Assembly: GCA_020723405.1 (NCBI GenBank)
Contig: DYIY01000001.1
Span: 186,001-250,000 of the forward strand
Reading direction: 5' to 3'
DNA from: Thiobacillus denitrificans
GTDB taxonomy: Bacteria; Pseudomonadota; Gammaproteobacteria; Burkholderiales; Thiobacillaceae
DNA length: 64,000 bases
The notes under the pieces: generated by a model
Seen by the model: the letters and a program-made list of their open reading frames with translations, nothing else
Database searches by the model: none
Told to the model about the DNA's origin: nothing
Shown here: one piece after another, positions 1-64,000 of the stretch
How positions within the stretch are numbered: position 1 is the stretch's first letter
Layout of the letters: each line of letters begins with the position of its first letter
Made by a program: the position numbers and the translations under genes

Positions 1-902
1 GCCCCCAGCCAGTCCCGGCGCCGGCGCAGTTCGTCCTTGCGGGCCTCCAGCAGGGGCCGGGTAGCCGGATCCAGGGCGGCCAGGGCGGCGTGCTGGGACA
101 CGGTGGGAGCCGCCAGGAACACGTTCTGGGCCAGCCGGTCCAGGGCCGGCATGAGGGCCGGCGGGGCAAGCAGCCAGCCCAGGCGCCAGCCGGTCATGAG
201 CCAGTATTTCGAGAAGCTGTTGAGGACCAGCACGTCCTCCCCCAGGCCGGCGGCACTGGGCGGCGCCCCCTCATAGACCAGCTCGTGGTAGATCTCGTCG
301 ACGATGAGCCAGCCGCCCTTGTCCCGCACCAGGGCGTGGATGGCGCGCAGTTCCGCATCGGGGACCAGGGTGCCGGTGGGGTTGCCCGGGTTGGCCACCA
401 GCACCCCCCGGGTGCGGGGCCCCCAGTGGCGGCTCACCAGTTCGGCGCTGAGCTGGTAGCCGGTCTCGGGCCCCACCGGCACGCCCACGCCCCGGGCCTC
501 CACCAGGCGGGCGAAATGCCGGTTGCAGGGATAGCCCGGGTCGGCCAGCAGCACTTCCTCGCCGGGATCGAACAGGGCGGCCATGGCCAGCAACAGCGCT
601 CCGGAGGCGCCGGGGGTGACGCACAGCCGCCCGGGGTCCACCTCCACGCCATGCCGCTCCAGGTAGTAGCCGGCGATGGCTTGCCGCAGGGCCGGCAGAC
701 CCAGTGCCGGGGTGTAGTGGGTATGGCCGGCCTGGAGGGCGGCCATACCCGCCTGGATGATGGGCGCCGGAGTGGGGAAGTCCGGCTCGCCCACTTCCAT
801 GTGGATGATGTCCCGGCCCTGGGCTTGCAACTCCCGAGCCCGGGCCAGGATGGCCATGACCCGGAAAGGTTCGATCTCCTGGGCGCGGCGGGCGACGGCC
901 AT
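1..902 (-). CDS. Pyridoxal-phosphate aminotransferase, class I/II (3' end outside window)
   Basis: Fold-type I PLP aminotransferase that moves an amino group between an amino acid and a 2-oxo acid in the cytosol. Translation from the ATG at 902 starts MAVARRAQEIEPFRVMAI and includes GEPDFPTP, the NPGNPTG substrate motif, the WLIVDEIYHELVY strand with the PLP-nitrogen Asp and ring-stacking Tyr, and SFSKYWLMTGWR with the Schiff-base Lys. Only about 300 residues are inside the window, so the C-terminal small domain is missing. The start lies one base beyond the stop of the upstream thioredoxin gene, so the two are probably co-transcribed. Substrate cannot be read from sequence; aspartate or alanine aminotransferase-like (AspC/AlaC group) is the likely class. 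High confidence in family, low in substrate. Confidence 0.9.
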   Translation of the reverse strand, partial: MAVARRAQEIEPFRVMAILARARELQAQGRDIIHMEVGEPDFPTPAPIIQAGMAALQAGHTHYTPALGLPALRQAIAGYYLERHGVEVDPGRLCVTPGASGALLLAMAALFDPGEEVLLADPGYPCNRHFARLVEARGVGVPVGPETGYQLSAELVSRHWGPRTRGVLVANPGNPTGTLVPDAELRAIHALVRDKGGWLIVDEIYHELVYEGAPPSAAGLGEDVLVLNSFSKYWLMTGWRLGWLLAPPALMPALDRLAQNVFLAAPTVSQHAALAALDPATRPLLEARKDELRRRRDWLG

Positions 903-903
903 C

Positions 904-1287
904 TCAGTCCAGGTGCTGCTCGATGAACTCCCGCACGAAGTGCTCCGGCTTGGCGCTGTGGAAGCGGGCCACTTCCTCGCCGTTCTTGAACAGCAGCACC
1001 GTGGGGAAGCCCCGGGCGCCGTAGCGGCCGGCGATCTTCATGTTCTCGTCCTCGTCTACTTCCACCTTGGCCAGTTTCACCTTGCCCTGGTAGGTGGGGA
1101 TCACCTTGGTCAGCACCGGGGTGAGGAAGTGGCAGGGGCCGCACCACTCGGCCCACAGGTCCACCATCACCAGTTGCTGGTGGGAGGCTTCGATCACGTC
1201 CCGCTCGAAGTGGTGAATGTCGGTGTCGATGATGCACTGGCCGGCGCAGGCCTTGTCGTGCTGGTGGTCATGATGTTGCAGGGTCAT
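904..1287 (-). CDS. Thioredoxin with His/Cys-rich N-terminal tail
   Basis: Small thiol-disulfide oxidoreductase of 127 residues. It has the classical active site WAEWCGPC and the cis-proline loop GFPTV, so a thioredoxin fold is clear. The start is the ATG at 1287, which gives MTLQHHDHQHDKACAGQC before the fold; a frame extending further upstream only overlaps mtfA. This leader has several His and two extra Cys and is not part of a standard thioredoxin. It could bind a metal or act as a second redox pair (inference). The gene overlaps the 3' end of mtfA by 20 bp and abuts the aminotransferase, suggesting an operon. A second thioredoxin gene with a normal N-terminus lies at 37597-37971. Confidence 0.92.
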   Translation of the reverse strand: MTLQHHDHQHDKACAGQCIIDTDIHHFERDVIEASHQQLVMVDLWAEWCGPCHFLTPVLTKVIPTYQGKVKLAKVEVDEDENMKIAGRYGARGFPTVLLFKNGEEVARFHSAKPEHFVREFIEQHLD

Positions 1288-2068
1288 GGCTCGTGGGTTC
1301 CAGTCGTGAAAGGGGATCCTGCCGGTAGAAGCGGGCCAGTTGCCCGTGGACGGCGGGATACTCCGCCGCCAGCAGGTGGGGCAGTTCGAAGAAATACTCG
1401 CTGAGCACGGCGAAGAATTCCGCCGGACTTTCGGCCGCATAAGGGTCGATGAGGGGTTCCGGGCCACCGGCGTCGAAGGCGTCGGCCCGCCGGCAGAAAT
1501 CGTCGTAGGCCGGGCCGAAGGCCGCCGCCCAGGCCAGGGGGTCCATGTCGCCGTGCAGGGGCGGCAGGCCGTCCACGGCGCCGTTCTTCATGTCCAGCTT
1601 GTGGGCGAATTCGTGGATGACCACGTTGTAGCCGTCCCGCCAGCCGGAGGCGGCCACGTCGTCCAGGGAGAGGATCAGGGGGCCGCCCTCCCAGGCTTCG
1701 CCGGACAGGGGCTGGCGCACCCGGTGGACGATGCCGAAGTCGTCGGTGATCTCCCGCTCCGGCACGAACTGTTCCGGGTAGAGGATCACCTCGTTCCAGG
1801 TGCCGTACCAGCCGGCCCCCAGGCGCAGCACCGGCAGGGCCGCCTGGGCGGCGATGGCGGCCAGGTCCAGCCCCGTGGGGGCGGCGCCGGAAACGGGGGT
1901 GAAGGTGCGGCTGGCCAGCAGTTCCTCCGCCAGGGCTTTTAGCGCGGCCCGATCGGTATCCGGCAGGCCTACGAACAGGGGCAGACCCAGGGCACCCCGC
2001 CAGTCCGCCGCGTCGGGGATCGGCAGGGGCGCCGGCCGGCCGAACAGGGAACGCAGGATGCCGGCCAC
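1268..2068 (-). CDS. mtfA: MtfA-type zinc peptidase
   Basis: A 266-residue protein of the MtfA (Mlc titration factor, formerly DUF980) family. These are zinc-dependent peptidases related to the anthrax lethal factor fold; the E. coli member binds the Mlc repressor. The zinc site is visible as VVIHEFAHKLD (HExxH) with a downstream glutamate in ESPAEFFAVLSEYFF, which fits the third ligand region. N-terminal text AGILRSLFGRPAP and the conserved WYGTWNEVILYPEQF block also match the family. It lies 12 bp downstream of typA and overlaps the thioredoxin start by 20 bp, so it is the middle gene of a tight minus-strand set. No mlc/ptsG genes are in view, so the sugar-control role is not shown here. 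Confidence 0.92.
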   Translation of the reverse strand: MAGILRSLFGRPAPLPIPDAADWRGALGLPLFVGLPDTDRAALKALAEELLASRTFTPVSGAAPTGLDLAAIAAQAALPVLRLGAGWYGTWNEVILYPEQFVPEREITDDFGIVHRVRQPLSGEAWEGGPLILSLDDVAASGWRDGYNVVIHEFAHKLDMKNGAVDGLPPLHGDMDPLAWAAAFGPAYDDFCRRADAFDAGGPEPLIDPYAAESPAEFFAVLSEYFFELPHLLAAEYPAVHGQLARFYRQDPLSRLEPTSHDPATS

Positions 2069-2080
2069 GCCTGGCCCCGG

Positions 2081-3922
<1,842 letters not shown>

Positions 3923-3940
3923 GGGAACGGCTCAATCAGG

Positions 3941-3963
3941 AAAACCCGGCATTCTACACCGGG
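3941..3963 (-). terminator. Weak hairpin with short T-run after purT
   Basis: CCCGG at 3945-3949 pairs with CCGGG at 3959-3963 around a 9-nt loop, followed on the minus strand by TTTT. It lies between the purT stop and the typA start, so it could end purT transcription. The stem is only 5 bp and its loop contains TAGAAT, a possible typA -10 box, so the two readings compete. Confidence 0.4.
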
Positions 3964-4005
3964 CCCATGTCCCTTCCCCAGGGAAAGCCCTCGCCGCCGA
4001 AAATA

Positions 4006-5220
4006 CTAGGCGGCGCTGTCGCTGATCGGCCGAACCTTGCCCGCCGCTTCCTTGGCCCGGGCGCGGGCCTCGTCCACGTCCTTGCCTTCCGCCAGGGCCA
4101 CACCCATGCGCCGGCGGGTGTAGGACACGGGCTTGCCGAACAGGCGCAGGTCAGTGCCGGGCACCCGCAGGGCCTCGTCCACGCCCGCGAAACGGATGCC
4201 GCTGGCCTCCACTCCGCCGTAGATCACGGCCGAAGCGCCGGGGCCCCGCAGGGACACGTCCACCGGCAGGCCCAGGATGGCCCGGGCGTGGAGCTCGAAC
4301 TCGTTCTGCTTCTGGCTGATCATGGTGACCATGCCCGTGTCGTGGGGCCGGGGGCTCACTTCCGAGAACCACACCGTGTCGCCCTTGACGAAACACTCCA
4401 CGCCGAACAGGCCCTGCCCGCCCAGGTTGCCGGTGACGGCAGCGGCGATCTCCCGGGCCCGGGCCAGGGCTTTCTCGCCCATGGGCTGGGGCTGCCAGCT
4501 TTCCACGTAATCGCCCTTCACCTGCACGTGGCCGATGGGGGCGCAGAAATGGGTCTCCACCTGGCCTTTGGGGCCCAGGGCCCGGACGGTGAGCAGGGTG
4601 ATCTCGTAATCGAAGTCCACCACCCCTTCGGCAATGACCCGGCCCTTGTTCACCCGGCCGCCCGCACCCGCGTAGTCCCAGGCCGCCGCCAGTTCATCGG
4701 CACTGTCCACCCGGCTCTGGCCCTTGCCCGAGGAGGACATGACCGGTTTGATGATGCAGGGGTAGCCGATGCCGTCCCTGCCTTCCACGGCGGCGCGCAG
4801 GTCCTTCAGGGAATCGGCGAAGGCGTAGCGGGAAGTGGGCAGCTTCAGCTCCTCGGCGGCCAGGCGGCGGATGCCTTCCCGGTTCATGGTCAGGTTGGCG
4901 GCCCGGGCCGTGGGGATCACCCGGCATACCCCGGCCGCCTCCAGTTCCAGCAGGGTTTCGGTGGCGATGGCCTCGATCTCCGGTACCACGATGGCCGGCT
5001 TCTCGGAATCCACCAGGCGAGACAGCACGTTGCCGTCGCTCATGTCGATGGTCTGGGCCCGGTGGGCCACCTGGTGGCCGGGGGCGCCGTCGTAGCGGTC
5101 CACGGCCACCACCTCCACCCCCAGGCGTTGCAGGGCGATGATGACTTCCTTGCCCAGTTCCCCCGCCCCCAGCAGCATGACCCGGGTGGCGGACGGCGAC
5201 AGCGGCGTGCCTAAATGCAT
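4006..5220 (-). CDS. purT: Formate-dependent GAR transformylase (PurT)
   Basis: Catalyses ATP- and formate-dependent formylation of glycinamide ribonucleotide, the folate-independent version of the third purine step. It is an ATP-grasp protein of 404 residues, the usual length. The N-terminal Rossmann-like segment reads [20 protein letters not shown] and [17 protein letters not shown]. The ATP-grasp core includes [14 protein letters not shown], and later come [24 protein letters not shown] with metal-binding acidic residues and the C-terminal [11 protein letters not shown]. The ATG at 5220 is preceded by AGGAG at 8 bp. The divergent LysM/FecR gene starts 77 bp away. Together with purL at 7313-11254 it gives two purine genes in this stretch, though they are not one operon. 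Confidence 0.97.
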
Positions 5221-5259
5221 TGGAGTGCTCCTCTCGTAAACCGATTCGCGATGTTGGGA

Positions 5260-5287
5260 CTTATAGTTGAGGCCGCCATTATCTCAA
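5260..5287 (-). promoter_or_regulatory. Sigma-70-type promoter for purT
   Basis: Read on the minus strand, TTGAGA (5282-5287) and TATAAG (5260-5265) are separated by 16 bp, with an expected start about 35 bp before the purT ATG. It lies in the 77-bp divergent spacer. No PurR-like palindrome was seen. Confidence 0.5.
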
Positions 5288-5297
5288 CTACCCGGCC

Positions 5298-7163
5298 ATG
5301 CGCACCCGTTTCCTTTCCCTTTGCCTGCTCTCCCTGCTGGGCCAGCCCGCCTTCGCCGCCGACTGGCTCTACCTCACGGAACCCGGCGACACTCTGAGCC
5401 AGATCGGCCAGACCTACCTGAAGAACCTGCGCGACTGGCCCAAGGTGCAAAGCGCCAACGGTGTGCCAATCCCGGAAAAACTGCCGGCCAACACCCGCAT
5501 CAGGATCCCCGTGGAACTGCTCAAGGTCACCCCGGCCCCGGTGACGGTGACGGCCGTGGCCGGCAACGTGCGGGTGAAACCCGGCGACGGCCCCTTCCGC
5601 CCCCTGGCCGTGGGCGACCAGCTCACGGGAGGCGAATCCGTGCTCACCGGCCCCCGCTCCAGCGCCGCCTACCGCTTCGCCGACGGCACCGTCCTCACCC
5701 AGCAGGACAGCAGCAAACTGGGCTTCGGCCGCCTCAAGTCCTACGGCAAGACCGGCATGGTGTCCACCGAACTCGCCCTGGACAGCGGACGCCTTGAAGC
5801 CCATGCCGGCAAGCAGTTGGCCCCCCTGGGCGGCTTTCAGGTAAAGACCCCGGTGGCCGTGGCCGGCCTGCGCGGCACCACCTTCCGCCTGAACGTGGCC
5901 GAAGACGGCAAATCCCTGCGCAACGAGGTGCTGGAAGGCGCCGTGGCGGTGGCGGCCCAGGGCAGGGAAGTGCGGGTGGAAGCCGGCCAGGGCACCTACG
6001 CGGAACTGGGCAAGCCCCCCGCCCCGCCCCGGCCCCTGCTGGCAGCACCCGGCGCGGCCGATCTGCCGGCCCGGGTCATGACCCTGCCCCTGGAGTTCTC
6101 CTGGCCCGCCGTCCCCGGCGCCAAGGGCTACCGGGCCCAACTGGCCCGGGACGCCGCCTTCGCCCAGGTGGTGCTGGACGATCGAACCCAGGAACCCCAC
6201 GTCAAATGGACCGACGACCTGCCCGACGGCCCCTACGTCCTGCGCCTGCGGGCCGGCGACGGGGACGGCCTGGAGGGCTTCAACCGGGACCAGGCCTTCG
6301 AACTGGACGCCCGTCCCTTCCCGCCCCTGCTGTCCGCCCCCGCCCTGGGGGAGCGGCTCTACCAGAACGACGTCCTGCTCACCTGGAGTGCCGCCAGCGG
6401 TGCCCAGGGCTATCGGGTGCAGCTCTCCCCCACCCCCGACTTCAGCCGGGACGTGATCGAGCGGCGCCTGCCCGCCGTGTTGCGCCTCCAGGAAACCCTG
6501 CCCGACGGCGAATGGCACTGGCGGGCCGCCAGCCTGGATGAAGCCGGCCAGCCCCATCTGTGGAGCGCCCACCGGGCCTTCCGCATCCAGCCCCTGCCCG
6601 GCGCCCCGGCCGGCGGCCAGGCCAAGGCTGGCGACGGCAAGGCCGAGTTTGCCTGGAATGAAGCCCGGGGCGCCGCCCGCTACGGTTTCGAAGTGGCCGG
6701 CGGCCAGGACATGGCCCGGCCACTCATGAGCCGGGAGACCGACAAGACGGCCACCAGCGCCGAGCTCAAGCCCGGCAAGTACTTCTGGCGGGCCCGGGGC
6801 GTGGAAGCCGACGGCCAGACCGGCGCCTGGAGCGAAGCCAGCCCGGTGATCATGCCCCCGCCCCGCCCCACGGACCTGAGCGCCCGGGTGGAGAACGGCC
6901 AGATCCAGGCCACCTGGAAGGGCGAAGCCCCCGCCTATCGCCTGGAACTGGCCCGGGACCCGGCCTTCACCCAACCCGTCGCCAAGGCCAGCGTCCCGGA
7001 AGCCAAAGCCAATCTGGCCAAACCGGAACCCGGGAACTACTGGCTCAGGGTCGTGGCCCTCGGCGCCGACGGGGTGGAAAGCCCCGCCAGCACTTCGGCA
7101 GCCATCGAGGTCAAGCAGGACGTGCCCTGGTGGCTGCTGATCCTGCTGGTGCCGTTCCTGTGA
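5298..7163 (+). CDS. Exported LysM-FecR domain protein with C-terminal Fn3-like repeats
   Basis: A 621-residue envelope protein. A signal peptide (MRTRFLSLCLLSLLGQPAFA) is followed by a LysM peptidoglycan-binding domain (about 22-70, LTEPGDTLSQIGQTYLKN). A FecR domain (about 75-215) follows, with VKTPVAVAGLRGTTFRL and VLEGAVAV. The remainder is about four sandwich-like repeats, each with a FSWPAVPGAKGYRAQLARD-type motif (compare LTWSAASGAQGYRVQLS, FAWNEARGAARYGFEVAG). It ends in a hydrophobic WWLLILLVPFL right at the C-terminus, perhaps a membrane anchor. Such proteins are often encoded next to a CHASE2 adenylate cyclase or kinase; here the next gene is the convergent purL, so the partner is absent. 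Function unproven; a cell-wall-anchored sensor or scaffold is plausible. Confidence 0.85.
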   Translation: MRTRFLSLCLLSLLGQPAFAADWLYLTEPGDTLSQIGQTYLKNLRDWPKVQSANGVPIPEKLPANTRIRIPVELLKVTPAPVTVTAVAGNVRVKPGDGPFRPLAVGDQLTGGESVLTGPRSSAAYRFADGTVLTQQDSSKLGFGRLKSYGKTGMVSTELALDSGRLEAHAGKQLAPLGGFQVKTPVAVAGLRGTTFRLNVAEDGKSLRNEVLEGAVAVAAQGREVRVEAGQGTYAELGKPPAPPRPLLAAPGAADLPARVMTLPLEFSWPAVPGAKGYRAQLARDAAFAQVVLDDRTQEPHVKWTDDLPDGPYVLRLRAGDGDGLEGFNRDQAFELDARPFPPLLSAPALGERLYQNDVLLTWSAASGAQGYRVQLSPTPDFSRDVIERRLPAVLRLQETLPDGEWHWRAASLDEAGQPHLWSAHRAFRIQPLPGAPAGGQAKAGDGKAEFAWNEARGAARYGFEVAGGQDMARPLMSRETDKTATSAELKPGKYFWRARGVEADGQTGAWSEASPVIMPPPRPTDLSARVENGQIQATWKGEAPAYRLELARDPAFTQPVAKASVPEAKANLAKPEPGNYWLRVVALGADGVESPASTSAAIEVKQDVPWWLLILLVPFL

Positions 7164-7235
7164 GTGAACTGAACCGCCTGGGATGCGCCCCAGGACGCTG
7201 GCGCCTCAGCGCGCCACCTCTGGCAGCCGCTGGTT

Positions 7236-7270
7236 TTCCCCCTCCCCCTTGAGGGGGGCCGGGGAGAGGG
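7236..7270. terminator. G/C-rich hairpin between convergent genes
   Basis: CCCCC (7244-7248), loop TTGA, GGGGG (7253-7257), with outer C/G-rich arms reaching about 7236 and 7270. It sits in the 149-bp gap between the ends of the LysM-FecR gene and purL and could stop transcription from either side. There is no clear T-run, so the call rests on position and stem strength. Confidence 0.4.
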
Positions 7271-7312
7271 GCTTACTCCCTCACTCCTTACCCCTCACTC
7301 TTCACCATCACC

Positions 7313-10300
7313 TCACCCGATCCACTTCCGCGCGTTGCGGAACAGGCGCAGCCAGGGGCCGTCGCCGTCCGCCGGCCACTCGTCGGGGCGCCAGGCGTGC
7401 TGGATGGCGCGGAACACCCGCTCCGGGTGGGGCATCATGATGGTGAAGCGGCCGTCCGGGGTGGTGAGGCCGGTGATGCCTTTCGGTGAACCGTTGGGGT
7501 TCAGGGGGTAGGCTTCGGTCTTGCGGCCCTTGTTGTCCACGTAACGCAGGCACACTTCCGCCGCCTTGCGCTGGTCCTTGGAATCGAACACGGCCCGGCC
7601 TTCGCCGTGGGCCACCACGATGGGCATGCGGCTGCCGGCCATGCCGTCGAACAGGATGGACGGGGTGTCCGGCACTTCCACCATGACGAAACGGGCTTCG
7701 AACTGCTCGGACAGGTTGCGCTCGAAACGGGGCCAGTGCTCGGCGCCGGGGATGATGTCCTTGAGGCGGCTCATCATCTGGCAGCCGTTGCACACCCCCA
7801 TGGCGAAACTGTCCTGCCGCTGGAAGAAGGCCTCGAACTCGTCCCGGGCCCGGGGATTGTGCAGCACCGATGCGGCCCAACCGCCACCGGCCCCCAGCAC
7901 GTCGCCGTAGGAAAAGCCACCGCAGGCGGCCAGGCCCTTGAAGGTCTTGAGCTTCACCCGGCCGGCCAGCACGTCGCTCATGTGCACGTCCACCGGGGTA
8001 AAGCCGGCCCTGGCGAAGGCGGCGGCCATCTCCACCTGGCCGTTGACCCCCTGTTCCCGCAGGATGGCCACCTTGGGCTGGCTGCGTTTGCGCTTCACGA
8101 AAGGCGCGGCCACGTCCTCGTCGGGGGCGAAGCTCAGCCTGGCGTGGAGGCCCGGGTTCTTCCTGGCCAGCCCCTCGAACTCCTCCCGGGCGCAGTCCGG
8201 GTTGTCGCGCAGGGCCTGCATGCGGTAGCTGGTCTCGGACCAGGCCTGGAGCAGGTGGACGCGGGCCTCGTCGAATACCGCCACCCCTTCACGCAGCACA
8301 CGGATGCGGTCGTCCCGGTTGGTGCTGCCGATGATGTAGAACTCGTCGCGCAGGTCCATTTCCAGACAGGCGTCCATGACCGCCCGGGTGTCCTCGCTGC
8401 GCACCTGGATCACGGCCCCCAGCTCCTCGTTGAAGAGGATGCCGAACAGGCGGCTGGTGTAGGGCTCGTGGGGGTCGGGGGCATCCACCACGTCTTCCAT
8501 GATGTCGTCGTGGATGCGGTGGTAGCGCAGTTCGTCCACGTCCAGGTCCACGCCGCAGCGGCCGGCAAAGGCCATTTCGCAGAGGGTGGCGAACAGGCCG
8601 CCGTCGGCCCGGTCGTGGTAGGCCAGGACCTTGCCTTCCCGGTTGAGCCGCTGGATCAGGGCGAAGAAGGCCTTCAGGCGGTCCGGTTGGTCCACGTCCG
8701 GGCACGTGTCGCCCAGTTCGCCGTAGACCTGCCCCAGGATGCTGCCGCCCAGGCGGTTGTGGCCCCGGCCCAGGTCGAAAAGGATGAGATCGGTGGCCCC
8801 CTGATCGGTGCGCAACCGGGGGGTGAGGGTGCGGCCCGCGTCCGTGCAGGGGGCGAAGGCGGAAATGATGAGGGACAGGGGCGAGACCACGGCCTTCTTC
8901 TGCCCGTCCTCCTCCCAGAGGGTGCGCATGGACATGGAGTCCTTGCCCACCGGGATGCTGATGTCCAGGGCCGGGCACAGTTCCTTGCCCACCGCCCGCA
9001 CTGCGTCATACAGGGCGGCGTCCTCGCCGGGGTGGCCGGCAGCGGCCATCCAGTTGGCCGACAGGCGCAGGTCCGAGAGATCCGCCACCGGGGCCGCGGC
9101 CAGGTTGGTGATGGCCTCGCCCACCGCCATGCGGGCCGAGGCGGCCGGGTCGATGAGGGCCAGGGGGGTGCGCTCGCCCATGGCCATGGCTTCGCCGGCC
9201 AGGGTGTCGTAGCCCAGGGTGGTCACCGCCACGTCGGCCACGGGCATCTGCCAGGGCCCGACGAACTGATCCCGGGCGGTGAACCCCCCCACGGTGCGGT
9301 CGCCGATGGTGATGAGGAAACTCTTGTTGGCCACGGTGGGATGGCGCAGCACCCGGTAGGCCGCCTCCTTCAGGTTCAGGCCGGCGGCGGTGAAGGGCTT
9401 CAGGGTGGGGGCTACGTGCTTGACGTTGCGGGTCATGCGCGGCGGCTTGCCCAGCAGCACGTCCATGGGCATGTCCACCGGGGCGTTCTTGAAGTGCCGG
9501 TCGGTGACCACCAGTTGCCCGTCCCTGCTGGCCTTGCCCACCACGGCGAAGGGACAGCGTTCCCGCTCGCACAGGGCCTTGAAGCGGGGCAGGTCCTTGG
9601 CGGCGACGGCCAGCACGTAGCGCTCCTGGGCCTCGTTGCACCAGATTTCCCGGGGACTCATGCCCGGCTCCAGGCTGGGCACGTCGCGCAGTTCGAACCG
9701 GGCCCCCAGGCCCGCTCCGTGGGCCAGTTCCGGCATGGCGTTGGACAGGCCGCCGGCCCCCACGTCGTGGACCGACAGGATGGGATTGTCGGCCCCCATC
9801 TGCCAGCAGCGGTCGATGACCTCCTGGGCCCGCCGCTGGATTTCCGGATTGCCCCGCTGCACCGAATCGAAGTCCAGGGCCTCGGCGTTGCTGCCGGCCC
9901 CCATGCTGGAGGCGGCGCCGCCCCCCAGGCCGATGAGCAGGCCCGGCCCGCCCAACTGGATGAGCAGGGTGCCGGAACGGAAGCTCTTCTTGTGGATGTG
10001 GTCCTCGCGGATGTTGCCCACGCCGCCGGCCAGCATGATGGGCTTGTGGTAGCCCCGTACCTGGCCGTCCGGGGTGTCCATCTCGAAAGCGCGGAAATAG
10101 CCGGTCAGGTTGGGCCGGCCGAATTCGTTGTTGAAGGCCGCCGCGCCGATGGGGCCTTCCAGCATGATCTGCAGGGGCGACACGATGCGCCCCGGACGGC
10201 CGTGGTCCTTCTCCCAGGGCTGTTCATAGCCGGGGATGGCCAGGTTGGACACGGAGAAGCCGCACAGGCCCGCCTTGGGTTTGGAGCCCTGGCCCACCGC

Positions 10301-11254
10301 CCCTTCGTCGCGGATCTCGCCGCCGGAACCGGTGGCAGCCCCGGGGAAGGGGGCGATGGCGGTGGGGTGGTTGTGGGTCTCCACCTTCATGAGGATGTGG
10401 GTGGGCTCCCGATGGTAGCGGTACACCCCGTCGGCGTCGGGATAGAAGCGGTCGATTTCCGCCCCGGCGATGACCGAAGCGTTGTCCGAGTAGGCCGACA
10501 GGGTGCCCCGGGGCCGCACTTCATGGGTGTGGCGGATCATGCCGAACAGGGATTCCCCCTGCTTCTTGCCGTCGATGACCCATTCGGCGTTGAAGATCTT
10601 GTGCCGGCAGTGTTCCGAGTTGGCCTGGGCGAACATCATCAATTCCACGTCGGTGGGATTGCGCTTCACCGCCTTGAAGTTCTTCACCAGGTAGTCGATC
10701 TCGTCCGGGGACAGGGCCAGGCCCCATTCGGCGTTGGCCTGTTCCAGGGCCTTCTTGCCGCCCTTGAGTACGTCCACGCTCTGGAACGGAGGGGGCGCCA
10801 CGTGCTGGAACAGGGCCTCGGCCCCCATCTCGTCGAACAGCACGCTTTCCGTCATGCGGTCGTGGAGCAGGGGCAGGGCCCCGTGCACGGCCGCCTCGTC
10901 CAGGGGCCGGCCCTTCTTGCCCGCCAGCCCGTAGCGGATGCCCCGCTCGATGCGCGAGACCCCCTTGAGGCCGCAATTGGCGGCGATGTCGGAGGCCTTG
11001 GAAGACCAGGGGGAGACGGTGCCCAGGCGGGGCACCACCAGCACCACCCCGGCTTCGGGCTCGTGGGGCGCGGCGTGGAGCAGTTCGCCAAGGAAGGCCA
11101 GATCGTCAGAGGTCGGCGTCCCGTCCACTTCCACGAAGTAGCGGAATTCCGCTTCCAGCCGGGCCACCCCCTGGGGCTTCAGGCCCGCCAGCAGTTTCTC
11201 GACACGGAATTCGGAAAGGGCGCAACCGCCCCGCAGATGGATGACGCTGGTCAT
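7313..11254 (-). CDS. purL: Phosphoribosylformylglycinamidine synthase (FGAM synthase), large fused form
   Basis: Catalyses the fourth step of purine synthesis, converting FGAR, glutamine and ATP to FGAM. The 1313-residue length is that of the single-chain proteobacterial enzyme, which fuses the PurS-like, synthetase and glutaminase parts. Visible landmarks are [26 protein letters not shown] in the ATP-binding region, [13 protein letters not shown], and the C-terminal class I glutaminase. In the glutaminase the nucleophile Cys lies in [10 protein letters not shown] and the His/Glu pair in MPHPERVFR. The start is the ATG at 11254. A TGG-TAAAAT extended -10 lies about 32 bp upstream, and a 345-bp leader with strong secondary structure separates it from the CheY-like gene. 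No frameshift seen. Confidence 0.98.
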
Positions 11255-11598
11255 GGCTTACCCGGCAGGTTGGGGGAAGCCGGGGATTTTACCAGCCCGG
11301 CATCAACCTTGATTCCTCGGTTGAACACGTTCGAAGGTGTGACTGTGCGGGTGGTTGGCGCGAATCAGCGAGAGCGGGGCTGTTGCCGCTTGAGCGGCTT
11401 TACAGCCCCGGCCTGCCCCTTGCGGGTGCGCCGCAGGCCGGGGCCCGCAAGGAGGAGTGACAAAGTCAAACACCCGCCCAGTCACGCAAGCGGACGTGTA
11501 GCAGGGTCACCCAAAAGGTGGCAGTGATCGAAGGCGCCAGAATCAACATCCATGCGGCTTGACGAGAACCATGGAGCGATCAACTGGGGAATCAAGGT
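11255..11598. other. Non-coding 344-bp spacer upstream of purL with nested and crossing stems
   Basis: No convincing gene is seen here. The core, 11376-11452, has three strong complementary pairs. Hairpin 1: GGGGCTGT (11376-11383) with ACAGCCCC (11402-11409), containing an inner GCCGC/GCGGC stem with loop TTGA. Pair 2: 12 bp, 11405-11416 with 11433-11444. Pair 3: 9 bp, 11418-11426 with 11444-11452. Hairpin 1 and pair 2 share bases and exclude each other; pairs 2 and 3 cross, giving a pseudoknot-like topology. Because purL is read from the minus strand, the region could be its 5' leader if transcription starts upstream, or the terminator region of the CheY-like gene. No known riboswitch class was recognised. 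Confidence 0.55.
11286..11293 (-). promoter_or_regulatory. Extended -10 promoter element for purL
   Basis: On the minus strand the sequence TGG-TAAAAT (TAAAAT at 11286-11291) is an extended -10 element 32 bp before the purL ATG. The same GGGCTGGTAAAATCCC block occurs just before hda at 35856-35871, which supports its being a promoter motif in this genome. No good -35 was found, as is common with extended -10 promoters. Confidence 0.45.
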
Positions 11599-12006
11599 TC
11601 AACCGAAGGCGTCCGCCGGTGCCTTCAGGGCGGCGCGCAGCGCAGCGCCCACCCGGCCGGCCTTGAAAGGCTTGACGATGAAACCCACCGCGCCAAAGCC
11701 CACCGCCTCCCGCACGGTGCCCATGCTGGAATCGCCGGTGACCATCACCACCCGGCAGTCCGGGCAACGCTGCTTGATGGCCTTGAGCACGTCCAGACCC
11801 GACATGCCGGGCATGTTCACGTCCAGGCAGACCAGATCCGGCCGGGTGCGCTCCACCTGGGATAGGGCGCTGGCGCCGTCCTTGGCTTCGCCGGCCACGA
11901 GGAAACCCTCATCACGCAGAAGGGCCTTGAGCACTTCCCGCATGAGGGTGTCGTCGTCCACTACCAGAACGCGCGCCTTGGGTTCCTTGGATTCCTTGGG
12001 TTCCAT
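11599..12006 (-). CDS. Single-domain response regulator, CheY-like
   Basis: A 135-residue receiver domain with no output domain. The acidic pocket is VVDDD (Asp17-19), the phospho-acceptor is Asp62 in CLDVNMPG, the switch Thr is in VMVTGDSS, and the conserved Lys is in IVKPFKAG. The first ten residues (MEPKESKEPK) come from a short direct repeat of an AA-GGAA-CC-type unit. CheY-like proteins either bind the flagellar switch or relay phosphate. A near-consensus FliA promoter directly upstream argues for a chemotaxis or motility role. The start ATG lies only a few bases after the T-run of the terminator of the preceding small gene and has no Shine-Dalgarno, so translation would begin from a very short leader. 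No kinase gene is adjacent. Confidence 0.9.
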   Translation of the reverse strand: MEPKESKEPKARVLVVDDDTLMREVLKALLRDEGFLVAGEAKDGASALSQVERTRPDLVCLDVNMPGMSGLDVLKAIKQRCPDCRVVMVTGDSSMGTVREAVGFGAVGFIVKPFKAGRVGAALRAALKAPADAFG

Positions 12007-12007
12007 A

Positions 12008-12038
12008 AGGAAAAAATAAAGCCGGGATGAAACCGGCT
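12008..12038 (-). terminator. Rho-independent terminator after the 68-residue gene
   Basis: On the minus strand AGCCGG/CCGGCT (arms 12033-12038 and 12020-12025, 7-nt loop) is followed by TTTATTTTTT. It ends the small gene at 12073-12279 and stops only a few bases before the CheY-like ATG at 12006. The upstream arm overlaps the -10 box of the FliA promoter by two bases. Confidence 0.75.
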
Positions 12039-12063
12039 ATCGGTTAAATCGGACATAACTTTA
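12037..12063 (-). promoter_or_regulatory. Sigma-28 (FliA) promoter for the CheY-like gene
   Basis: Minus strand: TAAAGTTA (12056-12063), 11-bp spacer, ACCGATAG (12037-12044). The enterobacterial consensus is TAAAGTTT-N11-GCCGATAA, so this matches 13 of 16 positions with the exact spacer. Transcription would start inside the terminator loop, so the cheY-like mRNA would not carry the hairpin. Confidence 0.75.
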
Positions 12064-12072
12064 GTTATATCG

Positions 12073-12279
12073 TCAGGGCTCGTCCACATCCGGATGCACC
12101 GACCACTTGCCCAGATAGTCCAGGCCGCAGTAGTGGGCGACGAAATCGGCTCCGTCAGGGGATTCGAGAAGGGTCGGAGTGTACTCGTCCAGATCCGCGT
12201 CGCAATCCAGGATCGGACAGGCTTCATCCAGGTCGCAAGACAGAAGCTTGCCCCCGGCTGGGGTCATAGGCGCTTCCAT
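12073..12279 (-). CDS. Small acidic protein, function unknown
   Basis: A 68-residue, strongly acidic protein (MEAPMTPAGGKLLSCDLDEA, ending VHPDVDEP) with four Cys: CDLDEAC, LDCD and HYCGLD. It has no transmembrane segment and I do not recognise a family. Reality is supported by a perfect AGGAGG seven bases before the ATG at 12279 and by a Rho-independent terminator after the stop. It lies between the CheY-like gene and the divergent nnrD. The Cys/Asp content could suit metal or nucleotide binding, but that is speculation. Confidence 0.7.
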   Translation of the reverse strand: MEAPMTPAGGKLLSCDLDEACPILDCDADLDEYTPTLLESPDGADFVAHYCGLDYLGKWSVHPDVDEP

Positions 12280-12285
12280 GACAAC

Positions 12286-12319
12286 CTCCTATAGATGGGC
12301 TGTAATGCTGTTATAGGAG
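12286..12319. promoter_or_regulatory. Inverted repeat in the divergent spacer before nnrD
   Basis: CTCCTATA (12286-12293) and TATAGGAG (12312-12319) form an 8-bp inverted repeat with an 18-nt loop, between two divergent genes. The left arm contains the Shine-Dalgarno of the 68-residue gene and both arms carry TATAG-type -10-like sequence. It could be an operator or a pair of back-to-back promoter elements. Confidence 0.35.
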
Positions 12320-12339
12320 ACTGATTCGAAAAGAAAACC

Positions 12340-13197
12340 ATGACGACCGACCCAAGCATTGGCCCCCTGCCGCCGGCCCGCCTGCCCCCCCGCCCTGCCG
12401 ACTGCCACAAAGGAGACTTCGGTACCGTGGGCATTCTGGGGGGCGCCCCGGGCATGGCCGGCGCCGCCTTGCTGGCCGGCCGGGCCGCCCTGGCCTGCGG
12501 CGCGGGACGGGTCTGTGTGGGCCTCCTGGACGAACGCCTGGCCGTGGATCCGCTGGCCCCGGAACTCATGCTGACCGGCCCGGGCAGAGTCCTGGAACTG
12601 CCCCGCCCGGCCTGCCTGGTGGCCGGCCCGGGACTGGGCCGTTCCAGCGCCGCCCGGGCGTGGCTGGCGGCCGCCCTGGCCTTGGACCACGCCCTGTTGC
12701 TGGATGCCGATGCCCTGAACCTGCTGGCCGGGGATGGGGAGCTTCTGGACCGGCTGCGTGGCCGGGGCCGCCCCACCCTGCTCACCCCCCACCCCGGCGA
12801 AGCCGCCCGGCTGCTGGGCATGGACACGGCCCAGGTGCAGGCCGACCGACAAGCTGCCCTGGCCCGTCTGGTGGACCTGGGCCGGGCCGTGGTCATCCTC
12901 AAGGGCGCCGGCACCCTGGTGGGTGCACCCGGCAGCCCAGCCTGGCAGAACGCCACGGGCAATCCGGGTATGGCCGCCCCCGGCATGGGTGACGTGCTGA
13001 CCGGCCTGGTGGCTGGACTGCTGGTCCAGGGGATGTTCCCTTTGGATGCCGCCCGGGCCGGGGTGTGGCTGCACGGTGCGGCAGGGGATGCTGCGCTGGC
13101 TTCGGGTATCGGACCGGTTGGCATGGCCGCAGGGGAGATCATTCCCTGGGCCAGGCAATTGGCCAATTCAAGCTTGGTGGACGGCCCGTCCAACTGA
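12340..13197 (+). CDS. nnrD: ADP/ATP-dependent NAD(P)H-hydrate dehydratase
   Basis: Repairs hydrated, inactive NADH and NADPH by dehydrating the S-epimer with ADP or ATP. The 285-residue protein is the C-terminal YjeF (ribokinase-like) domain alone. The start of the fold reads HKGDFGTVGILGGAPGMAGAALLAGRAALACGAGRV. Next come DADALN, the TPHPGEAARLLG motif, KGAGTLVG, and the catalytic-loop NPGMAAPGMGDVLTGLVAGLLVQG with the conserved GxGDxL. No N-terminal NnrE epimerase domain is present, so the epimerase must be elsewhere. Starts at ATG 12340 with only a weak A/G-rich ribosome site. It converges on the CYTH-CHAD gene, whose stop is 12 bp away. Confidence 0.94.
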   Translation: MTTDPSIGPLPPARLPPRPADCHKGDFGTVGILGGAPGMAGAALLAGRAALACGAGRVCVGLLDERLAVDPLAPELMLTGPGRVLELPRPACLVAGPGLGRSSAARAWLAAALALDHALLLDADALNLLAGDGELLDRLRGRGRPTLLTPHPGEAARLLGMDTAQVQADRQAALARLVDLGRAVVILKGAGTLVGAPGSPAWQNATGNPGMAAPGMGDVLTGLVAGLLVQGMFPLDAARAGVWLHGAAGDAALASGIGPVGMAAGEIIPWARQLANSSLVDGPSN

Positions 13198-13208
13198 CCC
13201 GGCCAGGA

Positions 13209-14678
13209 TCAACGCCAGAACGCCTTGGCCTTGGCCATGCGCCGCCACACTGCGTCTGACGCCAGGCCGTGGTCTCCCACCCTTTCACTCATGACGCCAC
13301 TGACCCGTCCGGCGTCCCAGGCCAGGGCGGGGGTGTCCTGCACCAGTTCCTCCAGCAGGCGGGTGGCCACGTAGGCGTCGTTGGCCTGGCCCAGGGTGTC
13401 CTGCAAATCGGCCAGACGCTTGATGAACCCGTTGCCCCGCTTGCCGTACAGGCCCGCCAGGGCATCGGCGGCGTAACGCAGCTTCTTGGCGGCAATGCGG
13501 GCCTGGTGGCGTCCCCCAGGGCCCAGGCTGGACAATTTGCGGCACAGGACGCGCAACTTTTTCCAGCGCTCGTCCAGCAGGTGGGCGGCCCATTGGGCCG
13601 TGGGCTGATCCTGGGGATGGTCCTCCAACAGACTGGCGCCGATGTCCAACACCAGCCGGGTGAAGGCGGGGGAGGCCACCAGGGCCTGGGCCTCCTGGCG
13701 GGCCCGGGCGGCGGCCCGGCGGACCTGCTCCTGAAAGGCGTCGCCCAGGGGCTGGGTCGCAAGCACCGCTTCCACGGCGGGCAGGGTTTCGTGAAGGAAC
13801 ACGTCCCAGTCCCGGGCGGCATTGAGGCCGCGCATGATCTCGCCCAGTTCCCCCGACCAGGCGGGCCGGGGCTGGCCCAGGCTCTTGCCCAGACCCACCA
13901 CGGCGCGCAGGCGGCGCAGGGCGATGCGCAACTGGTGCAGGTACTCGATGTCCTCCGCCTGCTCCAGAAAGCCCGGCACGTTGGCGGAAAGCTGCACCAG
14001 GGCGGCCCGGGTGATCTCCAGCCAGGACTGGCCGGCGGGCATGTCCGGACGGAGTCCCGGCTTGACGGCGCGCAGGGGGGCGGGGATCAGGGCTTCGGCC
14101 AACTGGTAGCCCCGTTCGGCCTTGCCCCGGGCTTCCACCCGCAGAGGCAGCTCGTCGAGCAGGGCGCGGGCCAGCTCGAACAGGCCGGCAGGACTGCCCG
14201 ACTTGAGTTCGATCTCCACTTCGGCGATGGGCTTGCGGGCCCCACCGGCCCGCACCTCTCCCCGATCCAGGGCCACTTCGGCCCGCCCGTCCCGGGTGTC
14301 CACCTGCCAGGTGGTGCGCTGGAATTCGGTCTCGAACACCGGGGCCAGGCGGTCCAGATCCACCCCGGCCAACCGGGCCAGGGCCTCGGCGGGCAGCACG
14401 GCGAAATCCGCCCCGCTGCCAGCCACCGCCACTTCCCATTCCGGACGGCTGGAGAGGGCGCCCACGGCCCGGGCCTCGGCCTTCACGGTCTGCACCCAGT
14501 GATAGCCCACCCGACGCAGGCGGAAGGCCACCCGGCGGGCCAGCAGATCGAATTCGGGGGTATCCAGGTAGAGGGTGTGCAGACGCTGGTGCCGGGGCTT
14601 GTTTCCGGCCAGCAGGGCGTGGCGCTTCAGCCGGGGGGCGAGGCGGGCATCCAGGGCAAGCTTGAGTTCGATTTCCAT
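13209..14678 (-). CDS. CYTH-CHAD domain protein (inorganic triphosphatase-like, polyphosphate-binding)
   Basis: A 489-residue two-domain protein. The N-terminal CYTH domain begins with the signature ExExK (MEIELKLAL) and continues with RLHTLYLDTPEFDLLARRVAFRLRR and AEVEIELKSG; CYTH enzymes hydrolyse tripolyphosphate with metal ions. From about residue 215 a CHAD domain follows, with conserved histidines and basic residues (EYLHQLRIALRRLRAVV, ARDWDVFLHETLP, RHQARIAAKKLRYAADAL). CHAD domains bind polyphosphate granules. It is transcribed divergently from ppk1 across 101 bp, which fits a role in polyphosphate metabolism. The close analogue is E. coli YgiF. Complete and without anomalies. Confidence 0.92.
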   Translation of the reverse strand: MEIELKLALDARLAPRLKRHALLAGNKPRHQRLHTLYLDTPEFDLLARRVAFRLRRVGYHWVQTVKAEARAVGALSSRPEWEVAVAGSGADFAVLPAEALARLAGVDLDRLAPVFETEFQRTTWQVDTRDGRAEVALDRGEVRAGGARKPIAEVEIELKSGSPAGLFELARALLDELPLRVEARGKAERGYQLAEALIPAPLRAVKPGLRPDMPAGQSWLEITRAALVQLSANVPGFLEQAEDIEYLHQLRIALRRLRAVVGLGKSLGQPRPAWSGELGEIMRGLNAARDWDVFLHETLPAVEAVLATQPLGDAFQEQVRRAAARARQEAQALVASPAFTRLVLDIGASLLEDHPQDQPTAQWAAHLLDERWKKLRVLCRKLSSLGPGGRHQARIAAKKLRYAADALAGLYGKRGNGFIKRLADLQDTLGQANDAYVATRLLEELVQDTPALAWDAGRVSGVMSERVGDHGLASDAVWRRMAKAKAFWR

Positions 14679-14779
14679 GGGAGCCGGGGGTTTCTTGAAA
14701 TGGGCGCGATGGAAGCTGTCAGGGTTTTGAGGTTAGCATCTGCCCGCATTTTTCAGGTTACATCCGCCAAAGGGCCACC

Positions 14780-16843
14780 ATGAGCCATCTTCCTCCCAGC
14801 GAATACCTCATCAACCGTGAACTGGGCATCCTGGAGTTCAACCGCCGGGTGCTGGCCCAGGCGGAGGATGCCACGACCCCGGTACTGGAACGCCTGCGCT
14901 TCCTGTGCATCACCTCCAGCAACATGGACGAGTTCTTCGAGATCCGGGTGGCCGGCCTCAAGGAGCAGATGCGCCTCAACCCCCAGCACATGGGGGTGGA
15001 AGGCCTCACTGCCCGGCAGGTGTACAAGGAAGTGGCCAAGCTCTCCCACGCCATGGTGGCGCGCCAGTACGAGGTGCTCAACGACGAGGTGCTGCCCGCC
15101 CTGGCGGCCGAGGGCATCCGCTTTCACCGGCGCACCCACTGGACCCCGGAACAGGCCGAGTGGATCCGCGACTTCTTCTACAACGACCTGATGCCGGTGC
15201 TCACCCCCATCGGCCTGGATCCGGCCCACCCATTCCCCAACGTGCTCAACAAGAGCCTCAACTTCGCCGTGGAGCTGTCCGGCAAGGACGCCTTCGGACG
15301 CAGTTCCGGCAAGGCGGTGGTCCAGGCCCCCCGCTCACTGCCCCGGGTGATCCAGTTGCCCAGGGAAGTGGCCGGCTGCGAACATGGTTTCGTCTTCCTG
15401 TCCTCCATTCTCCACGCCCACGTGGGGGCCCTGTTCGCCGGCATGGAAGTGCAGGGCTGCTATCAGTTCCGCGCCACCCGCAATTCCGACCTGTTCATCG
15501 ACGACGAGGAAAACAAGAACCTGCGGGAACTGCTCCAGGGGGAACTGCCCCACCGGCATTTCGGCAACGCGGTACGCCTGGAAGTGGCGGACAACTGCTC
15601 CGAGGAGATGAAGGAATACCTGCTCAGGCAGTTCCACCTGACCCGGGAGGATCTCTACCAGGTGCGCGGCCCGGTGAACCTGGTGCGGCTCATGAACGTG
15701 CCGGACAAAGTGGACCGGCCCGACCTGAAATTCCCCCCCTTCACCCCGGGCCTGCCCGCCGCCCTCATCAAGCAGCCGGACCTTTTCAAGGCCATCAGCG
15801 GCGGCGACATCCTGCTCCACCACCCCTTCCAGTCCTTCCAGCCGGTCATCGACTTCATCCGCCAGGCCGCCGAGGACCCGGAGGTGCTGGCCATCAAGCA
15901 GACCGTGTACCGCACCGGCACCGATTCGGAACTCATGCGCCACCTGATCGCCGCCGCCCAACGGGGCAAGGAGGTCACCGCCGTGGTGGAACTGCTGGCC
16001 CGCTTCGACGAGGAGGCCAACATCAACTGGGCAGAGAAGCTGGAAGCTGCCGGCGCCCACGTGGTCTATGGCGTGGTGGGCCACAAGACCCACGCCAAGA
16101 TGGCCATGGTGGTGCGCCGGGAGAACGGCCGGCTCAAGCGGTACGCCCACCTGGGCACCGGCAATTACCACGCGCGCACGGCCCGGCTGTACACCGACTT
16201 CGGCCTGCTCACCTGCAACCCGGACCTGTGCCAGGACGTGAACGATGTGTTCCAGCAGATCACCGGATTGGGAGACGCGGGAGAACACACCTACCTGTGG
16301 CAATCCCCCTTCACCATGCATTCACGCATCATCCAGGCCATCCGCCGGGAAACGGAGCGGGCCCGCCAGGGGGAAAAGGCCTTCATCGTGGCCAAGATGA
16401 ACGCCCTCCTGGAACCCCGGGTCATCGCCGCCCTCTACGAAGCCTCCCAGGCCGGGGTGCAGATCGACCTGATCATCCGCGCCGTGTGCGCCCTGCGCCC
16501 GGGCATCCCCGGGGTCTCGGAGAATATCCGGGTCCGTTCGATCCTGGGCCGTTTCCTGGAACACCACCGGGTGTTCCACTTCTGGAACGGCGGCGCCGAG
16601 GACGTGTATCTGGCCAGCGCCGACTGGATGGACCGCAACTTCTTCCGCCGCATCGAGACGGCCTTCCCCATCCTGGATGCGAAGCTGAAGAAGCGGGTCA
16701 TCAACGAAGGTATCAAGCCCTATCTGAAGGACAACACCAAGGCCTGGGAAATGCAGAAGGACGGCAGCTACCGGCGCCGGGCCCGCAGGGGCCGGGCCTT
16801 CGAAGCCCAGGCCTTCCTGCTCAATCTGCTGGCGGCAGACTGA
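14780..16843 (+). CDS. ppk: Polyphosphate kinase 1
   Basis: Membrane-associated enzyme that builds polyphosphate from ATP reversibly through a phospho-histidine. Its 687 residues match the family. The N-terminal domain reads YLINRELGILEFNRRVLAQA and SNMDEFFEIRVAGLKEQ. The catalytic domain has LLHHPFQSFQPVIDFI, AIKQTVYRTGTDS, and the autophosphorylated-His region GHKTHAKMAMVVRRE followed by HLGTGNYHARTARLYTDFGL. The second phospholipase-D-like half has IRSILGRFLEHHRVFHF and SADWMDRNFFRRIE. Start at ATG 14780, as the upstream frame has no plausible alternative. It faces CYTH-CHAD and lies about 1.2 kb before the convergent ppx, giving a compact polyphosphate neighbourhood. Confidence 0.98.
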   Translation: MSHLPPSEYLINRELGILEFNRRVLAQAEDATTPVLERLRFLCITSSNMDEFFEIRVAGLKEQMRLNPQHMGVEGLTARQVYKEVAKLSHAMVARQYEVLNDEVLPALAAEGIRFHRRTHWTPEQAEWIRDFFYNDLMPVLTPIGLDPAHPFPNVLNKSLNFAVELSGKDAFGRSSGKAVVQAPRSLPRVIQLPREVAGCEHGFVFLSSILHAHVGALFAGMEVQGCYQFRATRNSDLFIDDEENKNLRELLQGELPHRHFGNAVRLEVADNCSEEMKEYLLRQFHLTREDLYQVRGPVNLVRLMNVPDKVDRPDLKFPPFTPGLPAALIKQPDLFKAISGGDILLHHPFQSFQPVIDFIRQAAEDPEVLAIKQTVYRTGTDSELMRHLIAAAQRGKEVTAVVELLARFDEEANINWAEKLEAAGAHVVYGVVGHKTHAKMAMVVRRENGRLKRYAHLGTGNYHARTARLYTDFGLLTCNPDLCQDVNDVFQQITGLGDAGEHTYLWQSPFTMHSRIIQAIRRETERARQGEKAFIVAKMNALLEPRVIAALYEASQAGVQIDLIIRAVCALRPGIPGVSENIRVRSILGRFLEHHRVFHFWNGGAEDVYLASADWMDRNFFRRIETAFPILDAKLKKRVINEGIKPYLKDNTKAWEMQKDGSYRRRARRGRAFEAQAFLLNLLAAD

Positions 16844-17141
16844 GTCCACCTTCCAGGGGGACTCCCGGAAACGGAAGGCGTCCCCCATTCCAAGGGATGG
16901 CCCAGTGCATTTCGGTGCCAGCGATTCCATCAGTTTTTTTCATGTAATCAAGCATACCCTTTTATTCACTAGGGTTTATTACCGTGTTGAATTATTGACA
17001 TAAGTAGATGATTTACATGATCTAACAAAATATATCTTTCGATATATTGATCATCTTAGCAGTCTATCTCTACCATGCCGCGCCGGTGTTCGATCAACCC
17101 TGTTTATGGAACACCCTATACCAGCAATGGAGGAGATAACA
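16844..17141. other. Spacer: hairpin after ppk, then an AT-rich island
   Basis: The first part has GGGGGAC (16856-16862) pairing with GTCCCCC (16880-16886), enclosing a CCG-GAAA-CGG mini-hairpin. It probably ends ppk transcription despite lacking a T-run; CCTTCC (16849-16854) and GGAAGG (16873-16878) form a second, crossing pair. From about 16928 to 17090 the base composition drops sharply. Here are TTGACA (16995-17000), a consensus -35; a perfect hairpin ATATATC-TTTC-GATATAT (17030-17047); and an outer AGATGAT/ATCATCT pair (17006-17012, 17050-17056). These lie upstream of the small membrane gene and hemerythrin and are probably their control region. No gene is seen. Confidence 0.6.
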
Positions 17142-17372
17142 ATGAATGAAGGTCAACTGACCGTTGCATTACTGATGCTCATCATCCTGATGGGCTTGCT
17201 CGTACTACCGGGCCAGACCGGCACATCCGCCTCCCTGCCCACCACCGCCGGGGAACAGGCCCCCAGGCGCATGCCCGGCGCGGGTGAACCCATCCGTGTA
17301 CTGCCGGCCTCCGAGGAACAACGGGAGCCCGTGCGGCACAACGGGAAAGTGGTACGGCGCATCGACGTTTGA
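17142..17372 (+). CDS. Small single-span membrane protein, unknown function
   Basis: A 76-residue protein beginning MNEGQLTVALLMLIILMGLL, one hydrophobic helix at residues 7-24, then a soluble polar tail with many Pro, Arg and Glu that ends KVVRRIDV. I start it at the ATG at 17142 because GGAGGAG lies seven bases upstream; a longer frame from 17106 lacks a good ribosome site. No family recognised. It stands 34 bp before the hemerythrin gene on the same strand and shares the AT-rich upstream region, so co-expression is likely. An O2- or redox-linked membrane role is conceivable from that context only. Confidence 0.65.
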   Translation: MNEGQLTVALLMLIILMGLLVLPGQTGTSASLPTTAGEQAPRRMPGAGEPIRVLPASEEQREPVRHNGKVVRRIDV

Positions 17373-17406
17373 CTCCCAGCACCCGGCATCGGAAGGAACA
17401 TCGACA

Positions 17407-17895
17407 ATGGACAGCGTCCTTTTCCCATGGACTGAAGACCTCAGCGTGGGCATCGACGAAATCGACCGGCAACACCGCCAGCTCGTGGACATCCTCAACC
17501 ATCTCTTCATCGCGGTGGTCCAGCGCAGAAGTGACCAGGTGGTGAGCGAAACCCTGGATGCCCTGCTGGACTACGCCCAGAACCACTTTCACCTGGAGGA
17601 GGAACTGATGCGCAAGGCCGGCTTCCGGGGCGAGAGCTTCGACCAGCACGTCTGCGCCCACCACGCCTTCATGGCCAAGGTGGACGGCATCGCCCGCAAA
17701 TCCCTGCTGGAAAACAAGACCGTGGCCTTCGAATTGATGAGCTTTCTGAAGCACTGGTTGAGGGAGCACATCCGGGTCACCGACAAGGCCTACGCCCACA
17801 CCCTCCAGGCCGCCGGCTTCTGCACCAGGCAGTGGGAAACCGAGGCTCGGGAGAAGATCGAACTGCAAACCCGCCCCTGGTGGAAGTTCTGGTAG
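17407..17895 (+). CDS. Bacteriohemerythrin
   Basis: A 162-residue O2-binding non-heme diiron protein. The iron ligands are visible in order: His in EIDRQHRQLVDILNHLF, His and Glu in NHFHLEEELMRKAGF, His-His in HVCAHHAFMAKV, and His plus Asp in WLREHIRVTDKAYA. This is the full seven-ligand pattern of bacterial hemerythrins. The start at 17407 (MDSVLFPWTEDLSVGID) matches the family N-terminus and has AAGGAA upstream. Such proteins bind or deliver O2 in microaerophiles, and some act in aerotaxis. It is preceded by the small membrane gene and followed by a terminator, so the two form a likely bicistronic unit. Confidence 0.94.
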   Translation: MDSVLFPWTEDLSVGIDEIDRQHRQLVDILNHLFIAVVQRRSDQVVSETLDALLDYAQNHFHLEEELMRKAGFRGESFDQHVCAHHAFMAKVDGIARKSLLENKTVAFELMSFLKHWLREHIRVTDKAYAHTLQAAGFCTRQWETEAREKIELQTRPWWKFW

Positions 17896-17946
17896 GCACG
17901 GCCCCGGTGGCCTGGCCATCACACGCGAGAACATGAGGAACCCACG

Positions 17947-17991
17947 CCCCCGTCTCCTGGCGGGGGAAGGATGCCCGGGATCCGGGTTTTT
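17947..17991 (+). terminator. Double hairpin terminator after hemerythrin
   Basis: A first stem CCCCCG (17947-17952) with CGGGGG (17961-17966) is followed by CCCGG (17974-17978), loop GAT, CCGGG (17982-17986) and TTTTT (17987-17991). The second is a standard Rho-independent terminator ending the hemerythrin unit, just before the convergent ppx stop. Confidence 0.75.
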
Positions 17992-18029
17992 CGTGTTCTC
18001 CCGTGTGATGCGGGTCGCGTCCAGTCAGA

Positions 18030-19514
18030 TCATCGACTGCACAGACCGCCCAGCCCCATGTCGGGAGCCACCCTTTGCCAGGCTGCCAGTTCCTCCTCCA
18101 GCATGGCCCGGGTCAGGGGGTTGGCGGCCAGCCAGACGCCCGGCAGCACCAGGAGCCATGAGCCTGGCTGGCGATCCAGCCGGATGGGGGGCAGCCGGAC
18201 GTCGTTGCGGCTGGCGTGGAACAGCACGGCCAGTCGCAGACAGAGGATCAGGGGCCACCTGGGGTCGTCCCGGGCCAGGCCCAGCTTGTCCAGCCCGCCC
18301 CGGCTGGCGCGCACCAGGCTGGCCAGACTGCTCTGGTCGCGCCGGGAGAAGCCCGGCATGTCGGCGTTTTCCAGGATGTAGGCGCCATGCTTGTGCTGGC
18401 CCGAGTGGGCGATGGAGACCCCCACTTCGTGCAGGCGTGCCGCCCAGGCCAACCAGCGGCTGGCGTCGCCCTCCCCGGCCTGGCCCAGGGAGGCGAGCAG
18501 GGCGCTGGCCAGGTTCTCCACCCGGCGGGCCTGGCGGGTATCCAGATGGTAGCGGCGCTGGAACTGCTGGACCGTGACGTCGCGCATGTCCCGGTCGTGG
18601 ACCCGGCCCAGCAGATCCCAGAGCAGGCCTTCGCGCATGGCCCCCTGGGCGGCGGTCATGGTGTTGATGTCCAGTTCCTGGAACAGGGCCAGCATGATGG
18701 CCAGGCCGCCGGCCAGCACCGGCCGCCGATCGTCCTTGAGGCCCGGCAGGTCCAGGCGGTTCACGTCACCGGCCCGCAGCAGCCGGTCCCTGAGCCAGAG
18801 CAGGCCCGTCAGGGTGATGGCGCCGTCGGAACGGCCGTTCTGCCGGCAGATTTCCCCCAGGGCCTTGGCCGTGCCCGAGGAGCCCACGGCCTCGCTCCAG
18901 GCCCCGGCGTGGAAAGGCCGGCCGGCCACCTGGCGGATTTCGATGCGGGCGGCGGTTTCCGCTGCTTTCATGTCCGCTTTGCCCACCCGCCCTTCGGGAA
19001 AGAACTGGCGGGAATAGACCACGCAGCCCATGCGCAGGCTTTCCCGGTCGCGGGGCTCGTAACCGTGGCCGATGATGCATTCCGTGGAGCCGCCGCCGAT
19101 GTCCACCACCAGGCGGGGTTCCTTGTTCAGGGGCAGGCTGTGGGCCACCCCCAGGTAGATGAGACGGGCTTCTTCCCGGCCAGCCACGATCTCGATGTCG
19201 AAGCCCAGGGCGGCCCGGGCCTTGTCCAGGAATTCCGGCGCATTCTTGGCCACCCGCAGGGCCGAGGTGCCCACCGCCCGCACGGCCCCGGCAGGCATGC
19301 CCTGGAGCCGCTCGCCAAAGCGGGACAGGCAGTTCAGGGCCCGGCGCTGGGAAGGGCCGTCCAGGCGCTTGTTGGCGGTGAGGCCGCTGGCCAGTCGCAC
19401 GGATTCCTTGATGGCATCCAGATAGAAGAGCTGTTCACCCTCCACCCGGCCCACTTGCAGATGGAAGGAGTTGGAGCCGAGATCGACGGCGGCGAGGGTG
19501 GGATATTCCTGCAT
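18030..19514 (-). CDS. ppx: Exopolyphosphatase / guanosine pentaphosphatase
   Basis: Removes terminal phosphates from polyphosphate and may convert pppGpp to ppGpp. It is a 494-residue ASKHA-fold protein. The phosphate-1 loop is AAVDLGSNSFHLQVGRVEG and the second is VVDIGGGSTECIIGHG. The C-terminal HD-type domain is seen in the WAARLHEVGVSIAHSGQHKHGAYILENADMPGFS block. Start at ATG 19514; no strong Shine-Dalgarno. The family splits into Ppx and GppA, and sequence alone does not settle which activity dominates; the adjacent ppk and CHAD genes favour polyphosphate. The gene is on its own between the hemerythrin terminator and the chemoreceptor. Confidence 0.93.
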   Translation of the reverse strand: MQEYPTLAAVDLGSNSFHLQVGRVEGEQLFYLDAIKESVRLASGLTANKRLDGPSQRRALNCLSRFGERLQGMPAGAVRAVGTSALRVAKNAPEFLDKARAALGFDIEIVAGREEARLIYLGVAHSLPLNKEPRLVVDIGGGSTECIIGHGYEPRDRESLRMGCVVYSRQFFPEGRVGKADMKAAETAARIEIRQVAGRPFHAGAWSEAVGSSGTAKALGEICRQNGRSDGAITLTGLLWLRDRLLRAGDVNRLDLPGLKDDRRPVLAGGLAIMLALFQELDINTMTAAQGAMREGLLWDLLGRVHDRDMRDVTVQQFQRRYHLDTRQARRVENLASALLASLGQAGEGDASRWLAWAARLHEVGVSIAHSGQHKHGAYILENADMPGFSRRDQSSLASLVRASRGGLDKLGLARDDPRWPLILCLRLAVLFHASRNDVRLPPIRLDRQPGSWLLVLPGVWLAANPLTRAMLEEELAAWQRVAPDMGLGGLCSR

Positions 19515-19619
19515 GGCAAGCGAGGATAGCGGAGTCGGGTGTCCTGATTATGACCGATTCCGCCATGGGTGCCGGCTTCCCGCCGGTTCGCCGGGCGTCC
19601 CGGAGGACGCCTGGATAGA

Positions 19620-21272
19620 TCACGCCACCCGGAAGCGTCCCGCCAACTGGTTCAGTTCTCCGGCCAGTTGCTCCAGGCGCTTGGCGGAAGCCGCCGTCTG
19701 GGCCACCGAGGCGCTGTTCTCCTCGGAACCCTGGGCGATGCGCTCCACCTTCTGGGCGATGTCCCGGGCCGCCACGGCCTGTTCCTTGAGGGCCAGGTTG
19801 ATGTCGTCCACCGCCCGGGTCACCTGGTCGGAACTCTGCCGGATGCCGGTCACGGAATCACCGGCCCGGTTGGCCAGGCCCACTCCCTCGTTGACCCGCG
19901 CCACGCCGGCTTCCATTTCCTGCACGGCTTTCTGGGTGCCCTGCTGGATCTTGCCGATCATGGCGCTGATCTCCTGGGTGGAGTTGCCGGTGCGCTCGGC
20001 CAGCTTGCGCACCTCATCGGCCACCACGGCGAAGCCCCGGCCCTGTTCGCCGGCCCGGGCCGCCTCGATGGCGGCGTTGAGGGCCAGCAGGTTGGTCTGG
20101 TCGGCGATGTCCTTGATCACCTGGACGATGCTGGAAATCTGGTCCGAATAGCCCTCCAGATCCCGGATGGTGCCGGCGGTGCCGTTCACCGCCTCGGCAA
20201 TGCGCTTCATCTCCTGGGCCGCTTCGTGGATGATGCGCCCGCCCTCGCTGGACTGGGTGCTGGAGGCCTCGGTGACGTTGCGGGCCTCCCGGGCATGTTC
20301 TTCCACCTGGTCGATGGAGACGGACAGTTCCTCGACGGATGCGGCCATGCCCGAGGCGGCCTCGGCCTGCATCTCGGTGGTGCGGGCGCTGCCATGGGCG
20401 GCGCCGGCCAGTTCAGCGGCCGACTGGTTGAGGGCCTGCACGTTGTCGCGGATGGATCGCACGAGGGTGTTCAGGTTGTCGCGCATGGCGCCGAGCCGGG
20501 CCAGCAACAGGCCGATCTCGTCCTGGCCCAGGCGGGGCACGGTTTGGGTCAGATCTCCCTGGGCGATGGCCTCGGCGGCAGCACCGGCTGCGGCGAGACT
20601 GGTTTTGATGCGCTGGATGGTGAACCAGGCGGTGCCCAGCACCCCCACGATGCCGACGATGATGAGCACGCCGAAGACGGCCAGATCCCGCTGGTAGAGA
20701 ACCTCTTCTTCCTCGGACGCTTTCCTGGCCTCGTCCGCCTGGAATTCGACCATCCGGTCGATGGCCTCCAGCATGGCCTTGCCCTCCTCCCGGCCGGCCT
20801 TGAGGAAGGCGGCCTGGGTCTCGGCGGAGAAATCCCCGGCCCGGATGGCCGTTTCCGCCTCTCCCACCTTGGCCAGCCAGGCCTTGCGTTTGTCCTCGAT
20901 GTCCTGGGCCAGGGCCTTTTCATCGTCCTCGATCTTCGAGCTGACGATCTTTTCCCAGGCGGCATCCAGTTCCTTCTTGCGGGTGGCGATGATCTCCAGA
21001 TGCATGTCGGTGGGATGGTCGTGGATGTGGGCGGTGGGGTTCCCTGGAGCATGCTGGAAGGCCAGCAGGATCTGGGCGTAGTTGTCGCGCATGCCGGTCG
21101 CCATGCGGTTCAGGTTCAAGAGATGCACCTGGCTGGCGGTCTGCAACTGCTCCAGGATGTGCCGGCCGGAATTGAGGGCCTGCCAGCCGATGAAGGTGGA
21201 GACAATGAAAATCAGGAAGGCCAGGCCGGACATGAGCCAAAGGCGCTGGGAAATGCTGAGCTTGCTGAACAT
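19620..21272 (-). CDS. Methyl-accepting chemotaxis protein, 4-helix-bundle sensor type
   Basis: A 550-residue chemoreceptor. It has one transmembrane helix near the N-terminus ([20 protein letters not shown]), a periplasmic helical sensor of about 150 residues typical of the 4HB_MCP domain, and a second helix ([21 protein letters not shown]). A HAMP domain and the cytoplasmic signalling domain follow. The hairpin tip reads [37 protein letters not shown], the CheA/CheW contact. No C-terminal CheR-binding pentapeptide is present. The start is the ATG at 21272, with GGAGA upstream. A FliA promoter at 21366-21392 drives it, independent of the GGDEF-EAL gene just upstream. Confidence 0.95.
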
Positions 21273-21365
21273 GGCGTCTCCAATGGACAAGACAATGCCT
21301 GAATGTACGGGGGGCTGTCCGGCACCGGCCCGGTGCCCCATCAAATCTGGCCGGCGCTGGTCTGC

Positions 21366-21392
21366 CTAACGGCAGGGTTAAGCAAATCTTTA
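21366..21392 (-). promoter_or_regulatory. Sigma-28 (FliA) promoter for the chemoreceptor
   Basis: Minus strand: TAAAGATT (21385-21392), 11-bp spacer, GCCGTTAG (21366-21373), versus TAAAGTTT-N11-GCCGATAA. The first three bases of the -35 box are also the TAA stop codon of the GGDEF-EAL gene. The predicted transcript has a leader of about 85 nt. Confidence 0.75.
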
Positions 21393-23957
21393 GGTCCCGG
21401 GTGGGGGGAATTCCAATTGCGGGGCGGGCCGGCCCACGTGCCAGCCCTGCATGTAATCCACCCCGGCCGCGCTGGCCTGGCGGAGCACCGCCTCGTCCTC
21501 CACGTGTTCCGCCACGGTGTGGATGCCCAGTTCCCGGGCCAGGGTGACCATGCTGCGCACGAAGGCCGCATCCCGCTGGCTCTTGACCATGTTGAGCACG
21601 AACTCTCCTTCGATCTTGAGGAAGTCGATGGGGAAATGCTTGAGGTAGTGGTAGGAGGAGAAACCGGAGCCGAAGTCGTCCACCGCCAGACGGAAGCCAT
21701 CCAGCTTCAGGGCGGCCACGAACTTGGTCAACAGGGAGATGTTCTTGATGGTTTCCCGCTCGGTGATTTCGAAGACGATGCGCTCCGGGTGGAGGTCATG
21801 GCGGGCCACCAGGGTCTTCACCTCGTGCAGGAACTCCGACAGCACCATGGCCCGGGCCGACAGGTTGATGAACAGCAGTCCCTGGTAGTTGACCCGGCGC
21901 GCTTCCGCCATGGCCAGATCCATCACCTGATAGTCGAGTTTGTGGATCACGCCCATCTGTTCGGCCAGTTCGATGAACTCGCCGGCTTCCATGATGCCGT
22001 CTTCGATCTGGATGCGGGAGAGCACCTCCACCGCTTCGATCCGCCCGCTGGCGGAGGCCATGATGGGCTGGAAGTAGGGGCGGATGCGCCTTTCCTCCAG
22101 GGCGCGCAGGACGATCTGGTTCTTCTCGCCGATCTTGCGGTAGGCCTCCACCACCTCGGCCTCGCTGGGCAGGGCCACCCGGTTCTTTCCCTCACCCTTG
22201 GCCTTGTACATCATGTTGTCCGCCAGCAGGAACAGGTCCTTGCGGTTGGTGCCGTGCTGGGGATAGAGGGCCAGACCGATGGACACCGAGGCCTTCACCC
22301 GGATGCCGTCGGGCAAGTTCAGGGCCACTCCGGCCGCCGCCTCCAGTATCCGCTCCGCAGCGGTATAGGCATCCGCTTCGGCCACCTCGGGCAGCAGAAC
22401 CACGAACTCGTCGCCCCCGTAACGGGCCAGCACATCCTCGGCGCGCAAGGCCCGCCGCACGGTGTCGGCAAATTCCTGGAGGAAGCGGTCCCCGGTATGG
22501 TGGCCGTAGGAGTCGTTGATGGACTTGAAGTTGTCCAGATCGATCACCAGCAGGGCGAAGCTCTGTTCATGGCGGCCGGCCCGGCTGGTCTCGTACTCCA
22601 GCAGTTCCCAGAACACCCGTTGGTTGTACAACTGGGTGAGGGGATCCCGGGTGGCGTAGAACTCCAGATCCTTGGTGTACTTGTGGATGGCACGCACCGA
22701 ACCCACCACGTTGAGGAGGGTGGACAGGATGCTGTCCATGACCAGGGCGCGGGTTTCGTCCTGCAGGACGTCGGCCTGCACGCCGATGCCGACGATGCCG
22801 CCGATCTTGGGGGTTTCCACCAGCAGGGACTTGGTCTGCAACTCCATGGTCTGGTCGCTCATGACCGGCAATGCCGTGCCGTTGTCGGCGACGGTGTGGT
22901 TGACGTGGAGTTCGGCGCAGTCGCGGAACAAGGCGTTGCCGCTCAGGGCGGCCCGGACCCGGGCTTCCACCCGGGCCCGTTGCTCGGCCGAGGGCCGCTG
23001 CCGCCAGAAGATTTCCAGACTGAACAGTTCGTCTTCCACCTTGAACACACAGAACAGGGTGTAGGCCTGGATGATCTTGTTGATTTCGACCAGCAATTCC
23101 TTCACGTACTCGTGCCAGTCGCGCACCACCTCGGAGGTGATGATGAATTTCTCCATGAGACGGATTTCGAACTCCAGCAGGTCCTTGTCCACCGCCACGC
23201 CGCGCAGCCGCTCGCCCAGGTGGGCCACCTGGTCGAACACGGCGTCGATTTCCCGAAAACCCACGCTGGCGGGGGTGAACTTGAGCTGGCGCAGGTCCGC
23301 CACCCGGTTGAGATTCTCCACCCCGTCGCGCAGGGTGCCCATGGCCCGGGCCAGGCGGCGGTTGATGTGCCAGACCACCAGGAAAGCCACCAGGAAAGGC
23401 AGGGGGGCCAGGAGCAGCAGGTTGTAGAGATAGCGCCGTTCCACCCCTGCCAGGGCGGGCCCCAGGTCCAGGCTCACGTCCATGACCCCCAGCACCTCCC
23501 CTGCCCTGGCCTGGGTGTGGCAGACCAGACAACGGGCCTCGGCGCGCAGGGGAAAGACGTGGCGCACCAGGTTGCCTGCGCTCTGTTGGAGCGGACGGCC
23601 CTGACGCAACACTTCATTGATCAGGGCATCCGGCCCCTCCTGGTCGAGCCGTCCGAACTGGGACACCACCGCGTCGGCGCGGAACAGGCGGAAGCGGCTG
23701 GGGGTGCCCCCTTCGGCGCCCGCCACCGCCTGGCGGGTGGTTTCCAGGTAGTCCAGCAACTCGGCGCGGCTCCACCCCCGCAGCATGAGTTGGCTCATGG
23801 ACTGCCAGGCCATGCGGGCGACGGTGGCGGCATGCTGTTCGCTGGCTTGCCGCAGGTTCTCGCCGTGGATGCGCGTGAAGACCCAGTAACCGCCGCCGAA
23901 AAAGATCAGGGATACCGCGACGGAAGCCGTGAGAATGAAGCCGTGCAGGGTTCGCAT
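21390..23957 (-). CDS. Heme-motif sensor GGDEF-EAL protein (c-di-GMP turnover)
   Basis: An 855-residue membrane signalling protein. An N-terminal helix (about 7-28) is followed by an extracytoplasmic region resembling the Tll0287/DUF3365 heme sensor, with a CLVCH heme-c motif at residues 143-147. A second helix (NLLLLAPLPFLVAFLVVW) leads to a linker of about 200 residues. The GGDEF domain is intact (RYGGDEFVVLLPE) and has an upstream RAED inhibitory site. The EAL domain has EVL in place of EAL but keeps INLSA, FEITE, VDDFGSG, LKIEG, AEHVE and MQGW, so phosphodiesterase activity is possible. The protein may therefore make and break c-di-GMP under redox or ligand control. Its stop codon lies in the FliA promoter of the next gene. 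Confidence 0.93.
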   Translation of the reverse strand: MRTLHGFILTASVAVSLIFFGGGYWVFTRIHGENLRQASEQHAATVARMAWQSMSQLMLRGWSRAELLDYLETTRQAVAGAEGGTPSRFRLFRADAVVSQFGRLDQEGPDALINEVLRQGRPLQQSAGNLVRHVFPLRAEARCLVCHTQARAGEVLGVMDVSLDLGPALAGVERRYLYNLLLLAPLPFLVAFLVVWHINRRLARAMGTLRDGVENLNRVADLRQLKFTPASVGFREIDAVFDQVAHLGERLRGVAVDKDLLEFEIRLMEKFIITSEVVRDWHEYVKELLVEINKIIQAYTLFCVFKVEDELFSLEIFWRQRPSAEQRARVEARVRAALSGNALFRDCAELHVNHTVADNGTALPVMSDQTMELQTKSLLVETPKIGGIVGIGVQADVLQDETRALVMDSILSTLLNVVGSVRAIHKYTKDLEFYATRDPLTQLYNQRVFWELLEYETSRAGRHEQSFALLVIDLDNFKSINDSYGHHTGDRFLQEFADTVRRALRAEDVLARYGGDEFVVLLPEVAEADAYTAAERILEAAAGVALNLPDGIRVKASVSIGLALYPQHGTNRKDLFLLADNMMYKAKGEGKNRVALPSEAEVVEAYRKIGEKNQIVLRALEERRIRPYFQPIMASASGRIEAVEVLSRIQIEDGIMEAGEFIELAEQMGVIHKLDYQVMDLAMAEARRVNYQGLLFINLSARAMVLSEFLHEVKTLVARHDLHPERIVFEITERETIKNISLLTKFVAALKLDGFRLAVDDFGSGFSSYHYLKHFPIDFLKIEGEFVLNMVKSQRDAAFVRSMVTLARELGIHTVAEHVEDEAVLRQASAAGVDYMQGWHVGRPAPQLEFPPPGT

Positions 23958-24070
23958 CTCTCTCCTGGGAAACGGGTCCGAAGGGCGATAACCACATAAG
24001 AATGTCGGGTATCTTGCCCACCGGGCCGGGTAAGTTCAAGCCCTGGAAATCCCCTGGGGGATGTCCCGGA

Positions 24071-27000
24071 TCAACGGTCCCTGGCCGCCGCTCCCTTGGC
24101 CACCCCCAGTTCCAAGCGGGCCGGCACTTCCCGGCCATCGCCGTCAAAGGCGGCCACGTCCCCTGGAGACAGGCGTTCCGCCGGAGCCCCTGCCGCCGCC
24201 AGGCCGGCCAGCACCGCCTGGGTCCGTTGCCGGGCCAGGTCGGCCAACTGGGCGTCGGTCACGGTTTCCTTGTCCAGCAGGCGCTGGTAGAGCAGGCCAT
24301 GGATATCCGTCCCCTTGAGCAGGCCCAGATCCTCCGCGCTCAAGGGCGTCTCGGATTTGAACAGGCTCTTCAGCCGGGACACCATCCTGCCCGCCGCGCC
24401 TTCCTGCTTCTTGTCCGGGTTGGCCTGGCGCCACTTGCCTTGCAGGCCGGCCCACTCGGTTTCGCCGAAGCGGCTCGCGTAGAGGGCCTCCAGGGCCCCC
24501 TGGACCTTGGGGTTGCCGGTGGAGAGGGGTCCCGGGTCTTCGCCGGGGGCCAGCTTCACGCCCATCTTCTCGGCCACGGCCCGGCGCAGTTGCATCTCCT
24601 TCATCACCGGCCGGTCGATGTCCGCCGACCAGGCGCCCTGGACGGTGAGGGCCAGACCCGGACGCTTGTTGAGGATCTGGGCGATCTGCTTGAACTTCTC
24701 CTTTTCCGGTGGCGTCAGGTCCGCCTCGCCGGCCTCGAAGGCGATCTTCTCCAGCTTCTCCCCGCCCCCGCCGAACAGGGCCCCCAGGGCCCGGAAGGGG
24801 GCGGTGACGATCTTGGTGAGGATGTTGCCGATGGCCTTCCAGATGATCTGCCCGTAGCTGAACTGGGGGTCGTCCAGGCTGCCCGACACGGGCAGGCCCA
24901 GGTCGATGCGCCCGTCGCTGTCCTGGAGGATGGCGATGGCCAGGTCCAGGGGCAGGTCCTTGGCCCCGGGGCTTTGCACCCGTTCCCCCAGGGTCAGCTT
25001 GTCCATGATGATCTGGTTCTCGCCCAGCAACTGGCGGTCCTTGATCTTGTACTCCAGGTCCAGGGACAGCTTGCCGGAATCGATCTTGCGCCCGGCGAAG
25101 GTGGCCGTGTAGGGGGTGAGGTTCTTCATCTCCACGTTGCGGAACACGGTCTTGATGTCCATGAAGCCGGTGGGATTGAACAGGTCGATCTGGCCCGCCG
25201 CCCGGGCCAGGCCGTAATCGTCCACCCGGCCGTCCAGTTCCAGTTCGGCGGCGCTGCCCGGCTGGCTGGAGATGCCGTTGAAGGCCCCCTTGAAGTCGTG
25301 GATGCGGGTGCCGAAGGGCAGGGCCAGGGAATGGTCGGCGAAGTCCAGTTCCCCGTGTTCGACGCGGATGCGCTCGATGCCCAGACGGAAGGCCCCCTCC
25401 CCGCTCGCCTTGGGCGCAGGGTCGGGGGGGAGGGCGGCCGGCGGCGGTGTTGACGGCTGCCCCCCTTCTCCTTCCCCGGCGGGCGGGGACGAAGCCTTGA
25501 GGATCTTCTTCAGGTTCACCGTCTTGTCCTGGTAGATCACCAGCTTGGCGCCCAGGCTGTCCAGCTTCAGCTCGTCGATGTCCAGGGCCCGGGGGCTGGC
25601 GGTGACGCTGTCGCTGGCGAGCTTCTTCCAGGCCAGGAAGCGGGCGCCCCCCTCGCTTTCGTTGAGCAGCAGGTCCGCCACCTGGAAGCCGCCCTGGAAG
25701 CTGGCGTCACCTGCGTACTTCAGCCGCCCCTGGAGGGAGGCCCGGCCGGAGGCCAGGGTCAGGTTGGCGGCCTGGGCCAGCCAGGGCTGGACCGGGGCCA
25801 GGGCCAGGTCGGCAAGGCGCAGGCGCAGGTCGGCGGAAGGCTTGCCGGGCACCACCCGGCCGTCGGCCTGGAAGCTGCCGCCCTCCTTCACCTGGAAGGC
25901 CAGTTTCACCGGCAGGGGCTTCAGCAGATCGTCGGAGAGGCCCGTGGCGCTGGCTTCCAGACGCTCCAGGGTGAGCCCGCCGGCGGGTTGCACCGTCTCG
26001 TCCCTGGCCGCCAACTGGAAGCCGGACAGGCCCACCTGGTCCACCTGCCAATGCCAGGGCTCGCCGGCTGCGACCGGCGCCGACTTGGCCGTGACGTCCT
26101 TGGCCGGCGCCGGCTTGCCCGGGGCCGGCTGGAAGGCCTCGGCCAGGGGCAGGCGGCCCCGCCCGTCGCGCAGGGCCAGGAGCTTGCCGTTGGCCAGGCT
26201 CACCTGGCCGATGCGGGCCTGGCGGGCCGCCAGGTCCAGGCTGCCGTCCTGCACGCTGATGCCGCCCAGGACGAACAGGGGTTCCTGGCGGGCGCCAGAC
26301 AGCAAACGGATGCCCGACAGGTCCACCGCCAGGCCGTCCACCCGGACCTGGGTGCCGGCCCCGGCCTCGGCCCGGGCGGCGAAGCCCACCTGGACGTTGC
26401 CCACCTCCGCCGTCAGGGGCGCGGCGAAGCCGGCATCGCTGACCCGGACGTTCAGGCCGTTCAGGGCGAAGCGCTTGAGGTTGATCTTCCAGTTCCCCCC
26501 GCCGCCTCCGGGGGCGGGGGAAGCCGCCGCAGACGGCACTGGCGCGGCCGGCTCGCCTTCACCCGCCGCCGGCAACCAATCCAGCACGTCCAGCCGGCCC
26601 GCCTTGTCCCGGTTGAGTTGCAGCCGCCCGCCGGACAGGGCGATCTCGCCGATGTCCAGTTGCCGGGCCGCCAGATCGAAGCGCCCGCCGCTCAGGGCCA
26701 GCCGGTCCAGGGTCACGGCCGGTTCCGCCGCCCCCCGGCCCTGCAGGGCCAGGCCCTCCAGGCCCAGGCTCAGCTTGTCCAGCACCAGGTCCAGCTTCCT
26801 GGCGGCATAGCCCACCCGGTAGTTGAGGCCCAGGCTGGCCGTGCCGGCCGGGGGCGCCAGGTTCAGCCGGTTCTCCAGATAGGGCCAGAGCTTGGCCAGG
26901 CTCACCCCGTCCACGGCCAGTTCGCCGCTGGCCGCCACGGGTTCCAGGCCCACGTCGCCCTTCCAGCGGATGCGCGCCCCCAACTGGGTGGTCGCCGCCA

Positions 27001-27589
27001 GGGCATAGGCCCCCTTGTCGTCCGGCAGGGTGGACAGGTCGGTGAGGGTCAGGTCCAGGGGATTGAAGGCGGTCTCGAAGCCCACCTTGCGGTCGGCCAG
27101 GGCCACCCGGCCCTTCTCCAGGACGATGCTGCGGATCAGCAGGCGGGGCAGGGGCTGGTCCGGCTCGTCCTCCTCGCTCTTGAAGGCTTCCAGGAGGGCG
27201 GACCAGTTGAGGCTGCCGTCGGCGCGCAGTTCCACCCGGGCGTCGGGGGCCGTGAGGCGGATGGCGTCGAAACTGTAGGCCCAGCGGAACAGGCTGGCGG
27301 CATCGAAGTCCACGAACAGGCTGTCGAAGGCCAGCAGGGGCTTGCCATCGGGCTCCGCCAGCTTGAGGCCCTGCACCGTCACCGCCAGGGCCAGGGGGTC
27401 GAATCGGGCGGCGCCGATCTCCAGCCGATGCTGGCTCTTGTCGGCCAGGAAGCGGGGCCCGGCCCATTTCACCAGGGGCTCGAAGGCGAACCAGGCGAAC
27501 AGGAAATAGACGACCACGACCCCCAGGGCGATGCGCACCGGGGTCTTCACCAGCAGGGTGGCCAATAGGCTACGCAGTCGGGCAAGCAT
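24071..27589 (-). CDS. Giant AsmA-like DUF748 envelope protein
   Basis: An 1172-residue protein with one N-terminal membrane helix (ALGVVVVYFLFAWFAF), then LVKWAGPRFLADKSQHRLEIG, the typical DUF748 start. The remainder is a long beta-rich body with repeated LAVDGLS/LALSGGRFDLAARQL-like strands, broken by Pro/Ala/Gly-rich linkers near residues 345-365 and 695-720. AsmA-family proteins are thought to form bridges that carry phospholipids between inner and outer membranes; DUF748 members are less studied. Start at ATG 27589, with GAGGAG upstream. The 5' leader is formed by the palindromic repeat at 27606-27784, so transcription must cross or start within that element. Ends 113 bp before the GGDEF-EAL gene. 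Confidence 0.88.
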   Translation of the reverse strand: MLARLRSLLATLLVKTPVRIALGVVVVYFLFAWFAFEPLVKWAGPRFLADKSQHRLEIGAARFDPLALAVTVQGLKLAEPDGKPLLAFDSLFVDFDAASLFRWAYSFDAIRLTAPDARVELRADGSLNWSALLEAFKSEEDEPDQPLPRLLIRSIVLEKGRVALADRKVGFETAFNPLDLTLTDLSTLPDDKGAYALAATTQLGARIRWKGDVGLEPVAASGELAVDGVSLAKLWPYLENRLNLAPPAGTASLGLNYRVGYAARKLDLVLDKLSLGLEGLALQGRGAAEPAVTLDRLALSGGRFDLAARQLDIGEIALSGGRLQLNRDKAGRLDVLDWLPAAGEGEPAAPVPSAAASPAPGGGGGNWKINLKRFALNGLNVRVSDAGFAAPLTAEVGNVQVGFAARAEAGAGTQVRVDGLAVDLSGIRLLSGARQEPLFVLGGISVQDGSLDLAARQARIGQVSLANGKLLALRDGRGRLPLAEAFQPAPGKPAPAKDVTAKSAPVAAGEPWHWQVDQVGLSGFQLAARDETVQPAGGLTLERLEASATGLSDDLLKPLPVKLAFQVKEGGSFQADGRVVPGKPSADLRLRLADLALAPVQPWLAQAANLTLASGRASLQGRLKYAGDASFQGGFQVADLLLNESEGGARFLAWKKLASDSVTASPRALDIDELKLDSLGAKLVIYQDKTVNLKKILKASSPPAGEGEGGQPSTPPPAALPPDPAPKASGEGAFRLGIERIRVEHGELDFADHSLALPFGTRIHDFKGAFNGISSQPGSAAELELDGRVDDYGLARAAGQIDLFNPTGFMDIKTVFRNVEMKNLTPYTATFAGRKIDSGKLSLDLEYKIKDRQLLGENQIIMDKLTLGERVQSPGAKDLPLDLAIAILQDSDGRIDLGLPVSGSLDDPQFSYGQIIWKAIGNILTKIVTAPFRALGALFGGGGEKLEKIAFEAGEADLTPPEKEKFKQIAQILNKRPGLALTVQGAWSADIDRPVMKEMQLRRAVAEKMGVKLAPGEDPGPLSTGNPKVQGALEALYASRFGETEWAGLQGKWRQANPDKKQEGAAGRMVSRLKSLFKSETPLSAEDLGLLKGTDIHGLLYQRLLDKETVTDAQLADLARQRTQAVLAGLAAAGAPAERLSPGDVAAFDGDGREVPARLELGVAKGAAARDR

Positions 27590-27605
27590 GTTGTCTCCTC
27601 AATTC

Positions 27606-27784
27606 AACCCGGATTGTTCATTAGGCGGCGCTATCGCGCCTGCGTAAGCGGCTGGCGGTCGAATCGTGGACATTTCGGGCGTTTGCTCGTCGGCCATAGC
27701 CGGACTATGGCCTCCTCCCAACCACCCAAACTGCCTCACGCTTCACCTCGCCTTCCGCATACGCCCTAATAAACAATCCGGGTT
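27606..27784. repeat. MITE-like palindromic repeat with terminal inverted repeats
   Basis: A 179-bp non-coding element. Its left end (27606-27627) begins AACCCGGATTGTTCATTAGG and its right end (27762-27784), read on the other strand, begins AACCCGGATTGTTTATTAGG; there is one mismatch and one extra base over about 22 bp. Inside is a perfect hairpin, GGCCATAG (27692-27699), CCGGA loop, CTATGGCC (27705-27712). No transposase is present. It fills the gap between the end of the gate-domain gene (8 bp away) and the ribosome site of the DUF748 gene. This is the architecture of a miniature transposable element or a mobilised palindrome. Only one copy is in the window. Confidence 0.75.
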
Positions 27785-27791
27785 CAAGCGT

Positions 27792-29018
27792 TCAGCGGCC
27801 GAAGAACAGGTAGGCCGCCCCCACCGCCGCCGCGAAACCGCCCAGGTCGGCCACCAGGCCGCCGGCCAGGGCGTGGCGCACCCGCTGGATGCCCACCGCG
27901 CCGAAATACACGGCCAGCACGTAGAAGGTGGTCTCCGTGCTGCCCTGAACGATGCTGGCCAGGCGCCCGGCAAAGGAATCGGCGCCTTCCGCCTGCATGG
28001 TCTCGATCATCATGGCCCGGGCTCCGGAGCCGGACAAGGGCTTCATCAGCATGGTGGGCAGGGCATCGACCCAGGCCGTGTCGAAGCCCAGCCCGGCCAC
28101 CCCGGCCCGGACCGCCTCCACGAAGGCCGGCAGGGCGCCGCTGGCGCGCAGCATGGCGATGGCCACCAGCATGGCCACCAGGTAGGGGATCAGGGTGACC
28201 GCCGTCTGGAAGCCTTCCTTGGCACCTTCGATGAAGGCCTCGTAAGCATTCACCCCCTTGCGCAGCGCCCCTATGAGGAAGATCACCACCAGCCCCAGGA
28301 GCAGGAAATTGGACAGCACCGAGGACTGGGCGGTCATCTCGGCGGCGGGCAGGCTGGCGAAATACCAGGCCAGCCCCCCCACCACGGCGCTGATGCCCCC
28401 CAGCCAGGCCAGCACCACCCCGTCCACCTTCAGGCGCTGCACGGTGGCCACGAAGAGGAACCCGGCCAGGGTGGAACAGTAGGTGGCCATGAGGATGGGG
28501 ATGAAGACGTCGGTGGGATCCGCCGCCCCCAGTTGGGCCCGGTAGGTAAAGATGGTCACCGGCAGCAGGGTCACCGAGGAGGCGTTGAGCACCAGGAAGA
28601 GGATCTGGGCATCGCTGGCCGTGTCCTTGTCCGGGTTCAGTTCCTGGAGTTCGCGCATGGCCTTGAGGCCCATGGGGGTGGCGGCGTTGTCCAGGCCCAG
28701 CACGTTGGCCGCCATGTTCATGGTGATGGAGCCCAGGGCCGGATGGCCCGCCGGCACGGCGGGAAACAGCCGGGCGAAGAGGGGCCCCAGCCAGCGCCCC
28801 AGCAGGGCCAGGAAGCCGGCCTTCTCGCCGATCTTCATCACCCCAAGCCACAGGCACATGATGCCGGTCAGGCCCAGGGCCACTTCGAAGGCGGTCTTGG
28901 CGGACTCGAAGGCGGCCTTCATCACCGCCGCGAACACCCCGGCATCGCCCCCCAGGTACTGCAACACCGCAGCGCCGAAGGCCACCAGGAAGAAGCCCAC
29001 CCAGATGGCGTTCAGCAT
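27792..29018 (-). CDS. Nucleoside-recognition (Gate) domain membrane protein, SpmA-SpmB fusion type
   Basis: A 408-residue polytopic membrane protein with two gate-domain halves resembling spore maturation proteins SpmA and SpmB joined in one chain. Visible features are MLNAIWVGFFLVAFGAAVLQ at the start, TMNMAANVLGLDNAATPMGL (the conserved SpmA motif), TLLPVTIFTYRAQLGA, and in the second half TLIPYLVAMLVAIAMLRASG and GSTETTFYVLAVYFGAVGI. The substrate of such proteins is unknown; transport of a nucleoside-like or murein-related compound has been suggested. The ATG at 29018 avoids a long unlikely extension. It lies 13 bp after the CobD-like gene, so it is the last gene of a three-gene minus-strand operon. 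Confidence 0.85.
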   Translation of the reverse strand: MLNAIWVGFFLVAFGAAVLQYLGGDAGVFAAVMKAAFESAKTAFEVALGLTGIMCLWLGVMKIGEKAGFLALLGRWLGPLFARLFPAVPAGHPALGSITMNMAANVLGLDNAATPMGLKAMRELQELNPDKDTASDAQILFLVLNASSVTLLPVTIFTYRAQLGAADPTDVFIPILMATYCSTLAGFLFVATVQRLKVDGVVLAWLGGISAVVGGLAWYFASLPAAEMTAQSSVLSNFLLLGLVVIFLIGALRKGVNAYEAFIEGAKEGFQTAVTLIPYLVAMLVAIAMLRASGALPAFVEAVRAGVAGLGFDTAWVDALPTMLMKPLSGSGARAMMIETMQAEGADSFAGRLASIVQGSTETTFYVLAVYFGAVGIQRVRHALAGGLVADLGGFAAAVGAAYLFFGR

Positions 29019-29031
29019 GCCGGGCCTTGCG

Positions 29032-29928
29032 TCACAGGCTGCCCAGCCAGAGCAGCCCCAGCACCGCCACCCAGAGCAGGGCGGCCCGCCAGACCAGGGC
29101 CACCACCCCATCCAGGGCATCCAGGCCCGGGGCCTCGCCCAGGCCCAGATCGGGTCGGACCAGGGCGCCGGCACTCAGTTGCAAGTTGCCCCCCAGGCGC
29201 AGACCCAGGGCGCCGGCCCCGGCGGCCAGGAGCACGCCGTCGCTGGGGTCCCCCCACTCGGTGGTCTGGCCGCGCCAGCATTCCAGGGCGTCCTGGAAGT
29301 TGCCGGCAATGGCGAAGCTGAAGGCCATGGCCCGGGCCGGCAGCCAGTCCAGCCAGGCGGCCATGCGCCGGGCAAAGTCGCCGAAGGCCGATTCACCGTG
29401 CCAACTGTCCCGGGCCAGATGGGTGAGCACGTGCAACACCGCCCCGGCCGGGCCCAGGAGCAGAAACCAGAAGAGCACACCGAACAGCCGGGCCAGGGCC
29501 TGGCGGAAGGTCTCTTCCAAAGTCTGGCGCAACAGGGAGGATGCGTCGGCCCCCAGCAACAGGTTGGGACGCCACACCCCCAGCTTTTCCCGGGCCCGCT
29601 CCAGGTCATCCTGCTCCAGGGATCGGACCACCCCGGCGGCCAGATAGGAAGCTCCCTTGAAGCCCAGGCAGAAATACAGGGCCAATACGTCGAATGCCCA
29701 GCCCAGTGGAGCCCAGATGCCGGCCAGCAGGTGGCCCAGGCCGGCCACGATCAGGGCGGGCAGGAGGGCGCCCAGGGTCCAGGCCAGCAGGCCATGCTGT
29801 TCGCCCCCGGCATTCAGATTGTCCAGCAGCCAGGCCAGCCATTCCCGGGCGGTGCGGCGGGGCTGGCCGGGGCGCTCCGGCCGCCAGTGCTCAAGCACCA
29901 GGGCGGCGAGCACGGCGAACAGGGTCAC
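29032..29928 (-). CDS. CobD/CbiB-like membrane protein
   Basis: A 298-residue membrane protein of the CobD/CbiB superfamily, which includes adenosylcobinamide-phosphate synthase and the AmpE-like proteins. Segments seen are MTLFAVLAALVLEHWRP, FCLGFKGASYLAAGVVRSLEQDDLERAREKL and AMAFSFAIAGNFQDALECWRG. True CbiB enzymes lie in cobalamin operons, but none is here and the N-terminal motif is divergent, so an AmpE-like regulatory or envelope role is as likely. The ATG overlaps the stop of the GyrI-like gene by 4 bp (ATGA), suggesting translational coupling. Confidence 0.75.
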   Translation of the reverse strand: MTLFAVLAALVLEHWRPERPGQPRRTAREWLAWLLDNLNAGGEQHGLLAWTLGALLPALIVAGLGHLLAGIWAPLGWAFDVLALYFCLGFKGASYLAAGVVRSLEQDDLERAREKLGVWRPNLLLGADASSLLRQTLEETFRQALARLFGVLFWFLLLGPAGAVLHVLTHLARDSWHGESAFGDFARRMAAWLDWLPARAMAFSFAIAGNFQDALECWRGQTTEWGDPSDGVLLAAGAGALGLRLGGNLQLSAGALVRPDLGLGEAPGLDALDGVVALVWRAALLWVAVLGLLWLGSL

Positions 29929-30458
29929 GGCAGATCCATCTCCACGGTGAGCAGCCCCATCTGGGTGGGGGATCCGGAGGGTTCGTAGATTTCCACCGTG
30001 GGCATGTTGATGCCCTGGCCCCGGGCCTGCTGGTGCTCATCCAGGGCCACGTAGGCCCGGCTGGGGGCCAGCAGGCTGCCGGCCCGGACCCGGGCGCGCA
30101 ACACCTTGCGGGCCGGCAGTCTGGCCACGGCCAGGGGAGGCTTGACCACGGTGCCCTCCGCCACCAGGTAGCCGGTGCGGCCCACCCGTTCGCCCACGTC
30201 CACCAGGTCCGGATTGGAATAGAGCACGGTGATGGGCAGGCCCGGCTCGATGCCGGCCCCCACCAGGGCCTGGCGGACCTCCACGGCCAGGTCGGGCAGC
30301 TTGGAGTAATCGCCCTTCTGCTCCTGGTAGGCATAGGTCCGGGCCGGCGCTTCCCCCTCGCTGATTTCCACCGGCGCGAAGCCCCCCCACCAGGCGTAGA
30401 CGAGGACCAGGGGTAGCACGAAGGCGAGCAGGAAAGGGAGATATTTCTTCAGTGCCAC
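29925..30458 (-). CDS. Membrane-anchored GyrI-like (effector-binding) domain protein
   Basis: About 177 residues from the GTG at 30458: an N-terminal helix (LKKYLPFLLAFVLPLVLVYAWW), then a domain resembling GyrI/AraC_E_bind small-molecule-binding folds. The C-terminal pattern PTVEIYEPSGSPTQMG and LLTVEMDLP is typical of that fold. A longer GTG start at 30515 is possible but would overlap the promoter of the divergent MBL gene. GyrI-like domains bind hydrophobic ligands or act as hydrolases; the ligand here is unknown. First gene of the operon with the CobD-like and gate-domain genes. Confidence 0.65.
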   Translation of the reverse strand: MALKKYLPFLLAFVLPLVLVYAWWGGFAPVEISEGEAPARTYAYQEQKGDYSKLPDLAVEVRQALVGAGIEPGLPITVLYSNPDLVDVGERVGRTGYLVAEGTVVKPPLAVARLPARKVLRARVRAGSLLAPSRAYVALDEHQQARGQGINMPTVEIYEPSGSPTQMGLLTVEMDLP

Positions 30459-30522
30459 GGCGGGAGAAGAATGGGACGAAAGACCGGCGGAAGATACTAC
30501 AGATGCCGCCCGCACCGCTTCC

Positions 30523-30528
30523 TATAAT
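30523..30528 (+). promoter_or_regulatory. Consensus -10 box for the MBL hydrolase gene
   Basis: A perfect TATAAT lies 34 bp before the ATG at 30563, in the divergent spacer with the GyrI-like gene. No clear -35 partner was identified, so it may rely on an activator. Confidence 0.4.
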
Positions 30529-30562
30529 CCTCACCCGTCCTCCCCTCCCGCGAGAACATGCC

Positions 30563-31531
30563 ATGCGTCAGCTTCTGGTCCGCTTCCTGCTCTGCCTGAT
30601 GCCCGCCCTGTCCGGTCCGGCCCTGGCCGGACCGGACTATCCGCCGGTGGACGTGCCGGTGCGCGCCGAACAACTGGCCGCCCACAGCTACATCATCCCG
30701 GGCCTGGCCGGGGCGGCCAGCACCCTGAACCAGGGCTTCATGTCCAACGCCGGCTTCGTGGTCACCCCCGCCGGGGTGGTGGTGTTCGACACCCTGGGCT
30801 CCCCCTCCCTGGCCCAGGCCATGGTGGCGCGTATCCGGGAGGTGACGGACCAGCCCATCCGCCGGGTCATCGTCAGCCATTACCACGCCGATCATTACTA
30901 CGGCATCCAGGTGTTCAAGGACCTGGGCGCGGAAGTGTGGGCCCACGAGGGAGGCAAGGGGGTGGTGGGCTCGGACGGCGCGAAACTGCGCTACGAGCAA
31001 CGCAAGGAGATCCTGGGCCGCTGGATCAACGACGCCACCCAGCGTTTCCCGGAACCCGACCTGTGGCTCGCCGGGGACACGGATTTCGAACTGGGCGGCC
31101 GGCATTTCCGCATCCGCCACGTGGGGCCCGCCCACTCGGACGAGGATCTGGTGCTGTACGTGGAGGAAGACGGGGTGCTGTTCACCGGCGATCTCATCTT
31201 CAAGGGCCGGGTGCCCTTCGTGGGGGACGCCGACTCGAAGAAATGGCTGTCCGCCCTGGACGTGCTCATCGGCTTCCAGCCCAGGATCCTGGTGCCGGGC
31301 CACGGCGGTCCCTCGGACACCCCCCTGGACGACCTGACCCTGACCCGGGACTACCTGCGCTTCCTGCGCCAGGAGATGGGAAAGGCGGTGGCCGACCTCA
31401 CGCCCTTCGAGGAGGCCTACGAGAAGACCGACTGGTCCCGCTACGAGATGATGCCCGCCTTCCTGGAAGCCAACCGGCGCAATGCCTACAACACTTACAT
31501 CCTCATGGAAAAGGAAAGCCTGGGCCGCTGA
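30563..31531 (+). CDS. Exported metallo-beta-lactamase-fold hydrolase
   Basis: A 322-residue secreted protein: signal peptide MRQLLVRFLLCLMPALSGPALA, then an MBL fold. The metal motif HxHxDH is SHYHADHYYG, a further His is in VGPAHSDEDLVLY, the Asp is in LFTGDLIFKGRVPF, and the last His is in ILVPGHGGPSD. The sequence QGFMSNAGFVVTPAGVVVFDTLGSP is the usual first strand block. It belongs to the group that includes SoxH-like and periplasmic quinoprotein-linked hydrolases; the substrate is unknown. The ATG at 30563 is chosen because it gives the signal peptide; an upstream in-frame ATG at 30452 would lie before the -10 box. Confidence 0.85.
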   Translation: MRQLLVRFLLCLMPALSGPALAGPDYPPVDVPVRAEQLAAHSYIIPGLAGAASTLNQGFMSNAGFVVTPAGVVVFDTLGSPSLAQAMVARIREVTDQPIRRVIVSHYHADHYYGIQVFKDLGAEVWAHEGGKGVVGSDGAKLRYEQRKEILGRWINDATQRFPEPDLWLAGDTDFELGGRHFRIRHVGPAHSDEDLVLYVEEDGVLFTGDLIFKGRVPFVGDADSKKWLSALDVLIGFQPRILVPGHGGPSDTPLDDLTLTRDYLRFLRQEMGKAVADLTPFEEAYEKTDWSRYEMMPAFLEANRRNAYNTYILMEKESLGR

Positions 31532-31539
31532 GTTGAACC

Positions 31540-32292
31540 TCAGGCGGTGAGGATCGCCGTTGCCTGTCCCAGGCCGGGGAATTCCACCCGCAGGTCCCGG
31601 GCGGCCCCGGCGGCATGGGCACCGTTCCAGGCCCCGGTGGTGACGATGTCGCCGGGCCGGGCCCCGCCCACGTGATCGATCCACCAGGCCAGACAGTGGA
31701 ACAGGTCATCCAGGGGCGGCCGTCCGCTCGGACCCGCCAGCAGACGGCCGTCGGCGACGATGCGGGGAGCCTGGGCGGCCCAATCCACCGTCGGCCAATC
31801 GGCCAGCCCATCTCCCAGCACCAGGGCGCCGTTGTAAAGGTTGTCGGCCAGGCCCCACAGGGGGCCCGCTGCCGCCGTGTCGGCCAGGCGGCTGGACACC
31901 AGTTCCATGGCCACGTGGACGCTGCCGATGGCCGCCAGGATGTGGGCCCGGGAACGGGGCGCTTCGCCGGAGGGCAGGGCCCGGGCGAAACGGACGGCGA
32001 TCTCCGCTTCCACCTTCACCCCCCCGGGAAACAGGCCCGGGGAAAAATGTCCGGCACCCACCTGCAAGCGTTCGGGCAGGACCGGCGCCGCCAAAGGTTC
32101 GGCCTCCAGGCGCGACGCCCCCACCTTCCAGGCCTGGGGCCGCGCCGCACCGGCCAGGGCCTGCCAGACGATGCCCTGGACCATGTAGGCCTGGGCGGGA
32201 GTGCCGGGTCCCGAGGCGGGATCGGCAATGAAGGTCCCTTGCCGGCGCTGGGCGTCGATCAGTCGCTGGGCCATGTCGGGAAGGGAAGCCAT
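31540..32292 (-). CDS. 2-keto-4-pentenoate hydratase / fumarylacetoacetase-fold protein
   Basis: A 250-residue protein of the hydratase/decarboxylase family that hydrates 2-oxo-4-pentenoate-type products of aromatic meta-cleavage, or decarboxylates related acids. Family marks are the N-terminal helical part (MAQRLIDAQRRQGTFIADPA), AYMVQGIVWQALAG, and the metal-binding pair in VKVEAEIAVRFARALP with the later acidic AIGSVHVAMELVSSRLAD. No other meta-cleavage genes are close, so the physiological substrate is uncertain. It starts 30 bp beyond the ompA terminator, with no clear Shine-Dalgarno or promoter, so it may depend on read-through. Confidence 0.8.
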   Translation of the reverse strand: MASLPDMAQRLIDAQRRQGTFIADPASGPGTPAQAYMVQGIVWQALAGAARPQAWKVGASRLEAEPLAAPVLPERLQVGAGHFSPGLFPGGVKVEAEIAVRFARALPSGEAPRSRAHILAAIGSVHVAMELVSSRLADTAAAGPLWGLADNLYNGALVLGDGLADWPTVDWAAQAPRIVADGRLLAGPSGRPPLDDLFHCLAWWIDHVGGARPGDIVTTGAWNGAHAAGAARDLRVEFPGLGQATAILTA

Positions 32293-32320
32293 GGCGCCAT
32301 CTTCGTCGAAACCCCCACAA

Positions 32321-32345
32321 ACAAAAACCCCCGCCGAGGCGGGGG
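32321..32345 (-). terminator. Rho-independent terminator after the OmpA gene
   Basis: Minus strand: CCCCCGC (32339-32345) pairs with GCGGGGG (32328-32334) around a CTCG tetraloop, then TTTTT. A strong terminator 25 bp after the OmpA-like stop codon. Confidence 0.9.
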
Positions 32346-32369
32346 TGCATGGGACGGGGAGGCGTCCGC

Positions 32370-33407
32370 TCAGTTGAGGCTGCGCAGTTCCACCCGGCGG
32401 TTCTTGGCCCGACCATCGGCGCTGCCGTTGTCGGCCACCGGCTGGGATTCCCCATAGCCCTTGGCAGACAGGCGGCCGGCATCGACCCCCTTGCTGACGA
32501 AGTAGTCCATGACCGACTTGGCCCGGCGGTTGGACAGGTCCATGTTGTGCTCGTCGCTGCTGGCGCTGTCGGTATGGCCGGCGATTTCCACCTTGAAGCC
32601 GGGATAACGTTGCAGCACGGTCACCGCCTCGTCCAGGATGGCAATGGCGTCGGGCCGCAGGGTGGCCTGGTCGTTGTCGAAATTGACGCCCTTGAGGGTC
32701 AGCACCTTGGGCAGGGAGCAGCCCTTGTTGTCCACCCGGTCCCCGGCGGGGGTGTTGGGACACTGGTCATCGGCATTGAGGATGCCGTCGCCGTCGCTGT
32801 CCACTTCGCAGCCGGTGCCGTCCACCTTGCGGCCGGGCGGGGTGGTGGGGCACTTGTCCAGGGCGTCCACCACGCCGTCGCCGTCGCCGTCCAGTTCGCA
32901 GCCCTGGGCGTTGACCGTGCGGCCGGGCGGGGTGGTGGGGCACTGATCCAGGGCATCCACCACGCCGTCCTTGTCGCCGTCCAGCTCACAGCCCTCGGCG
33001 TTCACCGTGCGGCCGGCGGGGGTGGTGGGACACTTGTCCAGGCGATCCACCACGCCGTCCTTGTCGCCGTCCAGCTCGCAACCGTTGGCGTCCACCTTGG
33101 CGCCCTTGGGGGTGTTGGGGCAGCGGTCCTTGTCGTCGGTGACGCCGTCACCGTCGCTGTCCACGGGCTTGGGCGCCGGGGCGGGCGCCGCCGCCGGGGC
33201 CGGGGCCGGCTCCTTGCAAGGGGCTTCCAGGATGCCCTTGCCCGGGCAGCCGATGGTGCGGAACAGCTCGTAGCCGGTGGTCTTGCCGGTGCTGCTGGCG
33301 GCGTTGGCCGGGTTGTAATAGGGCTCGGCGGCCTGGGCGGCCAGGCTGCCCAGGGCCAGGAGGGCGGCGCCCAGGGTGGTCAGGTGAAAGATCGGTTTGC
33401 GCATCAT
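32370..33407 (-). CDS. OmpA-family outer membrane protein with five TSP3 repeats
   Basis: A 345-residue outer membrane protein. The signal peptide (about 1-27, ending LAAQA) leads to a short Cys-containing region (TIGCPGKGILEAPC) and an Ala/Pro-rich linker. Five thrombospondin type-3 repeats of 30 residues follow (83-232), each with DGDxDGVxD calcium-binding loops. The OmpA peptidoglycan-binding domain (about 235-345) contains NFDNDQATLRPDAIAILDEA, VEIAGHTDSASSDEHNMDLSNRRAKSV and the final NRRVELRSLN. It probably bridges the outer membrane or surface and peptidoglycan and binds calcium. No N-terminal beta-barrel is present. Monocistronic, with its own terminator. GGAG precedes the first of two adjacent ATGs. 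Confidence 0.93.
   Translation of the reverse strand: MMRKPIFHLTTLGAALLALGSLAAQAAEPYYNPANAASSTGKTTGYELFRTIGCPGKGILEAPCKEPAPAPAAAPAPAPKPVDSDGDGVTDDKDRCPNTPKGAKVDANGCELDGDKDGVVDRLDKCPTTPAGRTVNAEGCELDGDKDGVVDALDQCPTTPPGRTVNAQGCELDGDGDGVVDALDKCPTTPPGRKVDGTGCEVDSDGDGILNADDQCPNTPAGDRVDNKGCSLPKVLTLKGVNFDNDQATLRPDAIAILDEAVTVLQRYPGFKVEIAGHTDSASSDEHNMDLSNRRAKSVMDYFVSKGVDAGRLSAKGYGESQPVADNGSADGRAKNRRVELRSLN
32712..33161 (-). repeat. Five tandem 90-bp units encoding TSP3 calcium-binding repeats
   Basis: Exact 90-bp spacing is visible from the recurring TCCACCACGCCGTC string at 32866, 32956 and 33046. The central three units are most alike at DNA level and the outer two more diverged, as expected from repeat expansion from the middle. 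Each unit encodes one 30-residue calcium-binding repeat of the OmpA-like protein. Confidence 0.85.
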
Positions 33408-33468
33408 CGGCTCCAGTTCATGTTGTCAGGGTGTCGCGAAGGCCCGCGACGGGCGGTTTCAGTCCGTT

Positions 33469-34161
33469 TCATCGTAGTTGCAGGAAGACCCGGCCCAGGG
33501 TGCTGCCGGCATGCTTGCCCGGGTTGGCGCGCAGGGCCCGTTCCTCTTCGGCGATGAGGGTGTAGATGCCGTCGGCGGCCTTGCCGCTGACGTATTTCTC
33601 CACCGTGAGCAGTTCACTCTCCAGGCCGGCCAGACGGGTCAGGGTGGCGGACAGGGCGCGGTAGGCCCGGGCCAGGTCGCTGCGTTCGCTGACCCCCTGG
33701 ATCACCGGCAGCAGCCCGGCCTTCAGCTCGGCTTCGGTCTTGCCCCGGAAAAAGCGGGTGGCGGCATCGTCGCCGCCGGCCAGGACGCCCTTGGCATCCT
33801 CCACGGCCAGTTCTTTGACGGCCTGCTTCACCAGGGCCCGGGCCTGGGGGGCCGCACTTTCGGCGGCCCGGTTCATGGCCAGCACCAAGTCGTCCAACTG
33901 ACGGCCATGGCCCAGGGAGCGCAGGAAGCGTTCGGCCTTGGCGAAGTTGCGGGGCAGACCGATCTTCACCCGGGGATTGGCGAAGTAGCCGTCCTTGGCG
34001 CCCAGCCTGGCCAGGGCGGTTTCGCCCCCCTGCTCCAGGCTGTCGCGCAGGGCCTGCATGGCTTCCGCCCCGCTGACGGTGTCCAGGGCATGGGCCCGGG
34101 CCCGGAAGGGGAGGGACAGGACCAGGGCCCCCAGGAGGAGCCGGCGGCGAACGGCGTTCAT
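33469..34161 (-). CDS. DUF4197 exported protein
   Basis: A 230-residue protein with a signal peptide ([23 protein letters not shown]). The mature part is all-helical and matches the DUF4197 family: [68 protein letters not shown] and [36 protein letters not shown]. The family is widespread in Proteobacteria but has no known biochemical role. Its ATG overlaps the mscL stop by 4 bp (ATGA), so it is translationally coupled to mscL; that link with an osmotic channel is conspicuous but unexplained. Confidence 0.85.
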
Positions 34162-34577
34162 TTCTTCAGGGCGTCCCGGATTTCGCGCAGCAGCAGGATG
34201 TCTTCCGGCGTGGGGGGCGGCGCGGCTGGGGCCTCCTCCTTCTTGGCCTGGAGCCGGTTGATGGCTTTCACGGCGACGAAGATGGCGAAGGCGATGATGG
34301 TGAAATCCACCAGGCTGTTGATGAAGGCACCGTATTTGATCAGGGGGGCACCGGCCTTTTCCGCCGCTTCCATGGTCTCGTAGGGGGTGCCGCCCAGGTT
34401 CAGGTAGAGATGCTTGAAATCCACTCCCCCCAGAAGGGCGCCGATGGGCGGCATGACGACGTCCTTCACCAGGGAATCCACAATCTTGCCGAAGGCGCCG
34501 CCGATCACCACGCCCACCGCCAGATCGATGACGTTGCCGCGCATGGCGAATTGCTTGAATTCCTGGATGAAGCTCAT
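34158..34577 (-). CDS. mscL: Large-conductance mechanosensitive channel
   Basis: A 139-residue inner membrane channel that opens under membrane tension during hypo-osmotic shock. The N-terminal amphipathic helix and first transmembrane helix read [19 protein letters not shown] and [24 protein letters not shown]. The periplasmic loop ([21 protein letters not shown]) is followed by the second helix ([25 protein letters not shown]) and a charged cytoplasmic helix ending [10 protein letters not shown]. Full family length. First gene of a pair with the DUF4197 gene; an inverted repeat lies 27 bp upstream. Confidence 0.98.
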
Positions 34578-34603
34578 GGTCTGTCTCCTTGCTATGGGTA
34601 GGT

Positions 34604-34619
34604 CGTGGCAGTTGCCACG
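34604..34619. promoter_or_regulatory. Near-perfect palindrome upstream of mscL
   Basis: CGTGGCA-GT-TGCCACG, 7-bp arms separated by 2 bp, lies 27 bp before the mscL start. It is symmetrical like a dimeric regulator site. The regulator is unknown. Confidence 0.35.
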
Positions 34620-34695
34620 GGGATAAGAACACAGTCCTCGGCCGCTTTTCTGTGAAGCGGCTCACTTTCCAGGGTCGGCGCAGCCTCCCCTTGAC

Positions 34696-35769
34696 TCAGT
34701 CACCGCTGCGTCCTGCCACGGTGACGCCGGCCTGGCCGGCAAATTCCAGCATGCGGTTGATGGAGCCCACCGCCCTGGCCCGGATGGCCTCGGGCACGTG
34801 GATCTCATTGTCCCCCGTCTCCAGCACCCGGGCCAGCCCCCGCAGGCCGTTCATGGCCATCCAGGGACAGTGGGCGCAGGACACGCAGGTGGCCCCCCGA
34901 CCGCCCGTGGGCGCTTCGATGAAGGTCTTGCCCGGGGCCGCCTGGCGCATCTTGTGGAAGATGCCGTTGTCGGTGGCGACGATGAGGGTGGGGTTGGGCA
35001 GTTCCGCCGCCGCCCGGATGAGCTGGGTGGTGGAGCCCACCACGTCGGCCAGGGCGATGACGGCGGCCGGGGATTCCGGATGGACCAGCACGGCGGCCTC
35101 GGGATGGGCGGCCTTGAGTTCCCGGATGCCTTCCGCCTTGAAACGCTCGTGGACCACGCAACTGCCCTGCCAGAGCAGCATGTCGGCACCGGTGGTCCTC
35201 TGCACGTAGTCGCCCAGGTAGCGGTCCGGCGCCCAGATGAGCTTCCTGCCCTGGGTGTGCAGGTGGGCCGCCACCTTCACGGCGATGCTGGAGGTGACCA
35301 TCCAGTCTGCCCGGGCCTTCACCGCCGCCGAGGTGTTGGCGTAGACCACCACGGTGCGCTCGGGATGGGCGTCGCAGAAGCGGGTGAAGTCCTCGGCGGG
35401 GCAGGACAGGTCCAGGGAACATTCGGCGTGGAGATCGGGCATCAGCACCCGCTTCTCCGGATTGAGGATCTTGGCCGTCTCCCCCATGAAGCGCACCCCG
35501 GCCACCACCAGGGTACGGGCCTTGGCGGCGTGGCCGAAGCGGGCCATCTCCAGGGAGTCGGACACGCAGCCGCCGGTCTCCTCGGCCAGCCGTTGCAGGT
35601 CGGCCGAGGTGTAGTAATGGGCCACCAGCACGGCGTCCTGTTCCTTGAGCAGGGTCTTGATGCGGGCGACGAGGGAGGCCCGCTCCGCGTCTGCCAGTTC
35701 TTCCTCCACCACGGGCGGAACGTCGGTGACGGGGTGGGCGGGGGGGACGACCGGAAGGGGAACGGACAT
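34696..35769 (-). CDS. nadA: Quinolinate synthase
   Basis: Condenses iminoaspartate with dihydroxyacetone phosphate to quinolinate in NAD synthesis, using a 4Fe-4S cluster. At 357 residues it is the longer proteobacterial type. Sequence marks are [117 protein letters not shown] and [15 protein letters not shown]. Cysteines in the CSLDLSC, GSC and CVSCAHC blocks include the cluster ligands. Upstream lie 108 bp and the divergent hda gene. No nadB or nadC in the window. Confidence 0.97.
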
Positions 35770-35863
35770 GAAGGACAGCCACGGCAGGAGAAGGAAGGAT
35801 GCCCTCCTTGTAGTGGCCGGCCGGCCGCCTTGTCAAGCCGGGGTGGCGCACGGAGCGGGCTGG

Positions 35864-35869
35864 TAAAAT
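35864..35869 (+). promoter_or_regulatory. Extended -10 box directly before hda
   Basis: TGG-TAAAAT with the hexamer at 35864-35869, only 8 bases before the ATG at 35878. Transcription would start at or next to the ATG, giving a leaderless or nearly leaderless hda mRNA. The surrounding GGGCTGGTAAAATCCC matches the element before purL. Confidence 0.5.
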
Positions 35870-35877
35870 CCCCCGCC

Positions 35878-36522
35878 ATGCGCCAACTGATCCTCGACAT
35901 CCGCCCCGACGCCCGTCCCGACTTCGACAATTTCCTGCCCGGCGCCAATGCCGAGGCCCTGCATCGACTCCGCGAACACGCCATCGGCCAGGAAGGGGAA
36001 CCGGTCCTCTACCTGTGGGGCGAGGCCGGCACCGGCAAGAGCCATCTTCTGGCCGCCTGGGCCGGGGCAGTACCGGTCTTCACCGGCAACCTGCCGGAGC
36101 CCCCGGCGGACCGGGTGGCCGTGGACGACGTGGACCGCCTGGACGACGGGGACCAGATCCGCCTGTTCAACCTCATCAACGCCGCCCGGGAATCCGGCGG
36201 CCGCATCCTGGCCTGCGGCCCCCTGCCCCCCGGGCAACTGGGCCTGCGCCCGGACCTGGCTTCGCGGCTGGCCCAGGGACTGGTGTTCCGCCTGTTGCCC
36301 CTGTCCGACGCCGACAAGGCCACCGCACTGCGCACCCGGGCCGAGGCCCGGGGCCTGATCCTGCCGGAGGATGTGCTGCGCTACCTGCTCACCCACTGCC
36401 GGCGGGACCTGCCCCATCTGCTGGCCCTGGTGGACGCCCTGGACGAGCACTCCCTGTCCCGCAAGCGGCCGGTCTCCCTGCCCCTGCTGAGGGAGTTGCT
36501 GCAGATGACCCTGCCGGCTTGA
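35878..36522 (+). CDS. hda: DnaA-related regulator of replication initiation, Hda
   Basis: A 214-residue AAA+ protein that, with the beta clamp, stimulates ATP hydrolysis on DnaA to prevent re-initiation. The N-terminus MRQLILDI fits the clamp-binding motif. Walker A is LWGEAGTGKSHLLAAW, Walker B is VAVDDVDRLDDGDQI, and the arginine-finger region is PDLASRLAQGLVFRL. The sensor 2 helical part follows (ALRTRAEARGLILPEDVLRYLL). It lacks the DNA-binding domain of DnaA. No Shine-Dalgarno is visible, in line with a possibly leaderless mRNA. Its stop overlaps the TTG start of the glycosyltransferase-like gene (TTGA), so the two are coupled. Confidence 0.93.
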   Translation: MRQLILDIRPDARPDFDNFLPGANAEALHRLREHAIGQEGEPVLYLWGEAGTGKSHLLAAWAGAVPVFTGNLPEPPADRVAVDDVDRLDDGDQIRLFNLINAARESGGRILACGPLPPGQLGLRPDLASRLAQGLVFRLLPLSDADKATALRTRAEARGLILPEDVLRYLLTHCRRDLPHLLALVDALDEHSLSRKRPVSLPLLRELLQMTLPA

Positions 36523-37580
36523 GGCTCCTGGCCGCCATCAGCCACCACGGCCTGGGCCACCTGGCCCAGGCGGGTCCGGTGCTGTCGGCCCTGAAGACCC
36601 TGGAACCCGGCCTGGAACTGACCGTCTGGAGCGGCCTGGCCCCCGCCGCCCTGGCCGCCCGCCTGCCCTTTCCCTTCAGGCATCGCCAGGAAGCGGCCGA
36701 CGTGGGTCTGGCCATGCACGACGCCCTGGGGGTGGACCTGGCGACCAGCCACCGGGCCTACCTGGATTTCCACCGGGACTGGCCTGCCCGGCTGGCCCGG
36801 GAAGCCCGCTGGCTGGCCGAGGAGGGCTTTGACGGGGTGTTCAGCGACGTGGCCTACCTACCCCTGGCCGCCGCCCGCAACGCGGGCATCCCCGCCGTGG
36901 CCCTCTGTTCCCTGAACTGGCGGGACATCGCCGCCGCCTACCTGGCCCAGGCGCCCGGCATGGCGCCGATCCTGGAGGACATGGCCCGGGCCTACGCCGG
37001 CGCCCGGGCCTTCCTGCGGCCGGAACCGTCCATGCCCATGGACTGGCTGGCCAACGGGGAGGCCGTGCCGCCCATCGCCAGCCTGGGCCGGTCCCGGCGG
37101 GCGGAACTGGATGGCCGCCTGGGTCGCCGGGCGGGCACCCGTCGCGTGCTGGCGGGTTTCGGCGGCATCCCCTTCCAGGGCCGCCTGGCCTGCCTGCCCG
37201 GGGTGACCTGGCTGGCGCCGGACGGCTGGGGAACGGGGCGGGACGACGTGGTGCCCTTCCCGGCCCTGGACATGCCTTTCCTGGACCTGGTGGCCTCCTG
37301 CGACGTGCTGCTCACCAAGGTGGGGTACGGGGGCTTCGCGGAAGCCGCCGCGAACGGCGTGCCCGCCCTCTACGTGGATCGCCCGGACTGGCCGGAGACC
37401 CCCTGGCTGGCGGCCTGGCTGGAAGAGCACAACCGGGCCCGGGCCATCCGGGTGGAAGACCTGGGTTCGCCGCGACTGGGGGAGATGATCGACGCGCTGC
37501 TGGCGCGGCCGGCGCCGCCGCCCCCCGTGGCGGAGGGGGCCCTCGCGGCGGCCCGCCGCCTGCTGACGCTGCTGGCCTGA
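36519..37580 (+). CDS. Glycosyltransferase-like protein (GT-B / family 28-like)
   Basis: A 353-residue protein starting at TTG 36519, overlapping the hda stop. The N-terminal Rossmann-like part reads LLAAISHHGLGHLAQAGPVLSAL and LELTVWSGLAPAALAARLPFPF. The C-terminal part has the nucleotide-sugar loop style LLTKVGYGGFAEAAANGVPALYVDRPDWPE, close to the TKxGxGxxxEA motif of MurG/UDP-glycosyltransferases. It resembles hypothetical proteins with GT-B fold that are often placed beside hda in betaproteobacteria. Donor and acceptor are unknown. No upstream ATG in frame fits, which supports the TTG start. Convergent with the thioredoxin gene, 16 bp away. Confidence 0.75.
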   Translation: MRLLAAISHHGLGHLAQAGPVLSALKTLEPGLELTVWSGLAPAALAARLPFPFRHRQEAADVGLAMHDALGVDLATSHRAYLDFHRDWPARLAREARWLAEEGFDGVFSDVAYLPLAAARNAGIPAVALCSLNWRDIAAAYLAQAPGMAPILEDMARAYAGARAFLRPEPSMPMDWLANGEAVPPIASLGRSRRAELDGRLGRRAGTRRVLAGFGGIPFQGRLACLPGVTWLAPDGWGTGRDDVVPFPALDMPFLDLVASCDVLLTKVGYGGFAEAAANGVPALYVDRPDWPETPWLAAWLEEHNRARAIRVEDLGSPRLGEMIDALLARPAPPPPVAEGALAAARRLLTLLA

Positions 37581-37596
37581 AGGGCCAGGCCGGCGA

Positions 37597-37971
37597 TCAG
37601 CCCTGGTTCTTGGCCTCTTCCGCCGCGATCTCGGCGTGGACCTGGGCCATGTCCACTTCCCGGGCCTTGGCGATCAGGTCGTCGAACTGGCCGGCCTGCA
37701 TGGCGCCGGGCTGGGCGTAGATGATGACCTTTTCACGGAAGATCATCAGTGTGGGGATGGAACGGATCTGGAAGTGCCCGGCCAGACCCTGCTCCACCTC
37801 GGTGTTGACCTTGGCGAAAACGATGCCTTCATGGCGTTCGGAAGCGGCCTCGTAGACCGGCGCGAAGCCCCGGCAGGGACCGCACCAGGGGGCCCAGAAG
37901 TCGATGACGACGAAGTCGTTGTTGAGGATGGTTTCCTCGAAGTTCTGCTCGGTGAGTTCCAGGACCGCCAT
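37597..37971 (-). CDS. Thioredoxin
   Basis: A 124-residue thioredoxin. The active site is FWAPWCGPCRGFAPVYE and the cis-proline loop is RSIPTLMIF. Its C-terminal tail is about 15 residues longer than E. coli thioredoxin 1 (VDMAQVHAEIAAEEAKNQG) and is helical and acidic. It reduces cytosolic disulfides. Start at ATG 37971, with only 42 bp between it and the T-run of the upstream terminator, so its promoter must be very compact or overlap the terminator. Differs clearly from the His-rich thioredoxin at 904-1287. Confidence 0.95.
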   Translation of the reverse strand: MAVLELTEQNFEETILNNDFVVIDFWAPWCGPCRGFAPVYEAASERHEGIVFAKVNTEVEQGLAGHFQIRSIPTLMIFREKVIIYAQPGAMQAGQFDDLIAKAREVDMAQVHAEIAAEEAKNQG

Positions 37972-38013
37972 GGGGTTCCCCTAGGTTTGGGCGTTGTACA
38001 GGCAAGTTGCAGG

Positions 38014-38041
38014 CAAAAAAATGGCCGACTTAACGTCGGCC
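38014..38041 (-). terminator. Rho-independent terminator after the 97-residue gene
   Basis: Minus strand: GGCCGAC (38035-38041) pairs with GTCGGCC (38023-38029), 5-nt loop, then A and seven T. A strong terminator about 60 bp after the orphan gene stop. Confidence 0.92.
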
Positions 38042-38100
38042 GAGGCATGTTACCACGCTCAAGGAGGGATGAAACTTTCACGCCGTTCCGGGTTTCCTTC

Positions 38101-38394
38101 TCAGCCCGCCGTGGCCAGGCGGGCATGGGTCTCCCCCAGATAGGCCGCGCCCTCCACGGGGCGGGCGGGGGCGTTGCCGGTACGGCGCCAGAGATTGGGG
38201 GTGGTCTTCAGGCTGGCCTTGACCTCGGCCCGATTCACCGCGGTGATGAGTTCCGTTGCCAACATGCGTGCCTGGGCAGGTGTCAGGACGGTCACGCTAT
38301 CCATCAATTCGCTCATGTTGATGGCGATGCGATCGCTGCCGTCATCCCCGGAAATCAGGGAAACCGTCACCTGGCTGGGTTGAATCTGTTTCAT
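38101..38394 (-). CDS. Orphan 97-residue protein, unknown function
   Basis: Starts MKQIQPSQVTVSLISGDDGS and continues with an IAINMSELMDSVTVLTPAQARMLATELITAVNRAEVK segment that looks like a strand followed by two helices. It has no signal, membrane span or known motif, and I do not recognise the family. It is a real gene on regulatory grounds: a sigma-70 promoter with 17-bp spacing 89 bp upstream, GGGAG six bases before the ATG, and a strong terminator downstream. The ribosome site can be hidden by a 9-bp stem, suggesting controlled translation. The C-terminal third is basic and Pro/Ala-rich. Confidence 0.7.
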   Translation of the reverse strand: MKQIQPSQVTVSLISGDDGSDRIAINMSELMDSVTVLTPAQARMLATELITAVNRAEVKASLKTTPNLWRRTGNAPARPVEGAAYLGETHARLATAG

Positions 38395-38397
38395 TTG

Positions 38398-38439
38398 CTG
38401 CTCCCTTCGCTAACTTCCCGTCGCCAACAGAGGGAGCAG
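38398..38439 (-). promoter_or_regulatory. Stem that sequesters the Shine-Dalgarno of the 97-residue gene
   Basis: On the mRNA, CTGCTCCCT (38431-38439) is fully complementary to AGGGAGCAG (38398-38406), which holds the ribosome site GGGAG just before the ATG; the loop is 24 nt. A small GGAAG/CTTCC pair (38439-38443, 38414-38418) can cross it. This is the geometry of a translational switch, thermosensor or protein-controlled leader. Confidence 0.5.
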
Positions 38440-38482
38440 GAAGCGTGCCATTGGAGCATGCCAATATTAAGGAACGTAAAGC

Positions 38483-38511
38483 CTTATAAACACTGAAGAA
38501 TCCCGATTCAA
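38483..38511 (-). promoter_or_regulatory. Sigma-70 promoter for the 97-residue gene
   Basis: Minus strand: TTGAAT (38506-38511), 17-bp spacer, TATAAG (38483-38488). The predicted transcript starts near 38476, giving a leader of about 80 nt that contains the SD-sequestering stem. Confidence 0.6.
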
Positions 38512-38653
38512 CGGGCCAGGAAGCCAAAGCGGGTCCGGCATGGCCTCGACACACCTGTCGGAGTTTCATCATCCAGAATATGCCGTGCCACTCCCCTCCG
38601 GGCATCCTGGGGCTGGCTGAATCCTTGGCCCCTGCTGTCCGTCGGGCAACCGG

Positions 38654-38952
38654 TCAATACAAAAGTTCCGCAGACACGATCCGGTTGCCCAGCAGGTGCA
38701 CCCATCCCACCCTGCGGTCATCGCCGAGGGAGGAATATTCGAAGAGGTATTCCCGGTACAGGCGGGCCCGCTGGTTGGCATCCCGGCGCAGGGCCATTTT
38801 CTTCAGGGCCACGGTTTCGTCCAGGAGTTGCACTCCGGCCTGGGCGCAGGCCTTCCGGGCGGCGGCCAGGGCCAGCTCGCGCTTTTGCAGACCATCCCAC
38901 CAGAACCAGCCCAGGCCGGCCAGAACCGCCAGGGGCAGGGTTTCGGCCGGGC

Positions 38953-38956
<4 letters not shown>
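38654..38956 (-). CDS. DUF3301 family protein
   Basis: A 100-residue protein with one hydrophobic N-terminal helix ([17 protein letters not shown]) followed by the DUF3301 pattern: a helix with [23 protein letters not shown], then strands [36 protein letters not shown]. The family is common in Beta- and Gammaproteobacteria and has no assigned function. Its ATG at 38956 overlaps the stop of the DEAD-box helicase gene by 4 bp, so it is the last gene of the dapA-bamC operon. The ORF could be extended upstream by 19 residues, but that only shadows the helicase. Confidence 0.82.
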
Positions 38957-40292
<1,336 letters not shown>

Positions 40293-40293
<1 letters not shown>

Positions 40294-41057
40294 CAGAGTT
40301 CCCGCCAGTCCAGTCCAGTATCCTGATCGGCCACGCCGATCCATTCTTCCGTGCAGCCCAGGGCGCCGGCCAGGGCCTTGCGCGCCAGGTCCGGGGTGTT
40401 GTTTTCCTCGGACAGGTGGGCCGCCACCACGTGCTTCAGCCTGCCCCCCGCCACCCGGGCCAGCAGGGCGGCGGCGGCGGCATTGTCCAGGTGGCCGTAG
40501 CGCCCCAGGATGCGCCGTTTCAGGGCAGCCGGGTAGCTGCCCCCTTCCAGGCGGGCCACGTCGTGGTTGCACTCCAGGGCCAGTCCGTCGCAATCGGCCA
40601 GCACCTGTTCCATGTGGGGCGTGACGTGGCCGGCGTCGGTGAGCAGGCCGAAGCGCTGTTCCCCGTCGGAAAACAAGAACTGGAGGGGTTCCCGGGCATC
40701 GTGGGGCACCGGGTAGGGGGTGATTTCCAGATCCCCCAGGGCAAAGGCTTCGTGGCCGTCCAGGATGCGCGCGGCCAGGGGGGCCTCTCCCAGGGCGTCC
40801 AGCATGGCGTGGCTGCCGTGGGACAGCCAGACCGGGCAGCGGGCCGCCTGGGCCACCCGGGCGGCACCCCGCCCGTGGTCGCTGTGCTCGTGGGTGACCA
40901 GGATGGCGGCCAGGCTGTCCACTTCAACCCCCAGCCGGTTCAGGCGGCGTTCCGTTTCCCGGATGCCGAAGCCGCAGTCTACCAGGATGCGGGTGTCTCC
41001 GGCTTCCACCAGCCAGGCATTGCCTTTGCTGCCGCTGCCGAGACATCCGAAGCGCAT
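40293..41057 (-). CDS. MBL-fold hydrolase, YycJ/WalJ-like
   Basis: A 254-residue metallo-beta-lactamase-fold protein with [18 protein letters not shown] at the start, typical of the YycJ group, and the metal motif [10 protein letters not shown] (HxHxDH). Further ligands fit [24 protein letters not shown] and [11 protein letters not shown]. YycJ-type proteins are 5'-to-3' DNA exonucleases or repair factors in Firmicutes; in Betaproteobacteria the gene commonly follows bamC, with unknown role. One-base overlap with both neighbours (TAATG with bamC, TGATG with the helicase) shows tight translational coupling. Confidence 0.88.
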
Positions 41058-42187
41058 TACTTGAGTTGCTCGTAGAGAAGCGTGGCAATGCGGTTGCCCG
41101 TTTCGTTGCTGGCGGGCCGGCCATCATCCAGGTAGACCCCCAGGCTGGTCTGTTCCTGGGTGCCCTTGACCTTGACCTGGTAGCGCATGGCCAGGGCCTT
41201 GGGATCGTCGGAACGCCAGAAGGCCAGTTTGGACAGGAAACCCTTGTCCTTCTTGGTGTTGGCTTCCGGATCGGCATAGCGCACGTAGTACACGCCACCC
41301 GCCCGGTCCCGGTCCTCCACGGCGAAGCCGATGCGGTCCAGGGCCAGGCCCACCCGGCGCCAGGCCCGGTCGAAGGATTCCGGCATGGACACCCCGGGGG
41401 CCGCATCCACCCCCTTGCTCAGGACCGCCTGGGGCGGCGCGCCCCGGTCGGCCAGCAGGGTCTGGGCCCGGGCCTCTTCCACGCCGAAGCGCACCATCAG
41501 GCGGCGCAGCATCTCGGCTTCCAGCTCGGGATCGGCGGCCCGGGGCTGCCAGACGGTCTTGCCCTGGCCCTGGTCGCCCCCGCCCACGGTGCCCTCGAAC
41601 ACCTCGAACATGCCCCGGTGGCTGATGTAGATCTCGGTGCGGCCCTCCGCGCCGGGCTCCAGCCGGGTGCGGAACTTGTCCCGCTCGGCGGTGGAATAGA
41701 GGCCGTCGATGACCTTGCCCAGCAGGCTGCGCAGGCCGTCCTGGGGAATCTTGGCGCGGTTTTCCGCCCAGTCGGTCTCCATCACCCCGGCGTCGGGCAG
41801 TTCCAGGCTGATGATGAAGCCCATCTCCTGCCAGAACTCCTTGACCACCGGCCACACCTCGGCGGCGGGCACCTGCACCGTCAGCCAGCGCTGGCTGCCG
41901 GCCCGCTCGATGCTCACCTTGTCCACCTGGGGCAACACGGCGGCGTTGCCGCTCACCACCGGCTTGCCCGCCCGCTCCCGGTCGTAGGCCGAGAAGGTGG
42001 CGCTGCCCTTGGGGTTGATGTCCGGGACGGCGAAGCGGTTGTCACCGGAAGGCAGCACCAGATCCGGCGGCGCCTCCAGGGTGGGCAGGGAGCCGGCCGA
42101 CTTGTAGTCGATCTTCTTGCCATCCATCAGGGAGCAGCCCGACAGGGCCAGGGCGAGGACCAGGGAAGAGACGAGGGCTTGACGCAT
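41057..42187 (-). CDS. bamC: Outer membrane assembly lipoprotein BamC
   Basis: A lipoprotein of the BAM complex that helps insert beta-barrel proteins in the outer membrane. It is 376 residues from the ATG at 42187. The lipobox is ALALSGCSLMDGKK. The unstructured N-terminal region (YKSAGSLPTLEAPPDLVLPSGDNRFAVPD) is the BamD-binding stretch of the family, followed by two helix-grip domains (QRWLTVQVPAAEVWPVVKEFWQEMGF and AWRRVGLALDRIGFAVEDRDRAGGVYYVRY). It follows dapA by 11 bp, the classic dapA-bamC arrangement known from E. coli. Confidence 0.93.
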   Translation of the reverse strand: MRQALVSSLVLALALSGCSLMDGKKIDYKSAGSLPTLEAPPDLVLPSGDNRFAVPDINPKGSATFSAYDRERAGKPVVSGNAAVLPQVDKVSIERAGSQRWLTVQVPAAEVWPVVKEFWQEMGFIISLELPDAGVMETDWAENRAKIPQDGLRSLLGKVIDGLYSTAERDKFRTRLEPGAEGRTEIYISHRGMFEVFEGTVGGGDQGQGKTVWQPRAADPELEAEMLRRLMVRFGVEEARAQTLLADRGAPPQAVLSKGVDAAPGVSMPESFDRAWRRVGLALDRIGFAVEDRDRAGGVYYVRYADPEANTKKDKGFLSKLAFWRSDDPKALAMRYQVKVKGTQEQTSLGVYLDDGRPASNETGNRIATLLYEQLK

Positions 42188-42198
42188 GGACTTGAACC

Positions 42199-43074
42199 TC
42201 ACAGAGCGCCGGCTTCGCGCATCACCGCGCGCAGGGTGTCGTGGTGGGAAGCGGACAGGGGCACCAGGGGCAGGCGGATGCCGGATTGCACCCGGCCCAT
42301 CTCGGCCATGGCCCACTTCACCGGGATGGGATTGGCTTCGACGAACAGCTTCTGGTGCAGGCCCAACAGGCGGAAATTGATCTCCCGGGCGCTGGCCAGA
42401 TTGCCGGCCAGGGCGGCGGCGCACATTTCGTGCATGAGCCGGGGCGCCACGTTGGCCGTCACCGAGATGACGCCGTGGCCGCCCAGCAACATCAGGGCCA
42501 GGGCGCTGGCATCGTCACCGCTGTAGATGGCGAAATCCTTGGGGGCCCGCTTGAGCAGCTCGCTGCCCCGCTCCAGGTTGCCGGTGGCATCCTTGATGCC
42601 CACGACGCCAGGCACCTGGGCCAGGCGCAACACGGTTTCGTTGCCGATGTCGGAAGCGGTGCGGCCCGGCACGTTGTAGAGAATCAGGGGCAGATCCACC
42701 GCCTCGGCGATGGCCTTGAAGTGCTGGTACAGGCCTTCCTGGGTGGGCTTGTTGTAATAGGGCGCCACCGACAGGCCGGCAGCGGCCCCGGCCGCCAGGG
42801 CGCAGCGGGACAGCTCGATGGCCTCGCTGGTGGAATTGGCGCCGGTGCCGGCGATCACCGGCACCCGTCCGGCAGCCTGCTCCACGGCGGTCTTGATCAA
42901 GAGACAGTGCTCATCGGGGTTGACCGTGGGGGACTCCCCGGTAGTGCCGACGATGACCAGACCATCGGTGCCTTCGGCGATGTGCCAGTCGATGAGGGCC
43001 CGGAATGCGGGCAGGTCCAGGCTGCCGTCGGGCAGCATGGGAGTGACGAGAGCGACGAGACTGCCGGTGATCAT
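42199..43074 (-). CDS. dapA: 4-hydroxy-tetrahydrodipicolinate synthase
   Basis: First committed step to lysine and diaminopimelate: condenses pyruvate with aspartate semialdehyde. A 291-residue TIM barrel. GTTGESPTV carries the catalytic Thr pair, [14 protein letters not shown] the Tyr, [11 protein letters not shown] the substrate Arg, and [10 protein letters not shown] the Schiff-base Lys. The usual feedback-lysine site residues are not resolvable by eye. It begins the operon dapA-bamC-MBL-helicase-DUF3301. Start ATG 43074, with 76 bp to the methyltransferase stop. Confidence 0.97.
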
Positions 43075-43150
43075 GGCGAACGCGGGCTGGGAAAAAACGC
43101 GATCTTACCCGAAAGCGGCCCGTTCCGGCCGGCCGGGGCCCAGGTCTGGC

Positions 43151-43651
43151 CTACGGCCGGCGGGCGCACAGGCGCTGCATGCAACGGCCCTGCTCCGGCT
43201 CGTCCACGTCCTCGAAGCCCAGCACCGACAGGCGGCCATGGACCGCCTCCAGGAGTTCCCCGGGCAACAGCAGATGGGCCGGGTTGCGGGGCCGGCCGTA
43301 GCGGGCCTGGCCCAGGGTGAAGGTTTCGTAGATCAGCACGCCCCCCGGCGCCAGACTGTCAATCAGGACGGGCAGCAGGGGCCGGTGCAGGTAATGGGTG
43401 ACCACCACCCCGCCGAAACGGCGGCCGGCCAGGGGCCAGGGCTTTCCTTCCAGGTCGGCGGCCAGCCAGCTCACCCCCGGCGTGTCGCGCAGCGCCGCCG
43501 ACAAGCCCAGGTCCCGGTCCACCGCCGTCACCGGATGGCCCCGGCCGGCCAGGAAGACGGCGTGGCGGCCGCCGCCGCAGGCCAGGTCCAGCACCTCCCC
43601 TCCGGCCGGGATGAGCCCGGCCCAACGCACCACCCAGGGCGAAGGCGTCAC
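43151..43651 (-). CDS. Class I SAM-dependent methyltransferase
   Basis: A 166-residue small methyltransferase. Motif I is VLDLACGGGRHAVFLAGRGH, followed by VTAVDRD (acidic residue for the SAM ribose), the LAADLEGKPWPLAG loop and VVVTHYLHRPLLPVLIDSLAPGGVLIYETF. It resembles the TehB-like/hypothetical methyltransferases; the substrate is unknown. Its ATG overlaps the fliR stop by 4 bp (ATGA), so it is translated as the tail of the fliPQR unit. Whether it modifies a flagellar component is open. Confidence 0.85.
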   Translation of the reverse strand: MTPSPWVVRWAGLIPAGGEVLDLACGGGRHAVFLAGRGHPVTAVDRDLGLSAALRDTPGVSWLAADLEGKPWPLAGRRFGGVVVTHYLHRPLLPVLIDSLAPGGVLIYETFTLGQARYGRPRNPAHLLLPGELLEAVHGRLSVLGFEDVDEPEQGRCMQRLCARRP

Positions 43652-44436
43652 GGCCCGGCCACCCCGCCCATGGCCGCCGTGCCGGCCTGGATGGCCTGGA
43701 GCCAGAGCCGGTCCAGCAGGGAGGGCAGATAGGCCAGGGTGAAGTAGAGCACCAGGAAGCCCGCCCCCAGGGTGAGGGGGAAACCCACGGCGAAGATGTT
43801 CAACTGGGGCGACGCCCGGGTCATCATGCCGATGGCCAGGTTGGTGGCCAGCAGCGCCGCCGTCACCGGCAGGGCGATGTGCAGGCCGATGCTGAACAGG
43901 CTGCCGCCCCAGTGGGCCACCATGGCGAAACCGGCCCCGGACAGGCTGGCCGAGACGGGGATGTCCACGAAGCTCTGGGCCAGGGCGGCGATGACCAGAT
44001 GATGGCCGTTAAAAGCGAACAGGATCAGGGCGGCGGTGACGGTGAGGAACTGGGCCACCACCGGCGTCTGGGCGCCGTTCACCGGATCGAACAGGGTGGC
44101 GAAGGACAGGCCCATCTGCAGGCCCATGAACTGGCCGGCGAACTCCACGGCGGCGAACAGGATGCGCAGACTGAAGCCCAGGGCCGCCCCCACGGCGATC
44201 TGTTGCAGCAATATCAGGATGCCGTCGCCCGACACCAGGGGCACCTGGCCCGTGGGGGGCAGGACGGGCGCGATGGCCACGGTGAGGACGAAGGCCAGGG
44301 CCACCCGCACCGACACCGGCGCCGAGCGGTTGCCCATGAGGGGATCGAAGGACAGCCAGGCCAGGATGCGCACGAAGGGGAACAGGAACAGGGCCAGGAG
44401 CCCTTCCAGTTCGGCGCCGGACAAGGTCAGCATCAA
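43648..44436 (-). CDS. fliR: Flagellar type III export protein FliR
   Basis: Inner membrane component of the flagellar export gate, 262 residues, with six hydrophobic stretches. Family signs are the N-terminal LFLFPFVRILAWLSFDPLMGNRSAPVSVRVALAF, then EFAGQFMGLQMGLSFATLFDP and VNGAQTPVVAQFLTVTAALILFAFNGHHLVI. It assembles with FliP and FliQ into the helical gate. The ATG overlaps the fliQ stop by 4 bp. Complete. Confidence 0.97.
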   Translation of the reverse strand: MMLTLSGAELEGLLALFLFPFVRILAWLSFDPLMGNRSAPVSVRVALAFVLTVAIAPVLPPTGQVPLVSGDGILILLQQIAVGAALGFSLRILFAAVEFAGQFMGLQMGLSFATLFDPVNGAQTPVVAQFLTVTAALILFAFNGHHLVIAALAQSFVDIPVSASLSGAGFAMVAHWGGSLFSIGLHIALPVTAALLATNLAIGMMTRASPQLNIFAVGFPLTLGAGFLVLYFTLAYLPSLLDRLWLQAIQAGTAAMGGVAGP

Positions 44437-44702
44437 CCCACCAGGGTGGGGATGCTGCCGATGAGCCGGGTCACGTAGTCCACCAGCAATTGCAGGGTCC
44501 AGGGCCCGGTGATCACCAGCACCACGAACATGACGATCAGCTTGGGGATGAACGACAGGGTCATCTCGTTGATCTGGGTGGCCGCCTGGAAGATGGACAC
44601 CAGCAGGCCCATGACCAGGGACGCCAGCAACAGGGGACCGGCGGCCAGCATGGCCACCTCCAGGGCCTGGCGGACGATGGCGACGACGGTGTCCGGGGTC
44701 AT
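44433..44702 (-). CDS. fliQ: Flagellar type III export protein FliQ
   Basis: An 89-residue two-helix protein of the export gate. MTPDTVVAIVRQALEVAMLA, the first helix, is followed by LVSIFQAATQINEMTLSFIPK, a signature of the FliQ/SctS family, and the second helix LIVMFVVLVITGPWTLQLL. It lies 10 bp after fliP and overlaps fliR. Normal in length and sequence. Confidence 0.97.
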   Translation of the reverse strand: MTPDTVVAIVRQALEVAMLAAGPLLLASLVMGLLVSIFQAATQINEMTLSFIPKLIVMFVVLVITGPWTLQLLVDYVTRLIGSIPTLVG

Positions 44703-44712
44703 GGCGTCCTCC

Positions 44713-45462
44713 TCAGATCTGGAAGGTCTGGACCAGGGAGGCGATGAGCAGGCTCCAGCCGTCCGCCAGCACGAAGAGCATGATCTTGAAGGGCAGCGAC
44801 ACCAGCACCGGCGACAGCATCATCATGCCCATGGACATGAGCACGCTGGCCACCACCATGTCGATGATGAGGAAGGGAATGAAGACGATGAAGCCGATCT
44901 GGAACGCCGTCTTCAGCTCGCTGATCACATAGGCCGGCACCAGCACCTTCAACGGCGTCTCCTCCGGCGTGTTGATGGGCGGCACCTTGGCCAGCCCCAC
45001 GAACAGGGCCAGGTCCTCCTGGCGGGTCTGCTTCAGCATGAAGGACTTGAGGGGCTGGGCACCCCGCTCGGCCGCCTCCACCAGGCTGATCTGGTTGTCC
45101 GAATAGGGCTTCCAGGCCGTCTCGTGGATCTTGTCGAACACCGGCGCCATGATGAAAAAGGTCAGGAACAGGGACAGCCCCACGATGACCTGGTTGGGCG
45201 GCGCGTTCATGGTGCCCATGGCCTGGCGCAGCAGGGACAGCACGATGACGATGCGGGTGAAGGCGGTCATCATCAACAGCGCCGCCGGCAGGAAGGTCAG
45301 CGCCGTGAGCAGCAGCAGCGCCTCCAGGCTGAAGGTATAGCTGGTGCTACCCCCCGGCCCCGGCGTGCCCGTGAACGCCGGAATGCCCGCCGCCGCCCAG
45401 GCCGGGACCGGCAACAAGCAGGCCAGGGCGAGGAGAACCGGAAGGATCGGAAGGCGTCGCAT
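44713..45462 (-). CDS. fliP: Flagellar type III export protein FliP
   Basis: A 249-residue gate component. The ATG at 45462 gives a cleavable signal peptide, as known for FliP ([21 protein letters not shown]). The mature protein has [77 protein letters not shown] and [21 protein letters not shown], all typical. The open frame extends upstream by 40 codons with non-native-looking text, so the shorter start is preferred. In most flagellated Proteobacteria fliO ends directly before fliP; here a foreign segment of about 3.2 kb intervenes. Confidence 0.96.
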
Positions 45463-45868
45463 GGGCCGGAATTCTCTCAAAAACTCGCGGGAGCGCCCCA
45501 GGGAATTTTGGGGGATGGGGAGCGGGAGGAAAAGAGCGGGGCGGACGGGCTCAGGGGGCGCGTTCGCGGGGGCGCGCCTCATAAGCCATTGACGCCGACA
45601 TTCGGTGACGTGGCCGAAGGCTGATCTTGGGGGCCATCAAGCAGCTGGGAGACGAGGCGGCTTGTCGGCCTTTGCCGCCGTTCAGTAGTTGTTCCGTGGC
45701 AGTCAGCAATGGGCCGGATACCTGCCGGTCAGTGCCAAAGCTAGGCGAACGGCAGCTTCCTCACACGGCGAATGCGTACTCTGTGCCCTGAGCGGAATTC
45801 GCAGAGCTATAGCTGTGGACGTTCAGCCTCAAACTGCCGGGCAACTTTGCTGGGCCTGCAAGGCTAAA
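45463..45868. other. Junction region between fliP and the inserted cassette
   Basis: A 406-bp stretch with no convincing gene. From 45463 to about 45590 it is GC-rich and host-like; beyond that the composition falls. 45656-45684 is the left arm of the imperfect inverted repeat shared with 48524-48553. The block 45690-45860 has no readable conserved frame and looks like mobile-element debris. No obvious terminator was seen, so read-through into fliP is possible. Confidence 0.5.
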
Positions 45869-46612
45869 TTAGGCGAGGCATGGCATTGTGCTACTCGAAA
45901 CGGCATCTATCATTGCTGCCAACTCGGCTGGTTTCTCGATCATCGCGTAGTGACATGCATCAATGGGCAGAACCGAGACACGCTGTCCCAGACGTGAAGC
46001 CAAATGCAGTTGATACTTTGGCGGCAGAGGGCCTTTGTCTCGAAGGCACTGGATATACGTAATTTGCGTGCTGTCTGAAATGCTCCACTGGACGGGATCT
46101 AGAACCAATGATAATGACTCTTTTGAGAAACGTTTGGCCACACGTTCAGCCAAATCAGGCTGCAGGCCGTTGAGAAGCGTCGCCTTGGTTATTTCCTGGT
46201 TTGCGGAAAACTCACCAGGGCAAAAGGACAAGACAACCTTGCTGGCGAGGCGCGCAAGGAATGGGAAAGACGAGACTATAGAATTTCCAGGCTTGGGAAC
46301 CGGGCCGGCAAGGATGACGACGTGCCGGACCCGCTCGCCGAGTCGCTTGCACAGCGCCAATGCTATTGCTGCACCAAGCGAATGGCCAACGATGACAAGA
46401 GGCTGTTCAGGGGCAATAGCCTGCAAAACGGTTTTAGCGCAGTCGGCGACCGTGAGGCCAATTAACCCTTCGGTTGACTGTCCATGACCAGGCAAATCAG
46501 TTGCAACTGACTCGCACCGAAGATGGCTCCGCAATGCATCCCAGACCCAGCTACCCGCATGGCCGCCGTGGATGAGTACTACACAGGGGGGGATGAGTAT
46601 CTGACATTTCAT
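45869..46612 (-). CDS. Alpha/beta-fold hydrolase
   Basis: A 247-residue alpha/beta hydrolase. The oxyanion loop is LIHGGHAGSWVWD, the nucleophile elbow is GHSLGAAIALAL, and the catalytic His is in IDACHYAMIEKPAE; the acid is probably in the SDS/DKGPLP region before it. Similar proteins are esterases or C-C hydrolases such as those opening ring-cleavage products; the substrate is unknown. Codon use is less GC-rich than in the fli genes, consistent with transfer. It is the last gene of the cassette; 228 bp with a gene remnant separate it from the AraC gene. Confidence 0.85.
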   Translation of the reverse strand: MKCQILIPPCVVLIHGGHAGSWVWDALRSHLRCESVATDLPGHGQSTEGLIGLTVADCAKTVLQAIAPEQPLVIVGHSLGAAIALALCKRLGERVRHVVILAGPVPKPGNSIVSSFPFLARLASKVVLSFCPGEFSANQEITKATLLNGLQPDLAERVAKRFSKESLSLVLDPVQWSISDSTQITYIQCLRDKGPLPPKYQLHLASRLGQRVSVLPIDACHYAMIEKPAELAAMIDAVSSSTMPCLA

Positions 46613-46621
46613 ACTTGTTGT

Positions 46622-46789
46622 TAGTGGTTAACTGTTTTCGGATGCAAGTCTGCCGTTCCGATAGGGAGCGATCAGGCATACGCAAGCTATTTGCACCAGA
46701 TCAAGCAGCAGCGCGGTCCGCAAAAGGCATTTCAGCAATCCATGAAAAACGTCGAGTGGGCGGCCTTGCAGGTCGCAAAAGGAATGTAA
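46622..46789 (+). pseudogene. Decayed 3' end of a gene on the plus strand
   Basis: A frame open from just after 46621 to a TAA at 46787-46789 gives a protein-like tail, for example DQAYASYLHQIKQQRGPQKA then FQQSMKNVEWAALQVAKGM. It has helical, native-looking composition but no start region, and it is opposite in direction to the neighbouring genes. I cannot name the family. It reads as the truncated C-terminus of an older gene caught in the insertion. Confidence 0.45.
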
Positions 46790-46840
46790 GGCTGGGGTGC
46801 ATGCCATCGGTGATGGGAAGTTCTTTGCATGCGGTGTCTG

Positions 46841-47677
46841 TCATGCGTGGATGCCCATGGCGGGCCAGTGCTGCTTGTCGTAGCGGACAAAATAGAGCGT
46901 GTCGGTGTCGCCCCCGTTATCCGCCAGGCCTTGGTGCAGCAAAAGCGGCGAGAGACCGGCAAGGCGACGGAAATCATGCGCCATGTGAGCTTGGTCGAAA
47001 TAGCCATTGTCGGCCGCAAGTTGTGCGAGATCGCGCCGGTTGCCGCCGCCAATGAGCGAGCGCAGAGCGGCAAGGTAGCGGCTGAAGCGCCGGAGTTCGC
47101 GCGGGGAAATGCCGTAATGAGCAGCAAATAAACGCTGGAAATGCCGAGTGCTGAATCCCATCTCGGAAGCGAGGGCACTGACCGGCGCCTCCCAAAGCCG
47201 CTCGGGAATGTGGAGCGGCGGCTGCGCAACGCGGGCGAGGCCGGCCAACAGCATGGCAAAACAGGAGAAAGCGGCGGCATCGGAGCAACCCGGCGCAAGT
47301 TCGGTGGCTAGCCGGTCAAGCACGGTGGACGGCCAGGTCTCACGCAAATCGGTAACCCGGTTAGCGAAGCGGCGCGCATCGCCTTCGAAGAAGCCTGGTA
47401 GCGCGCCGGCTTGCAGGACGGCAGTGACGAACTGGGTGCCGGGTTTGAGGCGCAGAGTAGAGGGCCGCGTCAGTGGGCCGACGACGAAGGCACGCGGTGT
47501 GGGCTTGTCCAGTCCCATACCTTCGATTTTGAGGTGCGAGCCGCCGGCGACGAGGAAACCCAGCACCGGGAAGGGCGAAGCCGGCAGGAGTTGGTTGCCG
47601 CCACAGTCGGTCTCGGCGTGGAAATAGCGCACGAGGCGGGCGAGTTCGTGGGGCGCCGCATCGATCAAACGGCTCAT
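46841..47677 (-). CDS. AraC-family transcriptional regulator
   Basis: A 278-residue regulator starting at ATG 47677, which overlaps the stop of the NTF2-like gene by 4 bp. The N-terminal part (RYFHAETDCGGNQLLPASPFPVLGFLVAGGSHLKI and VVGPLTRPSTLRLKPGTQFVTAVLQAG) is a cupin-like sensing domain. The C-terminal double helix-turn-helix reads VSALASEMGFSTRHFQRLFAAHYGISPRELRRFSRY and LAQLAADNGYFDQAHMAHDFRRLAGLSP, a clear AraC/XylS pattern. It probably controls the cassette genes. The effector is unknown. Confidence 0.92.
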   Translation of the reverse strand: MSRLIDAAPHELARLVRYFHAETDCGGNQLLPASPFPVLGFLVAGGSHLKIEGMGLDKPTPRAFVVGPLTRPSTLRLKPGTQFVTAVLQAGALPGFFEGDARRFANRVTDLRETWPSTVLDRLATELAPGCSDAAAFSCFAMLLAGLARVAQPPLHIPERLWEAPVSALASEMGFSTRHFQRLFAAHYGISPRELRRFSRYLAALRSLIGGGNRRDLAQLAADNGYFDQAHMAHDFRRLAGLSPLLLHQGLADNGGDTDTLYFVRYDKQHWPAMGIHA

Positions 47678-48339
47678 GTGTGCACCTGCTTCGCTAGGAC
47701 CACTCGCACCATCAGCCGCAACAACCAACGCGGAGCGGCCAGGAGGCGGCGATAAACCGACCACAGATCGGGAAGTCGGAAATCCGAACGTATAAGCGCG
47801 CCGAGTTCATGCCGCCTATGGACCGGGTCGCCGTCGCCGCGTCGGCCGGTGTGGACCTTGTGCGGATCGTCGTCGGGGATCATATCGAGGAAGCTCACGG
47901 TGTCGCTCCAACGTTCGGCGTCCATCACCACCACGCGCTTGAGGATTTTCCAAGCGCCGTTACGGCGCTCGAATTCGTCCAGGTAGCGGCCCTGGTCCCA
48001 GATGTCGGTGAGCTTGCCGCTGCGCTTGAGGCGGTGGATCACAGACCAGTGGGTTTCGACCCAGGCGCGCTCGCCCTCCAGTTCGATCAGCGGGTTGCTG
48101 AGGGAATGGATGGAGAGCTCCAGTTGCGCCAGGATCGGAATCACATAGTCGGCAAAGTCCCAGCCACGGCCGCTGAAAAACCCGTGGTCGTCGCGGCCGT
48201 CAGGGTGGTAGCAGGATTTCAGCAGTTCTATGTCGCCGCGATCGACGGCGCGGCAATAGCGGTAGAGAACGTCGCGGATCTCTTCGCGGGCGACAAGTAC
48301 CTCAACATTGAGCTGGAGTTGTTCGAGATGGTGAGCCAC
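47674..48339 (-). CDS. NTF2/SnoaL-like domain protein
   Basis: A 221-residue protein starting at GTG 48339. The N-terminal 150 residues form a SnoaL-like (NTF2 fold) domain: AREEIRDVLYRYCRAVDRGDIELLKSCYHPD, then HGFFSGRGWDFADYVI, ETHWSVIHRLKRSGKL, GRYLDEFERRNGAWKILKRVVVMD. This sequence type is common among putative dehydratases and the small subunits of steroid- or aromatic-degrading systems. The C-terminal end is hydrophobic and basic (LRLMVRVVLAKQVHT). First gene of the cassette and coupled to the AraC regulator. Substrate unknown. Confidence 0.85.
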   Translation of the reverse strand: MAHHLEQLQLNVEVLVAREEIRDVLYRYCRAVDRGDIELLKSCYHPDGRDDHGFFSGRGWDFADYVIPILAQLELSIHSLSNPLIELEGERAWVETHWSVIHRLKRSGKLTDIWDQGRYLDEFERRNGAWKILKRVVVMDAERWSDTVSFLDMIPDDDPHKVHTGRRGDGDPVHRRHELGALIRSDFRLPDLWSVYRRLLAAPRWLLRLMVRVVLAKQVHT

Positions 48340-48635
48340 GATATTCTTCGCTGCTTTTATGTGCGATGACCTATCCTAAGCGGCTGGTCTCTCTCATGCT
48401 TGTATTGATGCGCCACCAACGAGGCGCAATCGCTCAAATTCACCAAGAGTGAAATCAGAGGATTTGGCGAATTCTTAATGGGTGACAGCTTACGGTCAAT
48501 TTTTGCCCTAGTTTGTCGAGTCTTGAAGCGGCGGCTTTGGCCGACTTGCTGCCAAAACCCAGGATGCAGACAGCGCCGTCACGCCCCCTCTCGACCGCAG
48601 CACCCCCTCCCGCAGGCCCTACTCCCCCACCCCGA
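48340..48635. other. Junction region between the cassette and fliO
   Basis: A 296-bp non-coding stretch. It holds the promoter region of the cassette (48340-48480, AT-richer) and the right inverted-repeat arm at 48524-48553. GC-rich text resembling the host resumes at about 48560. No gene or clear terminator is seen. Confidence 0.5.
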
Positions 48636-49046
48636 TCACCCCGGCCGGCGGGGAATCAGGTCCTTGAGCTTGTCGGCAAACCCCGGCAGGGGTTCGTGGG
48701 GCGACGGCGTGTAGTTGGCGGGCCGGGGCAGGGTGTGCAGGGTGTTGACCTGGCCGCCGCCGACGCCGAGGAGGAGCCAGGTGTCGCCCACTTCCACCAC
48801 CACCAAGCGTTCCCGGGGGCCGAGCATGACGCCGCCCACCACCTTGACGGCGCCCTGGGCACCGGATTGGCCGGGGGAGAAGCGGCGCAGGAACCAGAAG
48901 AAGGCGGCCAGGGCAGCCAGGACGATGATCAGGCCCACCAGGCCTTGCAGGAGGGCGCTGCCGGTGGAGACGGCGGGGGGGTCCGCCGCCAGGGCGACGG
49001 CGGGCAGAAGGTAGGACAGGAGGCCGGCGAAACGCGCCGGCGTCAT
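48636..49046 (-). CDS. fliO: Flagellar biosynthesis protein FliO
   Basis: A 136-residue protein needed for FliP stability and gate assembly. It has a signal-like N-terminus (RFAGLLSYLLPAVALAADP), one transmembrane helix (LLQGLVGLIIVLAALAAFFWFLRRF) and the small FliO domain (VKVVGGVMLGPRERLVVVEVGDTWLLLGVGGGQVNTLHTL). Start ATG 49046, with a 4-bp overlap with fliN. It is the last of the fliJKLMNO run; fliP lies beyond the inserted cassette. Confidence 0.93.
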   Translation of the reverse strand: MTPARFAGLLSYLLPAVALAADPPAVSTGSALLQGLVGLIIVLAALAAFFWFLRRFSPGQSGAQGAVKVVGGVMLGPRERLVVVEVGDTWLLLGVGGGQVNTLHTLPRPANYTPSPHEPLPGFADKLKDLIPRRPG

Positions 49047-49528
49047 CGGTTGAGCCGGCGCAGCCGCTCGGCGGGGCTGATGATGTCGGTGAGGCGGATG
49101 CCGAACTTGTCGTTCACCACCACGACTTCGCCCTGGGCGATGAGGCAGCCGTTGACCAGCACGTCCATGGGCTGGCCGGCCAGGCCTTCCAGTTCCACGA
49201 CGGAGCCCTGGGCCAGTTGCAGCAGGTTGCGGATGGCGATCTTGGTGCGGCCCAGTTCCACGGTGAGTTGCACCGGGATGTCGAGGATCAGGTCCAGGTT
49301 GTTGGCGGCCGGCGGCACGGAATCCGGGCTCAGGCTGGGGAAGATGTCGGCCTTCTGGGGGGCGGGTGCGGCGGCGGCGGCCTTGTCGTGGGCCTCTTGT
49401 TCCGCCAGGGCGGCGCCCCAATCGTCGTCCCCGCCTCCTGCCGGGGCGGCGGCGGTCTCCTGTTCAGCCAAGGCGGCTGCCCAGTCGTCGGCGGAGATGT
49501 CGTCCTGCTTCTGCGCTTCCTCGCTCAT
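49043..49528 (-). CDS. fliN: Flagellar motor switch protein FliN
   Basis: A 161-residue C-ring protein. The first 75 residues are acidic and Ala/Asp-rich (DDWAAALAEQ appears twice, a small duplication). The C-terminal SpoA domain reads LILDIPVQLTVELGRTKIAIRNLLQLAQGSVVELEGLAGQPMDVLVNGCLIAQGEVVVVNDKFGIRLTDI. Start ATG 49528, overlapping fliM by 4 bp; a longer frame would run into fliM. It forms the base of the switch ring and binds the export ATPase complex. Confidence 0.96.
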   Translation of the reverse strand: MSEEAQKQDDISADDWAAALAEQETAAAPAGGGDDDWGAALAEQEAHDKAAAAAPAPQKADIFPSLSPDSVPPAANNLDLILDIPVQLTVELGRTKIAIRNLLQLAQGSVVELEGLAGQPMDVLVNGCLIAQGEVVVVNDKFGIRLTDIISPAERLRRLNR

Positions 49529-50523
49529 GGCCTGCTCCCGATGTGGGATAGCTGGTCCTGGCCTTGCAGGACCTGGTCGATCTTGAGGGCCAATTGTCCA
49601 CTCTTTTGTCCGTAATGGCACTTGAACAGGGGCACACCGTCCACCTGGGCGACCACGGCTTCAGGCAGATCCAGGGAAATCACGTCGCCCACGTTCAGGT
49701 CCACGATCTGGCGCAGGGTCACGGCGGTCTGGCCCAGGTTGGCCACCAGTTCCACTTCGGCGTCCTGGACCTGGAGCTTCATCTGGGAGACCCAGCGCTC
49801 GTCGGCCTCGGCCCGGTCGGCCTGCATGGTGCTGGTGAGCTGGTCGCGGATGGGTTCGATCATGCTGTAGGGCACGCAGACGTGGAAGTCGCCGCCCCCT
49901 GAGCCCAGTTCGATGTTGAAGGTGCTCACCACGACCACTTCGGTGGGGGTGGCGATGTTGGCGAACTGGGTGTTCATCTCGGAGCGGATGAACTCGAAGC
50001 TGATGGGGTAGATGGTTTCCCAGGCCTTGCGCATTTCCTCGAAGACCACTTCGAGGATCTTCTTGATGATGCGCTGTTCGGTGGGGGTGAAGTCCCGGCC
50101 TTCCACGCGCATGTGGTAGCGGCCGTCGCCGCCGAACAGGTTGTCCACCACCAGGAAGACGAAGTTGGGGTCCAGCACGAACAGGGCGGTGCCGCGCAGG
50201 GGGTGCATGTGCACCATGTTCAGGTTGGTGGGCACCACCAGGTTGCGCACGAATTCGCTGTACTTGATGACCGTCACCGGTCCCACGGAAATCTCCGCCG
50301 AGCGGCGGATCAGGTTGAACAGACCGATGCGGAAATTGCGGGCGAAGCGTTCGTTGATGATCTCCAGGGTGGGCATGCGCCCACGGACGATGCGCTCCTG
50401 GCGACCGATGTCGTAGGTGCGAACGCCCGCCGCCCCGTTCTCGGCGCTGGCTTCCTCCGGCTCGCCGGTGACGCCGCGCAGCAGGGCATCAACTTCTTCC
50501 TGGGAGAGGATGTCGTCAGCCAC
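49525..50523 (-). CDS. fliM: Flagellar motor switch protein FliM
   Basis: A 332-residue C-ring protein and CheY-P target. The N-terminal CheY-binding peptide is LSQEEVDALLRG. The middle CheC-like domain includes the RNFRIGLFNLIRRSAEISVGPV and LRGTALFVLDPNFVFLVVDNLFGG stretches, and the C-terminal SpoA domain ends LFKCHYGQKSGQLALKIDQV. Full length and normal. It lies 21 bp after fliL. A CheY-like gene under a FliA promoter at 11599-12006 could encode a partner. Confidence 0.97.
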   Translation of the reverse strand: MADDILSQEEVDALLRGVTGEPEEASAENGAAGVRTYDIGRQERIVRGRMPTLEIINERFARNFRIGLFNLIRRSAEISVGPVTVIKYSEFVRNLVVPTNLNMVHMHPLRGTALFVLDPNFVFLVVDNLFGGDGRYHMRVEGRDFTPTEQRIIKKILEVVFEEMRKAWETIYPISFEFIRSEMNTQFANIATPTEVVVVSTFNIELGSGGGDFHVCVPYSMIEPIRDQLTSTMQADRAEADERWVSQMKLQVQDAEVELVANLGQTAVTLRQIVDLNVGDVISLDLPEAVVAQVDGVPLFKCHYGQKSGQLALKIDQVLQGQDQLSHIGSRP

Positions 50524-50544
50524 GAGTGTTCCGCCGTCTCCTCG

Positions 50545-51051
50545 CTACTGGATGATGAAGGCGCCGAACAGCACCTTCTTCACGCCCGTTTCCTTCTTCT
50601 TCAGTTCGAGCAGTTCGTTGATCTGATCCTTGATCTCCTCGGCCAGTTTGTCCTTGCCCTCCTGCTGGGAGAGTTCTTCCGCAGTCTTGCTGGAAAGCAG
50701 GCGGATCAAGGCGTCGCGCACTTCCGGCAGGCGGGTCTTGATCTTCTCCTGGATGGCCGGGTCTTCCAGCATGAGCTGCACGTCGGTCTGCAGGAAGCTT
50801 TCCTGGTCGGCCAGGTTGACGGTGAAGGTTTCCAGCTTTTCGTAGATGGGCGGATGCTCTTCATCGGCGTGGGCTTCTTCTTCGGCGTGCTCGCCTTCCT
50901 CCGCCTGGGGCTTGGAAAGCAGCAACCAGGCTGCCACGCCGCCACCGATGACCAGCACCGCCACTGCGGCGATGATGATGATCATGAGCTTGCCCTTGCC
51001 CTTTTTGGGAGCTTCGCCTTCCGCTGGTGCTGGTGCTTCCGCTTTAGCCAT
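50545..51051 (-). CDS. fliL: Flagellar basal body-associated protein FliL
   Basis: A 168-residue inner membrane protein that supports stator function near the motor. A Lys/Ala-rich N-terminus is followed by one helix (LMIIIIAAVAVLVIGGGVAAWLLL), an acidic linker rich in Glu and His (EEGEHAEEEAHADEEH) and the periplasmic FliL domain (YEKLETFTVNLADQESFLQTDVQLMLEDP, LPEVRDALIRLLSSKTAEELSQQEGKDKLAEEI). The His/Glu linker is longer than in E. coli. A 135-bp spacer with a possible sigma-54-like element precedes it, so it probably heads its own fliLMNO unit. Confidence 0.93.
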   Translation of the reverse strand: MAKAEAPAPAEGEAPKKGKGKLMIIIIAAVAVLVIGGGVAAWLLLSKPQAEEGEHAEEEAHADEEHPPIYEKLETFTVNLADQESFLQTDVQLMLEDPAIQEKIKTRLPEVRDALIRLLSSKTAEELSQQEGKDKLAEEIKDQINELLELKKKETGVKKVLFGAFIIQ

Positions 51052-51091
51052 GCCTGTCCCTTAAGCCGTCAGTCACAAAAAAATCACGTTA

Positions 51092-51109
51092 AAACAAAAT
51101 GTTTGCCAA
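51092..51109 (-). promoter_or_regulatory. Possible sigma-54-like element before fliL
   Basis: Minus strand reads TTGGC-N7-TTTGTT; the GG and GT are 10 bp apart, as in GG-N10-GC promoters, but the -12 dinucleotide is GT rather than GC. It lies about 40 bp before the fliL ATG, in an AT-rich 135-bp spacer. Weak evidence. Confidence 0.3.
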
Positions 51110-51186
51110 CCAAGCTTAAGTTCTTTATTACGACATGACAAGCCGATAGGCAAGTCCGAACAGGACATTGCCCTGAAAAAAGTGAC

Positions 51187-52302
51187 TCAGGCGTAGAGGT
51201 CCACCAGGCCGACTGCCAGGCGCCGGGTGGAGGGTGGGGCCTGGAGGCCGTCTGCGGAGGCGTTTCCGTTTCCGCCTCCATTGCCCTTCCGGGTTTCCCC
51301 TTCCCCGCCCTGGTTGAGGGTCTGGTCCCGCACCTGGGATTCACCCAACTGGATGCCCGCCTGGGCCATCAGCTCCTTCAATCTGGGCAGGGCCGATTCG
51401 ATGGCGTCCCGGACCACCGGGCTGGGGGAGAAGAATTGGGCGCCGGCCTCCCCGCTGGGGCTGACCGTAAGCCGCACCTCCAGATTGCCCAGTTGCGGCG
51501 GGTTCAGGCTCAACTCCGCCACCTGGGTCTGGCGGTTGGAAAGCCAGACCACTTTTTCGGCGAATTCCGCGGCGAATGCCGGGGTTTTCACCGGAGCTTC
51601 CACGGCCGCGTGAACCCGGGTTTCAACGGCGCGGGGCAACAGTTCTGCGGGCAGCCGGGTGAGCGGTGCATCGGATGAGGTCTGGGGCGAAGCAGTCATG
51701 GGCGTCAGGGTGGCCTCAAGAGAATCCACCACCGCAACCGCCTGGTCCTCCCCGGACTGGACAGCCGGTTCGCCGGCCGGCGGCAGCTTTTGCCCCGTCA
51801 CCTCCGGGGCCTCGGCAGCTTTTGCCGCAGGTTCCCGGGTTGGGTCCGGGCGATTCTCTGGTGCCTCGCCGTTGTGCCGGGCCAGCAGATGGGCCAACTT
51901 GCGGGTGGCTGACGTGACGTCCTCCCGGCCGGATTCCCCCGCTTCGCCCTGGGCCTCCACCGCGCCGGCCCCGGTCGGCAGGGCCATGGCCCCAGGCAGT
52001 ACGGGCTTGGCGTCGTCGCCGGTTGCCTGGACGAGCAGTTCCGCCGGCTCGGCACCGTCCGGCGTGGGGCGGGCCGGCTTGGACGACGCGGCCAGGTGGG
52101 CGGGCAGGAGCGGCTCGGCGTCTTCGGTGCCCGGGGCCGGGGCGACTGCGGTCTGGCCCACTTTGGCGCCATCCAGCCGGGCTGTGAAAGCTGCCAGGAA
52201 ATCGGCCAGCTTGCCGCCATGGCCACCCCCCTTGGCCGCCTTCTTGCCGCCATGCAATCCCGCCGCTTCAACCCCTTCCATGATCGCCGCGATGTCCACC
52301 AT
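51187..52302 (-). CDS. fliK: Flagellar hook-length control protein FliK
   Basis: A 371-residue secreted ruler protein. The N-terminal two thirds are low-complexity and Ala/Pro/Glu-rich. The C-terminal Flg_hook domain (about 245-335) contains KVVWLSNRQTQVAELSLNPPQLGNLEVRLTVSPSGEAGAQFFSPSPVVRDAIESALPRLKELMAQAGIQLGESQV, the typical switch domain. It sets hook length and triggers the change in export specificity. It follows fliJ by 61 bp and precedes fliL. Confidence 0.92.
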   Translation of the reverse strand: MVDIAAIMEGVEAAGLHGGKKAAKGGGHGGKLADFLAAFTARLDGAKVGQTAVAPAPGTEDAEPLLPAHLAASSKPARPTPDGAEPAELLVQATGDDAKPVLPGAMALPTGAGAVEAQGEAGESGREDVTSATRKLAHLLARHNGEAPENRPDPTREPAAKAAEAPEVTGQKLPPAGEPAVQSGEDQAVAVVDSLEATLTPMTASPQTSSDAPLTRLPAELLPRAVETRVHAAVEAPVKTPAFAAEFAEKVVWLSNRQTQVAELSLNPPQLGNLEVRLTVSPSGEAGAQFFSPSPVVRDAIESALPRLKELMAQAGIQLGESQVRDQTLNQGGEGETRKGNGGGNGNASADGLQAPPSTRRLAVGLVDLYA

Positions 52303-52363
52303 AGTCCGATCTCCACAGATATCGGAATGAACAAAGCAAGGGGCATGCCTGCCACCGGCGGGT

Positions 52364-52816
52364 TTACTTCAACGGACCCTCGGCGTGCAGATGACGGCGC
52401 AGGGCCGTCTCGTCGGTCTGGCGCTGGTCGCGCTTTTCTTCCCGGGCCAGTTCCCGGGCCTGATGGCGGCTGGCCAGGGTTTCGTAGGCTTTGACCTTGG
52501 CGCGCAATTCGAACCAACTGTCCTGGGCGGAGCGCCAGTGGGCCTGGGCCTTGTCGACTTCCTCGCCCTGCTGGCGGATGGCCAGATCCAGCTTGCCCAG
52601 GAAGACGTGGAAGTCCCGCAGCAGGTGGATTTCCATGCCTCGGGCACCGGAGCCGGTCAACCGTTGCTGGTATTCCCGTTTGAAGCCACCCAGTTCGTCC
52701 AACCTGGCCCGGGCGGCGTCCTCCCGTTTCTTCAGGATGCGCAGCAGACGCTCGGCAGCCTCCATGCGGTGGCGGGCATGATCCAACAGCACTTGCAGGG
52801 GAAAGGCCTTGGCCAT
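52364..52816 (-). CDS. fliJ: Flagellar export chaperone FliJ
   Basis: A 150-residue, highly helical coiled-coil protein, central stalk-like part of the flagellar export ATPase. Sequence features are MAKAFPLQVLLDHARHRMEAAERLL, then long Leu/Glu/Lys/Arg-rich helices, ending with a basic-acidic tail (ARELAREEKRDQRQTDETALRRH). The ATG at 52816 is preceded by trm112, not fliI, so the fliFGHI genes are elsewhere. FliJ family sequences are weakly conserved; identification rests on length, composition and position before fliK. Confidence 0.85.
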   Translation of the reverse strand: MAKAFPLQVLLDHARHRMEAAERLLRILKKREDAARARLDELGGFKREYQQRLTGSGARGMEIHLLRDFHVFLGKLDLAIRQQGEEVDKAQAHWRSAQDSWFELRAKVKAYETLASRHQARELAREEKRDQRQTDETALRRHLHAEGPLK

Positions 52817-52853
52817 GGCGGCGCGTCCCCGGGGCAGTCGGGTACCCGCCGCC

Positions 52854-53036
52854 TCAGGCGATCTCCTCGGTGTCTTCCAGTCGGCGGGCTTCTTCTTCCA
52901 GCATGACGGGGATGCCGTCGCGGATGGGGAAGGCCAGCCGGTCGGCCTTGCAGACCAGTTCACCCTCGGCCTTGCGATAGGCGAGGGGCCCCTTGCACAG
53001 GGGGCAGACGAGGATTTCAAGCAGCTTCGGGTCCAT
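52854..53036 (-). CDS. Trm112/YcaR-type small zinc-ribbon protein
   Basis: A 60-residue Trm112-family protein: [41 protein letters not shown]. It has one CxxC motif (CPLC), then Cys in LVCKADRL. The bacterial family commonly sits between lpxK and kdsB; here kdsB is absent and the flagellar genes follow. It overlaps the lpxK 3' end by 20 bp. Role unknown in bacteria; in other domains Trm112 activates methyltransferases. Confidence 0.92.
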
Positions 53037-54036
53037 GGCACGGCGCTTTCAACAGGTGATCAAGTAAAGGTTTTAGCCCCCCCTCCACCTCCGCGTCAAC
53101 CGCCAGGAACCAGCAGTCGTCCCGGGCGAAGGCCGCACATTTCACGGCGTCCTTCTCGGTCATGAGCACGGTGCCCGGGGGCAGGTCGGCGGCCACGTAG
53201 GCGTGGTGGTCGGGGAAGGGATGGGGGTCCACGTCCAGGCCCAGTTCGGCCAGGCGGCGGAAGAAACGTTGCGGATGGCCGATGCCTGCCAGGGCGTGGA
53301 CCCGGCCCCGGAAATGCCCGGCCGCCACCCGCCACTCGGGATGCACCAGGTTGACGAAGTGATGCCCCACCAGGGCCATGGCGAAACAGGGCACGGGGTA
53401 GTCCCCGGCGCAGCCCGGGCCGCCGTTGACCACCACGGCACTCACCGAGGCCAGGCGGGATATTGGTTCCCGCAGGGGCCCGGCGGGTAGGGGCAGGCCG
53501 TTGCCGAAGCCCCGTTCGCCGTCCACCACCACCAGTTCCACGTCCCGGGCCAGGGCCAGGTGTTGCAGGCCGTCGTCGGCCACCAGCACGTTGACTTCCG
53601 GGTGGGCGGCCAGCAGGGCCTGGCCCGCCTGGGCCCGGCGTCGGCCCACCCAGACCGGGGCGCCGCTGCGCCGGGCGATGAGCAGGGGTTCGTCGCCCAC
53701 CTGGTCGGCCGTGCTGTCGGCCAGAACCGGCCGAGGTACCCGGGTGTCGGCCCCGTGGCCCCGGCTGATGACGCCGGGTTGCCAGCCGGACCGGCGCAGC
53801 AGGTCCACCAGGGCCAGGGTCAGGGGCGTCTTGCCGGCTCCGCCGGCGGTCAGGTTGCCCACCACGATGACCGGCACCGGCAGCCGCTGGCTGGCCCGCA
53901 GGCCATGGCGATAGGCCAGCCGGCGCAGGCCGGCCAGCATGAAAAACAACAGGGAAAAGGGCAGCAGCAGGAGCACCGCCAGCCGCCAGCCGGCCGGACA
54001 GTCGCCGTACCAGCAGCGGGCCAGGCCCTGGCTCAA
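53017..54036 (-). CDS. lpxK: Tetraacyldisaccharide 4'-kinase
   Basis: Inner membrane enzyme that adds the 4'-phosphate in lipid A synthesis. It is 339 residues from the TTG at 54036 (TTGA overlap with the exbD stop). An N-terminal amphipathic/transmembrane helix ([21 protein letters not shown]) precedes the P-loop [20 protein letters not shown]. Later come [20 protein letters not shown], the [33 protein letters not shown] catalytic segment and the C-terminal FPDHHAYV block, typical of LpxK. No ATG fits. It is co-transcribed with exbB, exbD and trm112. Confidence 0.94.
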
Positions 54037-54458
54037 GGCTGTTCGCCGCCGGGGCTCTGGGTGACGAAGGTCACCCGGGGGTAACCGGCGCGGCGGGCCG
54101 CATCCATGACCCGGATCACCGCCTGGTGGGTGGCCTGGGCGTCGGCGGAAATGACGATGACCGGATCCTTCTGTTCGCCGGCCGCCGTCTGCAGGGCGCC
54201 GATCAGGCTGTCCACCCCGCCGCCGGCCACGGCACTGCTGTTCACCTCGTAGCCCCCCTGGGCATCCACCCCCACGTTGATCTGGGTGGGCACTTCCTTG
54301 GGACTGTCGCCCTGGGCTTCCGGCAGGTTGATCTGCAACTCGGAAAAGCGGGCGTAGGTGGTGGTGACCATGAGGAAGATGAGGATCACCAGCAGCACGT
54401 CGATGAGGGGGATCAGGTTGATCTCCGGATCCTCGTGGCGGCGGCAACGGAAGTTCAT
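54033..54458 (-). CDS. exbD: ExbD/TolR-family biopolymer transport protein
   Basis: A 141-residue energy-transducing protein. The single N-terminal helix contains the functional Asp: INLIPLIDVLLVILIFLMVTTTYA. The periplasmic part reads LQINLPEAQ, NVGVDAQGGYEVNS and VIVISADAQATHQAVIRVMDAARRAGYPRVTFVTQSP. With the ExbB homologue immediately upstream it forms a proton-driven complex that powers outer membrane uptake or envelope constriction. No tonB is in the window. The placement exbB-exbD-lpxK is common in Betaproteobacteria. Confidence 0.94.
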   Translation of the reverse strand: MNFRCRRHEDPEINLIPLIDVLLVILIFLMVTTTYARFSELQINLPEAQGDSPKEVPTQINVGVDAQGGYEVNSSAVAGGGVDSLIGALQTAAGEQKDPVIVISADAQATHQAVIRVMDAARRAGYPRVTFVTQSPGGEQP

Positions 54459-54459
54459 G

Positions 54460-55068
54460 TTATTGCTTGCGCTCGCCGTGGACGGTTTCCACCAGGCGCA
54501 CGGCCTGCTGTTCCATCTCCACCAGATAGGCCTCCACCCGGCCGCGGAAGAAGCGGTAGAAGATCATGCTGGGAATGGCCACGATGAGACCGAAGGCGGT
54601 GTTGTACAGGGCCACCGAGATGCCGTGGGCCAGCACCGCCGGATTGCCGCCGGTGGGGGACTGGGAACCGAAGATCTCCACCATGCCGATCACCGTGCCC
54701 AGTAGACCCATCAAGGGGGCCACCGAGGCGATGGTGCCCAGGGTCATGAGGAAGCGCTCCAGGTCGTGGGCCACGGCCCGCCCGGCTTCCTCCAGGGATT
54801 CCTTCATGACTTCCCGGCTGGAATTCAGGTTGCGCACGCCGGCCACCAGAACCCGGCCCAGGGGCGAGCCTTCGGACAGGGCCCGCATCAGGTCGGGGTT
54901 GGCGCCATAGCGGCGCAGGTTGTCGAGGGTCTGGTCGAGCAGGTTGGGGGGGATGACCTGCTGGCGGCGCAGGGTGTACATCCGCTCGAAAATGATGGCC
55001 AGGGCCAGGACGGAGGCAATGATGAGGGGCCAGATGGGCCATCCGGCTGCTTCGATGAGGGCTAACAC
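54460..55068 (-). CDS. exbB: MotA/TolQ/ExbB-family proton channel protein
   Basis: A 202-residue membrane protein from the GTG at 55068 (AGAGG upstream). The first helix is WPIWPLIIASVLALAIIFERMYTL, and the conserved channel domain reads LERFLMTLGTIASVAPLMGLLGTVIGMVEIFGSQ, then VLAHGISVALYNTAFGLIVAIPSMIFYRFFRGRVE. ExbB and TolQ are not separated by sequence here; pairing with exbD and lpxK favours ExbB. The upstream frame can be extended for hundreds of codons, but this is the opposite strand of pcnB and is not coding. Confidence 0.93.
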   Translation of the reverse strand: MLALIEAAGWPIWPLIIASVLALAIIFERMYTLRRQQVIPPNLLDQTLDNLRRYGANPDLMRALSEGSPLGRVLVAGVRNLNSSREVMKESLEEAGRAVAHDLERFLMTLGTIASVAPLMGLLGTVIGMVEIFGSQSPTGGNPAVLAHGISVALYNTAFGLIVAIPSMIFYRFFRGRVEAYLVEMEQQAVRLVETVHGERKQ

Positions 55069-55154
55069 TCCCTTGGACCTCTTGGTCTGGAAAACGCGCG
55101 CTAATGTAGCCCCTGGGGGGGTTCCCGGCAAGCCGACCTCCGCCGGCCGGCGTG

Positions 55155-55160
55155 TATAAT
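55155..55160 (+). promoter_or_regulatory. Consensus -10 box for pcnB
   Basis: A perfect TATAAT lies 52 bp before the pcnB ATG, in the 144-bp divergent spacer with the exbB gene. No convincing -35 was seen. Confidence 0.4.
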
Positions 55161-55212
55161 CCGCCCCGCCCTCACGAGTCATCCCCATGAAAGAACAAGG
55201 ATTCCGGCGACC

Positions 55213-56580
55213 ATGATCCGCCGGTTCATCAAAAAGGTTTTCGGCCGCAAACCCCCCGCCGGCCCGCGCATCCTGACCCTGGAATCCCACGGCATCCGCC
55301 GGGAACAGGTCTCCTCCTGCGCCCTCAAGACCACCCGCGCCCTGCGCGAGGCGGGCTTCACCGCCTTCGTGGTGGGCGGGGCCGTGCGCGATCTGCTGCT
55401 GGGCAAGGAACCCAAAGACTTCGACGTGGCCACCGACGCCACGCCGGAAGAAGTGAAACGGGTGTTCCGCCGGGCCCGGCTCATCGGCCGGCGTTTCCAG
55501 ATCGTCCACGTCTATTGCGGCTCGGACCTCATCGAGGTCACCACCTACCGGGCCGCCGCGCCGCCGGTGGAAGACGAGGAGGAGGCATCCCGGGTCACCG
55601 CCGAAGACGGCATGCTGCTGCGCGACAACGTGTTCGGCAGCCAGGAGGAGGACGCCGCCCGCCGGGACTTCAGCGTCAACGCCCTCTATTACGACCCGGA
55701 AAAGGAAGAGGTCTGGGACTGGCACGGGGGCTTCGAGGACGCCCGGAAGAAGGTGCTGCGCATGATCGGCGACCCGGCCACCCGCTTCCGGGAAGACCCG
55801 GTGCGCATGCTGCGGGCCGCCCGCTTCGCCGCCAAGCTGGAATTCCACATCGACCCGGCCACCCGGGCGCCCATCGCCGAACTGGCGCCCATGCTGGCGC
55901 GCATCCCCACCTCCCGGCTGTTCGACGAGATGATGAAGCTGCTGCTGTCCGGCCATGCCGAGCGGGGCGTGAAGCAGTTGCGCGCCGAGGGCCTGCACCA
56001 CGGCATCCTGCCCATGCTGGACGCCATCCTGGACGACCCGGCCCGGCAAAGATTCCTCCACGAAGCCCTCCATGACACCGACGCCCGGGTCCGCGCCGGC
56101 CACGGCGCCTCCCCCGCCTTCATGCTGGCCTGCCTGCTGTGGTTTGACATGCGCGCCGAATGGCGGGCCAACGAGGACGAGGGTCTGTCTCCCCAATCGG
56201 CCCTGTACGAGGCCATGGACCAGTCCCTGGAACGGCAGCGCAAGGTGCTGGCCTTTCCCCGCCGCTTCGACGGCACCATCAAGGAAATCTGGTCCTTGCA
56301 AAGCCGGTTCGAGCAGCGCAGCGGTGCCCGTCCTTTCCGCCTGCTGGACCATCCCCGCTTCCGGGCGGGCTACGATTTCCTGCTGATCCGAACCCGGGGC
56401 GGCGACGCCCCCGCCGAACTGGCCGACTGGTGGACCCGCTTCCAGGAAGCCGACGACCCCGAACGCAAGTCCATGCTGCTCAGCAGCAGCCCCGGCCAGG
56501 CAAGCAAACGCAAGCGGCGGCGCAGGTCCGGCCAGGGCAACGGCAAGCCCGGGGACGCCGTCGAGGTCAAGCTTGGCTGA
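55213..56580 (+). CDS. pcnB: Poly(A) polymerase I
   Basis: Adds 3' poly(A) tails that mark RNAs for decay. A 455-residue class II nucleotidyltransferase. The active site reads AFVVGGAVRDLLLGKEPKDFDVATDATPEEVKRVF with the DxD pair, then RFQIVHVYCGSDLIEVTTYR and RRDFSVNALYYDPEKEEVWDWHGGFEDARKKVLRMIGDPATRFREDPVRMLRAARFAAKL. The start MIRRFIKKVFGRK is basic. The Lys/Arg-rich C-terminus (SKRKRRRRSGQGNGK) is an RNA-binding tail characteristic of PcnB and separates it from CCA-adding enzymes. It overlaps folK by 8 bp. Confidence 0.95.
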   Translation: MIRRFIKKVFGRKPPAGPRILTLESHGIRREQVSSCALKTTRALREAGFTAFVVGGAVRDLLLGKEPKDFDVATDATPEEVKRVFRRARLIGRRFQIVHVYCGSDLIEVTTYRAAAPPVEDEEEASRVTAEDGMLLRDNVFGSQEEDAARRDFSVNALYYDPEKEEVWDWHGGFEDARKKVLRMIGDPATRFREDPVRMLRAARFAAKLEFHIDPATRAPIAELAPMLARIPTSRLFDEMMKLLLSGHAERGVKQLRAEGLHHGILPMLDAILDDPARQRFLHEALHDTDARVRAGHGASPAFMLACLLWFDMRAEWRANEDEGLSPQSALYEAMDQSLERQRKVLAFPRRFDGTIKEIWSLQSRFEQRSGARPFRLLDHPRFRAGYDFLLIRTRGGDAPAELADWWTRFQEADDPERKSMLLSSSPGQASKRKRRRRSGQGNGKPGDAVEVKLG

Positions 56581-57076
56581 TGCCTTCGTGGCGCTGGGCG
56601 CCAATCTGGGGGATCCCGCCAGTCAGGTTGAGGCGGCCCTGGCCGCCCTGGAACAACTGCCCGACACCCATCTGGCGGACCGCTCGCCCCTCTACCTTTC
56701 CCGGCCCGTGGGCTATGCCGACCAGCCGGACTTCATCAACGCCGTGGCCCGCCTGGAGACCCGGCTCACCCCCCGGGACCTGCTGGCGGCCCTGCTGGCC
56801 GTGGAAGCCCGCTTCGGCCGGGACCGGACCTTCAAGAACGCCCCCCGAACCCTGGACCTGGACTTGCTTCTCTATGACGACCTGGCCCTCCGGGAACCGG
56901 GACTCACCCTGCCCCACCCGCGCATGACCGAACGCCCCTTCGTGCTCCGTCCCCTGACCGACATCGCCCCCCAGGCCGCCATTCCCGGCCGGGGCCGGGT
57001 GGCCGACTGCCTGGCCCGCCTGTCCCAGGCCGGCCTGACTCCACTGGATCCGCCCGCCCGGCGGGCCGCCGGCTGA
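56573..57076 (+). CDS. folK: HPPK, 2-amino-4-hydroxy-6-hydroxymethyldihydropteridine pyrophosphokinase
   Basis: Transfers pyrophosphate to hydroxymethyl-dihydropterin in folate synthesis. 167 residues from a TTG start inside the pcnB 3' end. Family marks are VALGANLGDPASQVEAALAAL, SPLYLSRPVGYADQPDFINAVARLET, and the active-site segment RDRTFKNAPRTLDLDLLLYDD. The last carries the magnesium-binding Asp pair and is followed by LPHPRMTERPFVLRPL. The order pcnB-folK-dNK-panB-panC is a known proteobacterial cluster. Confidence 0.95.
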   Translation: MADAFVALGANLGDPASQVEAALAALEQLPDTHLADRSPLYLSRPVGYADQPDFINAVARLETRLTPRDLLAALLAVEARFGRDRTFKNAPRTLDLDLLLYDDLALREPGLTLPHPRMTERPFVLRPLTDIAPQAAIPGRGRVADCLARLSQAGLTPLDPPARRAAG

Positions 57077-57077
57077 C

Positions 57078-57716
57078 ATGCTGGGCCGTTTCCGCCACGT
57101 GGTCGTGGAAGGTCCCATCGGCGCCGGCAAGACCAGCCTGGCCCGCCGTCTGGCCGCCCACATGGGCGCCGAACTGATCCTGGAAAATCCGGAAGAAAAC
57201 CCCTTCCTGCCCCGCTTCTACGAGGACCGCAAGCGCTACGCCCTGCCGGTGCAGTTGTTCTTCCTCGTTTCCCGGGTGGAACAGGCCCGCCGCCTGGCCC
57301 AGGGGGAACTGTTCACCCCCAGCACGGTGGCGGATTTCATGCTGGACAAGGATTTGCTGTTCGCCCGCCTGACCCTGGACGAAGCCGAGTACCGCCTCTA
57401 TCGCCAGCTCTACGACGGCCTCAAGCCCCAGGCCAGCGCCCCGGACCTGGTCATCTACCTCCAGGCTTCCCCCGCCACCCTGGTGGAGCGGGTGAAGCGC
57501 CGGGGCCGGTCCTACGAGAAGCAGTTGAACGAAGCCTACCTCCAGGATCTGGCCAAGGCTTACAGCGAGTTCTTCTATCATTACGACAGCGCGCCTCTGC
57601 TCACCGTGAACAGCGAACATCTCAACTTCGCCGACCGGGAAGCGGATTTCCAGTTGCTGCTCCAGCGCATCCAGGACATGCGCGGCGCGCGGGAATTCTT
57701 CAACCTGGGCGCTTGA
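57078..57716 (+). CDS. Deoxynucleoside kinase
   Basis: A 212-residue P-loop kinase of the deoxyadenosine/deoxyguanosine kinase type, salvaging deoxynucleosides. P-loop [22 protein letters not shown]; the nucleoside-site segment [31 protein letters not shown]; the [19 protein letters not shown] block; and the lid [16 protein letters not shown]. It follows folK by 1 bp and precedes panB by 30 bp. Its substrate preference cannot be read by eye. Confidence 0.92.
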
Positions 57717-57746
57717 CCCGTCGCACACCTCCGAGGAGACGCCGGC

Positions 57747-58529
57747 ATGTTCCTACCCCAACTCCTGGCCCGGGCCGAAAAGGGCGAGAAGCTGACCGTC
57801 CTCACCTGCTACGACGCCAGTTTCGCCCGGGTGCTGGTGGACAACGGCATCGACGTGCTGCTGGTGGGCGATTCCCTGGGCATGACCGTCCAGGGCCACG
57901 CCACGACCCTGCCGGTGACCCTGGAGCAGATGACCTACCACACCGAGGCCGTGGCCCGGGGTGCGGCCGGCAAGGCCTTCATCGTCGCCGATCTGCCCTT
58001 CGGCGCCTACCAGCGGGACCCCCAGCAGGCCTTCGACGCCTCGGCCCGGCTCATGGCGGCCGGCGCCAACATGGTCAAGCTGGAAGGCGGCGCCGTCATG
58101 GTGGAGACCGTGGCCTTCCTGACGCGCCGGGGCATTCCGGTATGCGGCCACCTGGGCCTCATGCCCCAGTCGGTCAACGCCACCGGCTACCGGGCCCAGG
58201 CCCGGGAAGCCAGCGCCGCCGAACAACTGTTCCAGGATGCTTCCGACCTGGAAGCCGCCGGCGCCACCCTGCTGGTCCTGGAGTCCATTCCCGCCGTGCT
58301 GGCCGAGGAAGTGACCCAGCACCTGGCCATTCCCACCATCGGCATCGGCGCCGGGGCCCAGTGCAACGGCCAGGTGCTGGTCCTCCAGGACCTGCTGGGC
58401 CTCACCGAGAAGCCTCCCCGCTTCGCCAAGGACTTCATGGAAGGGGCCTGGAACATCGGCTCGGCCATCCGCAACTACGTGGCCTCGGTGAAGTCCGGCG
58501 AGTTCCCCGGCCCGGAACACAGCTTCTGA
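57747..58529 (+). CDS. panB: Ketopantoate hydroxymethyltransferase
   Basis: First step of the pantothenate branch: transfers a hydroxymethyl group to 2-oxoisovalerate. A 260-residue TIM barrel with [28 protein letters not shown] (metal-binding Asp), [33 protein letters not shown] and [22 protein letters not shown], all typical. The start ATG 57747 is preceded by GAGGAGACG. With panC 8 bp downstream and panD 1.1 kb further on, it completes the pantothenate set except panE. Confidence 0.96.
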
Positions 58530-58537
58530 GGCCGGCC

Positions 58538-59359
58538 ATGCGCCTCGTCCACAGCGTCGCAGAACTGCGTGAGGCCCTGGCCGGGTCCCGGGATACCGCC
58601 TTCGTGCCCACCATGGGCAACCTCCACGCCGGCCACGTAGCCCTGGCGGAAATCGCCGCCCGCCACGGCCGCCCGGTGGTGGCCAGCATCTTCGTGAACC
58701 CCCTGCAGTTCGGCGCGGGGGAAGACTTCGAGCGCTATCCGCGCACCCTGGCCGCCGACTGCGACAAGCTGGCCAGCGTAGGCACCGACATCGTCTTCGC
58801 CCCCGACGTGGCCGGGATGTACCCGGAACCCCAGACCTATGCCGTGCTGCCGCCCCTGGCCGGGGAACTGTGCGGCGCCCACCGGCCCGGCCACTTCCAG
58901 GGCGTATGCACCGTGGTCCTCAAGCTGTTCAACATGGTCCAGCCCCGCTACGCCGTGTTCGGCAAGAAGGACTACCAGCAACTGCACGTCCTCAAGGGCA
59001 TGGTCCGCCAGTTCAACCTGCCCATCGAGATGATCGGCGCCGAGACCAGCCGGGCCGAGGACGGCCTGGCCCTGTCCTCGCGTAACGGCTACCTCTCGGC
59101 CGACGAACGGGCCGAGGCCCCCCGCCTGTACCGCCTGCTGCGCCAGGCCGCCAGCCGGATCGCCGCCGGCGAGCGGGATTTCGCCGCCCTGGAAAACGCC
59201 GCCGCCGCCGAACTCACCGCCCACGGCTGGCGGGTGGACTACGTAGCGGTGCGCAGCCGGACCACCCTCCTGGCCCCGGCTTCCGGGGAAAGCGCCTTCG
59301 TCATCCTGGCCGCCGCCCACCTGGGCACCACCCGGCTCATCGACAACCTGGAGTGTTGA
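58538..59359 (+). CDS. panC: Pantothenate synthetase
   Basis: Joins pantoate and beta-alanine using ATP. A 273-residue HIGH-type nucleotidyltransferase: [19 protein letters not shown] (HIGH-like motif), [26 protein letters not shown], PVxFAPD-type substrate segment ([12 protein letters not shown]), [31 protein letters not shown], and the [16 protein letters not shown] motif. Start ATG 58538. The upstream frame could be prolonged but only shadows panB. Confidence 0.95.
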
Positions 59360-59632
59360 GGGCACCGTGAACCCCGGTGATATCCGGAGGTTTACATCCC
59401 CAGTGCCGATCGCGAAAATCCCGCCCCTGTAACCACTGCGGCACATGGCGTGGCCGTGGCCCGGGCCAAGGAGCTGGATCCCTGCACGGGCGGACCCTTG
59501 CCGCGGCCGGTCGAGGTGCGCCGCGCAGTACCGTTGCGTTTCCGGGTGCCATAACCCCGCCGGCACCGTTGTTGTGCACCGCAAAATCAACGGTATAATC
59601 CGCCTCCCTTTCGTGCCCACCCTTCTGCCGCC
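59360..59632. other. Non-coding 273-bp spacer before panD
   Basis: No gene is supported; the short open frames are without family or ribosome sites. The stretch has a GC-rich block and ends in the panD promoter. I saw no terminator with a T-run after panC. It was inspected for riboswitch-like patterns and none was recognised. Confidence 0.6.
59572..59599 (+). promoter_or_regulatory. Sigma-70 promoter for panD
   Basis: TTGTGC (59572-59577), 16-bp spacer, perfect TATAAT (59594-59599), 33 bp before the panD ATG. Confidence 0.55.
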
Positions 59633-60013
59633 ATGCAACGCACCCTGCTCAAGTCCAAGCTGCACCGCGTGCGCGTCACCGCTGCCGAGCTGGAATATGA
59701 AGGCTCCTGCGCCATCGACGAGAACCTGCTGGAAGCGGCCGACATCCGGGAATACGAGCGCATCGAAATCTACAACGTGAACAACGGTGAGCGGTTCGCC
59801 ACCTATGCCATCCGCGGCCAGCGCGGCTCCGGCATGATCTCGGTGAACGGCGCGGCGGCCCGCAAGGCGGCAGTGGGCGACGTGCTGATCATCGCCAGCT
59901 ACGCCAACTACAGCGAAATGGAAATGGCCGGCTTCGAGCCCAGCCTGGTGTACGTTGACGAGAAGAACCGCATCAAGCGCGTCGGCGCGGCCATTCCCGC
60001 CCAAGCGGCCTGA
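59633..60013 (+). CDS. panD: Aspartate 1-decarboxylase precursor
   Basis: Makes beta-alanine for pantothenate. The 126-residue precursor self-cleaves between Gly24 and Ser25 in YEGSCAID to form the pyruvoyl cofactor. Other marks are [51 protein letters not shown] and [21 protein letters not shown]. Weak ribosome site; own promoter upstream. Together with panB and panC it gives the beta-alanine and pantoate sides of the pathway. Confidence 0.97.
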
Positions 60014-60057
60014 CCCCGGCCGGTGGTATCCACCACCGGTGCTTCGATATCCCGTGT

Positions 60058-60603
60058 TTACCGGCTGGCATCCAGCAGGGTTTCCAGTCGTGCCCAGTCG
60101 AAATGGGGGCCCGGATCGGTCTTGCGGCCTGGCGCCACCTCGGCGTGGCCCGCCAAGCCCCGGATGGGGTAGGCATCCCGAAGTTGCTTGAGTAGGTTGG
60201 CCAGGACGGCGTACTGGGCACCACTGAAGGGTTGGTCGTCGCTGCCCTCCAGTTCGATGCCGATGGAGTAGTCGTTGCACCGCTCCCGCCCCTGCCAACT
60301 GGATTGGCCGGCATGCCAGGCGCGCAGGCCGCAGGGTACGAACTGGACTATTTCCCCATCCCGGCGGATGAGGAAATGGGCGGACACCCGCAGGGTGTGG
60401 ATGCCGGCGTAATAGGGGTGTTCCGCAGGATCAAGCCGGTTGGTGAAGAGCTGTTCCACCCCCGGCCCGCCGAATTGGCCGGGGGGGAGGCTGATGTTGT
60501 GGATGACCACCAGTTCGATGGACAGGCCTTCCGGGCGCTCGTCGCAGTTGGGCGAGGGCACCCGGCGGGCCGTATCCAGCCAGCCGGCGGTATCGATGGT
60601 CAT
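60058..60603 (-). CDS. ampD: 1,6-anhydro-N-acetylmuramyl-L-alanine amidase AmpD
   Basis: Cytosolic zinc amidase that recycles anhydro-muropeptides and so limits beta-lactamase induction. It is 181 residues from ATG 60603. Zinc ligands: His in LVVIHNISLPPGQFGG, His in GLAGHAEVAPGRKTDPGPHFDW and Asp in KTDPG; the catalytic Glu is in SIGIELEGSDDQPFS. The substrate region AGIHTLRVSAHFLIRRDGEIVQFVP is typical. One-base overlap (TGATG) with the thioredoxin-like gene. No ampG or ampR nearby. Confidence 0.95.
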   Translation of the reverse strand: MTIDTAGWLDTARRVPSPNCDERPEGLSIELVVIHNISLPPGQFGGPGVEQLFTNRLDPAEHPYYAGIHTLRVSAHFLIRRDGEIVQFVPCGLRAWHAGQSSWQGRERCNDYSIGIELEGSDDQPFSGAQYAVLANLLKQLRDAYPIRGLAGHAEVAPGRKTDPGPHFDWARLETLLDASR

Positions 60604-60944
60604 CAAGGTTCCTCCTGGGGCGGGGCGGACAGGGCCCGATCCAGGGCCGCAGCGAGGGCATCCGGATTGATCCCGCAATCCAGACGGGCGTGGTACTGAC
60701 CATCCCGATAGAGCAGCAGGCTGGGCAGGTGGAACAGGTCCAAGGCCCTGGCCAGGCCGGTGGCGCGTTGCACATCGACCTTGAAGAGGGGGATGCCGGC
60801 GGGTGCCGCGCGGGGCAGGTGACGCTCCGCCACCCGGCAGGCGCCGCAAGCGGGGCTGCCGAACAGCACCAGGGCCGGTCCCCGGGTGGCCGCCAGGCGG
60901 GGGTGGTAGGTGGCTTCGTCCAAGGGGATGAGAGGCAGCGTCAT
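60603..60944 (-). CDS. Thioredoxin-fold protein with CGAC site
   Basis: A 113-residue thioredoxin-like protein. The active site is LVLFGSPACGACRVAERHL, a CxxC with Gly-Ala between, unlike standard thioredoxins. The cis-proline position fits LFHLPSLLLYRDGQYH. No signal peptide, so cytosolic; it could be a redox or glutaredoxin-like relay. Start at ATG 60944. Coupled to ampD by a one-base overlap and divergent from the exchanger gene, 85 bp away. Confidence 0.82.
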   Translation of the reverse strand: MTLPLIPLDEATYHPRLAATRGPALVLFGSPACGACRVAERHLPRAAPAGIPLFKVDVQRATGLARALDLFHLPSLLLYRDGQYHARLDCGINPDALAAALDRALSAPPQEEP

Positions 60945-61029
60945 GGTCCCATTGTGGCGGATCGTCCGGGGCGGGGGAAAGACTCGCCGGCCATGTAAAA
61001 TCTCCCGGTTTTCCCACTGCCGCGCCATC

Positions 61030-62031
61030 ATGATCGCTCTTGAACTCCTCTTCTTCCTCGTCCTCATCCTGGTGGCGGCCGAAATCTTCGTCAACGCCCT
61101 GGAACATCTGGGGGAAAAGCTGGGCATTTCGGAGGGGGTCACCGGTTCCATCTTCGCCGCCGTGGGTACCGCCATGCCGGAGACCATCGTGCCCTTGCTG
61201 GCCATCTTCGCCGGCACCCAGAACCAGCAGCTCAATGAGGAGATCGGGGTGGGTGCCATCCTGGGCGCGCCCTTGATGCTGTCCACCCTCTCCCTGTTCC
61301 TGATGGCCCTGGCGGTCTGGAAGCGTCGCGGCCCCCGGGGCCACCTGACGCCGGAACACACCGGGCTCACCCGGGACCTGAACTTCTTCCTGGTGGCCTT
61401 CCTGCTGTCGGCCGTGGCCCTGTTCGTGCCCCACGAAACCGCCGGCATCCGGGCCATGCTGGCTTTCGTGATGGTGCTCATCTATTTCTTCTACGTGATG
61501 TTGACCCTGAAAGCCTCTGCCAGTCTGGTGAAGGACGGCCACGGCACCGAGGCTGAGGAACCCATGTGGTTGTCCAGGCTGGGCATTCCCACCAACTTGG
61601 CCAGCATCGTCTTCCAACTCGGCGTGGGCCTGATCCTGCTGGTGGCCGGCGCCAAGGGCTTCATCCACGGCATCGAGCAGGCAGCGCCCCTGCTGGGCAT
61701 CTCCGCCCTGATGCTGTCCCTGCTGATCGTGCCGGTGGCCACGGAGTTGCCGGAAAAGGTGAATTCCATCCTGTGGATCCGCCGTCACAAGGACACCCTG
61801 GCCTTTGGCAACATCACCGGCGCCATGGTGTTCCAGGGCACCCTGTTGCCCGCCATCGGTATCCTGCTCACCCCCTGGGCGCCCCAGAAGGAAGTGCTGG
61901 CGGGGGTGATCATCACGCTGGCGGCGGCGGCCTGGCTGCGTTTCATGCTGGCCCGGGGTCAGTTGCGGGTCTGGCATCTGGCAGTGAACGGCGGCCTGTA
62001 TGCCACGTATCTGAGTATCGCCTTGAGTTGA
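61030..62031 (+). CDS. CaCA-family cation exchanger
   Basis: A 333-residue polytopic membrane protein with two inverted alpha repeats of the calcium/cation antiporter family. Repeat 1: GVTGSIFAAVGTAMPETIVPLLAI; repeat 2: LMLSLLIVPVATELPEKVNSILWI, each with the acidic residue of the ion-binding site (PET, PEK). Ten or so hydrophobic stretches. It probably exchanges Ca2+ or another cation for H+ or Na+. Start ATG 61030 fits the hydrophobic N-terminus. The gene ends 4 bp before the -35 of the FliA promoter of the PAS gene. Confidence 0.88.
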   Translation: MIALELLFFLVLILVAAEIFVNALEHLGEKLGISEGVTGSIFAAVGTAMPETIVPLLAIFAGTQNQQLNEEIGVGAILGAPLMLSTLSLFLMALAVWKRRGPRGHLTPEHTGLTRDLNFFLVAFLLSAVALFVPHETAGIRAMLAFVMVLIYFFYVMLTLKASASLVKDGHGTEAEEPMWLSRLGIPTNLASIVFQLGVGLILLVAGAKGFIHGIEQAAPLLGISALMLSLLIVPVATELPEKVNSILWIRRHKDTLAFGNITGAMVFQGTLLPAIGILLTPWAPQKEVLAGVIITLAAAAWLRFMLARGQLRVWHLAVNGGLYATYLSIALS

Positions 62032-62034
62032 GAT

Positions 62035-62061
62035 TAAACTTTTCCCGGCCTTCTCCGATAT
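62035..62061 (+). promoter_or_regulatory. Sigma-28 (FliA) promoter for the PAS-chemoreceptor pair
   Basis: TAAACTTT (62035-62042), 11-bp spacer, TCCGATAT (62054-62061) against TAAAGTTT-N11-GCCGATAA: 13 of 16 positions with exact spacing. It lies 54 bp before the PAS gene. Confidence 0.75.
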
Positions 62062-62114
62062 AACCAAAGTCATAAACCCGAGCGGACCCCGATCCGGCTT
62101 GCGGAGGAGAAGGC

Positions 62115-62633
62115 ATGAAGCAGGGGATCACGCCCACTTCGGTGGAGAAGGTGATGCGCGAGGACGATTTCATCGTCTCCAAGACCGACCTGAAGGGTCG
62201 CATCACCTATGGCAACCGCATTTTCATGGAGTTTTCCGGCTACGCCGAAGGCGAACTCCTCGGCACCCAGCACAACATCATCCGCCACCCGGACATGCCC
62301 CGGGCGGTCTTCAAACTGCTCTGGGACACCATCCAGGCCGGGCGGGAGTGCAACGCCTACGTGAAGAACCTGGCCAAGGACGGCAGCTTCTACTGGGTGT
62401 TCGCCAACGTGACCCCCAGCTACGACAAGGACGGCAAAATCACCAGCTACCTCTCCGTGCGGCGCAAGCCCAAGGCCTCGGGCGTGAAGACCGCCGGGGA
62501 ACTCTACCGGGCCATGCTGGACGCCGAGAAACGGGCCGGCGCCCGGGACGCCATCGCGGTTTCCACGAAAATCCTCACCGATCTCCTGGCGGAAAAGGGC
62601 ATCAGCTATGACGAACTGGTCCTTGCTATCTAA
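62115..62633 (+). CDS. Stand-alone Aer-like PAS domain protein
   Basis: A 172-residue cytosolic protein made of one PAS domain and a short helical tail. The domain reads [73 protein letters not shown], which closely follows the FAD-binding PAS of the aerotaxis receptor Aer (the NxxRHPDMP motif). It lacks HAMP and signalling domains, but the next gene, overlapping by 26 bp, encodes a chemoreceptor with no sensor of its own. The pair looks like a split Aer. Confidence 0.88.
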
Positions 62634-64000
62634 GTGCCTGGCCCTGCTTTGGGGCTTTTCCGCGCTGATCCTGGCCACCATCCTGGGCACCTGGGTGCTC
62701 CATGGTTTCGACTGGGTGATGCTGTCCTTCCTGCTGCTGGGTGTGGGACTGTCGGCCTGGGGCCAGGTGGTGGTGCGCCAGTGGCTGGCGCCCCTGGCCC
62801 AACTGGACCGGATCACCGGGGAGGTCAGTGCGGGGCGCTTCAGCGAACGCATCACCGGCATCGCCGCCGACAACGAGATCGGCCGCCTGTGCTGGCGGAT
62901 CAACGACATGCTCGACCAATTGGAAACCTACTTCCGCGAGGAGACCACCACCTTCCGCATGCATCTGGACGGCAAGTTCTTCCGCAAGACCTTCCCCTCC
63001 GGCCTGCACGGCGGCTTCAAACGGGGCCTGGACAGCCAGAACGTGCTGCTGGACGCCATGGCCGACCAGAACCAGAGCCAGATGCGCAACCAGTTGCTGG
63101 GCCAGGTCCACGAACTCAACACCGGCAATCTGCTCAACAACCTGGCTTCCAACCAGGCCGACCTGAAGAACATCACCGACGCCATGAAGCAGGTGGTGGA
63201 TCTGGCCACCCGCACCACGGCGGACGCCGAGGAGAGCAGCGATGCGGTGAAACTGGTGGTGGAAAAGCTCACCGAGATCAGCGGGCGCATCGACCACATG
63301 GCCGACGCCATCGTGGAACTCAACAACCATAGCCATGAGATCACCGACGCGGTGCAACTCATCACCGCCATCGCCAACCAGACCAACCTGCTGGCCCTCA
63401 ACGCGGCCATCGAGGCGGCCCGGGCCGGCGAGGCCGGACGGGGCTTCGCCGTGGTGGCCGACGAGGTGCGCAAACTGGCGGAGAACACCAAGAGCGCCTC
63501 GGAATCCATCGGCCGGACCATGGAAACCCTCAACGGCGAAGCCGAGCAGATGCTCGAAGATTCCCACGCCATGCGCGACATGGCCGGTTCCTCCCGACAG
63601 GTGATCGGTGCCATGGAGGGCCGCTTCGTGCATTTCGCCGAATCCGCCCGGCAGACCCAGGGCCATGCCGCCCTGGCCCTGGACATGAGCTTCGCCTCCC
63701 TGGTGAAGGTGGACCACGTGATCTACAAGCAGCGGGCCTACATGACCCTCAACAGCCGGGATGAGAGCTATCGCAAGGCGGTCCACGTGGACCACAACGG
63801 CTGCCGCCTGGGCAAGTGGTACGCGGACGAGGGCCGGGAACTGTTCGGCCGCCTGCCGTCCTATCAGGCCCTGGAACGGCCCCACGCCCTGGTCCACGCC
63901 AGCGTCCACGCCATGCTGCCCTACCTGGACCAGGGCTGGGAAAAGGATCTGGCCAAACAGCAGGCCATGTTCGAGCACATGAAGGCCGCCGAGGATGCCA
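62608..64000 (+). CDS. Methyl-accepting chemotaxis protein with CZB domain (3' end outside window)
   Basis: At least 464 residues from ATG 62608, which overlaps the PAS gene by 26 bp. Two membrane helices ([19 protein letters not shown] and [16 protein letters not shown]) with almost no periplasmic loop, then HAMP ([22 protein letters not shown]). The signalling domain has tip [41 protein letters not shown] zinc-binding domain follows: [11 protein letters not shown], then NGCRLGKWY and HALVHASVH with the His/Cys ligand set. The chain runs past the window end. It probably signals for the PAS partner and reports zinc or oxidants through CZB. Confidence 0.92.

Follow-up and report, generated by a model that had tools for sequence, protein, structure and literature searches.

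A 175-bp palindromic element between the Gate and DUF748 genes of Thiobacillus denitrificans: a probable MITE with a likely IS1380-type helper

A palindrome fills the gap between two genes in a 64,000-nucleotide stretch of Thiobacillus denitrificans DNA (assembly GCA_020723405.1, contig DYIY01000001.1, positions 186,001–250,000; hereafter the window, numbered from its first letter), raising the question of whether it is spacer, mobile DNA, or structured RNA, and what could have placed it there. A first-pass annotation had described a MITE-like element of 179 bp (27606–27784), with terminal repeats of about 22 bp and a central 8-bp hairpin, located in the 5' leader of an mRNA. The minus strand reads, in order, a CobD/CbiB-like gene (29032–29928), the Gate/nucleoside-recognition gene, the element, and the DUF748/AsmA-like gene. 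Since the two flanking genes are co-directional, the element is intercistronic and not part of a 5' leader. The features of the locus are listed below.

27608..27782, minus strand (the strand with the conserved hairpin, which is the direction of the neighbouring genes): MITE, 175 bp (sequence, inverted-repeat tool, target duplications, folds)
27608..27625, plus strand: terminal inverted repeat CCCGGATTGTTCATTAGG (sequence, inverted-repeat tool, end-pattern search)
27765..27782, minus strand: terminal inverted repeat CCCGGATTGTTTATTAGG, written as the reverse complement (sequence, inverted-repeat tool, end-pattern search)
27603..27607, no strand: left 5-bp target duplication, TTCAA (sequence, end-pair flank test)
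27783..27787, no strand: right 5-bp target duplication, TTCAA (sequence, end-pair flank test)
27692..27712, minus strand: apical hairpin with an 8-bp stem, GGCCATAG/CTATGGCC, at 27692–27699/27705–27712 (pairing kept through both-sides changes in relatives)
24071..27589, minus strand: downstream gene, DUF748 (AsmA-like), 1172 aa (PF05359, 922.8 bits; AsmA, 35.1 bits); 18 bases separate the element from its ATG start codon
27792..29174, minus strand: upstream gene, Gate/nucleoside-recognition protein (PF07670), open frame as listed with a provisional start; 9 bases separate its stop codon from the element

The limits of the element, 27608–27782, were read directly from the window sequence. Its 18-bp terminal inverted repeats match at 17 of 18 positions, and an inverted-repeat tool returned arms of 23 nt with 91% complementarity (27603–27625 and 27765–27787). 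The five outermost bases of these arms read TTCAA on the same strand on both sides, indicating a target duplication that lies outside the inverted repeat. The element therefore measures 175 bp, the earlier length having taken in two duplication bases at each end; likewise, the inverted ends are real, but the repeat proper spans 18 bp instead of about 22. A 20-base end pattern allowing ≤3 mismatches occurred twice in the window, compared with 0.01 times in shuffled sequences, and the DNA fold of the plus strand gave z = −6.2. The tool-found arms, this chance test, and the fold z-scores together confirm a palindromic element with inverted ends, and the central 8-bp hairpin was located at the apex. 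Among the listed open frames of ≥80 aa, a single one enters the element (27666–29321, plus strand, GTG start, 551 aa); this frame continues antisense across the Gate gene and gives no reason to suppose a gene here. The element is thus small, carries no transposase gene, and has both terminal inverted repeats and a target-site duplication, as expected for a MITE.

The element is single-copy in its own genome (G000; 4.15 Mb, 42 contigs, 99.3% complete). Its best relatives are 88% (G034), 82% (G003, partial), and 71% (G027) identical, and inspection of the flanking translations by eye places related copies next to different genes in other genera. A whole-element search found something in 8 of 61 genomes, and of 300 genomes sampled from the order, 3 contained the exact 17-base end, the own genome being included in both counts. 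The degenerate end (≤1 mismatch) occurred 2–220 times per genome in 18 of 18 genomes picked for such DNA, which conveys no prevalence because the genomes were selected by their matches. These 18 were chosen for having a match, except G032, which was taken for an IS1380-like gene with a MITE seen beside it; G012 and G365 are evidently one and the same, and some entered the set by way of loci whose kinship is not stated. The reversed-pattern control gave 0 occurrences in these genomes, apart from 1–2 each in G031, G032, and G368. In the sister genus g6, each of five genomes (two being single-contig) held 1–2 ends, and G024 (genus g3) held 4. The expectation of multiple copies thus holds in relatives, while the own genome has one. 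The element family is hosted by environmental bacteria, mostly Betaproteobacteria going by their record titles. Further copies of the window's subfamily were noted at L233:1883–2055, L234:1882–2054, L229:1843–2016, L230:1835–2007, and L231:791–964, and at least four are present in the genome titled Thiomonas (G370). Three copies of the subfamily occur in the genome of Formivibrio citricus DSM 6150, a culturable carrier. An Rfam search with the element gave no match at E ≤ 1, and a distant blastn search of a plasmid collection gave none at E ≤ 1e-3. In viral contigs, the exact 17-base end was absent; the degenerate end occurred in 14 contigs, with one pair within 400 bp (L126, flanks agreeing at 2 of 5 bases).

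Pairs of ends 40–400 bp apart were collected blind to their flanks, giving 45, of which the viral pair was dropped. The 5-base flanks of the remaining 44 were identical in 26 pairs, agreed at 4 of 5 bases in 14, and at 3 of 5 in 4. Shuffling the flanks between elements gave a mean of 3.4 identical pairs and a maximum of 9 in 2000 shuffles. All 26 perfect duplications had the form xTNAx, with T always at base 2 and A always at base 4, and base 3 was T in 8, G in 7, A in 6, and C in 5. The middle base varies and yet agrees on the same strand in 37 of the 44 pairs, which identifies the flanks as duplications and not as an extension of the inverted repeat.

We also compared the same gap across the genus. 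Of its 23 genomes, 17, the own genome included, matched the start of the DUF748 protein, and in 13 of the 16 congeners among them a script placed the end of the Gate gene directly upstream. Paired ends were absent from the Gate-DUF748 gap in all 13. These gaps, 14–207 nt when measured to the first aligned codon, are short and not alignable base by base; single loose end matches (≤4 mismatches) occurred in two of them (L136 and L144), unpaired. The empty-site check thus came out positive in every congener with the gene pair. The first-pass annotation had held that a single copy, confined to this locus and conserved as ordinary spacer in all relatives, would speak against mobility; the copy is indeed single in this genome, but the spacer is not conserved. 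The MITE reading is accordingly backed by the 5-bp duplications, the absence from 13 of 13 congener gaps, and the relatives located next to different genes. Hairpin repeats of other kinds are visible by eye in this gap, upstream of DUF748, in L139 (G006) and L136 (G020); with such repeats in at least 2 of the 13 congeners, the gap may accept insertions repeatedly.

Searches with PF13701, combined with reading of the flanks, revealed IS1380-family elements of several kinds. A large branch generates 4-bp YTAR duplications (CTAG, TTAG, CTAA, TTAA). Another branch has ends of the type CCCAAATTTYCCATTAG or CCCAGATTTYCCATTAG and 5-bp duplications. In the single-contig genome G460, a 1529-bp IS of this branch has perfect duplications at all five of its near-identical copies (TTCAT, CTCAT, TTGAA, ATGAA, and TTCAA), and a 1493-bp IS has ATTAA. 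In the Aliarcobacter cibarius plasmid pACIB, one of seven places was read, and it also fits (ATAAA; ends CCCAAATTTTTCAATAG / CCCGGATTTTGCAATAG), its end pair being the third in the script's candidate list and picked for likeness. A second Aliarcobacter IS (L228) showed no clear ends, and neither L222 of G460 (matching ends, differing flanks TTCAA/ATGAA) nor L206 (one end) was counted as a duplication. Four transposases of the 5-bp branch scored 246.6–273.8 bits with the NCBIfam IS1380 model (cut-off 180) and formed one clade with 100/100 support, the nine 4-bp ones forming another, in a tree that excludes pACIB and carries a long-branch warning for L188 next to the 5-bp clade.

An end profile was built from 90 MITE ends (45 elements, namely the 44 pairs and L153). 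It scored 14.3–26.2 bits on nine ends of the 5-bp branch versus −14.2 to 19.6 bits on 18 ends of the 4-bp branch; these ranges overlap slightly, so the two sets are not fully separated. The motif CATTRG at bases 12–17 was present in 7 of 9 ends of the 5-bp branch, 0 of 18 of the 4-bp branch, and 72 of 90 MITE ends. The left end of the window element matched ends of the 5-bp branch mostly at 12–15 of 17 positions, and the right end at 11–14; as the left end also matched two ends of the 4-bp branch at 14 of 17, the assignment to the 5-bp branch depends chiefly on the length of the duplication and its target pattern. Length by itself would not be enough to define the branch, since two other IS1380 subgroups, L187:328–2005 (annotated IS1678) and L151:747–2417 (IS1247), have the duplications TTCTA and CTTAG, respectively, with other ends. 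ISPsp9 (IS1380 family) is listed with a 5-bp direct repeat and ISPa33 (IS1380) with a 4-bp one in Table 1 of PMC4133298; the former shares its duplication length with the element's branch, the comparison resting on length and not on end sequence.

The 5-bp branch resembles the element in its CCCARATTTYCCATTAG-type ends and xTNAx 5-bp duplications (PF13701, NF033539), and differs in being autonomous, about 1.5 kb long, and equipped with a transposase gene, the likeness being judged at the ends only. No helper was found in the same genome: the own assembly had no PF13701 match (E ≤ 1e-10) and no PF01609 match (E ≤ 1e-8). Among the 18 MITE-carrying genomes, PF13701 matched in four, none with these ends, and the PF01609 transposases at 23 places in 23 genomes included none with these ends and 5-bp duplications. 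A transposase with matching ends, which the first-pass annotation had suggested looking for, was therefore found in relatives within the IS1380 family and not in the own assembly. With a single copy here and neither Pfam match, the helper is inferred from relatives. An ISPosp7-like member of the 4-bp branch was rejected as a candidate, having similar ends but 4-bp duplications (CTAG, TTAG) versus 5 bp here. Judged from ends and duplications in the sequence, the likely helper is the IS1380 branch that shares both features with the element, apart from the 4-bp YTAR branch.

A GTAG-tagged hairpin is enclosed in 20 of 36 other elements with the same end type (L021, L022, L024, L029, L031, L038, L066, L071, L101, and others), compared with 0.18 expected from shuffled cores. 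This hairpin is the hallmark of RAYT-associated REPs, so such elements seem to combine parts of two transposition systems that have no apparent relation to each other. In L021:1503–1705, from a genome of the window's genus (G012), the first 36 bases are identical to the window element's end and are followed by a GTAG REP core. The window element itself shows no GTAG hairpin by eye, the scripted count having covered other subfamilies.

In the predicted RNA fold of the minus strand with flanks, the element forms one hairpin (−117.8 kcal/mol, z = −9.3, a value that 0 of 200 shuffles equalled). This hairpin does not include the Shine-Dalgarno region or the start codon of the DUF748 gene; some Shine-Dalgarno bases fall in a weak 4-pair stem of the minimum-energy fold and are unpaired in the centroid. 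No match to the sigma-70 promoter consensus was found in the element, and a terminator search gave one terminator-like match, located outside it. We assembled 15 copies of the window's subfamily. A 7-copy alignment (A1) omits L061 (shortened) and L153 (insertion), and a 13-copy alignment (A3), drawn from G000, G034, G027, G047, G371, G372, G367, and G370 (the last four groups carrying the record titles Formivibrio, Sideroxyarcus, Sulfurimicrobium, and Thiomonas), omits L018 (runs off its contig) and L153 (partial). Among the seven copies, 95.3% of the cells pair and 28 of 70 pairs show both-sides changes, and 0 of 500 shuffles reached any of the five measures. Sliding the partners by 1–3 columns reduced pairing to 36.6–43.0%, although the structure, being derived from the same sequences, is favoured over its slid versions. 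Across the 13 copies, 67 pairs are kept, 28 of them with both-sides changes.

The two strands are not equivalent. The better fold belongs to the same strand in each of the 15 copies, six of which were added after the strand was noticed; the first strand-fold set took in L061 and L153, and the full set comprised all 15. For pairs common to both strands' folds, the departures on this strand are of G-U type in 31 cells, spread over 24 columns, and of A-C type in 7 cells, spread over 6 columns, the copies sharing ancestry, so that neither the cells nor the strand preference are independent. Processes acting on double-stranded DNA, such as arm-to-arm conversion or cruciform formation, are symmetric and should not give a G-U excess, whereas a strand-biased mutation process could. 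As far as aligned sequences can tell, the asymmetry hints that a single-stranded form, possibly RNA, has been under selection. A strong difference between strands is also seen in some copies of other subfamilies. Relative to their neighbours, as called by a G+C3 gene-call heuristic, five copies are co-directional (one with one flank), three are opposite, and seven lie between divergent genes; a function within the transcript of the host gene is therefore not general. Among the 14 copies with both flanks seen, 7 have divergent neighbours and none has convergent ones.

Taking these data together, we consider it highly probable that the element is a non-autonomous MITE moved by an IS1380-type transposase into the Gate-DUF748 gap. 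The one rival of some weight, which we regard as possible but rather doubtful, is a mobile structured RNA, in which the one-strand hairpin is selected for an RNA function (protection or processing of transcripts, or a small-RNA role) and is carried about by its IS1380-type ends. The both-sides changes in both alignments, beyond all 500 shuffles, the uniform strand preference, and the 24 G-U columns against 6 A-C columns argue for it. These same signals are weakened by the shared ancestry of the copies, by a structure derived from these very sequences, and by strand-biased mutation as another source of G-U pairs; moreover, orientation is mixed, other subfamilies sometimes differ strongly between strands, and neither an Rfam match at E ≤ 1 nor a consensus promoter was found. 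On a similarly tentative footing stands the proposal that the window's subfamily is a horizontally spread structured ncRNA, with a 175-nt hairpin and a small side stem kept by paired changes across several genera, whatever the neighbouring gene.

The other explanations fare much worse. A Tn3-family miniature element (TIME), which would also duplicate five AT-rich bases, is very improbable: Tn3 ends begin GGGG, and the element's ends resemble those of IS1380-family ISs with intact transposases. TIMEs are reported with 5- to 6-bp duplications in PMC4133298, but they have 38-bp ends there, in contrast to the 18-bp inverted repeat here. We give even less credit to the idea that a RAYT tyrosine transposase mobilised a repeat of REP/BIME type, although the GTAG-tagged hairpin in 20 of 36 elements with the same ends points that way. 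The window element lacks such a hairpin by eye, its family's 5-bp duplications are strong, and RAYT-type movement is not known to leave target duplications. That the palindrome is an ordinary conserved intergenic spacer or an operon-specific attenuator agrees with the single copy in the own genome; it is refuted by the gaps without the element (0 of 13 congeners with paired ends) and by the related copies that adjoin other genes, leaving it with virtually no probability.

Under the preferred reading of an IS1380-mobilised MITE, a 5-bp-branch transposase would have acted in trans from an element now gone from, or unassembled in, this genome. Without the element and one TTCAA, the gap counts 22 bases; within it, the transposase would have cut TTCAA with a 5-base stagger and inserted the MITE there. 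The Gate and DUF748 genes are probably co-transcribed, in which case the mRNA would include the element, folded into a single long hairpin that separates the two cistrons. As in the Correia elements, this hairpin would then likely mark a point of processing or decay, for instance as a target of RNase III, and translational coupling of the two genes would likely be lost; termination and a new promoter are the less likely outcomes.

MITEs that derive from the ends of an IS are an established class. The Correia repeat enclosed elements (CREE/NEMIS) of Neisseria are MITE-like, mostly 104–108 or 153–157 bp, and in mRNA their hairpin is bound, and can be cleaved, by RNase III, according to PMC2649163; they are similar to the window element in MITE form and RNA hairpin (only predicted here), and their ends differ. 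MITEPye1 of Paracoccus yeei, as described in PMC11578231, is intergenic, present in 1–3 copies, and predicted to form a long stem-loop in RNA. It shares with the window element the low copy number, the intergenic position, and a helper inferred from similar IS ends, but that helper belongs to the IS1182 and not the IS1380 family. A MITE is usually multi-copy within a genome, as seen here in relatives and not in G000 (one copy), and the 1–3 copies of MITEPye1 reported there indicate that this usage is not strict. Hairpins of the GTAG-tagged REPs described in PMC3733652 make up the core in many sister elements that share the window element's ends, and are absent from the window copy. An IS1380-linked MITE family was not met in literature searches, whose reach excluded most subscription papers and ISfinder, and the main text of a 2024 MITE review (PMC10969869) contains 'IS1380' zero times. 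The part that could go beyond the known kind is the one-strand compensated hairpin.

For the family, the analysis provides a concrete, testable helper, namely the IS1380 branch recognisable by its xTNAx duplications. Should the one-strand hairpin prove to be under selection, the long-standing question of whether MITEs are simply carried along or serve as functional parts of RNA would become testable, since divergent natural copies with compensated stems are available.
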